From the NCBI GenBank assembly GCA_027492035.1, contig JAOZFT010000004.1, positions 1 through 64,000 on the forward strand: DNA of 64,000 bases. Direction: 5' to 3'. Origin of the DNA: Thermoproteota archaeon. GTDB taxonomy: Archaea; Korarchaeota; JAOZGF01; JAOZFZ01. Position numbers and translations under genes: made by a program. Under the pieces are notes generated by a model. The model was not told the origin of the DNA. It did no database searches and saw nothing but the letters and a program-made list of their open reading frames with translations. Every line of letters begins with the position of its first letter. Positions within the stretch are counted from its first letter, which is position 1. Shown in pieces: positions 1 to 64,000 of the stretch.

Positions 1-1757
1 ACTGTGCTGTTTACTAAGGAAAGGAATTCGTTTGTTTTACCTGTACCTAAAACCAAAATGTTTCTTATTTTCCGCATGGAGCAGGAGAAGGTGCAGGGTT
101 CTAAGTTGTTTTCAGCCTCCTTTAACATTTCAGAAACTGTTTTAAGTATTTCTTCTTTGTTCATTCTCATTCCGAAAGGGTTAAAGCCACTCCTAAAACC
201 GTTAACAATATGTGAATCATCAGTTAATACTTCGCCGTTCCTCAACCCTTCTTTCAAAAAAACGTTTAGTATTTCTTCCCTCAACCCTTTAATTACATTG
301 TTTGCGTCAATGAGTAGATAACCGAACTTCTCTTTTCCAGTTTCTATTAAAAGGAACCTCAATCCTCCAGGTCCAACTCCTTCCCTTGGGTTGATTGTAA
401 CTGTTCTTTTCGAAACACCAACCCTTATTTCTGTATTTATCTCTTGGCTTGCTGATTTTACAGCTTCAGCAACAGCTTCCTCTAAAACAAAGGATTCCGG
501 CATATTTACTCTTAAAGGTTCAGCCCAGCTATCGATAGAGTTATGGGCATCAACAACAGCTGAACAGTTAAAACCTAAACTTCTAATCCTGTTCATTAGA
601 GCCCATCCTACAGCGAAACTTATGTCTTCAGTGTTTAAAGGAGATCTGGTCACAATTACTAGGGGGTAGTCACCGAAAATTTGACACTTAACGGTAAAGT
701 CACCCCTTTTCACTTCAACAAGTTTAGAGGCTTTGCTTTTCTCATTTCCGAGAGCTTCCTCAACTGAGGCATTCACTGCAGAAACCACTTTCAAGTTCTC
801 CTTTTTATTAGCTGGGTTTAAGTCAGGTGTACACGTCCCATGCAAAACAATAGGGCATTCAACTCCGTACCTTCTCTCCAGTTCATCCATGATAATAAAT
901 GGTAAGTTACTTCCCCCTATTGCTCCATAAGGGCCGGGGTGAATGTAAGGGGTAGTAATTACTGCCTTTAACTTTTTACCTGCCTTAAAAACCAAAGTTG
1001 AAACTAGGCTTTCTGAGTACTCCCCTATCCTAGTGAAGGCTCCTTCTATTTTGCCGCTTAAACCAACAGCTTCACTTAAGGCGTAATTTAGCATTTCAAC
1101 CATTCCAATCCCGTACCTAGTCTTTAAAGGAGCATTTATAACTTCTAAAAAAGCCCAGACGGCAAGAGTAACCACAACACCTGCAAAAATTACTCTTGGC
1201 AAACTTATCCATTCCCTGAAGGGGGGAACCACAAGCTCTTCCAAACTCCTTATCCTACCCAAAACCAGTAGTAGAAGAAAACTGAACCCCGGCTGGAAAG
1301 ATGAGGAAAACACACTTTTCAAAACTTTAAGGTTGCTTAAAACCAATAAGACAAGGAATTGCAGGGCAAAACCAACAATACAGCCAGCTATGAAGCCGTA
1401 AAGTCTTAAAACAACGATTGAGACATGGAAGAAAGGAAAAAGAAAGGGGAAAACAAGAACAAAGAAAGCAAGAACTAACTCGGTCACTAAAGAAAGGAAG
1501 AAGGACCTTTTTAAACTAAGTAATTCATTTCCACGCAACCAAAAACTATTTAACCCACTTGAAATGAATGCCGGTAAACTTAAAGTAGTGAAGCCAAAAA
1601 CTAAGCCATTAACAACCCTGAAAAGTACGGGAGTCATAGGCTGAAAAAGAAAAGAAACCACACCGGCAACTAAACCAACAACTAAGATTAGGGGGAAAGT
1701 GATTCTAAGACCTGGAATATAGAAAGTAAACTTGGTTAAATCTGAAGAAACTGGCAA
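1..1757 (-). CDS. DUF2070 family integral membrane protein, 3' end outside window
   Basis: Translating the reverse strand from a TTG at 1757 gives about 585 codons without a stop, running off the window edge. The first ~170 residues are hydrophobic and hold several membrane segments. A long soluble domain follows, with the motif HPGPYGAIGGSNLP and later DAHNSIDSW and PREGVGPGG, which I recognise as DUF2070, a mostly archaeal membrane family of unknown function with a His/Asp-rich domain that could bind metal. The TTG follows an in-frame TGA directly and has a GGGGTG ribosome site 7 nt upstream, so the start is well fixed. The forward-strand ORFs here are shadows. Family members can carry C-terminal hydrophobic sequence, which would lie outside the window. 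Confidence 0.8.
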   Translation of the reverse strand, partial: MPVSSDLTKFTFYIPGLRITFPLILVVGLVAGVVSFLFQPMTPVLFRVVNGLVFGFTTLSLPAFISSGLNSFWLRGNELLSLKRSFFLSLVTELVLAFFVLVFPFLFPFFHVSIVVLRLYGFIAGCIVGFALQFLVLLVLSNLKVLKSVFSSSFQPGFSFLLLLVLGRIRSLEELVVPPFREWISLPRVIFAGVVVTLAVWAFLEVINAPLKTRYGIGMVEMLNYALSEAVGLSGKIEGAFTRIGEYSESLVSTLVFKAGKKLKAVITTPYIHPGPYGAIGGSNLPFIIMDELERRYGVECPIVLHGTCTPDLNPANKKENLKVVSAVNASVEEALGNEKSKASKLVEVKRGDFTVKCQIFGDYPLVIVTRSPLNTEDISFAVGWALMNRIRSLGFNCSAVVDAHNSIDSWAEPLRVNMPESFVLEEAVAEAVKSASQEINTEIRVGVSKRTVTINPREGVGPGGLRFLLIETGKEKFGYLLIDANNVIKGLREEILNVFLKEGLRNGEVLTDDSHIVNGFRSGFNPFGMRMNKEEILKTVSEMLKEAENNLEPCTFSCSMRKIRNILVLGTGKTNEFLSLVNST

Positions 1758-2474
1758 TCAATAACACCCCAACAAAAATAAACTTTAATTTAAATCCTAC
1801 TTAAACAAAAATTTTAAAAGTACATGTTTGCGAATGAAAGGGAGTTATAAGGGAAGCAGCAAAAAATCTCCTAGGAAGAGAATTAACAAAGAAAAAAGAC
1901 AGTTATTGTGGCTTAATATGGTTCAGGCTCCTCTAAAGGTAACCTGTAATCAACAAGAAGCAACAATTAAGGAGGAAAAAGAAATCACTACAACAGCACA
2001 CATAAAAAAACAAAGAGAGTAATTAATTCATTAAAAGGGCAGGTATAGAGACATAGCAGATAAGCTTGAGAATACAGAAGTTTCAGAAAGGTTCTACCAA
2101 GGAATTAGTAGACATCCCCACCTTTAAAAATTTCATTGGAAAGATGTGGTGTAGAGGTTTTAGAGACGAAGCTGCAGTTGTTAGTAGGGTGACAAGTGAG
2201 AAGAGATCGGATGTATTTGTTGTGTTTAAAGGATAAAGGGGGAGCTGGTGTTTACAATAATATCTAAAATTATCCAATTAAGAACATTACGGAGTGTATA
2301 GAGACATGCGAGAGATAAGTTTACAGGTGTGTCGGAGAGGGATGTTGAGCAGCTGATAAGGTATGAACTAAGGGATAAATTGGAAAGATACAAGCCTTGA
2401 AAGATTTACAAGAAAATCTGTAGAGACAGATGTGATTTTAAATTTTTTATACGGGTTATTATGTTGTAATAGAC
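1758..2474. other. gene-poor stretch with decayed coding fragments
   Basis: No intact gene is convincing here. A 64-codon forward ORF at 1828-2022 starts with TTG, lacks a good ribosome site and resembles nothing known to me. Another forward frame at 1850-1936 reads as 28 protein-like residues beginning REAAKNLLGRELTKKK and then stops. Further fragments at 2035-2400 are described separately. The look is that of degraded genes rather than a long regulatory region. Confidence 0.4.
2035..2400 (+). pseudogene. possible frameshifted remnant gene, unidentified
   Basis: Three forward fragments in different frames read like protein. Frame 2035-2127 contains YRDIADKLENTEVSERFY. Frame 2099-2236 reads on as ELVDIPTFKNFIGKMWCRGF and ends VFVVFKG-stop, so a shift near 2100 would join it to the first. 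Frame 2302-2400 contains KFTGVSERDVEQLIRYELRD and ends at TGA. The first and third share a YRD...DK...VSER pattern, which hints at a duplication. I cannot name the family. Chance open frames remain possible. Confidence 0.3.
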
Positions 2475-2864
2475 CTATAAGAGACCTAACTTCTCCATTT
2501 CTTTAATTAGTGCCCGGTTTTTTAAACCGTAAAAAGCCCATTTTCCCCTTTTCCTTCTTTTAATCAAACCAGCTTTTTCCAGTATTCCTAAATGATAAGA
2601 GGCTGCAGGCTGAGTCAGTTCTAAAGCAGTCATTAATTCACAAACACACATTTCACGCAGTAAAAGAAGTTTAATTATCCTTATTCTTGTTGCGTCAGCT
2701 AAAGCTTTAAAAAACCAGCTTTTAGTTTCTGCATGTTCCTGGTTAGCTACTTCACCAGCTAATTGTTTAAATTCATTCCTATACTTTTCAACACCCCTCT
2801 CTATGCATATAGGTGATCCAACCAATTTTTTCCATTTCTCTTTTACTTTTTCTTCAGCCAACAT
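2475..2864 (-). CDS. ArsR-family metal-sensing transcriptional regulator
   Basis: 129 residues. A winged helix-turn-helix of the ArsR/SmtB type spans about 47-118, with the recognition-helix region LTQPAASYHLGILEKAGL and the wing RRKRGKWAFYGL. Cys73-Val-Cys75 in helix 3 (MCVCEL) is the position used by arsenite/cadmium/lead-sensing ArsR proteins, and Cys20 in the longer N-terminal arm could be a further ligand. The family dimerises and leaves DNA on metal binding. ATG start with GGAG 7 nt upstream; AT-rich TATA-like sequence lies about 40-80 bp before the start. No arsenic or metal efflux gene is next to it, so its target is unknown. Confidence 0.85.
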   Translation of the reverse strand: MLAEEKVKEKWKKLVGSPICIERGVEKYRNEFKQLAGEVANQEHAETKSWFFKALADATRIRIIKLLLLREMCVCELMTALELTQPAASYHLGILEKAGLIKRRKRGKWAFYGLKNRALIKEMEKLGLL

Positions 2865-3477
2865 CAGGCAACTCCTACATATTCACTTCGAAAGATTTCT
2901 GAAAAAGATCAAAAATTCTAATAAAAAACATTTTTAAAAAATTAAACTTTTAAAAGGGGCTTTTACAGCACCACACCCTTCAATTTATTTCAGTTTGTAA
3001 AAGGAGGTTATAGAGAAATAGAGAGGGGAAAATTTTACGGATAAAAACAAACTATGAAGTGAAAACAGGGAATGCAAGGAACTCTGCAGAAATTTCTCAA
3101 TCAGCAGTTGAAAAACAGCAAAATTATATAGCTCAAGTAGAAAGCCCTTTAAAGTTATAAAAAAACGAATTACCAAAAACAAGTTAGGGATTAATTGACA
3201 AGTTAACCGAATCAGCACATCAACTCACACCTAAACATAAACTCATAATCTATGGCAAACCTTAGAAAGAAAGGGTTCATAGGAAATATATGGCGGAGAA
3301 GAAGCGTGGAGGCTTTTAAATAACCTCTCTAGGTTTTTTTTAAGTTGATGAAAGAAATGTTTTTCAAGTAAGGGTTAAAATGAAACAATAAAAGTTTAAG
3401 TCTTTGATTAGGCTTAAAATGAAAGATAGAATGGAAGGTATCTGCCAGAAAAAGAGTATATAGGCTTGTTTAAGCTT
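2865..3477. other. intergenic stretch with one coding remnant
   Basis: It carries the upstream AT-rich region of the ArsR gene (2880-2960). The forward frame 3014-3160 reads NYEVKTGNARNSAEISQSA and ends LKL-stop. The VKTGNAR string is reminiscent of nucleases related to Holliday junction resolvases, but there is no start and no N-terminal part. The overlapping reverse ORF at 2985-3218 is low-complexity and hydrophobic and looks like a shadow. I see no RNA gene or repeat array in the remainder. Confidence 0.35.
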
Positions 3478-4380
3478 TTACTTTATTAAACCTGATCCGT
3501 CACAAGTTAAGGCTGTTTGTAAGTCTTGAAAACCTTCTCTGCAGCTTGAAAACTTTACATTGTATCTCTCAGTTAATTTCTTGACAGTAAGTATTATTTT
3601 CCTCCTTAATTGTTTGTTTAGATAGTGATAATTCTTTATTTTCACTCCTTCTACAAAATAGGTTTTTCTCCACCTTTTCTCCAGTTCAGGAAAGGCTTTA
3701 ACCATTCTTTCAAAATTATCTTTCTTAACTTTGTAAGTTGAAGAAATGATTTGTGAAACCCCTGCTGCAGAGGCTTCCTTAACAACTTCCTCTAAGTTTT
3801 CAACGGAATCTGTTAGGAAAGGGATGACCGGGTCTAACCTTACAGCTGTAGGTATAGAGTTTTCTTTTAACTCTTTTAAAGCCTCTATCCTTTTATAAGG
3901 AGGAGGAGCAAAAGGCTCAAGTTTCTTAGCTAATTCTTGGTTCATGGTGGTGATTGTAACTGTTACAGCAACCTTTATTTCACGCAATAAATCAATATCT
4001 CTCTTAACCAGGTTGGATTTCGTAACAATTAATACTTTAAATTTCTTCCTCCCCATTTTTAAAAGAACTTCCAAACTTCTCCTAGTTACTTGATTTCTCT
4101 CCTCTAAAAGTTGGTAAGGGTCTGTGCTGCTCGATATCTCAATCACAGAACCCGCAGGAAGTTTTAATAAGTCCCTTTTGAATAAACTTAAAGCATTTAA
4201 TTTGTTTCTAGGTCGGAAGAAGGATTTTATGTAGCTGGAGGAGTAGCAGTAAAGACAGCCATGGCTGCATCCAGTGTAGGGGTTGAAACTATATTTAAAC
4301 GGGCAAGTGCAGAGTTTAGATTTCCATGGATCGAAAGGGTTAACAACGTAGGTTTTAACGTTCCTGTTTACTCCCTCCAT
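3478..4380 (-). CDS. radical SAM protein, spore photoproduct lyase-like (SplB) family
   Basis: 300 residues from the ATG at 4380. The motif GCSHGCLYCYSSS supplies the Cys-x3-Cys-x2-Cys ligands of the SAM-binding [4Fe-4S] cluster. It is followed by EISSSTDPYQLLEER and FKVLIVTKSNLVKRDIDLL, typical of archaeal SPL-family radical SAM proteins (COG1533). The reaction of these non-spore homologues is unknown. The frame extends upstream to a TTG at 4401, but a TATA-like run at 4405-4418 puts transcription initiation near 4385, favouring the ATG. It stands alone, about 300 bp from the next gene. Confidence 0.85.
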   Translation of the reverse strand: MEGVNRNVKTYVVNPFDPWKSKLCTCPFKYSFNPYTGCSHGCLYCYSSSYIKSFFRPRNKLNALSLFKRDLLKLPAGSVIEISSSTDPYQLLEERNQVTRRSLEVLLKMGRKKFKVLIVTKSNLVKRDIDLLREIKVAVTVTITTMNQELAKKLEPFAPPPYKRIEALKELKENSIPTAVRLDPVIPFLTDSVENLEEVVKEASAAGVSQIISSTYKVKKDNFERMVKAFPELEKRWRKTYFVEGVKIKNYHYLNKQLRRKIILTVKKLTERYNVKFSSCREGFQDLQTALTCDGSGLIK

Positions 4381-4446
4381 GCACCTTGTTCCCTCCGCCA
4401 AAGCTATTATATTTAAAAAGACTCTTTAAAAATGGGTCTTGAGATT

Positions 4447-4467
4447 AAGGAGCCTATAAGGCTCCTT
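4447..4467. terminator. 8-bp stem hairpin between two reverse-strand genes
   Basis: AAGGAGCC, a TATAA loop and GGCTCCTT form a perfect 8-bp stem with a 5-nt loop. It lies 210 bp downstream of the UPF0282 gene and 67 bp upstream of the radical SAM start. A role as RNA terminator or processing hairpin is plausible, but no T-tract adjoins it. A second short inverted element (CTGCAG, 6-nt spacer, CTGCAG) sits about 30 bp further on at 4498-4515. Confidence 0.35.
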
Positions 4468-4679
4468 GATCAGAAACAGCAAAAAATTTGGAAGCAACTG
4501 CAGTTCTTCCTGCAGAATTGATTCAATAAATTTCTCCTTCCCTCTTCCACTCCTTACTTCCTTATTATCTTTCACTAAACCAGAAACTTGTTTGCAGCAA
4601 TGTGAGAAAATTAAAATTTACTACTTAAACTAAAGCTTTTGTTGGAAAAAAAATAGAAACCTTATTCTGAAGTCTGAAT

Positions 4680-5567
4680 TCATCGGTTTAAAAGGAAAGA
4701 GCTGCCTTTTTCGTAAAGTTTTTTCCTAGAGGCCTCCAGCAAAAGATCATCCACTCCCAGGTAACGAGCAGCAGTCATCACTTCTACTCCTGCTTCCTCC
4801 CCCTTCTCATAAACTTCTCTTAGAGACATTCTATAATTTAGTTCACGTGTTAAGTGATGGTCCAAAATAAGGGTTTTTACGTTAGTCTTTGTTATTACTT
4901 GCAACAGATTCCTTTTACTTTTCTCTAATTCTTTAAATGTGAAACCATTACCAAGTAGATAAGTTGGGGGGCCATCACAAATAATTATTTTAGGTTCTTC
5001 ATTTACTACATAGCTTGTAGCTTTATCATCAAGGAATCCTCCTACATCTGAAGTGAAAAGTATTTTCCCTTTACCTTTCTCGAAAGTTATCATTAAGATA
5101 TAGCCTAGAAAGGTTCCTTCCTCTCCGTGAGGTAGGGGAGGAGAAAATTTGAGGGTTAAATCTTCGAAAGTTAAGGTTTTAGAATCTGCATAAATGAGAA
5201 GTTTTGTTTTCTCCTTCATTTCGTTTTTGAAACGTACTCCCCTCATTTTTTGGTTGTGATTAATGCATTTATTTATGTCTTTAGCCAAAACAATTTTTCC
5301 CTCATAAATTTTTGAATTGTAACTGAAATGGTCCATGTGGTAGTGGGTCACTGTTACGATTTGGGTGTTTCTCGCCTCTTTTTCAAGCATTCCTCTGAAT
5401 TCTTTAAGTTTAGTTTTCTCTATTTCATGAGGAGGAAGTTTAAACCTCCACGCCCCTAAATCAGCCCAAGGATCAACTAAAACCTTCACTTTATTAGTTG
5501 AAACTTTGAAAGAAGAAGACCTAACACCTAAGGAATCAAAAACTAATGGAATGGGATGTAAAGACAT
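4680..5567 (-). CDS. UPF0282 family metallo-beta-lactamase-fold hydrolase
   Basis: 295 residues. The N-terminus SLGVRSSSF...VLVDPWADLGAWRFKLPPH is the signature of archaeal UPF0282. Residues 75-80 are HYHMDH, the HxHxDH di-metal motif of the metallo-beta-lactamase fold, and later LFTSDVGG and LDHHL supply further ligands. A hydrolase is expected, but no substrate is known for the family. ATG start with GAGGAG 5 nt upstream. A 283-bp AT-rich gap lies upstream with no other feature seen. Confidence 0.85.
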   Translation of the reverse strand: MSLHPIPLVFDSLGVRSSSFKVSTNKVKVLVDPWADLGAWRFKLPPHEIEKTKLKEFRGMLEKEARNTQIVTVTHYHMDHFSYNSKIYEGKIVLAKDINKCINHNQKMRGVRFKNEMKEKTKLLIYADSKTLTFEDLTLKFSPPLPHGEEGTFLGYILMITFEKGKGKILFTSDVGGFLDDKATSYVVNEEPKIIICDGPPTYLLGNGFTFKELEKSKRNLLQVITKTNVKTLILDHHLTRELNYRMSLREVYEKGEEAGVEVMTAARYLGVDDLLLEASRKKLYEKGSSFLLNR

Positions 5568-5850
5568 TTTTACTCCTCTATGAAAGGGAAACTTAAGGAT
5601 TAGTTATGTTTTCCAAAAATTTTTTAAGCTTTTAAACTTATAAGTGTACAAATTTCGTTTTAAACCGGTTTCTTAATAGAATATAAATCATTATTTTTTT
5701 CACTAACAAATCAACTAACGAATTTTTAGAGCGTATTTGATTGTTCTTCCCTGCCTTTAACAGTTAATAAACCAAGTTTTACAAGGCTTAGAAAACCTCT
5801 CGATTAACAAGTTTCATGAGAAGCTTCATTATTTTTAAGTTTTCACGTCT

Positions 5851-7329
5851 TTAACTTTTCAGTTCTTCCTTAATTTTTTCCTTAATTATTTCGCAAAGTG
5901 TTGTTGCAGTGATTTTTGCTTTTGTTTCTTCATTAACCATGTTTTTTATTAGTTTATGGATTATTTTGGAGGAACCTGACCCGTACTGGATTGCCTTCTT
6001 TTCTTTGTTAACTATTTCCTTTGGGAGGGAAATTTTTTCCGCTAATTTCCTCAGAATAACTTTCCTTAGTTTCTTGTTCCCAACTATTGCTATTTTTTGG
6101 TTTAACGGCAGATTTAAACTTATTTCAGCTAATTCTTCGTTTACGTATGGAGCATAGAGGTCTCTTGAGTGAAAGGAACAAATTAAGTTGTCTCTGTCAA
6201 CGTTTGTCCTCCACAAGTTTTTAACATCCATTGTCAGCATTTCTTTGAGCTCGTTCTCTTTATCCAGTATTTTTTCGTATTTTTTGTAGCCGCCAAACAG
6301 TTCATCGGCACCGTTACCTGTAATGTAATTATAGATTCCCTTCTCCTTTGCTGTTTCAGCTGAAAAGAAAAGAGGTGTGCCTATTGTTAAGTTTAAAGGG
6401 TTTACGTCTTCCATAGCTAACCCTATCTCAAACATTTTCTTTTCAACTAGTTCAGGTGTGATCTCTTTTTTTACAAGATTTAAACCAAGCAGTTCAGCAG
6501 CTTTTTCAGAGTTTTCAATGTCTAAACTGTTTCTCAACCCCACAGTTACAAGTGTTAAATCAATTTCTAAATCAGAGAAGATTTTGGCTAAGATGGAACT
6601 GTCTAATCCACCAGAGAAAGATAAAGCAACTTTTCCATAATTTATTAAGTTTAAGTAGTTGAGAATGTTTGTTTTAAGTTTTTGAAACACTAAATCAGAG
6701 TTGTAGATTAATGAACTTGAAACCGGAGAAAGTTTAAAACTGGAAAATTTGCAGCGTACAACATTTCCCCCGTTTTCACCGTTAAAGAAGAGGATTTCTT
6801 TTGGGGGAAGTTGGGAAGGGTTTTCTTCTCCGATGCTCCAAATGAATTTTCTTTCGGACGAAACAAGGAACAAATTTGCCCCTGTTGAATAGAAGAGTGG
6901 TTTACCAGCGAGGGTTCCTCTCACCACTAAAGCTTTTTTAAAATCAGTCAGAAGCAGCGAAAATTCCCCAGTTAACCTGTTTAAAACATTTCTTAATTTC
7001 TTAAACATATCCCTTCTTTGTAAGCATGAAACCAAATCCTCAAACAAATATTCTAGATCTTTTCTTCCTCGGTAGAAGGGAAAGCCGTTACAGAAAAGGA
7101 AACAACCGTCTCGGTTGATAGGTAACGTCTCTTCGCTGTTTCCGTAAAAGAACACAGTTGAACAAGTTAAGGAGCCCCCGTCTTTCCCTTTAATCTCCCT
7201 TCCTTTCTGTAACCCTTCCTCAAAGGAAAGAAAGTACTTGTAACCCCTTGAAACCAAATGTTTAAGAAAGGTTGAGACCTTAATTTCCCTCCTCCCCTCC
7301 TTTATGAATACACCGAAGAACCCGCCCAA
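5851..7329 (-). CDS. asparagine synthetase-like protein lacking the glutaminase cysteine
   Basis: 492 residues. The C-terminal half has the ATP-pyrophosphatase motif SFSGGLDSS (about 238-245) and the synthetase motif ITGNGADELFGGY, so AMP-ligase chemistry as in AsnB is likely. The N-terminal ~190 residues keep the class II glutamine amidotransferase layout (RGTLAGKPLFYS), but the protein begins MGGFFG where AsnB has MCGIFG. The catalytic Cys2 is therefore Gly, so glutamine should not be hydrolysed. It may use free ammonia or another amine. The TTG start is secured by GGAGGA 8 nt upstream. No pathway partner adjoins it. Confidence 0.8.
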   Translation of the reverse strand: MGGFFGVFIKEGRREIKVSTFLKHLVSRGYKYFLSFEEGLQKGREIKGKDGGSLTCSTVFFYGNSEETLPINRDGCFLFCNGFPFYRGRKDLEYLFEDLVSCLQRRDMFKKLRNVLNRLTGEFSLLLTDFKKALVVRGTLAGKPLFYSTGANLFLVSSERKFIWSIGEENPSQLPPKEILFFNGENGGNVVRCKFSSFKLSPVSSSLIYNSDLVFQKLKTNILNYLNLINYGKVALSFSGGLDSSILAKIFSDLEIDLTLVTVGLRNSLDIENSEKAAELLGLNLVKKEITPELVEKKMFEIGLAMEDVNPLNLTIGTPLFFSAETAKEKGIYNYITGNGADELFGGYKKYEKILDKENELKEMLTMDVKNLWRTNVDRDNLICSFHSRDLYAPYVNEELAEISLNLPLNQKIAIVGNKKLRKVILRKLAEKISLPKEIVNKEKKAIQYGSGSSKIIHKLIKNMVNEETKAKITATTLCEIIKEKIKEELKS

Positions 7330-7367
7330 AATTTTTCTCCTCCTGCAAAAAAAGGAATGTGAAGAAA

Positions 7368-8105
7368 TTAAATTTTAAACTCCTCTCTCATCCATTGAAG
7401 AGTTGCTTCACCTGGGAGGACTATTACGTAGGATTCTCCACTTGAAATATTTGTTTCATAGACGCCCCATTCCCCCGAAAACCTCAACTGAGTGTCAAGG
7501 GTTGACTCGACAAGTAATATTGTTTCTTTAGGTTTAAAAATCCATAAATTAAGGCCTCCCTCCTTGTTTTTCAATGTTTTATTCCATTCAATCCGTAAGT
7601 GGCCATCCAGCTTTAATTTAGTGGGTGGAGAAGGATATTGCTCTGTTTTTAAACATGAAGGAACATTTAATTCTTCTCCCTCCCCTGTTTCCACTACAAC
7701 ACTTGGCTTTAAAACAATGAGAAGCACAGGTGTCTCAAGGTACATGCCCCTTCTTCGAAGATGAATTTTAAAGGGGTAACCGTTTATTTTTAATGTGTCA
7801 TTCAATTCCTGAACTGAAGAAGAGGGGTCAAAAACCCATTTCCTGAAAAGAAAAACACAGAAGTAACGACAAGAGATCACGTTTGCTTCTATAGATGACG
7901 TACGAGTACCAGCTCCACACCAGGTTTCAAAGTTAACTCCCCAATTTACTCCATCAAGTTCAACAACCCTTGGAGAAGTTTTCTTCACGCAACCTATCAA
8001 CAAGAAGGGAGTAATTGTTAAAGGGAGTAAATAACTTAGAGCCATGTACCTCCCAGTTTTCCCCTTTTTTCTAACGTTTCTAAGGAGAAAAGACGCTGCC
8101 TTCAA
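7368..8105 (-). CDS. predicted surface lipoprotein, unknown function
   Basis: 245 residues. A hydrophobic segment ends in the lipobox LLIGC (Cys at about 39), followed by a polar, beta-rich exported domain. I recognise no family. The TTG at 8105 has GAGGTG 5 nt upstream, giving a 20-residue basic extension before the signal core. An in-frame ATG at 8045 just before the hydrophobic core, with GGGAGGT very close, is an alternative start. It ends 38 bp upstream of the asparagine synthetase-like start on the same strand, so co-transcription is possible. Confidence 0.6.
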   Translation of the reverse strand: MKAASFLLRNVRKKGKTGRYMALSYLLPLTITPFLLIGCVKKTSPRVVELDGVNWGVNFETWCGAGTRTSSIEANVISCRYFCVFLFRKWVFDPSSSVQELNDTLKINGYPFKIHLRRRGMYLETPVLLIVLKPSVVVETGEGEELNVPSCLKTEQYPSPPTKLKLDGHLRIEWNKTLKNKEGGLNLWIFKPKETILLVESTLDTQLRFSGEWGVYETNISSGESYVIVLPGEATLQWMREEFKI

Positions 8106-8285
8106 TGCTGCACCTCAACTTTTTATCAAGTTTTAAACTAAGGGATAAAAAAAACTTAAGAGAGTTTAATTTTTATTTTTTTCCAGAAAAATCTTTTTGC
8201 AGTCTTTCCCCAATTGAAACTTAAAAATTCTTGACTTTACCTAAATAAATTATTTTCCTTTTAAAAAAGAAAGGAGGTTTCATTT

Positions 8286-9041
8286 TTGAATAAGGAAAAA
8301 AAATTGAGAATCGCATTAATTATAGCTGTTGCAGCTGCTTTTGTTTCAGGAATAGTTTTTACAGGTGCTTTAGGAAGAAACAGGTTAGAGAAGGGTGTAG
8401 ACACCAAAAATTCATCTTTAATAACACGTTTCCCTAAAGGAGTGTTAACAGCTAGGGAGGCATATGGACTCGCTTTAAAAAAGGCTTTAAACATTTCCAA
8501 CAAATCTGTTTTAACTGGACTTGTCTGTAGAAGTGTTTCTTTAGATGGAAGAAACATAAACAAGACCTTAAACCTTTACGGTTTCCCTGTAAAAGCTGGA
8601 ACATGGGAATTTACTTTTTACACCCCAGAGAAAATATTTTTCAAAGGTTTCGGAAACAAAAGTTTGCATTCCTTCAGAGTCTTAGTTGAAAATAACGGAA
8701 TCCATGTGGTTCCTGCAGGGGCTGAAAGGATACCCTCAATTAATAGCTTACCTAGTGTTTCAGAATGGCTGGTAGACAGTCCTGAAGCGGTGAAGATAGG
8801 GCTTAAAAATGGAGGAGAAGAATACTTAAAACAGTACAGTGACACAATAATAATGGTGCACCTGATAAGTAATTACTCGCTGAAATATATGAAACACCCC
8901 TTAATGAACAGCGGCGCACCTTGGGTATGGGAAGTAAATTTTGGGAGTTGTTTTTCAGCAGCAGAGCAACACTGCTTCATCGACGCCTCAACAGGTAAAG
9001 TTTTAAAAGTGGAGAGAAGAGGATTAGAAAGTCACAGTTAA
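8286..9041 (+). CDS. membrane-anchored protein with PepSY-like C-terminus
   Basis: 251 residues. Residues 6-30 form a signal anchor (LRIALIIAVAAAFVSGIVFTG). The rest is predicted outside the membrane. The C-terminal string WEVNFGSCF...CFIDASTGKVLKVE matches the end of PepSY/YpeB-like repeats, which are small extracytoplasmic domains often thought to inhibit or chaperone proteases. Two cysteines in that part could form a disulfide. The TTG start is fixed by GGAGGT 7 nt upstream. It is divergent from the lipoprotein gene, with about 180 bp of AT-rich DNA between. Function unknown. Confidence 0.6.
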   Translation: MNKEKKLRIALIIAVAAAFVSGIVFTGALGRNRLEKGVDTKNSSLITRFPKGVLTAREAYGLALKKALNISNKSVLTGLVCRSVSLDGRNINKTLNLYGFPVKAGTWEFTFYTPEKIFFKGFGNKSLHSFRVLVENNGIHVVPAGAERIPSINSLPSVSEWLVDSPEAVKIGLKNGGEEYLKQYSDTIIMVHLISNYSLKYMKHPLMNSGAPWVWEVNFGSCFSAAEQHCFIDASTGKVLKVERRGLESHS

Positions 9042-9200
9042 GGGCAGATAAAGACAGTTAAAAGACGTTACTTTGCAACTTTGACTCTGAAAAGTGAAGG
9101 CATTACTTTAACAGTGAGTAGGAGTAGTTTAAACGTTAAGCAAAGAAAAAGAACAAGTTTTTTAAGGAGTAAAGCAGGAAAAAGGAGTGAAGGTGTAGGT

Positions 9201-11924
9201 TTATTTTAAGGTTTTAACAGCTACAATGTACCCTTTTTCAATTTTTACATTACAGGGCTGCTGTGAAAGCAGAGTAAATATTTCTTCGTCGGATAACTCT
9301 TTTGTAGTTGCAAACACTGTCTGGTTGGCTGGTAAGAGATGAATCACCCAAATAGTTTCTCCCCCCTTTACCCAGTTAAGGAGTACCTTTATTTTTTGCA
9401 CATTTACCCATTGTTCCTTTTCAATTTGCTTCTTTACCCCATAAAGTTTGTTGAATGCTTCAATAACGCTTTGGGCACCAGGTAACTGTGAAATTTCCAC
9501 TTTCTGTGCTTCAGCATCCAAAACAACAGTAGCTACATGTCTCTCAACATTCTGAACCTCTTTGTACATAGGGACCACGTAGAAAGTTTTGTTTTTCAGC
9601 CTCATAAAGAACACATTGCCGTGTCTTAATCCGCTGCCAAGCAAAGTCATCGCTTCAGCTACTTTTTCGTTACTCTCAAGCAAGTGAAGGGCTTTCACAG
9701 GCCCAACTGTATTGCTTTTCCCTATTATACCAACTCTGTAAAAAGTTATTCTTCCGAAATTTTTCCCGTGGAAAACCACGTACACACCAGCTAAGTAATG
9801 CCCTTTCAGTTCAGCCATTTGGATCCCGACAAATCTGAAAGAGTTATTTACAGGAAACATAATGTAGTAGACACCAGACCACCAAACTTCTTCACCCTTC
9901 CTTGTATCAACTGGGAAAGTGAACACATCTGTCCTTCCCTTCCAAGTGTCAAAGTCAGAAATGTGATAAAGGAAATCTGTAGCTAACTGTTTTTCAAGTA
10001 AAGGCTCTGGATACCGCCATTGTTCAATAAGCCATTGAGGAGGAGTTTGCCAGGGGTAATAGCTTCTGTAAAAGCCGTAAATTGGTTTTAAATATTTGTT
10101 CACAGTTATTTCCGGAGGTAAATAAAACTCCATGTGCCCATCATAAGAATCTACCAGAATAACTCCCAGTAATTGGAGGTAGGGTGACTGGGAGTAAGGG
10201 ATTGGCAGGTTTAGATCTATCCAAACATGTACGGCGAAATACATTTTTCCATTGTGAAAAACAGGGTATGCATCCCTGCTTTCCTCAGGCCCCACTGTTA
10301 AACCAGGCAGCAGTATATTTTCTACTCTTTCAAATGAGTTACGCAGTGTTAACAACCCGACACTTTCCTCCTGTATGAAACCGAAATGTGGAAAAAGTTT
10401 AGCGAATTTAACAAAGCCTGTAAGTCGAACATCAGGTTCCGAATTGAAGCTCCAGTTGGAAGTAGTGATTTCTTTGTATTTTGTTGTAAGGTAAACTTCA
10501 GGAATATCTCTTCCTTCACTGTAGTATATCGGGATTATACTTGAAACTCCAAGCAGTTTTTTCACTTCAGAGGGAGGAATTATTTCCCCAGTGGTTGGGT
10601 CAAGAATTATTAATCCTTCAGCGTGAGTGTAGAGTACATGTTTTTTCAACCAGTCGCCTCCTATGTAGTCTTCGTTAAGTCTCATTGGAATTATCCAGTA
10701 TTCGCTGCCTGTTTTATTAACGAAAACTATGTCACTATCAGAAGGCCTCATCCAAGATGCACCCACCAAAGGTAGAGTGCGCCGGAAAGAGGCCATATAA
10801 TCCCATATTCTTGTCTTATTTAAAACATAAGTTGAGCTTAGGTTTGTCTTTAATTGCCCCAAGTTTTCCCGATGTATAGTGTCAATCCCGGCTAAGGTTT
10901 TGGTTATATGAATTGCTTTCACGGTTTTAGTGCCCCATACCCATTCCTTTTCATAAATAGATTCCCTAATTTTGTAGTTGGTAAACCATACTCCGCCAAA
11001 AACAATGATTAAAACCAGTAACGCCAAAAAATATTTTTTAACGCATCCTTTAAAGAAATCCTTACCCAGTTTTTTTAAGTCACCATAAACTGTCAAGAGT
11101 GTTAACCCGGTCAGCCACAGCCCAGTGGCTAACAGAAAATAAAGTTTAAGAGTCGACCAAACAACGTTTTCCCACCTGGGAATAGTTAAAAAGTAATCTA
11201 TGTAAAGTATGTCAAGAATTAAAACTGCTGACAAACTCTTTTTGTAAAAATCGCGTCTGTAACTGGTTTCAGCGGTATAAAAGAGTAACCTAGCTATAAG
11301 AGAAACTGAAAATATTAATGCTACGTACCACCAGAAACTGTGGGAAACAAGGATGTTTAAGTTAGAAAGAATTTCTTCCGATGAAGTGTAAGGGTTTAAA
11401 CACCATTTTATTCCAAGCCCCACTCCTTCAAAAAGAGCAACTGGTGATTTTAGAGATAACAAGTAATTTATCAGGAAGGGGGTTGTAGCAAAAAAGAAAG
11501 AGAAGGTGATAAAGAATTGAAAAGCCCTCCAAAGGAAGGTAGCTTTCTTACTTACTTTTACTTCCTCTATCTCCTTATAGGTTTTCGAAGCCAATGCTTC
11601 CAACAAATCTGGTGGCAGAGACTTATACTTTCTTTTCTTCTCTAACCTAGCAAGTCTTTTTGAAGCTAAAAAGTTAAGGAAGGATAGAAGCAGAGACTTT
11701 GCCGGGCTTACCAACAGTGAAGGCAAAATAAACGCTAAACTTAAAATAAGGGCTAGGGATAATCTTCCTCCCCTGTAAAGGAAGAAATCTGTAATGTATT
11801 CAACCCCTGCCTTTTTACTATAAAGCTCCTGATAAATGCTTAGATCAACTAGCCATGAAGTAATCGGCATCCACAATATAAAGACAGCAACTATAAACAA
11901 AACAAGAAGTTTTTTCTTATCCAT
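9201..11924 (-). CDS. UPF0182 (COG1615) family large membrane protein
   Basis: 907 residues. The first ~320 hold about seven membrane segments. A ~590-residue extracytoplasmic part follows, with the family landmarks VLYTHAEGLIILDP and WRYPEPLLEKQLATDFLYH, recognisable as COG1615. The family is found in actinobacteria, cyanobacteria and some archaea and has no known function. ATG start with a GGGG-type ribosome site. The gene stands alone, with 160-200 bp of AT-rich sequence on each side. Length is close to the bacterial family norm of 900-1000. Confidence 0.8.
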   Translation of the reverse strand: MDKKKLLVLFIVAVFILWMPITSWLVDLSIYQELYSKKAGVEYITDFFLYRGGRLSLALILSLAFILPSLLVSPAKSLLLSFLNFLASKRLARLEKKRKYKSLPPDLLEALASKTYKEIEEVKVSKKATFLWRAFQFFITFSFFFATTPFLINYLLSLKSPVALFEGVGLGIKWCLNPYTSSEEILSNLNILVSHSFWWYVALIFSVSLIARLLFYTAETSYRRDFYKKSLSAVLILDILYIDYFLTIPRWENVVWSTLKLYFLLATGLWLTGLTLLTVYGDLKKLGKDFFKGCVKKYFLALLVLIIVFGGVWFTNYKIRESIYEKEWVWGTKTVKAIHITKTLAGIDTIHRENLGQLKTNLSSTYVLNKTRIWDYMASFRRTLPLVGASWMRPSDSDIVFVNKTGSEYWIIPMRLNEDYIGGDWLKKHVLYTHAEGLIILDPTTGEIIPPSEVKKLLGVSSIIPIYYSEGRDIPEVYLTTKYKEITTSNWSFNSEPDVRLTGFVKFAKLFPHFGFIQEESVGLLTLRNSFERVENILLPGLTVGPEESRDAYPVFHNGKMYFAVHVWIDLNLPIPYSQSPYLQLLGVILVDSYDGHMEFYLPPEITVNKYLKPIYGFYRSYYPWQTPPQWLIEQWRYPEPLLEKQLATDFLYHISDFDTWKGRTDVFTFPVDTRKGEEVWWSGVYYIMFPVNNSFRFVGIQMAELKGHYLAGVYVVFHGKNFGRITFYRVGIIGKSNTVGPVKALHLLESNEKVAEAMTLLGSGLRHGNVFFMRLKNKTFYVVPMYKEVQNVERHVATVVLDAEAQKVEISQLPGAQSVIEAFNKLYGVKKQIEKEQWVNVQKIKVLLNWVKGGETIWVIHLLPANQTVFATTKELSDEEIFTLLSQQPCNVKIEKGYIVAVKTLK

Positions 11925-12127
11925 TCCCCTTCCCTATTTTTCTTCTTACTTCATTTAATTTCTAGTCGAAATATTTTTAAACATAGATAATTTGGAAACT
12001 TCCTTTCCCTTTATAAAGGGATGCAGCACATTTTGAAGAAAAATGAGGAAATAAATTTTACCACAAAAATTTTTCATTTTAAAGAAGGAAAGAATGACTA
12101 TAAGCAGAAAGGGGGAAAGGGAAAGAG

Positions 12128-12883
12128 TTGAAGATGAGAAGCACAGCTTTGAAGAAAAGAGAGTTCATTGACCTCTCCTTACGAAAAGTTATACATGTAA
12201 TGTTTTGCATCGTTTTGTTGTTTCCTTTCATAGTAGATACTGAATCCTTTCTTCACCTCACCATTTTACAGTTTTATTTAGTTTTAAGTTTGTTTTCTTT
12301 AGCTGTAAACGTTTTGCAGGTTAGAAGGCCTTTGATAAAACATGAGTTAGTGAATGCAATGAGGAGGAGCAGAGAGAAAATCCTTAGGGAAATAAGAGAA
12401 TTAAGAGTTTTGAAAAGAGTTCCTTTAGGTGTGAAATTGGTTGAAGGCTTCACTGAACTTGACAAGAAAATAAGGATGATGGAGGACTCCTTTTATACGC
12501 AAATAGATAGAATGGAAAGATCTTACGAAAAAATAGGAGGATACATGGGGATAACTGCAGGTGTAATTGGAACCCTTTTTTCATATGTTTTTTTCACGAA
12601 ATATTCTTTTTATGGGGTGTTAAGCTTATTGGTGTATGACACTTCCTCTTCCTTGTTCGGTTTCGCTGCAGGTAAAAGGAAGTGGCCTAAAACAAATAAA
12701 ACAGTTGAGGGGTCTGTTTTTGGCTTACTTTTCTTCACAACTGTCCTTTTCTTCCTAACAGGGTTATTGCTTAACTCATTTCTTATCTCTTTGGTTGCAG
12801 CGGTTACTGAAGCCTATGGAGTGGAAGATAATCTTTTCCTTCCTGTTTCAACCTCACTTGTTGCTTTCTTTTTAAAAATATGA
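12128..12883 (+). CDS. polyprenol/dolichol kinase-like membrane protein with inserted helical segment
   Basis: 251 residues. RKVIHVMFC near the N-terminus and YDTSSSLFGFAAGKRKWP...NKTVEGSVFGLL are the hallmarks of the dolichol/phytol kinase family (COG0170), CTP-dependent kinases of polyprenols. The end ...EDNLFLPVSTSLVAFF matches the family's last helices. Between membrane segments 2 and 3 lies a charged, probably coiled-coil stretch of about 70 residues (70-140) that normal members lack. It starts with TTG at 12128 or ATG at 12134; neither has a strong ribosome site. A role in lipid-carrier phosphorylation for glycan assembly is an inference. Confidence 0.65.
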   Translation: MKMRSTALKKREFIDLSLRKVIHVMFCIVLLFPFIVDTESFLHLTILQFYLVLSLFSLAVNVLQVRRPLIKHELVNAMRRSREKILREIRELRVLKRVPLGVKLVEGFTELDKKIRMMEDSFYTQIDRMERSYEKIGGYMGITAGVIGTLFSYVFFTKYSFYGVLSLLVYDTSSSLFGFAAGKRKWPKTNKTVEGSVFGLLFFTTVLFFLTGLLLNSFLISLVAAVTEAYGVEDNLFLPVSTSLVAFFLKI

Positions 12884-13017
12884 GCTTTAAAAAAAGATGT
12901 CATACAATTAACGATTAAAAAGTTTTAAGAAGGCTTCTTTCTTCTTTAACATATTCTCTTAGTTGCAAAAAAAGAAACATGAACAATTTTAATTTAATTT
13001 TCGGATTTTTATGATTC

Positions 13018-13560
13018 ATGGTTAAAGTAGGGTTTAAGGGTAAGGTTGTCGAATACAAAACTTGCTTTTCCTCTTTGAAACAATTGAAATTATGTAGTTC
13101 ATTTTTTAAGTCTGTTGACAAAAAAGAGAAAGAGAAGCTTTCCTGGCTTCTTTCTAAAAGCTTAGTTTTAGCTTGTTTAAGTGAAATTTACCTTTACCCA
13201 CACTCTAAAATAAAAGTTGATGACTCCTCTATCCTAAAGGGGGAGAGTAAGTCTCCAGATGTAACTTTTTACCTAGGCCAGGAAGTTGTGGAGGGAGAGG
13301 TTAAAAGCAGCTCCTTCACCCTCCCAAACCCTTCCACTTACCAAGAAGAATTACTGAAAGGGTATTGTTTCGAGAAAAATGTTGTATTTATAGGTTTGTT
13401 TATAGAGAGGAATTCCTTAACAGCTAGGGTTGGAAAGTTAGTTTTGCTGGAGAACAATCAAAGACCTAACTTCTTTATTGAAAGAAGGAAACTGAGAAAC
13501 ATGGAAAGTCTAGGTTTTTTGGGGGGTGAATTCCTGTGGAGGAAAAGATTAAACCGTTAA
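13018..13560 (+). CDS. putative PD-(D/E)xK-fold nuclease-like protein
   Basis: 180 residues. No family is recognised with certainty. SPDVTFYLGQEVVEGEVKSS (about 79-98) gives Pro80-Asp81 and Glu94-Val-Lys96, the spacing and hydrophobic pattern of a PD-(D/E)xK core, preceded by a helix containing Glu56. A Cys-rich N-terminus (Cys16, 26, 52) may be structural. There is no ribosome site before the ATG, but a TATA-like AATTTTAATTTAATTTT lies about 20-35 bp upstream, so a leaderless transcript is likely. It overlaps the HerA-like gene by 25 bp, so the two should be translated together. Confidence 0.5.
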   Translation: MVKVGFKGKVVEYKTCFSSLKQLKLCSSFFKSVDKKEKEKLSWLLSKSLVLACLSEIYLYPHSKIKVDDSSILKGESKSPDVTFYLGQEVVEGEVKSSSFTLPNPSTYQEELLKGYCFEKNVVFIGLFIERNSLTARVGKLVLLENNQRPNFFIERRKLRNMESLGFLGGEFLWRKRLNR

Positions 13561-14627
13561 AGAAACTGAAGGAGTTAAAGAAGAGGTTCCACCACCCTAA
13601 AAAAATTTTTTCGTCCCCAGCTTTCCCTAATTTCTCGGTTGAGAAAAAAGATGGTGATTTTAAGTTCGGCTTCATTTACAACCCTAAAAACAAAACATTC
13701 CACGGCAACTATTTCTTAAAGAAACCATTTTCACTGTTTAACTTAACAGATGACACACAGAAACTTAACTCTTTCAATTTTTATCTTTTCAAACTTCTTA
13801 AGAATGAACCCTTCTTGGTTTTGGATTTTGACGGCTTAGTTTCTGCTTATTGCTCCACAAAGAGAGTGGAAGGTGTTTCAGTAACGGATTGGTCACACAT
13901 AAAATATATTTCCCTTAAAATAAATAGAGAAGAATTTGTTTTTACTTTAAACAGTTTGCTTTCAACCTTTTCAGGTTTCACACCTCTTCACAAAGACATC
14001 CTCTACCATGTCTTAAACATTTACTTTGAGGGAGAAAATTTTGTTCCGTTTAGAGATGTTTTAAGCGGGTTGGAGTCTTATCCTTCAGGTTCCGTAACTG
14101 ATTTAAAGGTGTTAAGCAGTATGAAACATTTAATCAGTATATTGGCATTGAAAGAGGAAAAGGAGGATTTAAAAGAGCTCTCATCCCTGCCAGAAAAGAC
14201 AGTAGTGGATTTGTCGAGTTTAAAGTTTTCACGACTCAAAATGTTCCTTTACCCTTTCATTCTCTCAAACGTATTCCATGGAGAAGATACCGGGAAAACT
14301 TTTCTTCTTACCCGCTGCAACCCCCTAAATTACTCATTAGAAAACTATTTGTCGCTAAATGACTTTGTTGAGGAGTTGCAGAAGAGAAGAAATAATTTAA
14401 TAATTAATTTTGATTTAATCCATCTTTTTGACCCTAAATTCCTTGGTTTAGCGAAAAATATAGGTTTTTTAAACCACAACATTTTTTTAAACAGAAGTTT
14501 CCTTTCTTTAGAGAGGGAGCTTGACATGAATCTACCCATATTTTTAAATTACTTGGATCAAGAAGGCATGGTGTTATTTGAAAGAGAGAGAAACCAATTA
14601 TTCCTTTTAATGCACCCCTTCTTCTAA
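13536..14627 (+). CDS. degenerate HerA/FtsK-like ATPase without a P-loop
   Basis: 363 residues. The order of elements follows HerA: EPFLVLDFDGLVS (91-103) where HerA has its conserved ViDphGEY strand, then a long helical insert, TVVDLSSL (222-229) like the vvDLS strand, and FLLTRCNPL (256-264) where Walker B should be. The segment just before, SLFNLTDDTQKLNSF (66-80), occupies the Walker A position but has no GxxGxGK[ST], and the acidic Walker B residues are absent. ATP hydrolysis is therefore unlikely. The GTG start has GGGGTGA 8 nt upstream inside the preceding gene. The assignment rests on pattern matching by eye. Confidence 0.5.
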   Translation: MEEKIKPLKKLKELKKRFHHPKKIFSSPAFPNFSVEKKDGDFKFGFIYNPKNKTFHGNYFLKKPFSLFNLTDDTQKLNSFNFYLFKLLKNEPFLVLDFDGLVSAYCSTKRVEGVSVTDWSHIKYISLKINREEFVFTLNSLLSTFSGFTPLHKDILYHVLNIYFEGENFVPFRDVLSGLESYPSGSVTDLKVLSSMKHLISILALKEEKEDLKELSSLPEKTVVDLSSLKFSRLKMFLYPFILSNVFHGEDTGKTFLLTRCNPLNYSLENYLSLNDFVEELQKRRNNLIINFDLIHLFDPKFLGLAKNIGFLNHNIFLNRSFLSLERELDMNLPIFLNYLDQEGMVLFERERNQLFLLMHPFF

Positions 14628-14641
14628 AGGTGTTAACAAAA

Positions 14642-14905
14642 ATGAGTAAGGAAAAAGAAAATAATTCTGGAATGAGTTTACCGGCTCCTGCTAAAAAATT
14701 AGATTTGAGAGGGTTAGTTTGTCCAATGCCTGACTTAAGGATAGAATTAGCTATGCAAAAACTTGAAGAGGGAGAAGTTTTAGTTGTTTACGCAGATAAA
14801 CCATTATCCCTTACTTCACTTAAGTCAAGTATGGAGGATAAAGGCTACATTTTTTTGACGCAAGTAGACAGAAACAAATTCTTTGAAATCTACATCCGAA
14901 AATGA
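14642..14905 (+). CDS. TusA-family sulfur carrier protein
   Basis: 87 residues. LDLRGLVCPMPDLRIE carries the CPxP motif of TusA/SirA/YeeD proteins, with Cys27 as the persulfide site; the rest fits the small two-layer fold. TusA-like proteins pass sulfane sulfur to tRNA thiolation, molybdenum cofactor or redox pathways. The ATG at 14642 has AAAGGTG about 9 nt upstream; a GTG at 14630 is also in frame. It follows the HerA-like gene by 14 bp, so it is probably the third gene of that operon. The link to the nuclease/HerA pair may be positional only. Confidence 0.8.
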   Translation: MSKEKENNSGMSLPAPAKKLDLRGLVCPMPDLRIELAMQKLEEGEVLVVYADKPLSLTSLKSSMEDKGYIFLTQVDRNKFFEIYIRK

Positions 14906-14975
14906 TTCACTTCCTCTAAAAAATTTCTCAAGAACTAGTAGAGAATTTTATTTAAAGGATGTAAGTTAACTTAAA

Positions 14976-15433
14976 ATGCCTAAAAGATCTTGGCTGGAAA
15001 AATTACCTGATAAAAAAGATTTCCCTAAGGTGATAAAGTTCCATCACAACCTTTCATGTGCCAAGGCTTTATTAAAATTAAGGCACAGAACCGGAGACAG
15101 TGTAATGAAGAAAGTGCGGAAAGGAACATTATTACTTTGAATTACTTTGAATGAAACATGTAAAGTTTTGGCTGAAAAATATGGAACAAAGTACTGTTGC
15201 CCTTTCACAACTGGAATTTTTGTTTTGATGGCTGCAAACACTGCAGAGGAAAGGGATAAGAAAACCCCTATTGGCGCATAATAAAGAACAAGTGTGGATT
15301 GAATAGGAAGTACCGAGGTGGGATTGAAAAACATAGGAAGCTTCTAGAGAAGGAAGACTATAAAGTTGTTAAAAAAGGGAAGAGGTACATATTTGGGGAT
15401 TTTGAGAAGTTTCTAGTGAAAGAACTTTACTGA
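14976..15433 (+). pseudogene. decayed MGMT-family (alkyltransferase-like DNA-binding) gene
   Basis: The forward strand starts MPKRSWLEKLPDKKDFPKVI and reads to an in-frame TGA at 15138-15140. It continues in the same frame as ITLNETCKVLAEKYGTKYCC and PFTTGIFVLMAANTAEERDK. A missing C in the run at 15265-15268 then shifts it. The next frame (15269-15433) gives YWRIIKNKCGLNRKYRGGIE and the expected C-terminus ending FEKFLVKELY. This is the small MGMT family with the CPxTTGIF and TPYWR motifs. The TGA lies inside a 10-bp tandem repeat. Two independent lesions indicate a pseudogene, or sequencing error if the reads are poor. Confidence 0.8.
15131..15150. repeat. 10-bp tandem duplication inside the MGMT-like pseudogene
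   Basis: ATTACTTTGA occurs twice in direct succession. Relative to the expected family alignment this leaves three extra codons (TTA CTT TGA), the last being the premature stop. It looks like a replication-slippage event that broke the gene. Confidence 0.8.
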
Positions 15434-15442
15434 AATAGGTAA

Positions 15443-17794
15443 TTAAGAAATCGAAGTTTGTGGGAAAAGTTTTTGGGCTTGGTTATTACTTTCATTAAGT
15501 TCAGAGATCAAATTGAGGGGGTCAACAATTACGGTTACGTTGTGTTGGCCGAGAGGTAATTGCTCCTCAATTTTTAAAGTGTAGAAGTATTTTTCCATGG
15601 AAGGTAGGGGTACAGGACAAATGTTTGTGGCTAAAACTTCCCCATCAAAAAGAACTTGGAAATATATGGGAGGCTCAGCTTCCCCCTCCCCTGAGTTAAC
15701 TATTTCAAATTGTACATTGTGTAAGGTTAAATTTTCAAATACTTCGCTTAAGGCATAGTTTACTCTTAAATGTTCCACCACCAAGTCTGGAAGCTTCATC
15801 TTTTCCGCTTCAAAGTAAACTGAATCTTGATTATTTGTTTCGTTGCTTTCTGCAACTGAATTATTTGGGTCAACTGCGACTTCAATTTTGTAACGTCCAG
15901 GTGCTTCTAAACTGAAATTGAAATTTGTAATTATTTCTTCCCCGGGATCTAGATCTGGAAGTTTCAGTTCTTGTTCATTCACCAATTCCTCTTCCCAATA
16001 CAGTTTAAATTTAACAGTGGTTGGTGGAGAGGAGGTGTTGCCCTCATTTTTTATTTTAACAGTTGCTTTAGTGGAGATCGGCGCCTGAACCTTAGGTGGA
16101 GGGGCCTCTATTTTTTCAATTTTCAGGTCAGGTTTATTTTTAGGTTTAACTGGAGAGACTGTCTTGCTTGAAATCAGGTATCCATAGTTTGTATGGTTTT
16201 TTCCAGTCACATGGATAAGTATTTCCTTTATTTCGTTAGGTTTCTCCGCCACAATTTTTAATTTGAAGTTTAAAACTTTACCCACTGGTAAAGCTTCTTT
16301 TCCATAAAGCCTTAACCCTCCCGGGATTCTTTCACTACCCCACCCTGGGATCGGTTCAATAACTCCTGCACTTTTCCATTTAGGTTTTTGTTCATTAAAG
16401 AAGATTTCAAGATCATACACTTTGTTACTGTAGGGAAGAAGCGGTATAACCTTGAAAAACTCGACGCTAACAGTTATCACATCATCTTTAACTGAAAAAT
16501 TTGATTCACAAGCTGTCAATATTTGTTTCTGCGGAGTTGGAGATGTAGGGGAAGGTTTTACAGTAGGAGGGAGTGGAGGGGGAGGAGTGAATGTTTCAGT
16601 AGGTGAGGGAGTAGGGGGTGGTGGAGAAATCCTTGATGAGGAAATTTCTGGGTTTAAATCTTTTCCTTCAAGCCCGTTTAAAACAATTCTTTTAGCTTTG
16701 CTCCAGTTCCCTCTCCAAACAGAGTAGTAAATTTCTCCTCCTTTCTCAGTACTCCACCACACAGTTAATGCTTTGCCACTTTGAAGAAAGACTACAGCAG
16801 GCCTATAATCTGTTGTCCCTGAGTTGGCTGCAAAACCTGATTTAAAGTTTCCACATTCATAAGAAGACCAAACGTCCCCATTATTTTCAGTATTTACATA
16901 GGTAACTATTGCGCAGTCACGGGAGTCGCAGTCAGTTTCAGGCATCTGCATGTAACCTATGGTTTGAGGCTTAGTCCATGAAACACCGTTCCAAATAGAA
17001 AACATTACTTCTCCGTTTTCAGTTGACCAAACAGCTTTTACACTTCCGTGTTCCGAAATGCCACATCTAAAAACAGTGTAGGTATGAAAGTCACTCACTG
17101 CATTTCTGGTTTGGAGGGGGATGGGTTGAGGCTGACACCATTTATTTCCATTAAACCTAGAATAGAAAATTTTTGTTATGTTAGAGGAAGTAGAGTCTGA
17201 CCAAATTGCTATTGCCGACGGCTTTTCTTCATTTTCGTAGGTGATTTCAGGGAGAGAGGCTGTGTAAAGGGTGTAGTTTGGAGTTAACGATTTTGCCTGG
17301 CTCCATTTACCAATTAGTTTATTATATGTTGAGTAATACATTAATCTTTTACCATTTTCCACATGCACCCAAACACAAACAGCTTCCCCTTTAGAATTAT
17401 AAGCAACATCCGGGTCGATATCTAAACCCGGAATTTGACATAAAGGTTTTGCAGGTGTCCAAGTGAAATTATTTAGACTCCATATTGAGTAATATATGTC
17501 ACCGGTTTCCTGGTTTGACCACACAGCAATTGCGGAGTCATGCGGCCCAAACTCTATGTTGGGGTCGTAGTCATTACCCTTAAGAGTAGAGATAGGTGAA
17601 GCTGTGCCGTTTAGAGTCCACCACTGCTCCCTTGCATCATCCCAAATAGAGTACCAAATATCCCAGTCTTGTTTAGTGTAATGTTGCCAGACAGCAATAG
17701 CATCAACTTCCCCTTTCGGCGGGGAAGGCTGACCTAAACAACCAAAAAGAAAAGTTAAAACAATTAAGCCAATAAGAAAAGGGGGTTTCTTCAT
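15443..17794 (-). CDS. large surface lipoprotein: propeller-like repeats plus two CARDB domains
   Basis: 783 residues. A signal peptide ends in the lipobox LFGC (Cys19). Residues ~30-390 hold six or seven repeats of the type AVWS...DIYYSIW, which suggests a beta-propeller. A Pro/Thr/Ser-rich linker (~395-425) follows, then a beta domain (~430-545). Two CARDB-type adhesion repeats finish the protein, each with PDL...NEGN and VDPxNxxxExNExNNQ strings (~550-660 and ~670-775). It is probably displayed on the outer face and binds polymer or protein. It is monocistronic. The forward ORFs opposite it are shadows. Confidence 0.75.
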   Translation of the reverse strand: MKKPPFLIGLIVLTFLFGCLGQPSPPKGEVDAIAVWQHYTKQDWDIWYSIWDDAREQWWTLNGTASPISTLKGNDYDPNIEFGPHDSAIAVWSNQETGDIYYSIWSLNNFTWTPAKPLCQIPGLDIDPDVAYNSKGEAVCVWVHVENGKRLMYYSTYNKLIGKWSQAKSLTPNYTLYTASLPEITYENEEKPSAIAIWSDSTSSNITKIFYSRFNGNKWCQPQPIPLQTRNAVSDFHTYTVFRCGISEHGSVKAVWSTENGEVMFSIWNGVSWTKPQTIGYMQMPETDCDSRDCAIVTYVNTENNGDVWSSYECGNFKSGFAANSGTTDYRPAVVFLQSGKALTVWWSTEKGGEIYYSVWRGNWSKAKRIVLNGLEGKDLNPEISSSRISPPPPTPSPTETFTPPPPLPPTVKPSPTSPTPQKQILTACESNFSVKDDVITVSVEFFKVIPLLPYSNKVYDLEIFFNEQKPKWKSAGVIEPIPGWGSERIPGGLRLYGKEALPVGKVLNFKLKIVAEKPNEIKEILIHVTGKNHTNYGYLISSKTVSPVKPKNKPDLKIEKIEAPPPKVQAPISTKATVKIKNEGNTSSPPTTVKFKLYWEEELVNEQELKLPDLDPGEEIITNFNFSLEAPGRYKIEVAVDPNNSVAESNETNNQDSVYFEAEKMKLPDLVVEHLRVNYALSEVFENLTLHNVQFEIVNSGEGEAEPPIYFQVLFDGEVLATNICPVPLPSMEKYFYTLKIEEQLPLGQHNVTVIVDPLNLISELNESNNQAQKLFPQTSIS

Positions 17795-17980
17795 TGTTTA
17801 ACTTCACTTTCTCATCTAAGTCCTAATTTTTATAGGCATAACCTCAACTTTTAAAGTTTATGCTTAAAAAGAAGATTTAGTTTTAAAGGGAGAAGTGGGT
17901 TTTATTTTGTTCATTTACATTTTTTTCAAGGGCGATGGTTAAACGCTTAAAGGTAAATACTTAAAACGAAGTGAAAAACA

Positions 17981-18517
17981 TTGAGGGAAGAGGTTATACC
18001 CCTCTACGCTCAGGCAGTGATAAGTTTAAACTTTGATGGAGAAATAAAAGAAGTGTTGATTTTTGACTACTTAGACCCTGAACTTTATTATTTTAACCTT
18101 AAGAGGGACAAAACTAAGTTTGAAAAGGAGAAAATGAGCTTATGGAAAAGAATGCAGGGTTTCATAGATAAAGAAACTGCGTTCCTTAACGGTGAAGAAG
18201 TTTTTTCAGTAATTGAACAAGTAGAAATAGGTTTTAGGGGAAGGAAGGAAACCCCCTTCATTTTATTCCTTATTTCAACACTTGCCCCTTTAAAGGAGGG
18301 TGAAAATATCTACGAAGTTTTCTATGAAAATGAAACGCTTGACTACGACGTTTTTTCCATCTGGTTCTTTCCCCTCAGAACCGAAATAACTGAAGTAATT
18401 TCGAACCTTAAACACTTCACTGAAAAGAATTTTTTAATTTTCCATGGAAGGAAAGGGACAGAGCTTGAAGGATACGAGAAAATCTGTTTTAACATAAAAA
18501 AGGAGGGATTTTGTTGA
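17981..18517 (+). CDS. unknown protein translationally coupled to nucS
   Basis: 178 residues, not recognised. It is soluble and acidic, with no Cys cluster and no nucleotide-binding motif. Hydrophobic beta-like segments (AQAVISLNFDGEIKEVLIFD, then PFILFLISTLAPL and IWFFPLRTEIT) suggest a compact alpha/beta fold. The TTG start lacks a clear ribosome site. Its stop TGA overlaps the nucS TTG by 4 bp, so the two are co-translated. That makes a role with the mismatch endonuclease or in the same repair process plausible, though only by position. Confidence 0.65.
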   Translation: MREEVIPLYAQAVISLNFDGEIKEVLIFDYLDPELYYFNLKRDKTKFEKEKMSLWKRMQGFIDKETAFLNGEEVFSVIEQVEIGFRGRKETPFILFLISTLAPLKEGENIYEVFYENETLDYDVFSIWFFPLRTEITEVISNLKHFTEKNFLIFHGRKGTELEGYEKICFNIKKEGFC

Positions 18518-19275
18518 AGTTAAGAATTAACCCTTCACTAGAGGAAACTGAGGAATTTCTTAATGAAAACATCGCCAAAAAGAGATTCATTATCTTGCTA
18601 GGTTCCTGTAAAGTTGACTACATTGGCCGTGCAAAGTCTACGTTAACACAAGGAGAAAGAGTGATACTTATTAAAAGGGATGGGTCAGTTCTTATTCATA
18701 AAGGGACAGGTTACCAACCTGTTAATTGGCAGCCTCCACCATGCACTGTTTCAGCGAAAAGAGAAGGGGATTCTTTGAAAGTGACAGCTTTAAGAATAAA
18801 ACCTTTAGAGAAACTGGAAATTCATTTTTCCAAAATAAACCTGGTTCTTGCATTTCACTTACAAGATGAAGGAGTTTTTGACTTGCTGCTTCAGGAGGAA
18901 GTAATGAAGAAAGCTGTGTTAACAAAACCAGAAATTTTGGAACAAGGTTTTAAACCGTTAGAAACAGAAAAGAGAATTAATTCAGGGTTTATTGACTTGT
19001 ACGGTTTAGATAGGGAAGGAAAACCTGTAATTGTGGAGTTTAAAAGGAGAAAAGCTGAAAAAGAGGATGTAGACCAGCTTTTGACTTACGTGGCAGAGAT
19101 GGAATCTAAAGGGAAAAGAAAAATTAGAGGCGTGTTAGTTGCTCCTTCAATTTCAAAACCTGCTTACGCTTTAGTCCAGAAGAATAATTTGGAGTTTAAG
19201 AAGTTAACCCCTAAAGAATGTCAGGAAATGATGAAACATAAAACAATTAAGATAACTGAGTTCTTTAAAGAATGA
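18514..19275 (+). CDS. nucS: mismatch-specific endonuclease NucS/EndoMS
   Basis: 253 residues. The N-terminal DNA-binding/dimerisation domain (about 1-115, with GSCKVDYIGRAKSTL and IHKGTGYQPVNWQPPP) and the C-terminal RecB-like nuclease domain are both present. In the nuclease domain GFIDLYGLDREGKPVIVEFK gives the catalytic Asp, Glu and Lys, and VDQLLTYV follows. The archaeal enzyme cuts both strands at mismatches. The TTG at 18514 sits 6 nt after AGGAGGG, and a TTG at 18511 is also possible but too close. The end is about 15 bp from the convergent dph6 gene. Typical C-terminal PCNA-binding residues are not obvious. Confidence 0.9.
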   Translation: MKLRINPSLEETEEFLNENIAKKRFIILLGSCKVDYIGRAKSTLTQGERVILIKRDGSVLIHKGTGYQPVNWQPPPCTVSAKREGDSLKVTALRIKPLEKLEIHFSKINLVLAFHLQDEGVFDLLLQEEVMKKAVLTKPEILEQGFKPLETEKRINSGFIDLYGLDREGKPVIVEFKRRKAEKEDVDQLLTYVAEMESKGKRKIRGVLVAPSISKPAYALVQKNNLEFKKLTPKECQEMMKHKTIKITEFFKE

Positions 19276-19290
19276 GTCAAGAAAGGAAAA

Positions 19291-19980
19291 TTAAATTTGT
19301 TTAGGAAGCAACTTAACTTTTTTTATTTCTAAGTAGCCCCTTAAACTTTTTTCATCCCAAACTGGTTGAGCCTCCAATATTTCAATCCTTTCCTTAAATA
19401 GTGGACAATCTAAGATTAAAGTTTCATATTCCCCTCCTTCACCGCTGGGGTGCAACCCATATTTCTTGTTTAGAAAAGAAATTCTTTTTATGACTTCGTT
19501 GTTTATTTTTTTGCCTAGCCATTTTTTGGTTAAACCCAATGCTGAAACAGAAACAAAAATTATTTCGAACCCTAATTCAAGTTCTTTTTTCAAAAGGAGG
19601 AGGGGGTCTTTTCCCCATAAAGGAGCTAGACTTTTCAATTTCAATTTTTGACAAACATTGTCTATTCTTCTTTTCTGGTATTGGCTAGCTATTGCACCTG
19701 AAACAACTCCTTCTACTTCATTCTTTATCTTCTCTAAAGCTTTCATTAAATCCTCTAATTCCTTCTCTTTTTCGCCTGAAGATTCAGCGATTAATTGTTT
19801 AACACCCATCGCTTCAGCCTGTAACTTAGTTATTTCTAAAGCTGGGTGATGGAACATCCATGAATCCTTTCTTCGCGGAAAAATAGTCACTAAATATTTT
19901 AGTTCATGCCCCTCCTTGTTTACAAGATAAGCTGAAAAAACAGAGTCTTTACCTCCAGTAAAAAGTACAGCTACTTCCAT
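19291..19980 (-). CDS. dph6: diphthine--ammonia ligase (Dph6)
   Basis: 229 residues from the ATG at 19980. FTGGKDSVFSAY is the PP-loop for ATP, and GEGGEYETLILDCPLF is the conserved C-terminal motif of the Dph6/MJ0570 family. The enzyme amidates diphthine on elongation factor 2, the last step of diphthamide synthesis. An upstream TTG-type extension of 12 residues is in frame, but the AAGGAGGG site 10 nt before the ATG and the family length both favour 19980. It is convergent with nucS. The other diphthamide genes are not in the window. Confidence 0.9.
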   Translation of the reverse strand: MEVAVLFTGGKDSVFSAYLVNKEGHELKYLVTIFPRRKDSWMFHHPALEITKLQAEAMGVKQLIAESSGEKEKELEDLMKALEKIKNEVEGVVSGAIASQYQKRRIDNVCQKLKLKSLAPLWGKDPLLLLKKELELGFEIIFVSVSALGLTKKWLGKKINNEVIKRISFLNKKYGLHPSGEGGEYETLILDCPLFKERIEILEAQPVWDEKSLRGYLEIKKVKLLPKQI

Positions 19981-20197
19981 TTTGAAATAACCCTCCTTTT
20001 CAGTTTCTCTCCACACACTCCTTTCTCCAGACTTCTTAATTTTTGAGAAGAGGAGAAAAGCCTCTTTAGAAAAGATTTCACTTATTTACTTTCACAGTTA
20101 CATTTTTTAAAAAATTTTTAAAAAGGGCACAAAAATACCTTCTTACCTTCGTAAAGAGTACTTTAGAGGAGAAGTACATTTAAGAGATGTTTAAGAA

Positions 20198-21106
20198 ATG
20201 AAGGTTTTAATAACTGGAGGAGCAGGTTTCATAGGTTCTAATTTGGCTTGGAAACTAGTTGAGAAAGGGTATGAGGTTACGGTTTTAGACAATCTTTTCC
20301 TAGGAAAAACTGAAAATTTGCCGCCAGATGCCCATTTTATTAAAGGAGATGTTAGGGATTACTCTCTCGTTAAAGAGTTAACGAAGGTGGATGTTGTTTT
20401 TCATGAAGCAGCAGCTTCATCAGCCCCAATGTTTGAAGAACCTTTTGAAGCAGTCGAAGTAAACGTTAACGGTTTTGTTAATGTTTTACATGCCTCTTTA
20501 AAAAACAAAGTTAAGAAAGTTATTTATGCAAGCACATCCTCAATTTATGGAAACAACCCTGTACCCCATAGAGAAGATATGAAGGTTAAACCAATAAATT
20601 TCTACAGTGCAACTAAGTTAATGAATGAACACGTTGCTTCAATATATAACTTAAGAGGCTTAGAAACTGTTGGTTTAAGGTATTTCAGCGTGTATGGACC
20701 ACGGGAGAAACATAAAGGAAAATTTGCCAATGTTGTTTCACAGTTTCTGTGGTTAATGCTTAAAAATAAACCCCCTGTGATTTACGGCAGGGGTGAACAG
20801 ACAAGAGACTTTGTTTATGTAGAGGACGTGATTGAAGCTAATATTTTAGCTTTTGAAAAAAATGTTTCAGGGGTTTTTAATGTGGGCACAGGTAAAGAAA
20901 CATCCTTTAATGAATTAGTGAAGTTACTCAATAAAGTTTTGGATAAAGAAATTAAGCCTAAATACGTTGAAAACCCCATCAGAAATTATGTGTACCGAAC
21001 TATGGCAGATGTTACTAAAGCTGAAAAGGAACTTGGGTTTAATCCTAAATACACATTGGAAGGGGGAATAAACAAAATCTTGGAGTTTGAAGGTTTAAAG
21101 TCTTAG
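20198..21106 (+). CDS. NAD-dependent sugar epimerase (UDP-glucose 4-epimerase-like)
   Basis: 302 residues of the extended short-chain dehydrogenase family. GGAGFIGSN binds NAD, STSSIYG carries the catalytic Ser/Thr, and YSATK is the YxxxK active site. DFVYVEDVI and NVGTG are the usual sugar-nucleotide site strings. The closest match is archaeal UDP-glucose/UDP-GlcNAc 4-epimerase; the exact sugar cannot be read from the sequence. A dehydrogenase gene follows after 23 bp, so both belong to one sugar-nucleotide operon. TATA-like sequence lies at about 20100-20120. Confidence 0.85.
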   Translation: MKVLITGGAGFIGSNLAWKLVEKGYEVTVLDNLFLGKTENLPPDAHFIKGDVRDYSLVKELTKVDVVFHEAAASSAPMFEEPFEAVEVNVNGFVNVLHASLKNKVKKVIYASTSSIYGNNPVPHREDMKVKPINFYSATKLMNEHVASIYNLRGLETVGLRYFSVYGPREKHKGKFANVVSQFLWLMLKNKPPVIYGRGEQTRDFVYVEDVIEANILAFEKNVSGVFNVGTGKETSFNELVKLLNKVLDKEIKPKYVENPIRNYVYRTMADVTKAEKELGFNPKYTLEGGINKILEFEGLKS

Positions 21107-21129
21107 TTTATGAAAAGGAGGTTTCATTC

Positions 21130-22506
21130 ATGATTCAAGACATAGAGAAACATATTCAGAAAATTATCCAGAATCTTCTGGACGGGAAAGAGAAGATTTC
21201 AGTCTATGGTTTAGGACATGTAGGTTTACCTATGGCTTTAGTTTGGTTAAGAAGGGGAGTAAAGGTTTTGGGAGTAGACATTGACAAAGGGAAGGTTGAC
21301 AAAATTAACCGTGGAGAATCCCCTTTAATGGATGAAGAAACTTTTCCTGGCCTTGTTAAAAGGTTTGTGATGGCAGGTAAGTTTAAGGCTACTGTTAACG
21401 GGGTTGAAGCCTCTAAAAAGTCTGTTGTTAAAATAGTTACTGTCCCCACTTGGTTAGATGAAAATAGAAAATGCAACCTTTCAGCTTTAAAAGAAACACT
21501 GAAATCCATAGGGAAGGGACTGAAACTTGGAGACACAGTAATAGTTGAACCAACTGTTCCACCAACCACAACTAAAACTTTAGCTAAAGAAACACTTGAG
21601 AAAGAAAGTGGATTAAAAGTTGAGGATGACTTTTTCCTCGCCTACAGCCCTGAAAGAGTGTTTATTGGCAGGGCGATTGCCGACATAGAAGTAAATTACC
21701 CTAAAATTGTGGGAGGTTACGGAGTTAGAAGCGGAAAAATGGTTCATGCCCTATACAGCTTAATTGCTAAAAAGGGAGTTAAGTTAATGTCCGACTCAAC
21801 AACTGCTGAAGTAACAAAAATCTTTGAAGGAATATATAGAGACGTTAACATAGCTTTAGCTAATGAATTAGCAAAACTGACAAGCAGTTTAGGCCTTAAT
21901 TTCCTGGAAATAAGGGAAGCTGCTAACAGTCAAAAATATTGCCACTTACATTTCCCAGGGTGCGGTGTAGGAGGAGCATGCATTCCTTACTATCCCTACT
22001 ACGCAATGGAAATAGCTGAAAAGAAGGATATACAGTTAAGGTTGACAAAAATTGGAAGGGAAATAAATGAAAACATGCCCCACCTCTGCATTTCTTATGC
22101 AATGGATCTTTTCAAGAAAACAGGCAAGGAAGCAAATAAATCTTCAGCTGCTGTTTTAGGTTTAGCCTTTAGGGGAGATGTAGCTGACACAAGGGAATCC
22201 CCTTCCTACATAATTATTAAAGAGCTTATCGAAAAATTCGGGAACGTAAAGGTTCAAGATCCTTACGTTAAGGATGACTTAAAGATTGAGAAGTTAGGTG
22301 CCGAACAAGTTGAAGAAGTAAATGAAGCAATTAAAAACGTTGACTTAATCGTGATAGTTACAGACCATAGTGTTTACCGAAAATTGACTCTTGAAGAAAT
22401 TTCGCTATCAGCAAACAAACCTGTAGCAGTTTTAGATGGAAGGAACATAATTAAAAAAGGGAAGACTTCACCAGAAGGGGTTTTTTACAGGGGTATAGGA
22501 GTTTAA
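21130..22506 (+). CDS. UDP-sugar 6-dehydrogenase (WecC/Ugd-like)
   Basis: 458 residues. The Rossmann motif GLGHVGLPMA is near residue 25, the central motif AYSPERVFIGRA follows, and CGVGGACIPYYPYY holds the catalytic Cys of NAD-dependent nucleotide-sugar dehydrogenases. A C-terminal substrate domain begins at LGLAFRGDVADTRESPS. Likely product is a UDP-uronate, either UDP-ManNAcA (given the WecB gene at 34277) or UDP-glucuronate. A strong GGAGGT site precedes the ATG. It is paired with the epimerase and ends 5 bp from the convergent aconitase-X gene. Confidence 0.85.
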   Translation: MIQDIEKHIQKIIQNLLDGKEKISVYGLGHVGLPMALVWLRRGVKVLGVDIDKGKVDKINRGESPLMDEETFPGLVKRFVMAGKFKATVNGVEASKKSVVKIVTVPTWLDENRKCNLSALKETLKSIGKGLKLGDTVIVEPTVPPTTTKTLAKETLEKESGLKVEDDFFLAYSPERVFIGRAIADIEVNYPKIVGGYGVRSGKMVHALYSLIAKKGVKLMSDSTTAEVTKIFEGIYRDVNIALANELAKLTSSLGLNFLEIREAANSQKYCHLHFPGCGVGGACIPYYPYYAMEIAEKKDIQLRLTKIGREINENMPHLCISYAMDLFKKTGKEANKSSAAVLGLAFRGDVADTRESPSYIIIKELIEKFGNVKVQDPYVKDDLKIEKLGAEQVEEVNEAIKNVDLIVIVTDHSVYRKLTLEEISLSANKPVAVLDGRNIIKKGKTSPEGVFYRGIGV

Positions 22507-22511
22507 GCCCT

Positions 22512-23963
22512 TTACTTTGTAGCTAATTCAACAAGTTCTTCTACATTACCCAGTATAACTTCTAGTTTAGAGAACGTTTTCAAGTACCTAGCTGCCTTAG
22601 AAGAATCTGTTCCCACAACTCGGTAGCCGATTTCTTTTAACGGGCTTGTGACCATGCAAGTGTCTGAATAGATCTCAACCCCTTTCCTCCCTAACTCCTC
22701 CTTTAAACCATTTCTTTCCAAGAAAACCTTGTTAGCCTTATTTGTGTAAATATGAAACCTGCAACCTTTAACTTTAGTTTTACGATTTCTAAACAATTCA
22801 ATTACTTTCAAAATTTCTTTTAAGGAGTAGTGAGGGCAACCTAAAGCCACTAAATCTGGTTTCCCATTTACAGTGGATAACTTCTCCTTAACCTCAACCA
22901 ATTCTTCCCTCCCAACCTTTACCTGAGGCAGTTCCTGAGAAACATCTTTAACATCTTCTTTTTTAAAATAAAACATTTCAAGTTTACCTGAAGCTGCTGC
23001 AGCTGCACCTAAAGCTTTTAATTCATCTTTATCCGCTTCACTCACTTCTTTAATGTAGACAGGGCCGCTGAAACGTTCACCAATCCAGTAACCCAGTAAA
23101 CCATACTCATACCCTTTAATCCTGTTTTCTAAAGTAATTTTTGTTTTAGGTACCCTATTCTCTCTTTTATGCATTCCATAATTAGGAGTTACGCCAGCTA
23201 TTGCAGAAATTAAACTTTTTATTCCTCCCTCTCTGTTAGTTTTTAAACCAAGCACTGAGTTAGCATAAACCACAGCTGAGGATTCACTCCATGAAACACT
23301 TGATCCCCTTAATGGACAGTTACCTACAAGATAAGGGGTACAGGTGCAAGTTGAGATGACACCTAATTTTCTGAACAAATTTATTATTTCTATTTGTTTC
23401 TCCACAAACTGTGTAGGTATTCCTTGTTTTAAATGATCCTCTAAATCCATTCCTGCAGGGTTTAATGTGGTCAAAACCTTGACTTTATACCCTTTCCCAA
23501 CTAAACTACGTAAGAAGTTTAAGCCGTAATCCTTTATTGTTAGGTAAGAGACACCTGACACGTGGGCAGAGGCGATAGGGATTAGTTCATCTCCTCCATT
23601 GCTTTCACAATCAATTTTCAAGTAAGAACTTATTTCTTCCGGTAAGTTACTTAGGGAACGTAAGGAATGGGGGGAAAGTTTAGCTTTTTTAGTTAACACT
23701 TCAACTTCTACACCTGCAAGGACAGCTGGGAAAGTTATGGAATCAGATTTTTCCAGAACAATTTTTTTCGGTGTTTTCTTGTTTTTCTTTAAACCAAAAA
23801 AAACATAGGAGCCTACCGTTGAACCTGTAGAGTAGGGGATTTTAAGGATTTTCCCTGCAATGCTTACGCCTTTCAAGTCATGATTCTCCTGCACTATTTC
23901 TCCTGTTTCTACATTTACCCCATCCAACCAAGAAATTGGTTTTTTAGATTCTAAAATTTCCAC
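22512..23963 (-). CDS. fused aconitase X: phosphomevalonate dehydratase, small and large domains
   Basis: 483 residues. The first ~95 match the small subunit (DUF126): ISWLDGVNVETGEIV, IAGKILKIPYSTGSTVGSY. From ~98 onward it matches the large subunit (DUF521): CTPYLVGNCPLRGSSVSW, ESSAVVYANSVLGLKTNREG and TCMVTSPL, with the Fe-S cysteines in place. In archaea the enzyme dehydrates 5-phosphomevalonate to trans-anhydromevalonate phosphate in the modified mevalonate pathway, normally as two separate polypeptides. Here they are one, small domain first. GTG start with GAGGGGAG upstream. A hydroxyproline dehydratase role, known for other fused aconitase X types, cannot be excluded. Confidence 0.8.
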   Translation of the reverse strand: MEILESKKPISWLDGVNVETGEIVQENHDLKGVSIAGKILKIPYSTGSTVGSYVFFGLKKNKKTPKKIVLEKSDSITFPAVLAGVEVEVLTKKAKLSPHSLRSLSNLPEEISSYLKIDCESNGGDELIPIASAHVSGVSYLTIKDYGLNFLRSLVGKGYKVKVLTTLNPAGMDLEDHLKQGIPTQFVEKQIEIINLFRKLGVISTCTCTPYLVGNCPLRGSSVSWSESSAVVYANSVLGLKTNREGGIKSLISAIAGVTPNYGMHKRENRVPKTKITLENRIKGYEYGLLGYWIGERFSGPVYIKEVSEADKDELKALGAAAAASGKLEMFYFKKEDVKDVSQELPQVKVGREELVEVKEKLSTVNGKPDLVALGCPHYSLKEILKVIELFRNRKTKVKGCRFHIYTNKANKVFLERNGLKEELGRKGVEIYSDTCMVTSPLKEIGYRVVGTDSSKAARYLKTFSKLEVILGNVEELVELATK

Positions 23964-24253
23964 TTAACTCCCCTCTTAATGAATAGAGAAATTACAACAA
24001 AAATAAAAATTTTTTCCAAGCAGCTTTTTAAGTTCATAGGGAAAAAAAGGAGTTTTGATAACTCCAAGAAAAATAAATCAGAAAGAGAGTTACGGTTAAA
24101 GAAGAATCGTGTCCAGTAGTGACTATTTGTTTTTTAGAATTTTGAAAAAAGAGAGAAATTGTTCATAAAGTTTTTAATGAAGAAAGTAAGGGAGTATAGG
24201 GGTAACATAATTAGAAACTAAAAAAGTTATGTAGAAATGGAAAGGGGGAGTTT

Positions 24254-25372
24254 TTGAAAATAGCTTTCTTCTCCAAGCTCTTTTCTGTAGGAGGAACTGA
24301 AAAGCACGTTTATGAATTAGCTAAACATTTTTCAATGCTTGGGGAGGAAGTTCGAGTTTACACTTCCTTTTTTGGCGAAGAGAAAAAATTCAGGTTTGGA
24401 GGGTTTAAGGTAGTTAATTTGCCTTGCTTAGCCTCTCTCAAAAATTATTATTATTTTTCAAAGGTTTTGACACCTAAAAAGGTTATTTACTTTCTGAAGA
24501 GGGAGAAACCTGATATTGTACATGCTCACTTATTCTCTTTATCCACCGAGTTTGTTTTACCTAAAGTGAAAACTGGAACCATTCCTTTAGTGTTGACTCC
24601 TCACATATCTGTTGGAAGGGGTTTATTTGGAAGGTTAATAGGTGAGTTCAGTATTAAACTTGTTAAGAGTTTTTTTAAGGAAGCTGATGCCATTATAGCT
24701 GTAACCCCTCAATTAAGGTTCTTCCTTGAAAAGAGAAAAGTTAAAGTTTCAAGAGTTATACCTAATGGGGTTGACACCGATAAATTCAGTCCAGGGAAAA
24801 GCAACTTCAAAAAAGAAATAGAAGCAGATAAAACAATTGTGTTCGTTGGAAGAGTATCTCCAGAAAAAAACCTTGTTTCACTTTTTAAAGCTTTTTCATT
24901 GATTTCAAGGACAAAAAGAAACGTTAAACTAGTGATAGTTGGCAAGGGACCTTTACTGGAAACCTATAAACGGAAGTTTTCCTCTGGAAAAATTATTTTT
25001 ACAGGTTATGTTGAAGAAAAGAGACTTATCGATATTTTGAGGTCTGCAGATGTCTTCGCCTTTCCAAGTTTGGCTGAAGCACAAGGGATAGCATGTTTAG
25101 AAGCCATGTCCTGCGGTGTACCGGTGGTTGCTTCAAACATTGGAGGAGTACCTTACAACTTAAAATGGGGTGGAGGGAAACTGGTGAACCCTTTAAAGCC
25201 GAAGGAAATAGCTGAAAAAATTCTTTTTTACCTTGAAAATGAAGAAATAGCTAAGGCAGACGGAATTAAAGGGAGGGAGATAGTTGAAAGAAGATTTTCT
25301 TGGCAGAAAGTGTGCAAAGAAACCCTTAGCCTTTATAAAGAGCTTTTAAGCCTAAAACTTGGTTCTCCTTAG
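24254..25372 (+). CDS. GT4-family glycosyltransferase
   Basis: 372 residues of a GT-B, GT4-type enzyme. The N-terminal part has FSVGGTEKHVYELAKHF, the linker RVIPNGVDTDKFSPG is classical, IVFVGRVSPEKNL opens the donor domain, and EAQGIACLEAMSCGVPVVAS is the E-x7-E motif. It transfers a sugar from an activated nucleotide donor with retention. The TTG start has GGGGGAG 5 nt upstream. It lies near the sugar-nucleotide genes, and its last 21 bp overlap the convergent thioredoxin gene. Acceptor unknown, possibly a surface glycan or lipid. Confidence 0.85.
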   Translation: MKIAFFSKLFSVGGTEKHVYELAKHFSMLGEEVRVYTSFFGEEKKFRFGGFKVVNLPCLASLKNYYYFSKVLTPKKVIYFLKREKPDIVHAHLFSLSTEFVLPKVKTGTIPLVLTPHISVGRGLFGRLIGEFSIKLVKSFFKEADAIIAVTPQLRFFLEKRKVKVSRVIPNGVDTDKFSPGKSNFKKEIEADKTIVFVGRVSPEKNLVSLFKAFSLISRTKRNVKLVIVGKGPLLETYKRKFSSGKIIFTGYVEEKRLIDILRSADVFAFPSLAEAQGIACLEAMSCGVPVVASNIGGVPYNLKWGGGKLVNPLKPKEIAEKILFYLENEEIAKADGIKGREIVERRFSWQKVCKETLSLYKELLSLKLGSP

Positions 25373-25792
25373 GTTCTTATCGATTTCCCTCTTCAAGCCA
25401 GCGTAACCTATGGCACCAGTTATTACATCTACAGGTTTCCCTTTCTTGAAGAAAATAAAGGTTGGAATACTATAAACATTATACCTCTTGGCAGTTAAGG
25501 GGTTCTCTTCAACGTTCAATTTAGCAACAAAAACTTTTCCTTTATATTCCTTAGCTAATTGATCAACCACCGGTGCCATTATTCTGCAAGGCATACACCA
25601 TGAAGCCCAGAAATCTACAAGAGTTAAGTAACTTCCTGTTTCAGCCATGAACTTATCAAAGCTTGAGTCTGTCAAGTGATGAACCGAGCCCTCCGGCTTA
25701 ATTTCTTTCCGTTGAGTTTTTTCTGTTAGCCTCTTCACTTCTCTTTTCAGAATTTCCATTTTTAATTTTTCCAATTCTTCATCTTCAGCCAT
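25352..25792 (-). CDS. thioredoxin with N-terminal charged helix
   Basis: 146 residues. WASWCMPCR (Cys66, Cys69) is the redox motif, the cis-Pro is in VYSIPTFIFF, and the fold fits thioredoxin over about 38-140. The first ~35 residues form a charged helix (EELEKLKMEILKREVKRLTE) not present in standard thioredoxins; similar archaeal proteins carry it. ATG with GGAGGAA 9 nt upstream. The last 21 bp overlap the tail of the convergent glycosyltransferase. General thiol-disulfide exchange is expected. Confidence 0.9.
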   Translation of the reverse strand: MAEDEELEKLKMEILKREVKRLTEKTQRKEIKPEGSVHHLTDSSFDKFMAETGSYLTLVDFWASWCMPCRIMAPVVDQLAKEYKGKVFVAKLNVEENPLTAKRYNVYSIPTFIFFKKGKPVDVITGAIGYAGLKREIDKNLRRTKF

Positions 25793-25983
25793 GTTTAACT
25801 GTTCCTCCTTTTTATTTTTTCTTCTGAACCTTTTCGGAGAAACTTATTAGCTAGATATTTAATTAGAGATTATTTTTCTAACAGCCTCACCTTTAAAAAT
25901 CTTCATATCCCTCTTTACTTTGAAAAAGTCAGCTAAGAAAATAAACATTTTACATTTTCAAGAAAGACAAAAAGATTTTAGAA

Positions 25984-26475
25984 ATGCCTTTCTGGGGTTA
26001 TATTGAAGTGTTAGAGAAATACAGAGTGTTTAACCCGAAAAAAATAATTGAGGCTGCATTATTTATTTCTTCTAAGCCTTTAACAACAGAAACTCTTTCA
26101 GAATTAACTGGATTAAAAGGAAAAGAAGTTCGAAAAATAGTTTCAGAACTTGTTGAAGAATATAAAGATAAACCATTCAGTATTTTCCCTTTAAATAAAG
26201 GATACTTAATGAAACTGAAAGATGAATATATTCCATTTGTGAGGGAATTAATCCCTGAAATTAGTCTTTCAAAAGTTGAAATGAAAACTTTGGCCGTTAT
26301 TTTCTTTAATGAACCGATAAAACAGGCTGAACTTGTCAAAATAAGGGGGAATTCAGCATATAAGCATATTAAAAAACTTGTTAAGAAAGAACTTGTTAAC
26401 GTAACTAGAAGAAAGGGGGTAAAAATTGTTAAAACAACTGAAAAATTCAAAAGACTTTTCCTGATCCGTAAATAG
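25984..26475 (+). CDS. scpB: chromosome segregation and condensation protein ScpB
   Basis: 163 residues. KKIIEAALFISSKPLTTETLSELTGL is the first winged helix of ScpB, and the second follows from MKTLAVIFFNEPIKQAELVKIRG. ScpB dimers join ScpA and SMC to form the archaeal condensin complex. In this genome scpA and smc lie together at 62320-64000, whereas scpB stands alone here. There is no clear ribosome site before the ATG at 25984; a GTG at 26008 would also be in frame, so the start is uncertain. Confidence 0.85.
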   Translation: MPFWGYIEVLEKYRVFNPKKIIEAALFISSKPLTTETLSELTGLKGKEVRKIVSELVEEYKDKPFSIFPLNKGYLMKLKDEYIPFVRELIPEISLSKVEMKTLAVIFFNEPIKQAELVKIRGNSAYKHIKKLVKKELVNVTRRKGVKIVKTTEKFKRLFLIRK

Positions 26476-26486
26476 CACAGGAGAAA

Positions 26487-27638
26487 CTAAGGGGGTTCTG
26501 TTTCAGAAAATTTTTGGTAAAATGAGAAAAGAAGCGTTAAAAGAATAAACGCTACGTTGATAGTTACTATATTGGTTTTCGTTTGGTTTGAGAAAAAGCT
26601 GTAGCTAATAGGTCCTAGAAAATAACCGAGACTCCATAAAGAGTTAGAAATACCCATGATTACAGCTTGTCTACTTTCCCCAACTATGTAAGACAAGTAA
26701 TTTGTACTGTATACCGTGTTTAACCCAGCTATTACGCCAAATAAAGAAGTTACCAGGAAGGGTATGAAATGTTGTTGAAGATTAGTTGTTATGGAGATTA
26801 CTAAACCAAGAGCAAGCGTTAAAACAGGGAGGAGTGTGGACACTTTCTTCACACTGAAAAATTTAGGGAAGAAAACCTGTGAAAAAACACTTGTTAAGTA
26901 GTAGAGAGTAAGCATTACTCCCAAGAGGGCTGTTTCAACTTTCCAAAAAATTAACCATTCTGCCCCATATGTCTGAATTATGCTTTCTAAAACCCCAACC
27001 ATCACCACTAAAAGAGCCGGAAAAGAAAAATTAAGAAACGTAAAATTTATTTTCCCCTTTCCATGGCCCCCATTTCTTCTTTTTGTTTCTTCCGTTGAAA
27101 AATGAATTTCAGAAAGCAGGACTGAAGTTGTTAACGAAGCTAAGGTAAAAAGTAGGAAGGGGGCTGCCTCATTGAAAAAGATAATTATTAAAGTATTTAG
27201 GAGTGGGCCAAGCACAGCTCCTACTCCTAAAGCTGCAAAATACAAACCTAAAGCCTTAAACCTTCCTCTATTTTCAATTTTAACAATAAGGGTCATTAAA
27301 CTCGTGAAGAAAAAGATTTCCAAAGCTCCTTGAACAAGTCTTAAAACAATAAAGGCTGGGATTGTTTGGAAGAAGAAGAAGCTTAACCCTATAGCTCCTG
27401 TTGAAAGAGATGAAATTACACATATTTCCTTTTCTCTCCTAATTTTAGATATTATCAAGCCTGAAGGTAACCCAAGTAAACCAAAAGAAAGAGAGAAGGA
27501 TGAAAAAACCATGGCTGTCTCTATTTCTGACTTAGCTAGTTTTTTTGAAATGAGGGCTAGGGAGGGGAGAGTAGCTGAAACCCCAACAACAAAAATTAAA
27601 GCTGCTGTAATTGACAGCATCAACCTTTCTTCTTTCAT
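26487..27638 (-). CDS. major facilitator superfamily transporter
   Basis: 383 residues with about 12 hydrophobic segments and little else. The loop SGLIISKIRREKE between helices 2 and 3 and the two-fold 6+6 layout fit the MFS. The substrate cannot be read from sequence. It follows the amidohydrolase by 7 bp on the same strand, as the third gene of a nucleoside-salvage operon, so transport of a nucleoside, a base or a related product is a reasonable guess. Confidence 0.8.
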   Translation of the reverse strand: MKEERLMLSITAALIFVVGVSATLPSLALISKKLAKSEIETAMVFSSFSLSFGLLGLPSGLIISKIRREKEICVISSLSTGAIGLSFFFFQTIPAFIVLRLVQGALEIFFFTSLMTLIVKIENRGRFKALGLYFAALGVGAVLGPLLNTLIIIFFNEAAPFLLFTLASLTTSVLLSEIHFSTEETKRRNGGHGKGKINFTFLNFSFPALLVVMVGVLESIIQTYGAEWLIFWKVETALLGVMLTLYYLTSVFSQVFFPKFFSVKKVSTLLPVLTLALGLVISITTNLQQHFIPFLVTSLFGVIAGLNTVYSTNYLSYIVGESRQAVIMGISNSLWSLGYFLGPISYSFFSNQTKTNIVTINVAFILLTLLFSFYQKFSETEPP

Positions 27639-27645
27639 TTGAACA

Positions 27646-28974
27646 TCAATTTACTTCATTTAAAAGCAGAAAGTTCTCTATTTTACTATTTGCTCGGGCT
27701 AGGAAAGGTTCCTCACTGAATTTTAAAAATTCACCATCCTTAACTACAACTTCTCCATTTATTATAACTGTTGAAACATCTCTGCCACTGGCTGAGTAAA
27801 CCAAATGGGAAATTATTTCTTTTTTAGGTGTAAACCACGGTTTCTTCAGATTTATCAGGATTAAATCAGCCCTTTTTCCCTCACTTAACGACCCTATTTC
27901 TTTCTCTAAACCAAGTATTCGAGCTGCGTCAATAGTAACTGACTTAAGAACCTGAAAAGGAGGTAGAAATGAGGGATCTTTTAATATCCCCTTTTGAAGG
28001 AGAGATGCCAGTTTCATTTCGAAAAATAAATCTTGTCCATTATTGCTCGCTGCACCATCTGTTCCAAGCCCGATTTTCACATTTTCTTTCAGGAAAAGAT
28101 TTAGTGGCGCCACTCCATTCGCAAGTTTCAAATTACTACTTGGACAATGAACAATTGAAACACCGTATTTGGCAAGAGTTGAAACGTCTGTTTCAGTAAG
28201 ATACACTCCATGCGCAAGCAACAGGTTTTTATCTAAGTAACCTATATCCTCCATAAGTTCCACTTCTGTTTTCCCAAATTTCCTTTTGCAAAGATGTACG
28301 TTTAACTTATTCTCAGCTACGTGTGAGTGAAGGATCAAGTTTTTTTCGGCAGCTACTTCAGCTGACTTAGCCATTAATTCAGGTGAACTTGAGGGAAACC
28401 CACAAGGAGCTAAACCTAACATTACCCTGCCTTCCCTATTTTTATGCCACTTCTTGTAAACAACTTGAAAATTCTTAATTTGTTTATCTACGCTTTCAAT
28501 TTTCTGTCCAGGCACTTCAACTGTGTCTGCAAGAACTACTGTTAATATAAGCCTTATACCTGTTTCCACAGCTGCCTTAATTACTTGCTCCGGGAATGAT
28601 TCCATATCAACTGTTAAAGTTATGCCATTCTTTATTTTTTCAAGAAACGAAATTTTGGAACCTATAAAGCATATTTCCTCGTCAAATTTTTCATAAAGTT
28701 TAGAGGTTAGGTTTAACCAATCCATTAACCCTCTTCCATCACAAACTCCCCTTAAAACAGATTGTGTGGAGTGGTTATGTAGGTCTATTAAGCCAGGTAA
28801 TGCAACGCTACCTCTTCCATTAATTACTTCATCAATTACCCAATTCTTCATTAGTTTCTGGGTTTCACCTATTTCAACAATCTTGCCATCTTCAATAACC
28901 ATTGACTTGTTTTTCAGTAAAGCTTTTTCGTCCATTGTTAAAATGTAGTCTATGTCCTTAATTAATAAAGGCAT
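27646..28974 (-). CDS. mtaD: S-adenosylhomocysteine/methylthioadenosine deaminase-type amidohydrolase
   Basis: 442 residues. LPGLIDLHNHSTQSVLRG gives the first metal His pair (66, 68), with HSHVAEN, LAHGVYL and IGLGTDGAASNN supplying the remaining ligands and the catalytic Asp. This is the MtaD/DadD group, which deaminates 5'-methylthioadenosine, S-adenosylhomocysteine or 5'-deoxyadenosine. The last is a by-product of radical SAM enzymes such as that at 3478. Its ATG directly follows the stop codon of the phosphorylase gene, with AGGAGGGTG inside that gene, so the two are coupled. Confidence 0.85.
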   Translation of the reverse strand: MPLLIKDIDYILTMDEKALLKNKSMVIEDGKIVEIGETQKLMKNWVIDEVINGRGSVALPGLIDLHNHSTQSVLRGVCDGRGLMDWLNLTSKLYEKFDEEICFIGSKISFLEKIKNGITLTVDMESFPEQVIKAAVETGIRLILTVVLADTVEVPGQKIESVDKQIKNFQVVYKKWHKNREGRVMLGLAPCGFPSSSPELMAKSAEVAAEKNLILHSHVAENKLNVHLCKRKFGKTEVELMEDIGYLDKNLLLAHGVYLTETDVSTLAKYGVSIVHCPSSNLKLANGVAPLNLFLKENVKIGLGTDGAASNNGQDLFFEMKLASLLQKGILKDPSFLPPFQVLKSVTIDAARILGLEKEIGSLSEGKRADLILINLKKPWFTPKKEIISHLVYSASGRDVSTVIINGEVVVKDGEFLKFSEEPFLARANSKIENFLLLNEVN

Positions 28975-29727
28975 TTATTCACCCTCCTTTTTTCTCTTAA
29001 GCAAAACCAAAGCTTCCAGGGCTGCTTTTATTGTTTTCTTTTCACCTTCAAAGGTTTTCCTTTCCAATTCAGCAAACTGTGCTATTCCTTTACTAACCTC
29101 TTCTCCGAATTTAACAACGTTGTTTAGGACGGAGCCTGTAAAAAGGTTTTTAAGGGACCCCAAAACAAATAGGGTTGTTGTTTCCATGTCGTTACAAACT
29201 ACGTTTTTTTGAGACCAGTAATTGAGGGTTTCCTCTTCATCGGGAATGTAGAATGAGTCATGGCTTCTCCCTATACCTGTAAAAAATCTAAATTTCAATT
29301 TCTTTGCAGCTTCAACCAATGCATTAAAAACTTCAGGGTGTGCAACAGCTGGGTATATTTCAGGTACGTACATTTTCGTTGTTCCATCTTCCCTCACTGC
29401 AGCGTAGGGAATAACTAAGTCTCCAATATCTATCCCTTTTTTTGAAGCACCGCAGCTTCCAACCCTTATGAAAAATCTAACTCCGATCTTGCTTAATTCC
29501 TCTAAAGCTATACAAGTACTTGGCCCTCCTATGCCTGTGGAAGTAACCGTAACTTCTACACCTTTATAAAACCCTTTAACTGTGTAGAATTCCCTGTTTC
29601 TAGCAACTTCAACTTTATCAGTTAAAAAGGCACTTATCCTGTCCACTCTCCCAGGATCTCCTGGAAGGATAGCGAATTCTGAGACATCTTTTTCAGAGCA
29701 AAAAATATGAGGCTGCCTACCTTTCAT
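28975..29727 (-). CDS. nucleoside phosphorylase (uridine/purine nucleoside phosphorylase family)
   Basis: 250 residues. FAILPGDPGRVDRI, TSTGIGGPSTCIALEEL, IRVGSCGA and NDMETTTLFVLG are the phosphate- and ribose-binding motifs of the PNP/UDP hexameric phosphorylase family. It splits a nucleoside with phosphate to base and ribose-1-phosphate. With the deaminase downstream and a transporter after that, it forms a salvage operon. Two ATGs are in frame: the first (29736) is only 1 nt from GGAGGT, so the second at 29727, 10 nt away, is preferred. Base preference is unknown. Confidence 0.85.
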   Translation of the reverse strand: MKGRQPHIFCSEKDVSEFAILPGDPGRVDRISAFLTDKVEVARNREFYTVKGFYKGVEVTVTSTGIGGPSTCIALEELSKIGVRFFIRVGSCGASKKGIDIGDLVIPYAAVREDGTTKMYVPEIYPAVAHPEVFNALVEAAKKLKFRFFTGIGRSHDSFYIPDEEETLNYWSQKNVVCNDMETTTLFVLGSLKNLFTGSVLNNVVKFGEEVSKGIAQFAELERKTFEGEKKTIKAALEALVLLKRKKEGE

Positions 29728-29848
29728 TTTTTCCATTACCTCCTTTTCTACTTCGCTTTTTAAGATGCAATTTCTGGCTAAGATAAAATTAAAAGTTTAT
29801 TTAAAAAGGGAGATAAATGAAGAAAATTGAAAAAAGGAAGGTTTAGAA

Positions 29849-30610
29849 ATGGCTCCCTTAAATATTAATGAAAGAGTTTCTGTTGTTCTTGTTGAACCTG
29901 AAAGCCCTGGGAACATTGGTTTAATAGCGAGAGTAATGAAAAATTTTGGGTTTAGGAAATTGGTGGTGGTTAATCCACGTTGCGAAGTAAGAAGTAATGA
30001 AGCCTTGTCAAGAGCCATGCATGCAAGGGATATCCTTGAAGAAATCACTTTCTTCAACTGTTTAGAAGACTTGAAAAAGGTGAACGACTTGGTAGTTGCC
30101 ACAACGAGCAGGCTTGAATCTAGAACTAACGTTAAAAAGTTTTACCTTACACCCAAGGAGTTGGCTGAAAAAATAGTTAACAGCAATTACAAAGTTGCGT
30201 TGGTTTTCGGGAGGGAGAGCATAGGATTAACTAGGAAAGAAATAGATAAATGCGACTTGACAGCAAGAATAAATACCAACAAGGAATACAGGGTTTTAAA
30301 TATATCCCATGCGGTAGCCATTTTCCTTTATGTAATTTCAGATTTAAGTATTGAAAGAGGGAAGGAAAGGGGGAAGTTGAGTATTCCTTCTTCATTGGCT
30401 TCTAGGAAAGAAATGGATTTACTTGTTTCTTGGATGAGGGAGGCAGTGGATGTCTCTTCAAAAAACATAACGAGTAGGAATAGAAAAATCGCTTTTGAGA
30501 AGGTATTTAAAAGAAGTCTAATGAGAAAAAGGGAGGCTTACATATTAACAGGTTTTTTCCGAAACATTTATGAGTGTTTAACAAAAAATAAGATTAATAA
30601 GAGAAAATGA
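29849..30610 (+). CDS. trmJ: tRNA (cytidine-2'-O)-methyltransferase, TrmJ-type SpoU
   Basis: 253 residues. VSVVLVEPESPGNIGLIARV is motif 1 of SPOUT methyltransferases; VALVFGRESIGLTRKEI and LNISHAVAIFLYV form the knotted SAM site. The C-terminal helical tail fits archaeal TrmJ, which methylates the 2'-O of C32 in tRNA. It is monocistronic, ends 28 bp before the tRNA-Ser gene on the same strand, and so may be co-transcribed with it. ATG start. Confidence 0.9.
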   Translation: MAPLNINERVSVVLVEPESPGNIGLIARVMKNFGFRKLVVVNPRCEVRSNEALSRAMHARDILEEITFFNCLEDLKKVNDLVVATTSRLESRTNVKKFYLTPKELAEKIVNSNYKVALVFGRESIGLTRKEIDKCDLTARINTNKEYRVLNISHAVAIFLYVISDLSIERGKERGKLSIPSSLASRKEMDLLVSWMREAVDVSSKNITSRNRKIAFEKVFKRSLMRKREAYILTGFFRNIYECLTKNKINKRK

Positions 30611-30637
30611 AACGATCCCTTTTTTATGTAGATGGGA

Positions 30638-30738
30638 GCCGGGGTTGCCGAGTTAGGTTTAAGGCGGCGGACTCGAGATAAAAGAAAAGAAATCCGTTGG
30701 CTCTTGGAGCCACGTGGGTTCAAATCCCACCCCCGGCG
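30638..30738 (+). tRNA. tRNA-Ser (CGA anticodon) with 14-nt intron
   Basis: The acceptor stem GCCGGGG (30638-30644) pairs with CCCCGGC (30731-30737), with discriminator G30738 as usual for serine and no encoded CCA. The T arm is GTGGG TTCAAAT CCCAC, and the long variable arm GGCTC TTG GAGCC marks a type II tRNA. The anticodon loop reads CTCGAGA once 14 nt are removed after G37 (30677), giving anticodon CGA at 30674-30676. The intron 30678-30691 is purines plus one T. Spliced length is 87 nt. Confidence 0.9.
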
Positions 30739-31105
30739 CTCTGGCACAACCACATGTCCCTCACCAATAAAGGAGTAAAGGATAAGAATAAATTAAAGGT
30801 TTCCACGTATTGCTTTCCAACAACTTCTTTCACCTTCACCTTGCTACCTGAAATTAACACCCTCCTATTTGCAAGAAATTAAATTTGGGCTAGTCTTAAC
30901 TTTGAGTGATAATCATGGCCAGTAGAAAAGTTACGATTTAGGTGACAGGTTTATGTTATCGTTTAAAACATCAAGCGAGATTTTCAGAAAGCGTCCAATT
31001 ACACAAGGACTTAAATGGAGGGGCAGTATAATTAAGATACGAAGGGTTGTGAAAATTAAAAAGTAAGCTCGAGACTTAATTAAGTTTTTCAGCTGAGAAA
31101 CTTAA
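30739..31105. other. intergenic stretch downstream of tRNA-Ser
   Basis: No convincing gene. A forward frame around 30930-31065 reads about 45 protein-like residues ending SIIKIRRVVKIKK-stop but has no start with a ribosome site. A short start at 30915 (MASRKVTI) runs into a stop. I found no copy of the tRNA 3' end in the part of the window read, so there is no evidence of an integrated element. Confidence 0.35.
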
Positions 31106-31109
31106 TTAA
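31076..31109. terminator. 34-bp near-perfect palindrome over the stop of the surface-protein gene
   Basis: TTAATTAAGTTT (31076-31087) is the exact reverse complement of AAACTTAATTAA (31098-31109). The 10-nt centre (with CAGCTG) is also symmetric except for one pair. It includes the TAA stop of the reverse-strand gene ending at 31106. A 3'-end hairpin that stops or stabilises the transcript is likely; a protein-binding site is the alternative. Confidence 0.5.
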
Positions 31110-31831
31110 CTTCCACATCCGCAACCTTCACTAGGTAATTTCTCAACAACTGTTACATTTACTCTTTGGATTATTGACACAGGGTTAAAACCTCCTTTAG
31201 CAGCTAACACAGTAAAGGTGGCTGTAGTGTTTTCAGGTGTTGGAGTCCAAAGAAAAACTGTTTTTCCGTTCTTACCAGTGAAATTTACTGTGCGATACCA
31301 AAACTTACCCACATCAGATTCTATACTTACAGTAGCATCTCTCAAAGGGATTTCTTCATTGTTTAAAGGTATAAATACTGACACAACCACTTTCACTGAG
31401 TAATTTGCAAGCCACTGCTTTTTAGTGAATATTACAGGGTTTGGACAGCTGAATCCAAGTTTGAATTCACCAGGAGCCACTGAAAAATATTTTTCAGCCA
31501 AAACTTTGCCGTTTTCACCTGTTAGAACCAGTTTATATGGCCCTATTCCGTCTTCCTCCTTAAAAGTAAAGGTTAAGTTGATATTGTTAGGGGAAGCAGC
31601 TAAAGTTTTTCTTCTCACCTCTTTACCGCTCACTTGGTTGATGATTGAAACAGTAACTTCTCCGTTGTATTTATTGTTAAATTTAATTCCCAAATTCAGT
31701 TTTTTGTAGAGAGGAACTGATTTACTTATTTCAATTTCAACGGGTTTTTTTAAAGTCACTGGGTAAAGAAGAGCAATGATTACTATTAAAGCAACCAACG
31801 CAACCAGTAACTGAGAAAAATTAATTTTCAT
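31106..31831 (-). CDS. membrane-anchored surface protein with Ig-like domains
   Basis: 241 residues. One hydrophobic segment at 8-25 anchors it. The outside part has two beta-sandwich-like units, the second with ATVSIESDVGKFWYRTVNFT, GKNGKTVFLWTPTPENTTAT and RVNVTVVE, typical of bacterial/archaeal Ig-like (Big-type) repeats. It ends GCGCGS, a cysteine pair at the extreme C-terminus that is unusual for an exported protein and might be a lipid, metal or thioether site. There are several N-x-S/T sequons. Function unknown. Confidence 0.65.
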   Translation of the reverse strand: MKINFSQLLVALVALIVIIALLYPVTLKKPVEIEISKSVPLYKKLNLGIKFNNKYNGEVTVSIINQVSGKEVRRKTLAASPNNINLTFTFKEEDGIGPYKLVLTGENGKVLAEKYFSVAPGEFKLGFSCPNPVIFTKKQWLANYSVKVVVSVFIPLNNEEIPLRDATVSIESDVGKFWYRTVNFTGKNGKTVFLWTPTPENTTATFTVLAAKGGFNPVSIIQRVNVTVVEKLPSEGCGCGS

Positions 31832-31966
31832 TCTCCCCTCCTCTGAAAATATTGGTTCTTAATTTCTTCCTGGGTTTCTTCCCTAGCCTTACTTTTCCAC
31901 ACCTAAACCGTTAAAACACACCCTTTATTTAAATATTTCGATGGCTTCCTTGTTTAGGAGAAATCA

Positions 31967-32569
31967 TTAAAAAACTAGGATTTCGAAGTACTCTCTCTTT
32001 TTAGGCATCACAATAAAACCTTCTTCCTTGTCACCATAAGAAACTGTTCTTCTCAACAAATGGAGGTAAGCCACTAAAGCAGCAGTTAACGCATCTATTT
32101 CATGAATTGAAATTTTCTTCCTTAAAAACTTCAAACCTAACCTTTCAAATTCTTTCTTGAGAAGATCCACCTTCTTTTTACTTTCAAACCCAAAAATTTT
32201 TTGCGCCCCCCTTGGAAAGACTTCAATCACTTCCACCCCTTTCTTCCTGATTTCTTTGCTTAACTTTATCCCTCTATTCGTTAATTTTACCATACTAGGC
32301 AAATTGAAAGACAAAACCTTTATTTTTTTAGCAAGGAGTTGTTTCTCACAAGATCTTAGAAGAATTTTTTCCTTACCTCTCCTTTTTAGAGGGAAGCTAA
32401 GGGGGGAATCTATACTTACTAATGTAGGTTTCACTCCATGAATAAATTCTATTATTTCATGGTTAGAGTAAAGGATAAAAGTGTTGGCGGAACCTTTTTT
32501 TAACACACAAATACCTGAAGGATTGTTTTGTTCTGCAGCTAAATCTACACCAACTACTGTGTCTTTCAA
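31967..32569 (-). CDS. DUF429 family protein
   Basis: 200 residues. VGVDLAAEQNNPSGICVL, VSIDSPLSFP and VIEVFPRGAQKIFG, together with the late acidic IHEIDALTAALVAYLH, are the DUF429 signature. DUF429 is an RNase H-like-fold family of presumed nucleases with a set of conserved Asp residues. No activity is established. It follows the small 67-residue gene by 6 bp, on the same strand. Confidence 0.8.
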   Translation of the reverse strand: MKDTVVGVDLAAEQNNPSGICVLKKGSANTFILYSNHEIIEFIHGVKPTLVSIDSPLSFPLKRRGKEKILLRSCEKQLLAKKIKVLSFNLPSMVKLTNRGIKLSKEIRKKGVEVIEVFPRGAQKIFGFESKKKVDLLKKEFERLGLKFLRKKISIHEIDALTAALVAYLHLLRRTVSYGDKEEGFIVMPKKREYFEILVF

Positions 32570-32575
32570 ACTGGG

Positions 32576-32779
32576 TCACGGAATTTTGAAGGAATACTTC
32601 TCTCTCAACCTCTTCAAAACAGCCTCTGGTTTTAACTCTTCAAAATCTTCCAAGTTGGCTTCAATTATTTCTTCAGCTTTCTTCCTCAGTTCAGGATTTA
32701 AATCTTTTAACCCTTCCTCAATGTGTTTAGGCACTTTCTTCCTTTTAAGGAAGTCTTCAGGCCTTAAAACCTTCCCCAT
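32576..32779 (-). CDS. small charged helical protein, unknown
   Basis: 67 residues, about half charged (DFLKRKKVPKHIEEGLKDLN, KAEEIIEANLEDFEELKPEA), predicted to be all helix. I do not recognise a family. Good codon use, an ATG start and a 6-bp gap to the DUF429 gene support a real gene, probably acting with DUF429. It is divergent from fen1, about 130 bp apart. Confidence 0.6.
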   Translation of the reverse strand: MGKVLRPEDFLKRKKVPKHIEEGLKDLNPELRKKAEEIIEANLEDFEELKPEAVLKRLREKYSFKIP

Positions 32780-32906
32780 TCAATCACCCTTCCAAAAATT
32801 TTCAACAATGAACTAAAGAAATAAAACCTCTCCTTTCCTTTAAAAATAAATAATTAAAGAATCGAGGAATTAAAGGGTTTTATTTTCAAAGGGAGTGACT
32901 ACCAAG

Positions 32907-33929
32907 TTGGGAGTTAACTTAAAACCTTTAATCAGTCCTGAAAAAACAAGTTTTGAAAAATTAACAGGCAAAGTTTTAGCATTTGACGCAAACAACATGC
33001 TTTACCAGTTTCTAGCTTTAATTAGAACCTCAAAGGGCGAATTATTCAAAGATTCACAAGGAAGAGTAACTTCACACTTAAACGGCTTAATTTTCAGACT
33101 GACAAAGTTTTTAGACTACAACATAAAGCCTGTACTTGTCTTCGACGGCCCTCCTCTAAAACTAAAAATGGAAACTTTGAAAAAGAGAAGAAAACAAAGG
33201 GAAAAAGCTGAAAAAGAATGGCTGGAAGCTTTAAAGGAGGAAGACTATTTTAAAGCTTGGTCAAAAGCTGTTCAAACTTCAACGTTAACAAAGCAAATGG
33301 TTAAAGAAACAAAGGAACTCTTAACTTACATGGGTATTCCATTTGTGCAAGCCCCTTCAGATGCAGAGGCGCAAGCTGCTTACATGGCATCAAGAAAACA
33401 AGTTTACGCCTCATGTTCAAGAGATTACGACTCTATTTTATTCGGTTCACCTAGACTGTTGAGGTACCTAACATTTACTGGAAAAAAGTACCTAAGGACA
33501 AAAAAATCCTGGTATAGGTTAACACCGGAAAAAATTGAACTGAAGAAAATATTAAAGGAGTTAAAAATTACGAGGCAGCAGCTTGTGGATATAGCTTTAC
33601 TTGTAGGCACTGACTTCAATGAAGGAGTGAGGAGGATAGGGCCGAAAAAAGCTTATTTATTGGTTAAAAAATATGGCGGGATAAAGGAGTTAATAGAAAG
33701 TGGAAAAATCAGTTTCAAAGGAGATGTAGATGCTTTAAGAAAAATTTTTCTGGAACCGAAAGTGATAGATTGCGTAATAACATGGCACAAGCCAGACCGT
33801 GAAAACTTGATAAGCTTCCTTTGTGAAGAGAGAAACTTCAAAGAAGAAAGGGTTGAAACAGTGATAAAAAGACTTAATTCCTTTTTTGAAACACAGAAAC
33901 AATTAACTATTCAGAAATGGACGAACTAA
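32907..33929 (+). CDS. fen: flap endonuclease 1
   Basis: 340 residues from the TTG at 32907, which gives MGVNLKPLI, the canonical FEN1 N-terminus with Gly2 (a GTG at 32895 would add four residues and bury it). GGGAGTGA lies 8 nt upstream. Active-site strings are FDANNMLYQF, VFDGPP, APSDAEAQAAYM, SRDYDSILFG and VGTDFNEG, with the helix-hairpin-helix GVRRIGPKKA. The first of the paired catalytic acids (Glu158 in human FEN1) is Asp here. The C-terminus QLTIQKW resembles a PCNA-binding box. It removes 5' flaps in replication and repair. Confidence 0.95.
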   Translation: MGVNLKPLISPEKTSFEKLTGKVLAFDANNMLYQFLALIRTSKGELFKDSQGRVTSHLNGLIFRLTKFLDYNIKPVLVFDGPPLKLKMETLKKRRKQREKAEKEWLEALKEEDYFKAWSKAVQTSTLTKQMVKETKELLTYMGIPFVQAPSDAEAQAAYMASRKQVYASCSRDYDSILFGSPRLLRYLTFTGKKYLRTKKSWYRLTPEKIELKKILKELKITRQQLVDIALLVGTDFNEGVRRIGPKKAYLLVKKYGGIKELIESGKISFKGDVDALRKIFLEPKVIDCVITWHKPDRENLISFLCEERNFKEERVETVIKRLNSFFETQKQLTIQKWTN

Positions 33930-33955
33930 TTTTTTGAAGGAAGGGTGGAAAGTAA

Positions 33956-34258
33956 ATGAAGAAATATAAAGTTGTAATTGAAGTTGTGGATGTGAAGGGT
34001 TACTGTCCCCTCTATAAGGAGGGTGATAGAGTTACAGCTGAAAACTTCTATTTTAAAACAAGAGAATCTTCAAATATTTGTTTACATGCTTTCGTTTCTA
34101 TGTCAACTTTATTGTCTTCATTTTTGCACGGGGTTTCGGCTAAGGATTTGGGTTTAAGTGAAAAAGAGGATGAAGGCTTCTTGGAATGTCCAGACCCTGG
34201 CCCCCCTTACACAAAGGGTGGAAGAGTAGTTTTTAAGTTGAGGAGAATACCAGTTTAA
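33956..34258 (+). CDS. TIGR04076 family small protein
   Basis: 100 residues. CPLYKEGDRV near the start, ICLHAF in the middle and LECPDPGPPYTKGGRVVFKL at the end define the TIGR04076 family, found in archaea and anaerobic bacteria. Three conserved Cys and one His suggest metal or redox chemistry, but the role is unknown. It starts 27 bp after fen1 with AAGGAAGGGTGG upstream and precedes wecB by 18 bp. Confidence 0.85.
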   Translation: MKKYKVVIEVVDVKGYCPLYKEGDRVTAENFYFKTRESSNICLHAFVSMSTLLSSFLHGVSAKDLGLSEKEDEGFLECPDPGPPYTKGGRVVFKLRRIPV

Positions 34259-34276
34259 AGAGGGTGCCTTTAAACA

Positions 34277-35455
34277 ATGAAAATTTGCATTGTAGCCGGA
34301 GTGAGGCCAAACTTTGTTAAAATAGCTCCCCTTTATAAGGAGTTAAGCAGAAGTAAAAAACATCAATTGTTAATCGTTCACACAGGCCAGCATTTCAACA
34401 ACTCCCTTTCAAAAGTTTTCTTTGAACAACTCAACATACCTAAACCTGATTATTACTTAAACGTGAATTTTGGGAGTATAGCATCCCAGTATTCCTTGCT
34501 GCTTCCACGTTTAAGTAAAGTTTTAAGCGCGGAGAAACCTGATTTAGTTACTGTAGTAGGGGATGCAAACCCATCTTTTGCAGCGTCCTTAACTTCAGCA
34601 TTAAACCAAATACCAGTAGCACATGTGGAGGCTGGGTATAGGAGTATGGATTACAGAATGCCTGAGGAAATAAACAGGGTTTTAACGGATAAATTATCCA
34701 CTCTCCTTTTCGCACCAACAGGAACAGCTAAAAGAAACCTTTTAAGTGAAGGGTTCAGCCCAGAACAAATTTTCTTCGTAGGAAACATAATGATTGATTC
34801 ACTTAAAATGTTTAAAGAGAAATATGAAAAATCAAGGATAATGGATAGGTTAAACCTAGAAAAAAAAGGCTTCTGTTTAGTGACTATACATAGAAGAGAA
34901 AACGTGACTGACCAGGGGAATTTATCGAAAATTGTAAAAATAATTTTCGAAGTCCAGAAGAGGATAAAAACAATTTTTCCGATTCACCCGCTCACTAGAA
35001 AAAAAATGGCTGAAATAAATTTGCTGAAAAAAATTGAAAATATGGAAAATCTTCTCTTAGCAGAACCTTTACCTTATTTTGACTTCATTAAGTTGGAGAA
35101 AGAAAGTTTGTTTGTGGTAACTGACTCAGGAGGAGTGCAAGAAGAAACAACTTACTTCCAGAAACCTTGTTTAACCTTAAGATACAACACGGAGAGGGTT
35201 GAAACAGTTTTGAAAGGGACTAACAGACTTGTAGGGCTCGAAATAGAGCTTGTAAAAAAATATATAAGGAAAATAGAGAAAGGGGAATGGTTTGAAGGAA
35301 CAATCCCTATAAGATGGGACGGAGAAACTGCTGCACGAATCAGAAGAATACTTGAAAACTGGAGTAAACCAGTAAATTGGTTAAACATGTTAGAGAAGGG
35401 AGTGCCTATTAAAGAGATAAAATTTGATATTCAGTGGAAAAAATTCAATTTATGA
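34277..35455 (+). CDS. wecB: UDP-N-acetylglucosamine 2-epimerase (non-hydrolysing)
   Basis: 392 residues. VAGVRPNFVKIAPLY, HTGQHFN, VEAGYRSMDYRMPEEINR, IHRRENV and TDSGGVQEE are the motifs of WecB/MnaA. It interconverts UDP-GlcNAc and UDP-ManNAc. The likely next step, oxidation to UDP-ManNAcA, could be carried out by the dehydrogenase at 21130. It sits behind fen1 and the TIGR04076 gene on the same strand with short gaps, so it is probably co-transcribed. Full family length. Confidence 0.9.
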   Translation: MKICIVAGVRPNFVKIAPLYKELSRSKKHQLLIVHTGQHFNNSLSKVFFEQLNIPKPDYYLNVNFGSIASQYSLLLPRLSKVLSAEKPDLVTVVGDANPSFAASLTSALNQIPVAHVEAGYRSMDYRMPEEINRVLTDKLSTLLFAPTGTAKRNLLSEGFSPEQIFFVGNIMIDSLKMFKEKYEKSRIMDRLNLEKKGFCLVTIHRRENVTDQGNLSKIVKIIFEVQKRIKTIFPIHPLTRKKMAEINLLKKIENMENLLLAEPLPYFDFIKLEKESLFVVTDSGGVQEETTYFQKPCLTLRYNTERVETVLKGTNRLVGLEIELVKKYIRKIEKGEWFEGTIPIRWDGETAARIRRILENWSKPVNWLNMLEKGVPIKEIKFDIQWKKFNL

Positions 35456-35629
35456 CGGTATTTTTTTCAAAATTAACCAAGAAAAAACCTTTTCCTGATT
35501 AAATTTATTCCGAAGCACATAGAATTTTTTACAACAAAATAAAAAGTTTTTAAAAAAGACAAGCATGTTTTCTTCCTTTTCAAAGGGAAAACTCCTTTAC
35601 CAAAAATTTTTAGGAGAGGTTTAAGCGAA

Positions 35630-36880
35630 ATGTCAACTAAAAAAATAAACCCCTTCGAAGAAATGTTAAAGGTATTAAAAAGAACTGCCGACCTATTAAA
35701 GCTTGACTCCGGCACATATGAGATTTTAAGCCATCCAAAAGAAGTGTTAACGGTTTCTTTACCTGTAAAAATGGATAATGGTTCAATAAAAGTGTTTCAA
35801 GGATACAGAGTTCACTACAATGATGCCCGAGGACCCACTAAAGGAGGGATAAGGTATCACCCTAATGTGAACCTAGATGAAGTGAAAGCATTAGCTGCAT
35901 GGATGACGTGGAAAACAGCGGTAGTGAACATTCCCTATGGTGGAGCAAAAGGAGGGATAACATGTAACCCTAAAGAAATGTCTGAAAGAGAACTTGAGAT
36001 GTTAACCAGAAAATATGCATCGGCAATAGCTAAATTTGTGGGTGTAGATTTAGACATACCTGCCCCTGACGTAAACACGAACCCTCAAACAATGGCTTGG
36101 TTCTTTGATGAATACGTAAAGATAAAAGGGGAAGTCCTTCCAGGAGTGATTACCGCTAAACCTTTAAGCATAGGAGGCTCTCAAGGAAGATCTTATGCGA
36201 CAGGAAGAGGTGTCTTTTTCACAGGCTTAGAAGCCTTAAAAACCAAAAACATAAACGTAAAAGGTGCAAAAGTTTCAATTCAAGGGTACGGCAACGCGGG
36301 ATATTACTCAGCAAAGTTTTTCCATGAAGCAGGAGCAAAAATAATAGCTGTAAGCGACTCAAAAGGAGGAGCCTACAGCCCTGACGGGATGGACCCTGAC
36401 AAACTGCTTGAATTCAAAAAGAAAACGAAGACTGTTAAAGGATTCCCAGGCAGCGACGAAACAGATACTAGAGCTCCTTTATTCACAGAATGTGACATAG
36501 TCATACCTGCTGCTTTAGAAGATCAAATAACCAGTGAAAACGTGGACAAAGTGAAAGCAAAAATAGTTTTAGAGGCAGCTAATGGACCAACAACAACCGA
36601 AGCAACGCAGTCGCTTTTTGAGAGGGACATACTGGTAGTGCCAGATATATTAGCGAACGCAGGTGGTGTAACAGTAAGTTATTTCGAGTGGGTCCAAAAC
36701 AGGCAAGGATATTACTGGACAGAGGAAGAGGTGGATGAGAAACTGAGGAAAATAATGACTCAAGCTTTTAGAGATGTCTATCAAACATCTCAAGAGTACA
36801 AAGTGGATATGAGGACTGGCGCTTACCTTGTAGCTGTTAAAAGAGTTGTTGAAGCCATGAAAGCTAGAGGGTGGATTTAA
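35630..36880 (+). CDS. gdhA: glutamate dehydrogenase
   Basis: 416 residues. The N-terminal substrate domain has GYRVHYNDARGPTKGGIRYH and VNIPYGGAKGGI with the catalytic Lys, APDVNTNPQTMAWF follows, and the NAD(P) domain has VSIQGYGNAGYYSAKF. It interconverts glutamate with 2-oxoglutarate and ammonia. It is monocistronic, with GGAGAGG before the ATG. The cofactor choice cannot be fixed by eye. It works alongside the glutamine synthetase at 45352. Confidence 0.9.
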   Translation: MSTKKINPFEEMLKVLKRTADLLKLDSGTYEILSHPKEVLTVSLPVKMDNGSIKVFQGYRVHYNDARGPTKGGIRYHPNVNLDEVKALAAWMTWKTAVVNIPYGGAKGGITCNPKEMSERELEMLTRKYASAIAKFVGVDLDIPAPDVNTNPQTMAWFFDEYVKIKGEVLPGVITAKPLSIGGSQGRSYATGRGVFFTGLEALKTKNINVKGAKVSIQGYGNAGYYSAKFFHEAGAKIIAVSDSKGGAYSPDGMDPDKLLEFKKKTKTVKGFPGSDETDTRAPLFTECDIVIPAALEDQITSENVDKVKAKIVLEAANGPTTTEATQSLFERDILVVPDILANAGGVTVSYFEWVQNRQGYYWTEEEVDEKLRKIMTQAFRDVYQTSQEYKVDMRTGAYLVAVKRVVEAMKARGWI

Positions 36881-37095
36881 GAGCATCCCCCCTTAAGTGA
36901 ACTTTCCCTTAACTTCTTTCTAAAACCACCTACTTTTTTATTTCCTTAAAAAAGGCTTTTTAAAAATTTTTAGGAAACATACACAAATTTTAGGCTTAAA
37001 ACCATCTAAGCCCTTCCTTAAACATCAATCCTCTACCGCTTTTTTCTTTTTGAAAAGAAAAAAGGAGGTAGGGGCTCTTTGCACCCCTATGTCAT

Positions 37096-37284
37096 TTATT
37101 CAAGAGTTATTGATTCCGTTGGGCAGGACTCTACACAGGCATTACATTCGGTACAGCTTTCAGGATGAACTACAACAGATTTTTCATCCTTTATTTCGAA
37201 ACAGTTGGGATCTGCTGGACACACGCTTTCACAGACCCCACAACCAATACATGTTTCTGCATTCACAACAGGTTTTTTTGCCAT
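37096..37284 (-). CDS. 2[4Fe-4S] ferredoxin
   Basis: 62 residues with two cluster motifs: CIGCGVCESVCP (Cys12, 15, 18, 22) and CTECNACVESCP (Cys44, 47, 50, 54), plus an extra Cys28. It is a small soluble low-potential electron carrier, probably serving oxidoreductases of central metabolism. Its ATG is at 37284 with AAGGGGG upstream. The longer forward ORF covering the same DNA is a shadow. Confidence 0.95.
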   Translation of the reverse strand: MAKKPVVNAETCIGCGVCESVCPADPNCFEIKDEKSVVVHPESCTECNACVESCPTESITLE

Positions 37285-37502
37285 ACATCTTCACCCCCTT
37301 CTTTTTAAGTTCATCAGGTTTCAGAGAAATGAAAGGGATTGTTTAGGAAATTCTTTTGAGGAAGGTAATTGAATTTTATTTAAGTTTTTTGTATATATGT
37401 TTAGGGTTTGAATTTTTCCTTAGCTGTCTTCATTCAGGTTTAAAAACACTGAATAGGGCTTTTGTTGGTTATTTTTCTTTAGATGGAGGCTGAAGTGATA
37501 AA

Positions 37503-38090
37503 ATGATTTCAGCTATTGTTCTTGCAGCCGGCAAATCTGAAAGAATGGGTAAAAATAAGCTTTTGCTTGAAATTAATGGAGAAACCATGATTGAACACGT
37601 AATTAAGGCTTTGCAGGAATCAAAAGTTGAAGAGATAATTGCGGTGGTGGGCTTTTACGCAGAAGAACTCACAAAAATTTTGAAAAAGTATAACGTTAAG
37701 GTAGTATTTAATAAGGATTACGAGAAAGGAATGACTTCTTCATTTAAGAAAGGTGTTGAGAACTTAAGTAGGGAATGTGAAGCCTTCTTCTTGGTTTTAG
37801 GGGATCAACCTTTCATAAAAAAGGAAATAATTAATAAGTTGATAGAGAGGTACAGGGAGAGAAGGGCATTAATTGTTTCCCCTATCTACAAAGGTAAAAA
37901 GGGACATCCTGTTCTTTTCGATAAAAAATTGAAAAAGGAGATTCTAAGTTTAAAGGAGGAAGAAGTAGTTAGGGATATAATCCATAGGCATGTGGATGAT
38001 GTTTTGCTAGTTGAAGCCCCTATGAATGTTATTATGGATATTGACACAAAAGAAGATTATGAAAGAATTGTTAAGAAGTTGAAGAAGTAA
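37503..38090 (+). CDS. MocA-like nucleotidyltransferase (MobA family)
   Basis: 195 residues. LAAGKSERMGKNKLLLEING is the NTP-binding start of the MobA/MocA family, and FFLVLGDQPFI carries the metal-binding Asp. Members attach CMP or GMP to molybdopterin, or guanylate other small molecules. Convergent pairing with an XdhC gene 4 bp away supports the MocA type, which supplies cofactor to xanthine-dehydrogenase-type enzymes. No such enzyme gene is in this window. Confidence 0.8.
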   Translation: MISAIVLAAGKSERMGKNKLLLEINGETMIEHVIKALQESKVEEIIAVVGFYAEELTKILKKYNVKVVFNKDYEKGMTSSFKKGVENLSRECEAFFLVLGDQPFIKKEIINKLIERYRERRALIVSPIYKGKKGHPVLFDKKLKKEILSLKEEEVVRDIIHRHVDDVLLVEAPMNVIMDIDTKEDYERIVKKLKK

Positions 38091-38094
38091 TTAC

Positions 38095-38934
38095 TCACTT
38101 CCGTCTTTCCTTTATTATTTCAGCCATTGTAGAGACAGCTATTTCTTCTGGAGTTTCTGCATTTATGTCTAAACCCATTGGAGCCTTAATTCTCTCCAAA
38201 GCTTCTTCAGTAAATCCCTCGTTTCGAAGTTCAGAGAAAACAACTTTTGCTTTATGTTTACTTCCCAACATACCTATATATCTAACATTTTTCCTTAAAA
38301 TATTCCTTAGAATTTCTTTTGAAGGCTCCACTTCACCTAATGTTATAGCTATAAACACTTCTTCTCCTTCAGGTATTTCTTGTGAAGCTTGACTATAATT
38401 TTCATGTTTAATTGTTGCAAAGGGAATTTCTTCTTTACCAATTGATTCTTCCTCATCTATGACAGTGACTTCAAACCCTGATAAGGCACCTATTTTAGCT
38501 ATGGATTTACCTACATAGCTTCCCCCAAAGATGATTAATTTCGGTTTAGGTTTAACCACATCAACAAACACCTTTATTACGCCGCCACACACTAAACCTG
38601 TTTTCTTTCTCGTTTTATCTGTTAACATCAACTCCACAACAGAAGGTTTACCTTTCTTAAAGACTTCCAAAGCTTTCTTAACTATAAATTTTTCCACGCT
38701 CCACCCTCCAATTGTGCCATGACGTTCACCATTGCTTAAAACAATCATTTTCGCTCCAGGTTCACGGGGGGCAAACCCCCTTTTTTCAATCACTGTGCAA
38801 ATGGCGAAGCTTTCTCCTTTATTTAAAAGTTCTGTTGCTTTCTTGAAAATTTCTAGGTCAGAAACCCCTACTTCTGAAAGTATTTTTTCCAAAACAGTTC
38901 GCCCCGTTCTAAACCTCCCCAAAATAAAAAACAT
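38095..38934 (-). CDS. XdhC/CoxI family protein
   Basis: 279 residues. FAICTVIEKRGFAPREPGAKM opens the XdhC_CoxI domain, and LIIFGGSYVGKSIAKIGALSGFEVTVIDE is the C-terminal Rossmann domain. XdhC delivers and helps sulfurate molybdopterin for xanthine dehydrogenase or CO dehydrogenase. Where members usually read GGGCxE, this has GGWSVE, so the conserved Cys is lost. About 25 residues precede the usual N-terminus; the ATG at 38934 lacks a ribosome site and a later start is possible. Confidence 0.8.
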   Translation of the reverse strand: MFFILGRFRTGRTVLEKILSEVGVSDLEIFKKATELLNKGESFAICTVIEKRGFAPREPGAKMIVLSNGERHGTIGGWSVEKFIVKKALEVFKKGKPSVVELMLTDKTRKKTGLVCGGVIKVFVDVVKPKPKLIIFGGSYVGKSIAKIGALSGFEVTVIDEEESIGKEEIPFATIKHENYSQASQEIPEGEEVFIAITLGEVEPSKEILRNILRKNVRYIGMLGSKHKAKVVFSELRNEGFTEEALERIKAPMGLDINAETPEEIAVSTMAEIIKERRK

Positions 38935-39041
38935 TAAAAAAGATAAATAAAGTAGCTGTTCCTTTTCCAGGTTCGAGGAAAAATTAAAAAGTTAAATTAG
39001 TTCCTAAAACCTTTAAATTTTTAAGGGAATGTTAAGCTTCA

Positions 39042-39070
39042 GAAATTCAGAGGAGACGTCTCAGAATTTC
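39042..39070. promoter_or_regulatory. 29-bp inverted repeat upstream of the toroid/coiled-coil gene
   Basis: GAAATTC (39042-39048) and GAATTTC (39064-39070) pair exactly, and between them lies the perfect 10-bp palindrome GAGACGTCTC. It sits 55-85 bp before the start codon and just upstream of a TATA-like AATATTAAAG (about 39088), where an operator would be expected. Confidence 0.4.
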
Positions 39071-39125
39071 GCGAGACTTTTTTGGGAATATTAAAGTTTT
39101 TCTTTTGTTTATGGAATTAGTTTAA

Positions 39126-41825
39126 ATGGAGAAGATAGGAGTGTACAGCAATAGGGGTAATATTGGAAGCCGTGTCTTTCTGAAAAAGATAATAGTAGCT
39201 TCTTTGTTAAGTTTGCTCTTGCTTCAACCAGTTCTGAATTGTTCCTCACTCCAGAATAAACCATACCATGTTTTGGTTCAAGAAGTACAGGATTACTTAT
39301 TAGCACTACAGCAAAACGACGGTTCTTTAAATATTGAAACGAGACTTTATCCTGTAATTGCCTCTTTTCTTTCAGAAATGAGGGAAAACTTCAAAAGTGG
39401 AACTTCTTCCGATGCTTTAAAGGCACTGAAAAATTACATAGTTAACAACTACTGCGAAGACGGGAAATGGAAGAAAGGGGTTTCCATAGAAACAATGATT
39501 TATTTAGCTAATGCCCTGGTTTCCACCATTACTTCACAGGAGGCTTCAGAAATAGAGTCCTTAGTAAACGATGCAGCATCAAAAATTTTGAATTATTTCG
39601 AGAAGCCAGGCAACGAAGAGTTTTTCTTCCAAAAAAGCGACTTGGTTTTCGAAGCTACTCACCTATTTAGTCATTATCTCAGATTGAAAAGTGTAACTAA
39701 GGCTTCTGAGGCTTTAGTTACAGTTCTAGGGGACATATTGAAGAGGCAATCAAACAATGGAAACTGGATAAATACGGAAGGAAATGAAGATACAATTTAT
39801 ACCACATCAAAAATGCTCCAGTGCCTAATTGAAATAAATGAAGCTATGCCTGCCGAAAAAAACATTAAAGCTATGGAAAGGGCAACAGATTGGCTAATCC
39901 TCAACAGAAACAGGAATGGAGGGTGGGGAGCCGCTAACTCCTACACAGGCTTAGTAATGGATGCCCTTATTAATTCCCACTTAGGATACGGCTTGGTTAA
40001 TCTTTCATCCCTAGCAAAGATTGCTGACGACTTGGAAAAACTACGCAACCCGTCTGGAGGCTGGTCTTTAGGCCCCACATTCCATAAATCAACAGCCATT
40101 CTTGCAAAAGCTTACTTAATTATTTTTAACGAATCCTTAAATCTTAAATATTACGTTAACTCTTATACAGGGATATCATTCCTCGTTAATGAGTGGTACC
40201 TGAATAGATGGGAAGAAAAGGATCAAATTAGATCTGTGAGTGAAATAGGGTCAATTCTGCTTTTCTACTCAAATTATTTACTTAAAACGTTGAATAGCCT
40301 TTATTTCGAAACAGAGGAAGTAACAAGTGAAGTTTCTTCTAAAATCTCCTTCTTAAAAGAAAAGACAGATTTAGAGTTATCTCTCTATATTAAAAAGTTT
40401 AATATGAGCAATGGATTAAAGAAAGAAAGTAGAGACGCTGCATTAAGGAATGATTGGAACCTTTCAGTTAGGAGAATTTATGAAGCTTACAACCAACTTA
40501 CATCCCTAAACAGTGAACTTTCAGAATCAATAAATGAAACCAGGAAGAAAGCAGCAAATGATTACCAAGAAATAGAAACCTCAATCAATGCCTTAAATCT
40601 TTCCTCAAAAGAAAGAAGCGAACTTAACACCTTGCTTAACCAGCTTTATGAAGCATTGACGCAGGAGAATTATAAATTATTTAATAAATTAAAGGAAGAG
40701 ATCTTGGAAAACATTAGAAGCATTACAAAAAAGGGGTTAACAAGTGAACAGCTTACATTCCTCAAAAAAATTCAAGAAATAAACAACTCACTAATTAAGT
40801 TAAGAGAAGAAGCAATATATGCTGAAAAAAGAGGAATGTCTGTCCAGAAGGTTTTAAACCTAACTTGTGAAGTCAACAAAACAATTAAAGATGCGTTAAG
40901 CTATATTTACTTAAATGAAACAAAAAAAGCTTCACTTTTGATTAAAAACTCAACAAGTGAACTAGTGAATGCAAATTATACCTTAAAGTTAAGTGAAGAA
41001 ACATTTAATTCAATCCAAACCGCTAAGAATAAACTTCTGAACATCTCAAGCCAATTGGTGCAGTTGAAAATCAGGGGATATGAAACAAAAGAAATAGAAT
41101 CCCTTAAAAACGACTCATTAATCTTGTTAAGTTTAGCGGAAGAGAAATATCGAAGTGAAGACTTTAATGGTTCAAAACTGCTTTTAACGAGAGTGGACAG
41201 TAAAATCAATGAAATACAAGACAAAATAAATAATTTATCAACCGCACAGCCTTTATTAAATACTTTTCTACTATACATCATCTTAATACCTGCAGCAGCT
41301 GCTGTTTTAGCGATAACGGTTCTTCTACTAAAAAAGAAACAAGTTTCAGTTCTTAAAAAAGAAGAAGAAACTGAAGAATTAAAAGTTGATTTAGAATTCC
41401 CTACTTCTTTGAGGACGAAACTACCCCTTGAAGAAAAAGAAAAGTTTTATAGGAGGGAAATACCTGAGGCTTTAATGTTACCTTTTTTGGAGGAAATAAA
41501 CTTGAGCGAAGAAAGAAGAAAAGTTAAGGAAATGCTTCAAGTAATTTCTAAAATAGCCAAGGAAGTTAATGTGGAAGCTATTAAAGACAGCATTTCAACA
41601 CTTGAGGATAACTTAGAAAAAATAACTTCTGAACAAAAAAGATTAAGTTCATTGCTTAGCAAAGCACCACCGGAAGAGAAAAAAATTTACTCAACCAGAA
41701 TAAGGGAACTGGATGAAAAAGCAAGAAGAATAACTCAAGTTTTAATTCTGAAAAGAATCCAGTTGGAGATAGGGGAAAGAACCAGGGATATAATTTCAAA
41801 TGTTAAATCCTTACTTTACAAGTAG
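39126..41825 (+). CDS. signal-anchored toroid-domain protein with coiled coils and second membrane helix
   Basis: 899 residues. A signal segment at ~18-38 is followed by an alpha/alpha toroid (~50-350) with repeats like QQNDGSL, RQSNNGNWI, NRNRNGGWGAANSYTGLVMD and RNPSGGWSLG, as in squalene/terpene cyclases and protein prenyltransferases. A long helical, coiled-coil and sequon-rich region (~385-700) comes next, then a membrane helix at ~708-732 and a charged cytoplasmic coiled coil (~735-899). No cyclase DxDD motif is visible, so binding is likelier than catalysis. No ribosome site; TATA at about -30 suggests a leaderless transcript. Not a named family. Confidence 0.7.
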   Translation: MEKIGVYSNRGNIGSRVFLKKIIVASLLSLLLLQPVLNCSSLQNKPYHVLVQEVQDYLLALQQNDGSLNIETRLYPVIASFLSEMRENFKSGTSSDALKALKNYIVNNYCEDGKWKKGVSIETMIYLANALVSTITSQEASEIESLVNDAASKILNYFEKPGNEEFFFQKSDLVFEATHLFSHYLRLKSVTKASEALVTVLGDILKRQSNNGNWINTEGNEDTIYTTSKMLQCLIEINEAMPAEKNIKAMERATDWLILNRNRNGGWGAANSYTGLVMDALINSHLGYGLVNLSSLAKIADDLEKLRNPSGGWSLGPTFHKSTAILAKAYLIIFNESLNLKYYVNSYTGISFLVNEWYLNRWEEKDQIRSVSEIGSILLFYSNYLLKTLNSLYFETEEVTSEVSSKISFLKEKTDLELSLYIKKFNMSNGLKKESRDAALRNDWNLSVRRIYEAYNQLTSLNSELSESINETRKKAANDYQEIETSINALNLSSKERSELNTLLNQLYEALTQENYKLFNKLKEEILENIRSITKKGLTSEQLTFLKKIQEINNSLIKLREEAIYAEKRGMSVQKVLNLTCEVNKTIKDALSYIYLNETKKASLLIKNSTSELVNANYTLKLSEETFNSIQTAKNKLLNISSQLVQLKIRGYETKEIESLKNDSLILLSLAEEKYRSEDFNGSKLLLTRVDSKINEIQDKINNLSTAQPLLNTFLLYIILIPAAAAVLAITVLLLKKKQVSVLKKEEETEELKVDLEFPTSLRTKLPLEEKEKFYRREIPEALMLPFLEEINLSEERRKVKEMLQVISKIAKEVNVEAIKDSISTLEDNLEKITSEQKRLSSLLSKAPPEEKKIYSTRIRELDEKARRITQVLILKRIQLEIGERTRDIISNVKSLLYK

Positions 41826-41915
41826 TTTTACAAGTAGAATTACTTGCGAGAGGATAAGGAACAAAAGAATATTTAAACACAAAAAAGCTTAGCAAAAAGG
41901 AAAGAGGGGGTTCTT

Positions 41916-42650
41916 TTGAATGAATACTGCTTCTACCTAAACAAAGTAATTAAGCAAAAAATAGATGAGACAGTGAGGTGGAGGTTTTACAGGTATGGGA
42001 AAGGGGAACATAAGGGACCTAAGTTAAAAATAAACGTAACAGAAAAGAGGATAAATGTAAAAGCTAGTTTCATGTATGAAAACCTTATTGAGTGGATATA
42101 TATCCAACTCACAAGGAAAGAAAAACATAAAATAAAAGGTAATATCGAATCCTACTTTAACCTGGAAGAGTTACTGCCTGAAACTAAATTAACCAAAAAA
42201 ATAAGAAAAACCGCCCAGAAACAAATCCTCAAAATAGATGACGAAATAACTTTAACTCAACTGAAAACCCTCTTTTCAAAAGTAGCGCCTTTCTCATACA
42301 TGTTTCTTTCACTTCAACCTGTTGAGAAAGGGGAGATAGAGAAAGTTAAGACAAAAAAGAAATTCCCTAAACCTGAAAAGCTTTTAGAACCTGAACTAAG
42401 CTTCACCTCAGCAACTTTTCCATATTCACAAGAGAACTTGGTTTTTATTACTGAATTAGTTGCACCTGACTTCACAACACCTAAAATCTTTAAAGAATTC
42501 ATGATTGAAAACGAGTTCAACATTTTAGAATTTATACCTCCAGAGAAAGGAGAAGTCACAAGAAAAACTGTTAAAAGGAAAACAGAAATAAAAAGGAAAC
42601 TAACAGTCGACAAATACACCAAAGAGAGAAAAGTTTCAGTAGTTATTTGA
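41916..42650 (+). CDS. unknown basic soluble protein
   Basis: 244 residues, not recognised. It is Lys-rich throughout (TVKRKTEIKRKLTVDKYTKE at the end), with no signal peptide, membrane helix or catalytic motif. The first part (ETVRWRFYRYGKGEHKGPK) might bind nucleic acid. The TTG start has GAGGGGG upstream. It is 90 bp downstream of the 899-residue membrane protein on the same strand, so a shared role with that protein's cytoplasmic tail is possible. Confidence 0.6.
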   Translation: MNEYCFYLNKVIKQKIDETVRWRFYRYGKGEHKGPKLKINVTEKRINVKASFMYENLIEWIYIQLTRKEKHKIKGNIESYFNLEELLPETKLTKKIRKTAQKQILKIDDEITLTQLKTLFSKVAPFSYMFLSLQPVEKGEIEKVKTKKKFPKPEKLLEPELSFTSATFPYSQENLVFITELVAPDFTTPKIFKEFMIENEFNILEFIPPEKGEVTRKTVKRKTEIKRKLTVDKYTKERKVSVVI

Positions 42651-42858
42651 CAAGAAGAATATTTAATGGGAAAGAGAATACCTTTAGAGCTTTTGACGTG
42701 AATTTTAAGTCTATAATGCCTTAAAAACAACTAAATGAACGGTAAATGTGCAAAAAGCATGGTAAAGTTGCTTTTTTCCACCCTTCAATTTTTAAATGAA
42801 GAAACCCCTTTACGATTAAAAGATTCTTCTTTTAATTCAAGGAGGAGGCAAGAAAGGT

Positions 42859-44148
42859 ATGATGCTTAAATCTACCTTAATGTTTGATTACGCCAGTTGG
42901 ACTAAAAGAATACCGGAAAACATAATAAGAAAACTTTTAAAATACAAAACTAGGTATTACTTTGCCGGCGGAAAACCAGGCATTTTGCCCACAGAAATCT
43001 TTGCAAGAATTTTGGTTGATTTAGGGGTTAACCAGTTTCAAAAACTTTTAAATGGAAAGGAAAGGGAAATTGTGGAGGAGTATAATTACGGACCCACAAG
43101 TGGATTGGATTCATTTAAGGAAGTACTAAGTAAATTTTTGAAGGAACACGACAGGTTAAGGGTTCCTCCTGAAAATATAGTTATAACTACTGGTTCACAG
43201 CAATCAATTTATGCTCTACTAGACTCCTTAATAGATCCTGGAGACGTAGTTTTATCTTCTAACCCTACCTACCTTGGATTCATGAATGTAGCTGAAAAAC
43301 TTCAAGCTAAAATTGTAACGTTGCCAACTGATGAGGAAGGGGTAGTGACAGATTACCTTGAAAAAATATATGATGAAACAGTTAAAGAGTTAGGGAAGAA
43401 ACCTGAAATCATTTACGTAATCCCGGATTCAGATAATCCCACAGGAACCACTTTGCCTTTGAAGAGAAGAAAAGCCCTTTTCAACTTTGCAGCTGAAAAC
43501 AACATTTTAGTAATGGAGGATGCAGCCTATAGGGAGATTCAATTTAGGAAAAAAATTCCTCCAATGAAAAGTTTCGACGAGGAAAACAAGCTAGTTGCTT
43601 ACTTACGTACCTCTTCAAAAGAGGCTGCACCGTTCAGAGTAGCTTACAATGTAATTCCAGAAGGATTAATTAAAGAAGTAATAAAGGCAAAGGGATACTA
43701 TGATCTTTGCACCGCAAAAATACTGCAAAAAATACTTGAGATATATTACTCAAAATATATTGATTTAGTGCTGCCTAAGACTGTAAAAAGGTATAGGGAG
43801 AGATGTGAAGCCATGTGTAAATCCTTAGATGAATCATTTCCTGAAGGGGTGAGAACAGACCCGAAAGGAGGCTTCTTTGTTTGGTTTAGGTCAGCAAAGA
43901 AATTTAATGCATCCAAACTTCTTGTGGAGGAAGCCATTCCGAATGATGTTGCTTACGTCCCTGGGGAAGCATTTTTCACAACATATGGTTACTTTTACAA
44001 CCCAGACATTAATAAATTAGAAAGAACGAAACCAAGAAAGAATACAATGCGGCTAAGCTTTTCTTACATGACACCTGGAGAAATAAGAGAAGGAGTAAAA
44101 AAACTTGGAACAATCTTAACCGAAAAAATCGATAAATACTTAACTTAA
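42859..44148 (+). CDS. PLP-dependent aminotransferase, class I/II
   Basis: 429 residues. NYGPTSGLDSFKEVLSKFL, ITTGSQQSIYALLDSLIDPG, IPDSDNPTGTTL and VMEDAAYREIQF are fold-type I aminotransferase motifs. RTSSKEAAPFRVAY holds the PLP Lys, and NTMRLSFSYM the carboxylate-binding Arg. It is close to the archaeal LysN/aromatic or 2-aminoadipate aminotransferase group. The insert YGYFYNPDINKLERTKP before that Arg is longer than usual. GGAGGAGG precedes the ATG by about 10 nt. Monocistronic; substrate not determined. Confidence 0.85.
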   Translation: MMLKSTLMFDYASWTKRIPENIIRKLLKYKTRYYFAGGKPGILPTEIFARILVDLGVNQFQKLLNGKEREIVEEYNYGPTSGLDSFKEVLSKFLKEHDRLRVPPENIVITTGSQQSIYALLDSLIDPGDVVLSSNPTYLGFMNVAEKLQAKIVTLPTDEEGVVTDYLEKIYDETVKELGKKPEIIYVIPDSDNPTGTTLPLKRRKALFNFAAENNILVMEDAAYREIQFRKKIPPMKSFDEENKLVAYLRTSSKEAAPFRVAYNVIPEGLIKEVIKAKGYYDLCTAKILQKILEIYYSKYIDLVLPKTVKRYRERCEAMCKSLDESFPEGVRTDPKGGFFVWFRSAKKFNASKLLVEEAIPNDVAYVPGEAFFTTYGYFYNPDINKLERTKPRKNTMRLSFSYMTPGEIREGVKKLGTILTEKIDKYLT

Positions 44149-44249
44149 AACACTTAGATCTTAAAAAGAGGTAAGGCCAAAGCTTCTTCAGTAATAAAGA
44201 TTATTTCTTGTTTTAAATTGGAAAACCGTAACATTTTTAAAATTAAATA

Positions 44250-44270
44250 TTGGTTGGATTATCCAGCCAA
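44250..44270. promoter_or_regulatory. 21-bp operator-like inverted repeat before the DUF4430/ECF genes
   Basis: TTGGTTGGAT / ATCCAGCCAA, symmetric at 9 of 10 pairs around a central T. It lies directly after a TATA-like AAAATTAAATAT (44239-44250) and 46 bp before the preferred ATG at 44316, so a bound repressor would cover the transcription start. Confidence 0.5.
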
Positions 44271-44315
44271 TAATTTATGCAACACTTTTTAATTTTGAAG
44301 GAGGTTCTTGGAGAA

Positions 44316-44756
44316 ATGGATAGGGGAACTCAAATAGCTATTTCATTAACCATAGTAGCTATTCTATTTTCATCTTTTGCTTTAATACATTCCCAGCAAG
44401 GCATTAACAGAGTAGAGAAAAGGTTGAATGAGTTAGAGTCTTTACTTTTAGTGAAAGCAGAAATAATTATAGATTACGGAAACGGTACAAAAACAACCTC
44501 CACAGTGGAGTTACCTAAAAATTCAACACTTCTTGATGCATTGAGAAAAGTAGCTGTGACTGAGGAAAAGAAATTTGATTTCGGAATTTTGGTGGAGTCA
44601 ATTAATGGTGTTAAGAATAATCCTTCAACCAAAAAGTTCTGGATTTGGTATATTTTCCAAAATAACCAGTGGAAAATGGGGCAAGTTGGTGCAGATCAAG
44701 AAATACTGCAAAATAATGCTAAGTATAAGTGGTCCTACGAGGCATATTCTTCCTAA
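44316..44756 (+). CDS. membrane-anchored DUF4430 (transcobalamin-like) protein
   Basis: 146 residues from the ATG at 44316, which has GGAGGT 10 nt upstream (a longer frame begins at 44277). A hydrophobic anchor at 5-26 is followed by a DUF4430 domain: STLLDALRKVA, ILVESINGVKN, FWIWYIF and YKWSYEAY. DUF4430 is the domain shared with the cobalamin-binding end of transcobalamin and intrinsic factor. An ECF transporter S component follows 34 bp on. Together they look like a surface receptor and membrane importer for a cofactor, with cobalamin as a candidate. Confidence 0.8.
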   Translation: MDRGTQIAISLTIVAILFSSFALIHSQQGINRVEKRLNELESLLLVKAEIIIDYGNGTKTTSTVELPKNSTLLDALRKVAVTEEKKFDFGILVESINGVKNNPSTKKFWIWYIFQNNQWKMGQVGADQEILQNNAKYKWSYEAYSS

Positions 44757-44790
44757 CTTTCCATTCATAAAAGGGGGTAGTAGTTTTTCT

Positions 44791-45327
44791 ATGATTGAAA
44801 ACTACACTAAAAAATTGTCTTTAGTGACTGTTCTAAGTTCTTTAGCTATTGCCTTAGAGATTGTAAAGTCTATTTCTCCCGGGGGATTTGTCTTATTAGC
44901 TGGCATAGAACCTGTTACTCTGTTAGTTGCTTTGGGAGGAACATTACTGGGCCCTCTTTACGGTTTTTTTCAGGGTTTAGTGACAAACCTGCTTTACAGT
45001 TTTTTCTTAGGGGTGTCTGTTATTTTACCCTTTACAGCCTTAGGTTTCGGATTGATTGGTTTCTTGGCTGGTTTACTGCAAAAGTACTTAAAAAATGATA
45101 ACCAAGTTATTTTGGGTTTAATGGGATTTTCTTATTCCCTGCTTTTCGACCTTTTAACAAATATCGCCCATGCTTTCCTGTTCAATATTCCAATTGAAGT
45201 ATCGCTAATAGCTGGTTTTCTACTTCCCCCATTTATAGGCGTAAAGCACTTGATAAGTAATTTCATTCTTTTCTCCTTTGTTTTCCCTATCCTTAAAAAG
45301 AAAATAGAGTTAATTGTAGGTGTTTAA
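44791..45327 (+). CDS. ECF transporter substrate-binding (S) component
   Basis: 178 residues from the ATG at 44791. It has five or six membrane segments: LSLVTVLSSLAIALEIVKSI, PGGFVLLAGIEPVTLLVALG, GPLYGFFQGLVTNLLYSFFL and so on. The P-x-x-x-L-x-G-P-x-x-G layout is that of ECF S components. These bind a vitamin and dock with a shared ATPase/T module, which is not encoded nearby. Upstream DUF4430 hints at a corrinoid, heme or related ligand. The frame stays open upstream, but that part overlaps the DUF4430 gene and is a shadow. Confidence 0.75.
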   Translation: MIENYTKKLSLVTVLSSLAIALEIVKSISPGGFVLLAGIEPVTLLVALGGTLLGPLYGFFQGLVTNLLYSFFLGVSVILPFTALGFGLIGFLAGLLQKYLKNDNQVILGLMGFSYSLLFDLLTNIAHAFLFNIPIEVSLIAGFLLPPFIGVKHLISNFILFSFVFPILKKKIELIVGV

Positions 45328-45351
45328 GCAAAGTAGTTTAGCCATGTAAAG

Positions 45352-46680
45352 TTAAGCCATGAGATATTTCTCAATTTCCCAAGGAGTAACAGCCTCCCTG
45401 TATTCACTCCATTCCTTCATTTTCTCTTTAAAGAAAGTGTTGGACACGTGGCTTCCCAGTGCTTTCACAACTATTTTATCTTTTCGAAGTTCCTTTAAAG
45501 CCTCAAACAAGGATCCAGGGAGGGTTTCAATGCCTAACTTGTTTTTCTCGGTTTCATTAAGGTGGTAAAGATCTTTATCCAAAGGTTCGCCTGGGTCTAT
45601 TTTCTCTCTGATTCCGTGAAGCCCAGCTTCTAAAACAGCTGGGAATAAGAGGTAAGGGTTAGAAAGTGGATCCGGACATCTATACTCAAGCCGTGCATGT
45701 TTCTTCCTGCCTGGAAAATAATGAGGAACCCTCACTAAAGCGGATCTGTTTCTTCTACTCCAAGCAACGTAAATTGGAGCCTCATAACCAGGAACTAACC
45801 TTTTGTAGCTATTAACTGTCGGCGCAGCAATAGCTGAAAGAGCTTTTGCGTGTAAGAGTAAGCCCCCAATGAAGTATTTAGCTGTTTCGGAGAGGCTGCC
45901 ATATCCTCTCTCATCAAAAAAGAGGTTTTCGTTTTCCATGTTAAAAAGACTTAAATGTATGTGCATACCGTTTCCTGCCGCACCATGGAAAGGCTTAGGC
46001 ATAAAAGTGGCTATAAAACCATGCTGCCTAGCCACTTCCTTGGCTACAAGCTTATAGAGAATAATGTTGTCGGAAGTTGCCACAGGGTCAGAAAACCTGA
46101 AATTGATTTCATGCTGGCCGGAACCTACTTCATGATGATAAGCCTCGATTTTGAATCTTTCATTTTTAAGTAAGTGCGATGAAAACGACATTCTGAATTC
46201 TTCAGTTAAATTGCTTCCAGGGGACATGTCAAAATACATGCCATCATTAATTCTTTCGACAGGAACCACTTTGCTGGAAGAATCCCTTTTCAAAGTGTAA
46301 AACTCAACCTCTGCCCCTACAAAGAACTGAAACCCTAATTTATTGGCTTTTTCAAGAGATTTTTGGCAAACAAATCTAGGATCTCCCTCAAATCTCTTGT
46401 TCCCCGGCCTATAGATATCACACAGCAACGCAGCAGTCTTTTGCTGAGGCAGTAAAGTAAATGTTTCAGGATCTGGTTTCATCACCATATCGCTTTCATA
46501 TATTTCAACAAAACCCGGAATCGACGAGCCATCAAAACCTATACCTTCCTCTAGAATGTTTTTCAAAACTGAAAAGGGAACTGTTCTACCCCTTAAGTAA
46601 CCATTAACGTCTGCAAAAAGCAAATGCACAAACTTAATTCCCTTCTCTTCCCCCTTCTTCATCACATCATCAATGCCCAT
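45352..46680 (-). CDS. glnA: glutamine synthetase type I
   Basis: 442 residues. FDGSSIPGF, VGAEVEFYT, HHEVGSGQHEINF, NGMHIHLSLF, SYKRLVPGYEAPIYVAWSRR and LEYRCPDP are the substrate, metal and ATP motifs of GSI. It makes glutamine from glutamate, ammonia and ATP. The length of 442 fits the GSI-alpha group, and the adenylylation-site loop of GSI-beta is not evident. GGTGAG precedes the ATG. It is divergent from an Lrp-type regulator 107 bp away, with an inverted repeat in the gap. Confidence 0.95.
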   Translation of the reverse strand: MGIDDVMKKGEEKGIKFVHLLFADVNGYLRGRTVPFSVLKNILEEGIGFDGSSIPGFVEIYESDMVMKPDPETFTLLPQQKTAALLCDIYRPGNKRFEGDPRFVCQKSLEKANKLGFQFFVGAEVEFYTLKRDSSSKVVPVERINDGMYFDMSPGSNLTEEFRMSFSSHLLKNERFKIEAYHHEVGSGQHEINFRFSDPVATSDNIILYKLVAKEVARQHGFIATFMPKPFHGAAGNGMHIHLSLFNMENENLFFDERGYGSLSETAKYFIGGLLLHAKALSAIAAPTVNSYKRLVPGYEAPIYVAWSRRNRSALVRVPHYFPGRKKHARLEYRCPDPLSNPYLLFPAVLEAGLHGIREKIDPGEPLDKDLYHLNETEKNKLGIETLPGSLFEALKELRKDKIVVKALGSHVSNTFFKEKMKEWSEYREAVTPWEIEKYLMA

Positions 46681-46739
46681 AAGCTTCTCACCAAATGTGT
46701 AAAATGGTTTTTTTGTTGTAATAAAGAATATAAAATTTA

Positions 46740-46757
46740 AATGTTATGGTGTACATT
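46740..46757. promoter_or_regulatory. Lrp-like inverted repeat between glnA and its divergent regulator
   Basis: AATGT-N8-ACATT in the 107-bp gap, about 60 bp from glnA and 31 bp from the regulator. Archaeal Lrp proteins often bind near their own promoter, so autoregulation and control of glnA are plausible. The arms are only 5 bp in AT-rich DNA. Confidence 0.35.
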
Positions 46758-46787
46758 TGTCCAAAAAAAATAAAAAGGTGGTGATGA

Positions 46788-47234
46788 ATGTTGATAGATG
46801 AATCAGATAAAAAAATTTTGAAACTTTTAAATGAGGATGCTAGACTTTCCTATAGGAAAATATCTCAAAAAACAGGTCTCTCCGTGGGAACAGTAATTTC
46901 AAGAATAAGGGAAATGGAGAAAAAGGGGATTATTAGAGGGTATGGCGCTGTTTTAGACCCTGAAAAAGTAGGTTACGACATCGCCGCCATTATTGAAATA
47001 ACTATAGCCAAAGGGAAACTTTTAGAGGTTGAGAAAAATATTGCTGGTAAAAAAAATGTTTACGGCGTTTACGATGTGACAGGAGACACAGATGCAATAG
47101 TGATTGCGAGATTTAAAACAAGAGGAGAGTTAAGCAAATTCGTTAAGTCCTTGTTAAGCATGGAGTATGTTGAAAGAACAATAACTCATGTAGTACTTTC
47201 AATTGTTAAAGAAGATTTTAGAGTGTTAATTTAA
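46788..47234 (+). CDS. Lrp/AsnC-family transcriptional regulator
   Basis: 148 residues. The helix-turn-helix is at 4-50 (ILKLLNEDARLSYRKISQKT, GLSVGTVISRIREMEKKG), and the RAM amino-acid-sensing domain follows (YGVYDVTGDTDAIVIARFKT). It is probably an octameric regulator of amino-acid or nitrogen genes. It is divergent from glnA, which makes glutamine synthetase the leading target. The start is ATG at 46788 or the next codon TTG; GGTGGTG lies upstream. Confidence 0.9.
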   Translation: MLIDESDKKILKLLNEDARLSYRKISQKTGLSVGTVISRIREMEKKGIIRGYGAVLDPEKVGYDIAAIIEITIAKGKLLEVEKNIAGKKNVYGVYDVTGDTDAIVIARFKTRGELSKFVKSLLSMEYVERTITHVVLSIVKEDFRVLI

Positions 47235-47326
47235 GGGAAGGAAACAAAAATGTATTTTTTTTAGGTTTTTTAAAGTAGTTGCCAAAAAAAAGAAATACCG
47301 TTTATAGGAAGAAAAAAGGGAGGGTG

Positions 47327-48526
47327 TTAGAGCTTAGGTAAATCCTTCACCATTTCTTCAAAACTTTTCTTTTGTGACGTTCGACTGTAAACAGTGGGGT
47401 TTCCAAAAAAGGGAGGTAGCATTTGTTCACTTTGCCTTGGCAACGGTGCCCCTTGCTGGAAAAAGACGTTAGAAGATGATTCATCTTCAACTGATTCAAC
47501 TTCAGTTAGTGGAGTTAAGATAGATTCAGACTTAACTCCAGTTAAAATAAGTATTACTTCTACTTCATCTCCCTTGCTTTCGTCAAGCTGTACACCCCAT
47601 CTTAAATATGCTCCTGGCAGGATTTGGTTAGCTATTGTTTCAGCGGCACCTTTAACTTCATTCAGTGTTACCTTCCTTCCTGCTATTATGTAAATTAAGG
47701 CTGCATTTGCCTCAGTTATATCTACATCCAGGAGAGGATTTCTCAATGCATTTTCTACAGCTTCCTCTATCCTGTTTTCACCCTTACCTACCCCATGACC
47801 TATTAAAGCAACTTTTCCCCACTTAAGCACAGTTTTTATGTCTGCAAAATCAACATTTACTAGCCCTTTCTGGAAAGCGGCCTCTGACACGGCTTTTATC
47901 ATTTTTCCTAGGAGTTCACTTGCTACACCGAAGGCCGCTTCAATTGTTTCTGCACCTGCAACTTCTGACAGTTTCTCGTTATCTATTACAATAACTGTGT
48001 CAGCATATTTTCTTAATTCCCTTATCCCGTATTTTGCAACTTGTATTCTTGGCCCTTCTAATTTGAAAGGAAAAGTAACAACTGCAACCACTATCGCCCC
48101 TTTTTGTTTAGCTACTCTCGCAACTACAGGTGCCGCACCTGTACCTGTCCCCCCACCCATTCCTGCAGCTATGAAAACTAGGCCGTATTTACATTCCTCA
48201 AGTAAACTGTCTATTTTGTTAAGGGATCTTTCAGCCGCCATTTTTCCAATGGAGGGGTTCCCTCCAGCTCCTGTTCCATCTGTTAATTCACGCCCTATCA
48301 ACACTTTGTAGTCAGCGAGGCATTTGTCTAAGTGGTCCTTGTCTGTGTTTATTATTGCCAAGGTTACATTTTTTACATTTAGTGTTTTTAGGTAGGTTAT
48401 GGTGTTCCCTCCAGCCCCACCAACTCCTATAGCAAATATTTTTCGTGCTGTTTTGGTTTCTCCAGGATAGGGAGCCTGGTAAGCGTTGAAAGTTCCTGTT
48501 TCAAAGGGAGCAAGACCATCAAACAT
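47327..48526 (-). CDS. ftsZ: cell division protein FtsZ
   Basis: 399 residues. IGVGGAGGNTI and the tubulin signature GGGTGTGAAPVVA bind GTP, NVDFADIKTVL is the T7 loop region for hydrolysis, and a C-terminal tail ending FEEMVKDLPKL is the conserved partner-binding peptide behind a variable linker. It polymerises at mid-cell. It starts with ATG and AAAGGTGA. The 345-bp upstream gap carries two strong palindromes (48604-48627 and 48630-48645). Archaea often have two FtsZ; only one is in this window. Confidence 0.95.
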   Translation of the reverse strand: MFDGLAPFETGTFNAYQAPYPGETKTARKIFAIGVGGAGGNTITYLKTLNVKNVTLAIINTDKDHLDKCLADYKVLIGRELTDGTGAGGNPSIGKMAAERSLNKIDSLLEECKYGLVFIAAGMGGGTGTGAAPVVARVAKQKGAIVVAVVTFPFKLEGPRIQVAKYGIRELRKYADTVIVIDNEKLSEVAGAETIEAAFGVASELLGKMIKAVSEAAFQKGLVNVDFADIKTVLKWGKVALIGHGVGKGENRIEEAVENALRNPLLDVDITEANAALIYIIAGRKVTLNEVKGAAETIANQILPGAYLRWGVQLDESKGDEVEVILILTGVKSESILTPLTEVESVEDESSSNVFFQQGAPLPRQSEQMLPPFFGNPTVYSRTSQKKSFEEMVKDLPKL

Positions 48527-48603
48527 TTCTTTTATTCACCTTTCTTTTAGTATTTTTTAATTGAAGTAATTGTAAGAGAAGGGGGAGAGAGTAAATAAAA
48601 TTT

Positions 48604-48627
48604 AAATTATTACATTTGTAATAATTT
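48604..48627. promoter_or_regulatory. palindrome 1 upstream of ftsZ
   Basis: AAATTATTAC, an ATTT centre and GTAATAATTT form a perfect 10-bp inverted repeat. It ends 2 bp before the second palindrome and about 80 bp upstream of the ftsZ ATG, within the expected promoter zone. Confidence 0.55.
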
Positions 48628-48629
48628 TG

Positions 48630-48645
48630 TTTTACACGTGTAAAA
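48630..48645. promoter_or_regulatory. palindrome 2 upstream of ftsZ
   Basis: TTTTACACGTGTAAAA is a perfect 16-bp palindrome with no spacer, shaped as a dimeric repressor site. Both palindromes contain a TAC/GTA half-site, so one protein may bind both. Confidence 0.6.
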
Positions 48646-48871
48646 ATTTTATTTTTTTGGAAAGGAAAGAAATACTTTTCTTTAACTTCATATTCTTAAG
48701 TAAAGTTATTTTAGGGTTTTTTGTTTTCTTGTTCATGGCTGATGATGTAAAGTGTCCTTTAAACATTCTTTTTAAATGGGTTCTTACGTAAGTTTCCATT
48801 AGTTAAACAATATTTAATTTTTCTATGTTTTTGGGAGAGGAATGTTCCAGAGGAAAAGAAGGTGAGGAAAA

Positions 48872-49612
48872 TTGAAAGTTTTTGCAGTTTATGGTTTCAA
48901 AGGATCAGGTAAAACAACGGTGGTAAGTAAAGTAATAAGAGAGCTTGGTAAGAGAGGGTATAGGGTTTGTGCGTTCAAAAACACCCATATTTCAGGTTTT
49001 TCCATTGATGAAAGGAATAAAGATACTTGGGTTTTTAGTAGGCATGGAGCAGTGGCTGTGGGAATAAGGGCAGATAGTGAAACATCATTCATTTTTAAAA
49101 AAAAGTTTTCATTGAACGAAATCATCAGTTTCTTGGATTGTGATTACTTAGTACTTGAAGGATTTAGGGATGAAATTGTTCCAAAGATACTTTGTGCAAA
49201 GGACGTTGAGGAGTTGACCAAAAGTTTTCATGAACTTGTTTTTGCAGTTTCAGGTGTAGTGTCTAATACTATAGAAAATTATAAGGGAGTGCCTGTAATC
49301 AATGCTTTGAAGGAAACAGACAGGTTAGTTGATTTAATAGAGAAGAAAGTTTTTCCTAAAATTCCTGAACTGAATTGTGGGAAATGCGGTTTTGGAAACT
49401 GCAGAAATTTTGCGGTGGCTGTGTTGAAGGGTGAAACTCCATTTAAGAAATGTGTTGCTTCATCTTCAAATGTTAGGATTAAGATTAATGGTAGAGATAT
49501 TCCTCTCTCACCGTTTCCAGAGAGGGTGGTGAGGAACGTTATTTTAGGGGTTGTGTCTTCCTTGAAAGGGTACAGGGAAAGGGGAAAGGTGGAAATCAAG
49601 TTGGAGAATTAA
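48872..49612 (+). CDS. MobB-like GTPase fused to a C-terminal Fe-S domain
   Basis: 246 residues. GFKGSGKTTVVSKVI is the P-loop of MobB (molybdopterin-guanine dinucleotide adaptor), and VLEGFRDEIVPKIL fits its later part. After ~165, LNCGKCGFGNCRNFAVAVLK and ...FKKCV add four cysteines in a Cys-x2-Cys-x4-Cys...Cys pattern, as in the small 4Fe-4S domains of anaerobe redox proteins. The fusion suggests cofactor delivery to a Mo/W iron-sulfur enzyme. The TTG start has GGTGAGG upstream. It may act with the MocA-like protein at 37503. Confidence 0.8.
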   Translation: MKVFAVYGFKGSGKTTVVSKVIRELGKRGYRVCAFKNTHISGFSIDERNKDTWVFSRHGAVAVGIRADSETSFIFKKKFSLNEIISFLDCDYLVLEGFRDEIVPKILCAKDVEELTKSFHELVFAVSGVVSNTIENYKGVPVINALKETDRLVDLIEKKVFPKIPELNCGKCGFGNCRNFAVAVLKGETPFKKCVASSSNVRIKINGRDIPLSPFPERVVRNVILGVVSSLKGYRERGKVEIKLEN

Positions 49613-49629
49613 GAGGGGATTAAAAGTTT

Positions 49630-51738
49630 TTATATTGCGCAGGTTTCACAGTAGTAATCAAGTTCTGAAAGGACGCGGGAGTTCTCCATTTTTTCTAAGG
49701 GGAAGGAAGTTATTACTTGCAGTTTCCTTGAACCATGCCTATAAACAGTTATTCCCTTAGCTCCAAGTTTGTACGCTAACCAGTAAATTTTCTCTACGTC
49801 ATTAGGTGTAGCGTAATGTGGAAGATTTATCGTTTTTGAAACAGAGTTATCTACATATTTTTGGAAAGCTGCCTGTATTTTTACATGCTGTTCTGGAGGT
49901 ATGTCAAATGTCGTCACGAAAAGTTTTCTCACCCTTTTGGGGATTTCCTCCACGTCCTGTATTGAAAGTTTGTTAGCTATTTTCTTGATTAATTCTTCAG
50001 AGTAAAAACCCTCCTTAACAGCTATTGCTTCGAACAATGGATTAATTTCAAGTAGATTTCTACCTAAACTTTCAGCTAAATTCCTCATAAAACAAATAGA
50101 GAACAAAGGTTCTATGCCTGAGGAACAGTTTGCGATTATACTTATTGTTCCTGTTGGCGCTACTGAAGTAACTGTTGCATTCCTGAGGGCTTTGTATCCC
50201 TTTTTATCCCATATGCTTCCCTTGAAATTAGGAAAGCTTCCTTTTTCAAGACCTAACTCAACAGATTTCTTCCTTGCTTCTTCAGAAATAAACTTCATAA
50301 CTTTTTCAGCTATTTTAACAGCTTCCTCTGAAGCGTAGGATATGCCCAGTTTAATAAGCATATCAGCGAAACCCATCACTCCCAGACCTATTTTTCTATT
50401 AGCTTTTGTAGCTCTTTCTATTTGCGGAATAGGGTACTTATTAGCATCAATTACGTTATCCAAAAATTGGACAGCTAACCTAACTGTCTCCCTCAGTTTC
50501 TCCCAATTTATTTGGTTATCCTCCACCATGAGGGACAGATTTATTGAACCTAAGTTGCAGGATTCATAAGGAAGAAGGGGTACTTCACCGCAAGGATTTG
50601 TGCTTTCAATAACGCCTACGTGAGGAGTTGGATTGTACTGGTTTATTCTGTCAATAAATATTAGGCCTGGTTCACCGTTTTTCCAAGCCATTGTAACTAT
50701 CAAGTTCCAAATTGCAAGGGCCTTCAATTTCTTGACAGGTTTATTTGTCCTGGGGTTTATTAATTCAAAGTCCTTACCTTTCTCCACTGCAGACATGAAT
50801 TCATCTGTTACAGCTACAGAAAGATTGAAATTGCTTAAAACCCCCTCTTTTTCTTTAGCAACTATAAAATCGAGAATATCAGGATGGTCAACCCTAAGTA
50901 TTCCCATGTTAGCCCCTCTCCTTTTCCCTCCCTGCTTTATAACATCTGTAGCTACATCAAAAACTCTCATGAAAGAAACAGGACCAGATGCTACACCTCC
51001 GGTTGACCTGACCACGTCTCCCTTAGGCCTAAGCTTTGAGAAAGAAAATCCTGTTCCTCCACCTGATTTTTGGACAAGAGCCATGTATTTCACGGCGTTA
51101 AAAATACTTTCCATGTCATCTTCTACAGGAATTACAAAACAAGCTGATAACTGCCCTAAATCTGTTCCAGCATTCATCAGGGTTGGAGAGTTAGGAAGAA
51201 ACTCAAGTTTAGTCATCATCTTATAAAATTTCTCTTCTAACTTCTTGATTTCTTTCTCATTCTTTTTATACTTCCTTTCAACCTCAGCTATCGTCTTCGC
51301 AACTCTACGGAAAAGTTGAGCTGTAGTTTCAATTACTCTACCGTTTTCATCTTTTCTCAAATATCTTCTTTCAAGGACAAGTATTGAGTTAAGTGGAAGC
51401 TTCAATTCGTCAGTGATCCCTAATGAAGCTTTAACCCTCCTTATTTCAGCCCTTTTCTGCCTGTAAAGGATGTAAGCCTTAGCCGTTTTGTAATGCTTAT
51501 TTTCAACAAGAACTTTCTCCACTAGATCTTGAACCTGTTCAACACTAGGTATTTCGCCTGGTTTCAACTTTTTCTTAAGCAATTCTACAACTTGGCCAGC
51601 TAATTCTTCCGCCTTCTTTCTATCTTTCCCACCTACAGCCTTAGCAGCTTTCCATATTGCCTCAGTTATTTTTTCTTTGCGAAAAGGAACTTTCCTTCCA
51701 TCTCTTTTAATTATTTCTTTTATTTCCCCGCTTTCCAA
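49630..51738 (-). CDS. nrdJ: adenosylcobalamin-dependent (class II) ribonucleotide reductase
   Basis: 702 residues. An ATP-cone at ~5-95 ([20 protein letters not shown]) is followed by a catalytic barrel with [50 protein letters not shown] (thiyl Cys and Asn/Glu) and [20 protein letters not shown]. The protein ends YYCETCAI, a CxxC at the tail that would re-reduce the active-site disulfide. There is no small subunit and no intein. It requires B12. The TTG start has AGGTGG 5 nt upstream. The tail is shorter than in many NrdJ proteins with a zinc-binding C-terminus. Confidence 0.9.
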
Positions 51739-52062
51739 TTAAGCCACCTAGAAAACAAAGATTTCAAAGATGAAAATTTTTTTAAGGGGGAAGCTGCCGA
51801 GAAAGGAACATGATTCAAATACACAACTACTTTACTTACGTGAATAATAAAGGCACCCAAGAAAAAGGGGGTATACCTAAGAATTTTAAAACTTTTCTGA
51901 TTTGAAAAAAATTTACCTGTTACAAGTAAAGATAAACGAAAAGAAAAACTCGAAGGAGGAGAAAAATAAAAATTAATTAGTGAAACACAAATAAGAAACG
52001 TTGCAAGTTTTTGAAAAACAGAAATTTCTTCAGGAAAAAAGGAAAAAGGAGAGAGGTTCCAT
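51739..52062. other. intergenic region between nrdJ and DedA genes
   Basis: Divergent promoter region, AT-rich. I see no ORF with a ribosome site, no strong hairpin and no repeat. Confidence 0.5.
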
Positions 52063-52794
52063 TTGAAAGAAAAACTCTCAGAAAAAATGCCAGAAATTTG
52101 CTTAACAATTACTTCGATAATGATTGCTATTGTGTTTGCAATAATTTACATTGTTAAATGTTCGCAGCCTATTAAACTAGACTTCACGGGTTTTATTGAA
52201 AACATAGGAAACAAGATTATTGATTTAATAGAGGTAACAGGTTATCCAGGAATCCTTTTTCTCATGGTTCTGGAAAGCGCCTTAATGCCAATACCCAGTG
52301 AAATAGTTATGCCCTTTTCAGGTTACTTAGTTCTACAGGGGAAACTAAACTTTACAGGAGTAGTTTTAGCCGGTTCGATTGGAAATTTAATAGGATCCCT
52401 TTTATCCTACTTGATAGGGTTAAAGTATGGAAGAAACTTCCTTGTAAAATACGGAAAATTCCTTTTGATAAAGAAGGAACATTTAGAGCTTGCAGAGAAA
52501 TGGTTTAAGAAATACGGAGACAGAACTGTTTTATTCAGCCGGCTACTGCCAGTAATAAGAACTGTTATTTCATTACCAGCTGGAATAGGAAAGATGGAGG
52601 GGGGTAGATTTACTTTATATACAATAGTTGGAGTGGTACCCTGGTGCTGCTTCCTAACCTATGCAGGAATTTTGTTAGGGAAAAATTGGACATGGATAGA
52701 GAAAATTTTACATAACGCCTCTATAACGATTACACTCCTCCTAATAGCTGCTTTAATAGTTTACTTTTTAAAGAAAAACATAATGCAAGGCTAA
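52063..52794 (+). CDS. DedA-family membrane protein
   Basis: 243 residues with about six hydrophobic segments. ESALMPIPSEIVMPFSGYLV and RLLPVIRTVISLPAGIGKM...YTIVGVVPWC are the DedA/VTT (SNARE-associated) signature, including the family's conserved Glu, Pro and Arg residues. DedA proteins act in lipid-carrier recycling (undecaprenyl- or polyprenyl-phosphate flipping) and proton-dependent transport, consistent with surface glycan assembly. TTG start with GAGAGGT upstream. Monocistronic. Confidence 0.85.
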   Translation: MKEKLSEKMPEICLTITSIMIAIVFAIIYIVKCSQPIKLDFTGFIENIGNKIIDLIEVTGYPGILFLMVLESALMPIPSEIVMPFSGYLVLQGKLNFTGVVLAGSIGNLIGSLLSYLIGLKYGRNFLVKYGKFLLIKKEHLELAEKWFKKYGDRTVLFSRLLPVIRTVISLPAGIGKMEGGRFTLYTIVGVVPWCCFLTYAGILLGKNWTWIEKILHNASITITLLLIAALIVYFLKKNIMQG

Positions 52795-53012
52795 TTTACT
52801 TGTGTAGTTCCTTTCTTAATATTTAACTCCAGAAAAAGTGGAGATAAAGTTAAGGAAAAACAGAAAATAATAAGTTCCCTTTAACAACAGTATTATTTAT
52901 AGTTTTGCCCTTTTTTATTACTTCTTGAAAAGGAACCTAAATTTCTTCTCAGCTAAATTTTTCTCACAAGTTTCAGAAAATTCCATTCAATTTTAAACTG
53001 GAAGTGTTGAAG

Positions 53013-54167
53013 ATGGGGGAAGTCCTAGTTGGAACATCGGGTTGGAGTTACGTTGAGTGGGTAGGACCCTTTTACAAAGAAGAAAAGGGAATGTTAAAGT
53101 TTTACTCCTCAATTTTTTCTTCTACAGAGGTTAATTCAACTTTCTACGCCTTGCCCCCCAAATGGATGGCTTTCAACTGGATAAAAAACACCAGTGAAGG
53201 ATTTCTTTTTTCTTTAAAGATTCCTAGACAGATTACTCACAAGTTGAAACTTGAAAACGCCGAAAAAAGCTTAAACGAATTTCTGTCTTTAATTGATCCT
53301 TTAGCTAAAAAAGGTAGACTCGGAGCCTTTCTTATTCAGTTACCCCCCAAACAAGAGCGTGACACAGAGAAATTGGAATCCTTCCTTTCAATTCTACCAG
53401 AGAAGTTCAGTTTTGCTGTTGAGTTCAGACATTTAAGTTGGCTTGAGGAGGAGGTTTTTAAGATTTTAGAGAAATATAACGTGTCTTATACAGTTGTCGA
53501 TGAACCCCTTCTTCCCCCTTTAGTGAAAGTCACTAGCGATTTTAGTTACGTAAGGTTTCATGGGAGAGGCAGGAAATATTGGTATAATTACCTTTACTTA
53601 GAGAAAGAATTGAAGGAGTGGGTTCCTAGAATTGAAGATTTGAAAAATCAGGTTAAGAGGATTTATGTTTATTTTAATAACCATTTCAAGGGTTATGCTC
53701 CGAAGAACGCTTTAGAACTTTTGAACATGCTTGGAACCCCCTCAAATAAAGAAATGAGGGATGTAAAGAATAGACTTGATAAATGGTTTGAAACAGGAGA
53801 AGTAGTTATTAGGCCTATACTTACAAAATTGCCTTCGAAAGGAAAGATTGGATTAAAGGAATTATTGGAGGTTTTCACGGATAGAAGAAGGTTAGAGAGA
53901 GCAAGGAAAATAGAATGTGGGGAAGTGAGGTTTTTAAAAGCAGATGAAAATTTAATCGAGGGAAAAGTTAAGGATTACACCGTAATAATTGACTTAAAGA
54001 ATAAAGTTTTAAGTCATGATTGCGCCGATTGGGGCAAAGTATGTTTAAAAAAGCTTTTTTGTAAACATGTGGCAGCTTTTTTCTTAAACATGAAGACGAA
54101 AAAATCTAAACAAACACTTATGAAAATTTATGAGGAAAGGGGTGACTGGAAGTTTAAGCCTTTATGA
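53013..54167 (+). CDS. DUF72 protein with C-terminal SWIM zinc-finger
   Basis: 384 residues from the ATG at 53013, giving the usual N-terminus GEVLVGTSGWSY. DUF72 (about 1-240) is a TIM-barrel family of unknown function; FAVEFRHLSW and YVRFHGRGRKYWYNY are conserved strings. The C-terminal ~130 residues, after NRLDKWFETG, end in a SWIM-like finger CADWGKVCLKKLFCKHVAAF (CxC-type spacing loosened, with CxH). GTG 53004 and TTG 53007 are alternative starts. The SWIM part suggests binding of nucleic acid or protein. Confidence 0.75.
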   Translation: MGEVLVGTSGWSYVEWVGPFYKEEKGMLKFYSSIFSSTEVNSTFYALPPKWMAFNWIKNTSEGFLFSLKIPRQITHKLKLENAEKSLNEFLSLIDPLAKKGRLGAFLIQLPPKQERDTEKLESFLSILPEKFSFAVEFRHLSWLEEEVFKILEKYNVSYTVVDEPLLPPLVKVTSDFSYVRFHGRGRKYWYNYLYLEKELKEWVPRIEDLKNQVKRIYVYFNNHFKGYAPKNALELLNMLGTPSNKEMRDVKNRLDKWFETGEVVIRPILTKLPSKGKIGLKELLEVFTDRRRLERARKIECGEVRFLKADENLIEGKVKDYTVIIDLKNKVLSHDCADWGKVCLKKLFCKHVAAFFLNMKTKKSKQTLMKIYEERGDWKFKPL

Positions 54168-54176
54168 TTCAGTTAC

Positions 54177-54467
54177 TTAAAAATTTTTTAATTCTTTATT
54201 TAGCAGTTCAGCCATTATATGGCTTGTTACCTCAACATACACCTGCGATACCCCCTCTATTTTGGAAATCCTTTCTTTAATTTCTTTACCTATCATTAAA
54301 GCAAAAGCAGGTGGACAAAAAGGTGAAGTTAAGTGAAACTTTACTTTAATAGTACTATTTCTAATTTTTACTTCATCCACTAATTTCAACTCTGTAATAG
54401 GTACACCTATTTCAGGATCTAAAACTTTACTTAATTCTTGAAGGATCTGGTTTTCAGTAACCGTCAT
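54177..54467 (-). CDS. MIP18/SufT-family (DUF59) Fe-S assembly protein
   Basis: 96 residues. LSKVLDPEIGVPITELKLVD and LTSPFCPPAFALM, with its conserved Cys, are the DUF59/PaaD-like motif. These small proteins help mature iron-sulfur proteins. It is convergent with the DUF72 gene, 10 bp apart. Fe-S clients in the window include the ferredoxin, the radical SAM protein and aconitase X. Start ATG with a GGTG-type site. Confidence 0.85.
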   Translation of the reverse strand: MTVTENQILQELSKVLDPEIGVPITELKLVDEVKIRNSTIKVKFHLTSPFCPPAFALMIGKEIKERISKIEGVSQVYVEVTSHIMAELLNKELKNF

Positions 54468-54570
54468 AATTATTTCACCTCTTTAGGCTTCTTCTTCCCC
54501 TCTAACCAAAAAAATGAAACTCAATATTTAAAAAAAGTGAATATTCCTTTTCACAAAGGAGGTAGGGATT

Positions 54571-55134
54571 ATGGAAAGCTTGATTGAAGAGATTTTGCAG
54601 TGGGGCAAAATTATTTATGAAAGAGGGCTTGTTTCGGGAAGGAACGGAAGCATCAGTGCAAGAGTTGGAGATTTCATGTACATCACAAAAAGAGATACAC
54701 CCCTCTTTATGCTCAAACAGGAAGATATAATGACTTTTCTGATTTCGAAAGATGAAAAAAACTCTGATTCTGGAATTGACGTCATTGTTCATAGGGAAAT
54801 TTATAGAAACTCTAAATTTAATGCCATCATTAAAGTTTACCCCTTGTATTGCATGGTTTATTCAACTGTTTTTAACCAGCTTGAAACTACTGGTTTACCC
54901 TACAAACTTACTAAAAACTTGGGAGTAGTGCCTGTTTTAAAGTTTGAAAACATTCAAAAACTGGTTCATGAAGTAGTGAGGAGTTTAGGGAGGAGTAAAT
55001 TGCTGATGATTCATTCGTATGGAGTGTTGAGCACAGGTTTTGATTTAAGGGAGTGTTTTAATCAAGTTGAAGAGCTTGAGTCCTTTCTTAAGTTTAAGTT
55101 TATGTTAAAACTTGGACAAGGTCTTCAAAAATAA
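54571..55134 (+). CDS. class II aldolase/adducin-fold protein without zinc ligands
   Basis: 187 residues. The layout of AraD/FucA aldolases is clear: RGLVSGRNGSISARVGDFMYIT, then the helix VIVHREIYRNSKFNAIIKVY. The family's zinc pair HxHP is replaced by KVYP, and the last zinc His in the NHG region is altered (MIHSYGVLSTG). Zinc-dependent aldol chemistry is therefore unlikely. Strong GGAGGT before the ATG. Monocistronic. It may be a non-catalytic adducin-like protein or have changed metal use. Confidence 0.75.
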   Translation: MESLIEEILQWGKIIYERGLVSGRNGSISARVGDFMYITKRDTPLFMLKQEDIMTFLISKDEKNSDSGIDVIVHREIYRNSKFNAIIKVYPLYCMVYSTVFNQLETTGLPYKLTKNLGVVPVLKFENIQKLVHEVVRSLGRSKLLMIHSYGVLSTGFDLRECFNQVEELESFLKFKFMLKLGQGLQK

Positions 55135-55306
55135 AGCAGTTTAGATTTTCAGAGGATGAAAGGCCCCTTTTAGTTGATTAGCTATTTTATTTTTTCTTTT
55201 TGACGAAAACTCCTTTTTTGAACAGTTTCCAAAACAAAAAACTTTATATACGGACTCTTCCTTTTGAGAAAAGCAAGTTTTCCTTTTTCTAAGGTGAACT
55301 GTTAAA

Positions 55307-56014
55307 ATGTTAAAAAAGAAATTTTTTAAGTTCCTTGTAACAGTATTGGCTTCTGCCCTCTTATTAGCTACGTTAATGCCTCCATGTTTTTCTTTTCAAG
55401 AAATTGACTTATCTAACCGCTTCTACCTTGTCCAGAGCCAGAAAGTTCTTGTCATAACAGGTGACAACCCTGTGCCTGAAGATTTAAAAGCTGCCCAATT
55501 GGTTGCTGATTCTTTGAAGGAGAAAGGGAACTCTTCTGTTGAAATAGTTTCAGTTTCCCAAGTAAATAAGGAAGAGATAGAAACAAATAACTTGGTTTTA
55601 ATAGGGGGTCCCTTAAGCAATTTCTGGTACTACAGGTTACAATCACACTTCTCTTCATGGTTGACATATTACAAGGACAAGTGGACACTTGCAATTTCAG
55701 GTGTTCTCATTCAACATTTAAACAGCGGTTTCATAGATTTAGAAGTTAATCCCTATAATAGCAACAAGTTTGTTTTCATTGTCGCTGGAATGACTAGAAA
55801 TGGGACTCTTGCTGCAGGAATGGCTTTTGCAGAGTCTGATTTGTTAGCAAACAAAATAACAATTGTCAACTTTGTTGAAGGAGGTTATAAAGAAGTGATG
55901 TGCTTACCTTGGTTGGATGAGACAGTTAGAGAGAGACTGCAGTTAACACTTCCAGTAATGGGAAGCCTTTCCAGGACAGTCTTTGTTTTAACAAATTTTA
56001 AATTGATAGGTTGA
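55307..56014 (+). CDS. exported protein with S-layer-like domain
   Basis: 235 residues. A signal peptide at 1-30 (FLVTVLASALLLATLMPP) precedes KVLVITGDNPVPEDLKAAQL, NNLVLIGGPLSNFW and FIVAGMTRNGTLAAGMAFAE, the pattern of archaeal S-layer-associated domains with a GG-P loop. It has no membrane anchor at the C-terminus, so it may be secreted or bound to other surface proteins. A TATA-like box at about 55240 (CTTTATATA) precedes it. It is convergent with the PINc-ATPase gene, 7 bp apart. Confidence 0.65.
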   Translation: MLKKKFFKFLVTVLASALLLATLMPPCFSFQEIDLSNRFYLVQSQKVLVITGDNPVPEDLKAAQLVADSLKEKGNSSVEIVSVSQVNKEEIETNNLVLIGGPLSNFWYYRLQSHFSSWLTYYKDKWTLAISGVLIQHLNSGFIDLEVNPYNSNKFVFIVAGMTRNGTLAAGMAFAESDLLANKITIVNFVEGGYKEVMCLPWLDETVRERLQLTLPVMGSLSRTVFVLTNFKLIG

Positions 56015-56021
56015 AAAGTTT

Positions 56022-57587
56022 TCAGGAGGATTTCACATACTCCAACTTAACCCCTTTCTTTAATAACTTAATTAGTGTCCTCCCTTCCCTTGATCTTCTC
56101 TTAATTTTTATTTTTCCATCAGAGCCGCAGTGAGCAGTGAAAATATATCTTCCGTCAGCATAAATATCTGTTTCACTGTTTTCAAAGCCTCCAGGAAGCT
56201 TTAGAACAATCATTCCACGGATGATTTTGTAATATTCTTCTTCCTCTTCTTTAATAGGCATAACAACAACTTCTTCACCGAAAGAGTAAAGTTCATAGTC
56301 TAACTCACCTGTTGAGAGATCTCTTACCTCAATAACTGGACGTGACAACGCCCTGTCTGTGAAACCAGTTGGAACCTTTGTTTTTATTTGGAGAGTGTAA
56401 ACTTTCTCTATTCTCCCTTCTTTAATAAATATGACTGTATCAACTATTTGAGGAATCATGCCTAGCTCTACTCTTCCTATCAGTCTCTGTATAGCATCAA
56501 CTGGTGAGGAAGCATGAGTCACCCCTATCATCCCTACACCTGCTAACCTCATATCGGTGTAAACTTCAAAATCTGATGTTTTCCTCATTTCATCAAATAC
56601 TGTGTAATCAGGCCTTACAAGCAGCAGCACATCCGCTGTTTTAGACATGTCACCCTTTATTGAAGTGTACTGACTTACTTGTGGGGGCACAACTAAATCT
56701 CTTGGACTTTCCATTGTTTTAACGATTTTACCCTTTTTGAAGTACCATTCAGCTAAAGCTTGAGCAAACGTGGTTTTACCTGCTCCAGGGGGGCCTGAAA
56801 TAAGTATTCCTTCCGCTTTTTCACCTAGTCTTTTAATTAGTTTTCTTGACATGTCGTAATCTTCCAGTTTCACTTTCACAATCGGCCTTACGGCTGTTAT
56901 TTCAAGCCTTTCAGAGAAAGGAGGAACAGCTATTACTATTCTGTACTGGTGGAGTTGAATAACTGAAACCCCTTCTTCGTCTATCTCCACGAAACTATAG
57001 GGGTCTCTCCCTACCTTTTCTAGTATTTCAATAATCATTGCCTTCATTTCTTCAGTAGTTAACTCTTTATCAGACAGTTTAACCAGTCTCCATTTCCCAG
57101 GCTCCCCCTTTTTAGCTAACGGCTTACACCCTTCTTTCAAATGGATACTCATGACACCAGGTTCGAAAAATTTCTCTATAAAAGTGTTTCTGGTTTCAGG
57201 CCTTATTAAAATACTTTTCACCCCTTCAAGTTCAGCTATTTTACTTGTTACAAATTTAGCTGTTAAGAGAGTAGCGTTGTTTTTTTTGGCTATTTCTCTG
57301 CTTACTCTTGAAGCTGTTTTTTCGTTAACTTCCCCTTGAGTAAGTGGTTCATAGATTTCTAGGTTTATTATTCCCTCCTCATGGCATTTTTTCAATTTTT
57401 CCAGTTCATCTAAAGCACTTAAGCTTCGAGTCTTACCCTTCAAAAATTCTTGTTCCGTTAACCTTAAAACCTCAGAGGGAATTATTAGGTCCCCCCTGAT
57501 TTTTTTGGACCTGAAGTAATCCGAAACAAAGGAGTTGTAGATTGATGAATAATCTGCTACATAAACTTGTTGCACTCTGGTTCCCAT
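56022..57587 (-). CDS. PINc-domain ATPase (COG1855)
   Basis: 521 residues. The N-terminal PIN domain (~8-125; VADYSSIYNSF, then ATLLTAKFVTSKIAE) has nuclease acids. A T2SSE-like ATPase follows with ISGPPGAGKTTFAQALAEW as Walker A and VLLVRPDYTVFDEMRKTSDF as Walker B. The last ~80 residues resemble a KH RNA-binding unit (ADGRYIFTAHCGSDGKIKI). COG1855 is conserved across archaea and is thought to act in RNA handling. The ATG start lies 25 bp after an unknown gene on the same strand. Confidence 0.9.
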   Translation of the reverse strand: MGTRVQQVYVADYSSIYNSFVSDYFRSKKIRGDLIIPSEVLRLTEQEFLKGKTRSLSALDELEKLKKCHEEGIINLEIYEPLTQGEVNEKTASRVSREIAKKNNATLLTAKFVTSKIAELEGVKSILIRPETRNTFIEKFFEPGVMSIHLKEGCKPLAKKGEPGKWRLVKLSDKELTTEEMKAMIIEILEKVGRDPYSFVEIDEEGVSVIQLHQYRIVIAVPPFSERLEITAVRPIVKVKLEDYDMSRKLIKRLGEKAEGILISGPPGAGKTTFAQALAEWYFKKGKIVKTMESPRDLVVPPQVSQYTSIKGDMSKTADVLLLVRPDYTVFDEMRKTSDFEVYTDMRLAGVGMIGVTHASSPVDAIQRLIGRVELGMIPQIVDTVIFIKEGRIEKVYTLQIKTKVPTGFTDRALSRPVIEVRDLSTGELDYELYSFGEEVVVMPIKEEEEEYYKIIRGMIVLKLPGGFENSETDIYADGRYIFTAHCGSDGKIKIKRRSREGRTLIKLLKKGVKLEYVKSS

Positions 57588-57612
57588 TTCACTTGTTCCC
57601 CCATTCCAATAG

Positions 57613-58125
57613 TTAGAGACCTTTTAGTAATATTTCTTCCTTGAAGTTTTCAAAAAGTTGTTTTCTCCTTTTTAGTTCAGGTATTTTTTCAGTGAAAACC
57701 TCTGAACCATAAACCCTTTCTATTAACTTAAAAGCCAATTCAATAATTTCAACAGCGTCTTTAAAAAAGTTTAGTGTTCGCATCTCGACATTTCTAGCCA
57801 GTATCTTTACCTTATCCCCTTCCCTTATAAGTAATTCATCAAAATAGAGATTTCCTTTATCATCCTCCTTCATTTGGGCGTCAACAGAGAAGAGGGATGG
57901 GTTACCGCTTTCATCAATAAATAAGTGTCCACTGTAAAAACCTTCATTATAGAGAGCAATACACGCATTTAACAAATCAATTATTACTGACTCAAAATGG
58001 ATCCTGAATTGTTTAACGAAAGGGTTCAGTGTTTTGCCTGAATCAAGTCTGTTAAGGGATAGTTTAAGCGTACAAATTATTCCTTTATCCCTTTTTAGTT
58101 CAAAGTTTTCCAGGGTGAAAAACAA
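57613..58125 (-). CDS. unknown protein upstream of the PINc-ATPase
   Basis: 170 residues, not recognised. It is soluble and mixed alpha/beta: ENFELKRDKGIICTLKLSLN, then a long helix VKQFRIHFESVIIDLLNACI, and charged helices at the end. There are no catalytic motifs. The TTG start has AGAGGT 8 nt upstream. The 25-bp gap to the COG1855 ATPase supports an operon, so a role in the same RNA-related process is possible. Confidence 0.6.
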   Translation of the reverse strand: MFFTLENFELKRDKGIICTLKLSLNRLDSGKTLNPFVKQFRIHFESVIIDLLNACIALYNEGFYSGHLFIDESGNPSLFSVDAQMKEDDKGNLYFDELLIREGDKVKILARNVEMRTLNFFKDAVEIIELAFKLIERVYGSEVFTEKIPELKRRKQLFENFKEEILLKGL

Positions 58126-58239
58126 ATTTTTTAACCTCTAAACTTACTTTTCCTTTTGAACCTTATTTAAATCCTCTTTCCACTCTTTCTTTTTAAATCC
58201 GTTACTTTTTGTTAAGGTTGATGCAGGTGGGAGGGTAAG

Positions 58240-58815
58240 ATGAAGAATTGGAAGAGAGGGGTGCGAGTTTTAGGTGTTGCTGAATCCTTTGCAAAGAAGG
58301 AGAAATTTTCTTGGGTTGTGGGAGTTGTTATGAAACCGAACCTTTTCATTGACGGAGTTAAGTTTGTTAATTTAACTGTTGGGGGGCTGGATGGAACAGA
58401 GAAAATAATTAAGTTGATTAAAAAATTTAACCGAAACGACATAAGGGTTTTGATGTTTAATGGCTGCGTTATAAGTTGGTTTAACATTATTTCGCTTCCA
58501 GAGATTTACGAAGAGTTCAGAATTCCCTTAGTTTGTGTAACTTACAATGAATCAGAGGGATTAGAGAAATTTTTGAAGGAGTACTTCCCTTCATCTTATA
58601 AGCAAAGGCTGAAACTTTATTTGGAGAACGGACCGAGAGAAAAGGTGAAATTGAAAACCGGTAAAGAGGTTTTTCTTAGATTTTTAGGTTTAAATAGAGA
58701 GGAGGCTGCGGAATTAGTAAATCTTTTCACTGTACAAGGGAAGAAACCTGAACCTTTGAGAGTAGCTAATTTAATAGCTAGAGAGTTAAGGCTAACTGTT
58801 AAGGAGAGTAAATAA
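58240..58815 (+). CDS. DUF99/UPF0215 family protein (endonuclease V-like fold)
   Basis: 191 residues. GVRVLGVAESFAKKE, VVGVVMKPNLFIDGVKFVNL, TVGGLDGTEKI and IRVLMFNGCVISWFNII follow the DUF99 pattern, related in fold to endonuclease V. The usual early Asp (LGIDD) is missing (LGVAES), and the usual GxxxxGFN is CVISWFN, so catalysis may be lost or changed. GGTGGGAGGG precedes the ATG. Divergent from the operon at 58125. Confidence 0.75.
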   Translation: MKNWKRGVRVLGVAESFAKKEKFSWVVGVVMKPNLFIDGVKFVNLTVGGLDGTEKIIKLIKKFNRNDIRVLMFNGCVISWFNIISLPEIYEEFRIPLVCVTYNESEGLEKFLKEYFPSSYKQRLKLYLENGPREKVKLKTGKEVFLRFLGLNREEAAELVNLFTVQGKKPEPLRVANLIARELRLTVKESK

Positions 58816-58995
58816 TTTAATTGTTTAGGAAACTTTTCTGAATGTTTCCAAAGGTAACTTTTTTAAAAAAAATTGAAAAAAGAACCTTGGAAAAAGAAAG
58901 TATTGTTTTCAATCCCCTAAGCTTTTTTTAAGAAAAAGAAGCAATACAGATACCTTTTTTCAACAGTACTTTTTGTTAAAAAAGAGGCTTCATCC

Positions 58996-60117
58996 ATGAA
59001 TGAAGAAGAAACTGTTGTGACACCTTGGGAAGTGAAAGGGAAACTTGACTATGTAAAACTAATTGAAGAATTCGGTACAAAACCATTAACTAAAGAAATA
59101 ATTGATAAACTTAAGAGTATCAGTGGTGGCCAGCATCACCTGATGATCAGAAGAAAACTTTTCTTTTCACACCGTGACTTCGACTTAATACTTAACCTTT
59201 ACGAGGAAGGAGAGAAAATAGTGCTTTACACAGGTAGAGGCCCATCCGGGCCTGTGCATCTTGGCCATTATGTCCCCTGGATTTTCACAAAATATCTTCA
59301 AGACGTTTTACATGCAAAGCTTTATTTTCAAATGACAGACGATGAAAAATTTCTTTTCCACAGAAACCTAACTCTTAAAGAAACAAAGAAATACACCATT
59401 GATAATGCTTTAGACGTGATTGCTGCAGGTTTTGACCCTAAAAAAACAAAGATCATAGTGGATTCAGAAAATATCTCATATCTTTACAAGATAGCTCTTA
59501 AAGTTGCTAAAAACATAACTTTTTCAACTATGAAAGCTGTTTTTGGATTCAAGGCAAGCACAAACATAGGTTTGATTTTTTACCCAGCCATTCAAGCAGT
59601 ACCAGCTTTTCTAGAAATGGAGTTGACAGGTGAAAGAACATATACGTTAATTCCTTGTGCCATTGACCAAGATCCTTACTGGAGAATTACACGCGACGTG
59701 GCAGCAAAAATAGGGTACACTAAACCTGCAAGTATTTACAATAAGTTTTTTCCAGGTTTATTAGCAGAAGGTAAAATGTCTTCCTCAATCCCGGAAAGCA
59801 CAATTTACATGACTGATAGAGATGAAGATGTGAAAATGAAGATAATGAACGCTTTCACAGGGGGGCAGCCGACAATTAGAGAACAGAGAGAGAAGGGAGG
59901 GAACCCTGAAATATGCACTGTTTTCCAATACCTTTACTTCCTTTTTGAACCGAGAGATGACAAGATAAGGGAGAGAGAAAAAGCTTGCCGAAAAGGCGAA
60001 ATTCTTTGTGGGGAATGTAAACAATATTTGATAGATAAGATAATTAAGTTTTTAGGGGAACATAGAAAGAAAAGAAAGAGGGCTGAATCTTTACTTGACA
60101 AGTTTTTAATGAAGTAA
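58996..60117 (+). CDS. trpS: tryptophanyl-tRNA synthetase
   Basis: 373 residues. GRGPSGPVHLGHYVPWIF contains the HIGH-type motif, and LLAEGKMSSSIPES the KMSKS loop. VTPWEVKGKLDYVKLIEEFG at the N-terminus is typical of archaeal/eukaryotic TrpRS, and DQDPYWRITRDVA fits the tryptophan site. It charges tRNA-Trp. AGAGG lies 8 nt before the ATG. Monocistronic. Confidence 0.95.
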   Translation: MNEEETVVTPWEVKGKLDYVKLIEEFGTKPLTKEIIDKLKSISGGQHHLMIRRKLFFSHRDFDLILNLYEEGEKIVLYTGRGPSGPVHLGHYVPWIFTKYLQDVLHAKLYFQMTDDEKFLFHRNLTLKETKKYTIDNALDVIAAGFDPKKTKIIVDSENISYLYKIALKVAKNITFSTMKAVFGFKASTNIGLIFYPAIQAVPAFLEMELTGERTYTLIPCAIDQDPYWRITRDVAAKIGYTKPASIYNKFFPGLLAEGKMSSSIPESTIYMTDRDEDVKMKIMNAFTGGQPTIREQREKGGNPEICTVFQYLYFLFEPRDDKIREREKACRKGEILCGECKQYLIDKIIKFLGEHRKKRKRAESLLDKFLMK

Positions 60118-60614
60118 ATTTTTAAACAGTTACTTCCTACACAAATTTATTGAAAGAATTTTAGAGATGATGAAAAAGATTAGAAAGGATTTCTTAAATG
60201 ACTTTCTGACGGGCAAACTGATCTTTTTCTCTTTATTAAGGGAGAGCACTAAGAGAATTAGGCAACATTAGGAATAAATAAAAACAACGTGGGCTGGAGA
60301 GGCCTATAGAAAACTTTACTTACATTTAGTATTGCCTAAAATATTTTGAGTTACTTCTTTTTAAACTGCTTTTTCTAAATTTTTAGGTTGAAATAATGAA
60401 CTTTCTTACCTATAAACTTCTCTTGTCTTTTTTGGGAAGCCTTTTAATGAACATAACAAATTATATTTTTCTAAACACGGAAAAACCAAGCATCCTTTTT
60501 GTCATCAGAATTTTCTTTGAAGCCTGTCCTTTTACAGCTAACGGATCAATACCTTTTTTTGAATCAATAGCAAGCTTATTTATTATTTGTTCTTCGATTT
60601 TTATGAACTTCTTT
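60118..60614. other. intergenic stretch between trpS and pyrG
   Basis: No secure gene. A 34-codon forward ORF at 60167-60271 (RKDFLNDFLTGKL within) has no ribosome site. A later forward frame reads AGEAYRKLYLHLVLPKIF-stop near 60290-60350; both may be remnants of a lost gene. Two opposing ORFs overlap at 60396-60649. The reverse one (62 residues, basic, ends VFRKI) overlaps the pyrG 3' end by 35 bp and reads more like protein than the forward one, but lacks a ribosome site. Confidence 0.35.
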
Positions 60615-62264
60615 TTAAAGTTTTTTGGCCTTTTGCCACTGTGAAGCATTTAATTTGTTGCTGATACATGCTTCCACAAATCCTTTAAACAACGGGTTAG
60701 GTCTTAACGGCCTTGAAGTGAATTCTGGGTGGAATTGACTGGAAACCATGAAAATGTGACCCGACAACTCTGCAATTTGCATTATTTTACCGTCAGGTGT
60801 TGTTCCTGAAAAAACAATTCCATTCTTTTCTAACACATCCACGTATTCCGGATTAATTTCATATCTATGTCTAAATCTTTCAACTACTTCTGTTTTCCCG
60901 TAAAGTTTGTATGCTAAGGTGTTAGGTTTTATTTTAACTCTTTGACCACCTAGTCTCATTGTTGCACCATATTTATGTTTTTCTATAAGCTTCTTCTGCC
61001 AAGGGAGGAGGTCAACAACGGGGTGAGGGGTATCTGGATCAACTTCAGTTGTATGGGCCCCTTTTAAGCCGCATACGTTTCTAGCGAATTCAACAATGGC
61101 TAACTGCATACCAAAACAAAGCCCCAAATAGGGGATGTTGTTCTCCCTTACATATTTGATTGCAGTTATCTTTCCTTCAACACCAAAGCTTCCAAAACCA
61201 CCTGGTACAATTACACCGTTAAACTTTTTCAGAGTAAATAAATTGGCTATGTTTTTCTCGAATGTTTTGGCGTCTATAAATTTAATATCTGGTTTAACGC
61301 TGCTATACCAGCAGGCGTGTTTAACTGCCTCTATTACTGAAATATAGGAGTCTGGTAACTTGAACCTCCCTGTATCAAAGTATTTCCCAACTATTGCTAT
61401 TTTTACGCTGTCATTTAACTTTTTAACTTTCTCAATGAATTCCCTCCATTTTTCAAACTTAGGTGTTCTTGAGGACATATGGAGTTTTTTCAATATTTTA
61501 TCTCCAAGTTTCTGTTTTTCAAATACTAGGGGGAGTTCATAGATGTTTTCTAGGTTAGGGTCTGAAATCACATATTCTTCTTTAACGTTAGAGAAAAGAG
61601 CTATTTTCTTTTTCCTTACTTCGTCCAAAGGTTCTTCAGACCTGCAAACAACAAAGTCGGGAAGGATACCTAACTCCCTTAATCTGGCGACACTATGCTG
61701 AGTTGGCTTTGTTTTAGCCTCTCCTAAATGTGGAGGGACAGGGACATAACTTACATGGACAAAAAGCACTTTTTCTCCGTCAAACTTCATTTGTCTTGCT
61801 GCTTCAAGAAAAAGAACGTTTTCGTAGTCACCCACAGTTCCACCTATCTCTATGAGTGCAAAGTCCATGTTGTCCGCTACACAACGATACCTTCTTTTTA
61901 TTTCATCAGTTACGTGAGGGATAGGTTGAACTGTTTGTCCAAGGTATTCGCCACTTCTTTCCTTCATTATTACTTCGTAAAAGACTTGTCCAGTGGTTAT
62001 GTTGTGGGATTTAGAGAGGTTCAAGTCTAGGAAGCGTTCATAATGTCCAAGGTCTTGGTCTATTTCTCCACCGTCTTCTGTAACCCAAACCTCCCCATGT
62101 TCCGTGGGGCGGAGAGTACCGGCGTCGAAATTAATGTAGGGGTCTACCTTTGCAGCTGTCACTTTAAACCCTCTGAATTGAAGCATTTTAGCTATGGAGG
62201 CAGTTGCAACACCTTTCCCTAAACCACTTAGAACACCGCCTGTGACAAAAATATAAACAACCAT
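60615..62264 (-). CDS. pyrG: CTP synthase
   Basis: 549 residues. FVTGGVLSGLGKGVATASIA is the ATP/UTP synthetase N-terminus, DPYINFDAGTLRPTEHGEVW follows, and the C-terminal class I glutaminase has GLCFGMQLAIVEF (nucleophile Cys) and FHPEFTSRP. It makes CTP from UTP, ATP and glutamine. Full length. The protein ends NASQWQKAKKL at 60615, and the next reverse-strand gene upstream, scpA, ends about 55 bp before its start. Confidence 0.95.
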   Translation of the reverse strand: MVVYIFVTGGVLSGLGKGVATASIAKMLQFRGFKVTAAKVDPYINFDAGTLRPTEHGEVWVTEDGGEIDQDLGHYERFLDLNLSKSHNITTGQVFYEVIMKERSGEYLGQTVQPIPHVTDEIKRRYRCVADNMDFALIEIGGTVGDYENVLFLEAARQMKFDGEKVLFVHVSYVPVPPHLGEAKTKPTQHSVARLRELGILPDFVVCRSEEPLDEVRKKKIALFSNVKEEYVISDPNLENIYELPLVFEKQKLGDKILKKLHMSSRTPKFEKWREFIEKVKKLNDSVKIAIVGKYFDTGRFKLPDSYISVIEAVKHACWYSSVKPDIKFIDAKTFEKNIANLFTLKKFNGVIVPGGFGSFGVEGKITAIKYVRENNIPYLGLCFGMQLAIVEFARNVCGLKGAHTTEVDPDTPHPVVDLLPWQKKLIEKHKYGATMRLGGQRVKIKPNTLAYKLYGKTEVVERFRHRYEINPEYVDVLEKNGIVFSGTTPDGKIMQIAELSGHIFMVSSQFHPEFTSRPLRPNPLFKGFVEACISNKLNASQWQKAKKL

Positions 62265-62319
62265 TTAATTACTCATCTCCCCTTTTTCCCAAATTTTGTG
62301 AAAGAGACTTGCTAAAATT

Positions 62320-62997
62320 TTAAATTAATCTCTTCTCAATTTGTTTTAAGTATTGGTTTCTTGTTTCAGAAAATTTAGGAATTATTATGTGAATCTCTCC
62401 GAAGTTTTCGTCTTGTGAGATGTCGATTTTCTTACTTTTAACAAGGAAAAGAATGGAAATAAAAAGATCTATTATTTCTTCTTTGGGTTTACCTGAAATT
62501 AAGGCTGTAAAAGAGATTTTGCTTTTTCGGAGAAGCATCAACAGGGAATAGGTTTTGTGTATAGTTTCTGAAAAGTCAAATGTAAATACTTTATTGCTGA
62601 ATTCTTCCCTTTCCTCTATCTTATTTACTTCTGTTTTTCTCCTCCAGTACTTTCCCATAGATGCTTTAAGTGCAGAAACTAGTTCATCGTAGGTTATAAA
62701 CTCCCTTGTTTTGAGAATAGGCACTAAATTTACTTCCTCTGGATTTGTTTCTACCTTACGCACTTGCCTTTTTGAAACTTGCTTTTTCTTTTTCAAAATG
62801 TACTCTATCTTCATCCTCAGAAGGATGGCAGCAGCTAAAATTACTCTTCCAGAAATTTTGAGGTCTACTTCCACTTTCTCTATTTCTTTTAAATACTCAT
62901 CTGCTAAAGCTGAAATATCTATTTCCCAAGGGTTAAATTTCTCTTTTACTATTCGGTAAAGTAACCCTTCCCAATCCCTGAAATTAATTTTTTTCAT
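62320..62997 (-). CDS. scpA: segregation and condensation protein ScpA
   Basis: 225 residues. The start NFRDWEGLLYRIVKEKFNPW and EIDISALADEYLKEIEK is the ScpA N-domain that binds the SMC neck, with LAAAILLRMKIEYIL after it. The C-terminal winged helix, which binds the SMC head, ends EIHIIIPKFSETRN. It bridges SMC and ScpB (25984). Its ATG overlaps the smc stop by 4 bp, so the two are translated together. Confidence 0.9.
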   Translation of the reverse strand: MKKINFRDWEGLLYRIVKEKFNPWEIDISALADEYLKEIEKVEVDLKISGRVILAAAILLRMKIEYILKKKKQVSKRQVRKVETNPEEVNLVPILKTREFITYDELVSALKASMGKYWRRKTEVNKIEEREEFSNKVFTFDFSETIHKTYSLLMLLRKSKISFTALISGKPKEEIIDLFISILFLVKSKKIDISQDENFGEIHIIIPKFSETRNQYLKQIEKRLI

Positions 62998-64000
62998 TTT
63001 TTAAACCTTAACATTACCACTCGCGAAAGGCCATCTTTCATTGTTACACCCACTAGCTGGTCAGCTTCAGCTAAAGTTTCCTTTTTAAGTGAAGCTAAAA
63101 TGAACTGGGTTTTTCTTGATTCCTCCTTTAACAACTTAGCGAATTTTTTACAGTTTAAAACATCCAAGGAGGAGTCAACTTCATCAAAAACATAGAAGGG
63201 AGATGGTTTAAATTTCTGGATAGCAAGTATGAAAGCTAAAGCCGTCAACGTTTTTTCTCCACCTGACAAAGCATCTATGTTAACTATTTTCTTTTCTGGA
63301 AGTTTAACTTCAATCACTAAACCGCTCTCTATTTCGTTTTCGTCCTCAAGCCTAAGTTTACCTTCTCCACCTGTTAGTTTATTAAAGACAAAGTTAAAGT
63401 TTGCAGAAACTTTTTCTAAAGTTTTTTTAAACACTTCCTTCTTTTTCTTTTCAATTTTATTAATTAAATCAAGTATTCTCTCCCTCTCCTCCAATACTTT
63501 TTGATACTTACTCTCTAAGTCATCTAATTCTTTTTTGAAAGAAAAATATTCCTCTTCAGCTTTGAAATTTAATTTCCCAAGCTGAGCAATCAATTTTTCA
63601 AGTTTTTCGATTTCCATCTTAGCCTTGTTTTCGTCTATGTCACCGAAAAGGTCTAGTCTTAAGCCTTTACTTTTCACTTCCTTCTTTAATCCTTCAAGTT
63701 CTGAATTTACTACAGCGAAGTTTATTTTTAGTTGCTCAAGTTGTTTTTTGCTCCATATGCTCTCCCTGAAAAAGCGGTCTTCTTCTTCCCTTAACTTTTT
63801 TAGATGCTCCTTAAGTTTTTTCCTTTTACTTCGCAATTCTTCAAAATTCATCCATTGATTTCCCATTTCAAGTAGTTTTTTATTTAATTCATTTATCTCC
63901 TTTTCTAGTTTAAGGTTTTCTTTTTCAAAGCGTTTTATTTCGTCTTCAACCTTAGTTCCTTTTTGGAAAACTGTTTTTTTAGCGTAGCCCCCAAAAACTA
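62994..64000 (-). CDS. smc: SMC chromosome condensation ATPase, C-terminal half (N-terminal part outside window)
   Basis: About 335 residues are visible, open to the window edge. The first codons read FLGGYAKKTVFQ, which looks like the end of the hinge, followed by a coiled-coil arm and the C-terminal head with the signature LSGGEKTLTALAFILAIQKF and Walker B PFYVFDEVDSSLD. An internal ATG at 63866 is not the start; the frame continues through it. The gene is coupled to scpA. The arm between hinge and head is about 190 residues, shorter than the roughly 300 usual. Confidence 0.9.
   Translation of the reverse strand, partial: VFGGYAKKTVFQKGTKVEDEIKRFEKENLKLEKEINELNKKLLEMGNQWMNFEELRSKRKKLKEHLKKLREEEDRFFRESIWSKKQLEQLKINFAVVNSELEGLKKEVKSKGLRLDLFGDIDENKAKMEIEKLEKLIAQLGKLNFKAEEEYFSFKKELDDLESKYQKVLEERERILDLINKIEKKKKEVFKKTLEKVSANFNFVFNKLTGGEGKLRLEDENEIESGLVIEVKLPEKKIVNIDALSGGEKTLTALAFILAIQKFKPSPFYVFDEVDSSLDVLNCKKFAKLLKEESRKTQFILASLKKETLAEADQLVGVTMKDGLSRVVMLRFKK

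Follow-up and report, generated by a model that had tools for sequence, protein, structure and literature searches.

Layout of the locus and the gene pair

Within the window, by which we mean the whole 64,000-nucleotide stretch of DNA analysed here, a gene for a predicted nuclease (gene 1) is followed on the same strand by a gene for a HerA-like protein without ATPase motifs (gene 2) and by a gene for a TusA-like sulfurtransferase (Table 1). The open reading frames of genes 1 and 2 overlap by exactly 25 bp, and gene 2 starts with GTG. The segment GGGGGGTGA ends 6 nt upstream of this GTG, a position which fits translational coupling of the two genes. The third gene was identified by its match to Pfam TusA (E=1e-17); its ATG lies 14 bp after the stop codon of gene 2, and the alternative GTG start lies 2 bp after it. 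The count of TATA-box patterns was at chance level, and for this reason no promoter is claimed. A preliminary description of this DNA had given the same coordinates, the 25-bp overlap and the 14-bp spacing to TusA, and had placed Pro80, Asp81, Glu94 and Lys96 of gene 1 and the segment NLTDDTQKLNSF, where Walker A belongs in gene 2, just as we find them.

Table 1. Coordinates of the gene pair and associated features in the window
Feature	Position	Strand	Evidence and remarks
Gene 1	13018..13560	+	180-aa PD-(D/E)xK nuclease (very likely); E56, P80-D81, E94, K96; basic, pI about 9.5
P80 to K96 codons, PD...ExK catalytic motif	13255..13305	+	Sequence; P80, D81, E94, K96 invariant in three orthologues
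GGGGGGTGA, possible ribosome-binding site within gene 1	13521..13529	+	Sequence; putative function
Gene 2	13536..14627	+	363-aa FtsK-HerA superfamily core (predicted) without ATPase motifs, no space for HAS barrel; basic, pI about 8.7
NLTDDTQKLNSF codons, segment at the Walker A position of gene 2	13740..13775	+	P-loop lost in all three orthologues
TusA-like sulfurtransferase gene	14630..14905	+	Likely ATG 14642; operon neighbour, not a constant part

Gene 1 encodes a probable PD-(D/E)xK nuclease

The residues E56, P80-D81, E94 and K96 of gene 1 are invariant in the three orthologues, that is, those of the window and of the two related genomes described below. An AlphaFold2 model built from these three sequences had a pLDDT of 85, and Foldseek returned as its best matches HincII, archaeal Hjc, RecU and viral cap-snatching endonucleases, none of them significant alone (best E 0.009). 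Structural realignment gave Z 6.6 for the SPARDA nuclease and Z 6.3 for Hjc (97 residues, 3.2 A), together with DpnI, MspI and EcoRV; a few phosphopantetheinyl transferases are mixed into the same list at Z about 5. The fold of the model and the invariance of these residues together make it very likely that gene 1 is a PD-(D/E)xK nuclease with intact catalytic residues, and the structure prediction therefore bears out the preliminary description of gene 1 as nuclease-like.

We found no Pfam match for gene 1, which is thus neither a Pfam NurA nor a Pfam Hjc. A NurA search of the window's own genome returned only loci other than gene 1, and Hjc scored above the cut-off at another locus in all seven genomes tested. 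Judged by its sequence, gene 1 is neither NurA nor a canonical Hjc. Comparison of both proteins of the pair with Pfam, PHROGs, PADLOC-DB, NCBIfam and PDB sequences gave nothing convincing, and weak matches to LEDGF, GCN2 and a tail protein were discarded.

HerA ancestry of gene 2

Gene 2 has no significant sequence match in Pfam, NCBIfam or the PDB, its structure model is of low confidence (pLDDT 45), and a profile of eight diverse ATPases, tried first, matched it weakly. These observations would suit an explanation in which gene 2 is no relative of HerA and the likeness is a generic resemblance among alpha/beta folds. We consider this very improbable, since two independent methods agree on the relationship across almost the full length of the protein. 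All of the top eight Foldseek matches were VirB4 or HerA-NurA chains (E 1.5e-4 to 0.09), VirB4 (PDB 4ag5) giving the lowest value and Z 10.6 on realignment. The best structural match was the C-terminal HerA/FtsK domain of DndH (PDB 7es4; Z 11.9, 4.2 A over 249 residues), and the top 33 rows of the realignment, two of which are titled just 'a bacterial protein', comprised DndH, VirB4, TrwB, HerA, SIR2-HerA, DUF4297-HerA, TdpAB and Cag-beta and stood above every other fold, unrelated alpha/beta folds included.

The second method, which is independent of the structure model, compared gene 2 with a profile built from 25 DUF87/HerA-type ATPases that DUF87 had retrieved in the phylum, and with its shuffled controls it supersedes the eight-sequence comparison. 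The match had a probability of 84.5% and a score of 48.8 over 262 columns, against 17 for the reversed profile, at most 25 for 200 column shuffles and at most 33.3 for 200 block shuffles; a global alignment of gene 2 to the profile covered 337 columns. Single HerA sequences match gene 2 poorly; the closest comes from genome G017, a HerA-like protein that carries a hydrophobic segment at its N-terminus (E 0.008). Profile and predicted fold together show gene 2 to be a full-length FtsK-HerA superfamily core of HerA-type DNA translocase descent, in agreement with the likeness to HerA first noticed from its order of strands. In gene 2 the part before the Walker A position is about 68 residues long, whereas in most of the phylum's HerA proteins it measures 145-260, and this short N-terminus leaves no space for a HAS barrel.

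In the course of these comparisons we noted other unusual HerA-type proteins. Several genomes of the phylum encode large HerA/VirB4-like ATPases with N-terminal hydrophobic segments (L096 4520-7192; L019; L021; L088), and one of these, in G017, adjoins a gene resembling transcription factor B. Another HerA-type ATPase is much extended at its C-terminus and shares with gene 2 a very short N-terminus (L094 10023-11855 and L031 1432-3291); it is 63% identical between the window's own genome (G000) and G001, and no nuclease partner was found beside it in G000.

Loss of the motor

Motif positions were read from the alignments, in which columns away from D97 depend on the alignment by a residue or so: at the place of Walker A (GxxGxGK[ST]) the three orthologues read LTDDTQKL, LSPDKTKL and LADREQPV, no suitable residue lies nearby in any of them, and the global alignment places the GxTGSGKS loop opposite a shortened segment of gene 2, TDDTQ. 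The place of Walker B (hhhhDE or EE) is taken by FLLTR, IIVSR and IVLKD, with no invariant residue; the DE pair aligns to T-R in gene 2 and to S-R and K-D in the other two orthologues, the glutamate being replaced by R, R and D. The arginine of RGRK and the sensor glutamine are likewise missing, their columns holding Q282 (Q/K/L across the orthologues) and D293 (D/D/N). The sole remnant of the ATPase motifs in gene 2 is the D and G of DxxGEY (D97, G100). Loss of the P-loop and of the Walker B acids, previously described for the window's protein, hence holds for all three orthologues, and since it is common to them it most likely predates the diversification of the order.

Other parts of the protein have been retained. 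Invariant residues number 13 of 49 in the N-terminal block, 13 of 41 in residues 145-185 and 8 of 18 in the C-terminal NLPxFLxxLD block, most of the invariant positions falling in residues 21-65, 145-185 and 330-341. Retention of these blocks while the ATPase motifs were lost indicates selection on gene 2 for a function that does not involve the use of ATP. We regard it as almost certain that the locus combines a nuclease with intact catalytic residues and a dead HerA.

Distribution and genomic context of the pair

The pair was present in all three genomes examined of its order, namely the window's own, one of the same family (G001) and one of the same order (G002), which answers the call of the preliminary description for a survey of its conservation. 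The nuclease and dead HerA reading frames are intact, adjacent and in the same order in the two other genomes at 31-37% identity, a conservation which argues for purifying selection and a functional link; the junctions across the three pairs are the 25-bp overlap, an overlap of 37 bp and a gap of 7 bp. Searches with single proteins and with three-orthologue profiles found no pair in 391 other genomes, 26 of them from the same phylum. When 84,980 species genomes were scanned from motif seeds, a procedure that detects only relatives sharing the seed motifs, solely the two relatives were returned, both deposited as 'Thermoproteota archaeon'. Nothing turned up either among viral contigs in seeded scans with each profile, among plasmids searched with gene 2 or among phages searched with gene 1. 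In the genomes searched, genes 1 and 2 occur only together, and the pair is so far known from three genomes of one uncultured archaeal order. Weak matches were rejected: by sequence, L015 in G000 is a glycerophosphodiester phosphodiesterase-like protein and L014 in G020 a glycosyltransferase-like protein, both taken as chance, and gene 1 matches in G105 and G281 are interrupted by stops.

The tight pairing, the constant co-occurrence and the intact catalytic residues of the nuclease would also be expected if gene 2 were an inhibitor or chaperone, antitoxin-like, which keeps gene 1 inactive until a signal arrives. We consider this unlikely. Gene order and coupling are not diagnostic of such a relationship, and presence in every genome of the order, with a neighbourhood common to two of them and no pair in the searches of plasmids, phages and viral contigs described above, is unlike the behaviour of mobile toxin-antitoxin pairs.

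The window and G001 have a common gene order: an asparagine synthase-like gene, the nuclease, the dead HerA, TusA, a 178-aa orphan, the NucS endonuclease and Dph6. This block carries extra inserted genes in the window relative to G001, where it adjoins a ribosomal protein cluster. The G002 pair is flanked by a zinc-ribbon gene and a phosphoribosyltransferase-like gene, with NucS at another locus away from the pair. TusA adjoins the pair in the two genomes of one family, the window's own and G001, and not in G002; TusA is therefore no constant partner, and the constant unit consists of the two genes alone.

Several neighbours merit mention in their own right. The 178-aa orphan (17981-18517) has no family match and is 47% identical in G001, where it lies between TusA and NucS; in the window it directly precedes NucS, and it was absent from 29 other genomes searched, G002 included. 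NucS (18511-19275; NCBIfam E 3e-82) is shared by the order's three genomes and G017, and was absent from three tested genomes of the phylum's main family. Between TusA and the 178-aa gene, on the opposite strand, a 783-aa CARDB-repeat protein with a proline-rich linker (15443-17794) breaks up the block that is contiguous in G001. Upstream of the pair lies a 907-aa UPF0182 membrane protein (9201-11924), whose match covers the middle and C-terminal part only (E 3e-9).

A pairing of a PD-(D/E)xK nuclease with HerA is known from anti-phage defence (PMC11291478), and the best structural match of gene 2 is a domain of DndH. Both facts would suit a defence system, with the pair a stripped-down relative of DUF4297-HerA or SIR2-HerA, and the preliminary description had looked towards defence islands. 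That link was not borne out. Neither protein of the pair matched PADLOC-DB, and the matches of neighbouring genes were generic or marginal (NucS to Cas4-like nucleases; TusA, E 6e-4; the asparagine synthase-like gene, E 0.0035). The pair lies in the core chromosome among housekeeping neighbours and not in a defence island. A role in defence is in our judgement quite improbable, given this setting, the occurrence throughout the order and the requirement of DUF4297-HerA for its ATPase (PMC11291478).

A possible ATP-independent nuclease complex

The reading that we consider best, with a probability of about one half, is that genes 1 and 2 form a single ATP-independent nuclease complex in which the dead HerA serves as a DNA-binding scaffold or clamp. 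Gene 2 descends from a HerA-type DNA translocase, no longer has the motifs with which ATP is bound and hydrolysed, and probably retains the duplex DNA binding and oligomerisation of the superfamily; family membership and charge, both proteins being basic, suggest that it binds DNA. As a fixed clamp or platform working without ATP, it would dock the gene 1 nuclease, dimerise it on particular DNA structures or sites and activate it, the motor having been removed and the platform kept. From the genomic context we infer a role in housekeeping genome maintenance rather than defence. More tentatively, we suggest that one order turned a translocase-nuclease machine into a constitutive, motorless nuclease, with HerA as the DNA clamp that licenses a PD-(D/E)xK endonuclease for genome maintenance.

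The window's own genome also carries several active HerA-type ATPases, three NurA genes, a canonical HerA-NurA and Hjc. Replacement of a missing Hjc or HerA-NurA by the pair is ruled out, since the genome has both, and the pair adds to the usual machinery. Around the HerA genes nearest to gene 2 in sequence or architecture we found no active paralogue with the same nuclease partner.

The presence of these active ATPases and NurA genes raises another explanation, in which gene 2 joins an active HerA of the cell in a mixed ring, as a subunit without catalytic function, and brings gene 1 to that ring. Ring ATPases commonly combine active with inactive subunits. We nevertheless judge this rather improbable: gene 2 lacks a HAS barrel, has diverged so much that no single HerA of the genome matches it significantly, and is encoded far away from each of them.

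HerA and related proteins are known for pumping DNA to nucleases at the expense of ATP. Conservation of a standalone HerA that lacks the ATPase motifs, next to an intact nuclease, would mean that binding or assembly alone can be reason enough to keep the fold. The pair offers a natural test of HerA's share in nuclease activation apart from translocation, with the roles of scaffold and motor separated.

Comparison with known systems

The anti-phage system DUF4297-HerA (PDB 8ziq-8zis) consists, like the pair, of two genes, one for a PD-(D/E)xK nuclease and one for a protein of the HerA family. Its nuclease is dimerised and activated by assembly on HerA, and the ATPase is required as well (PMC11291478). 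HerA is active there and has a HAS domain, whereas here it is dead and short; the nuclease there has a C-terminal docking domain, whereas gene 1 has 180 aa and its context is not one of defence. In the pair the motifs of an active HerA ATPase are lost, and no DUF4297 domain was found by Pfam or PADLOC-DB. The HAS barrel is the nuclease-docking domain of DUF4297-HerA, and docking here would therefore have to differ.

Archaeal HerA-NurA resembles the pair in that a nuclease gene adjoins a HerA-family gene in an archaeal chromosome, but NurA belongs to another nuclease family, unmatched by gene 1. VirB4 and the C-terminal domain of DndH (PDB 4ag5, 7es4), the best structural matches of gene 2, differ in being P-loop ATPases within larger proteins or systems.

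Degenerate motors retained for other purposes are known elsewhere. The DUF domain of EccC5 is a degenerated ATPase domain retained within the superfamily (PMC11154593); it resembles gene 2 as an FtsK-side member with a degenerate ATPase site, and differs in being one domain of a larger secretion ATPase and not the partner of a nuclease. In the helicase-nuclease AddAB, the former motor domain of AddB is retained for recognising DNA and not for moving along it (PMC4824097). AddB differs in its SF1 helicase fold and in having an active motor partner, whereas no active motor is encoded beside the gene pair. By analogy, gene 2 may stand to HerA-nuclease machines as the motorless helicase-like domain of AddB stands to AddA.
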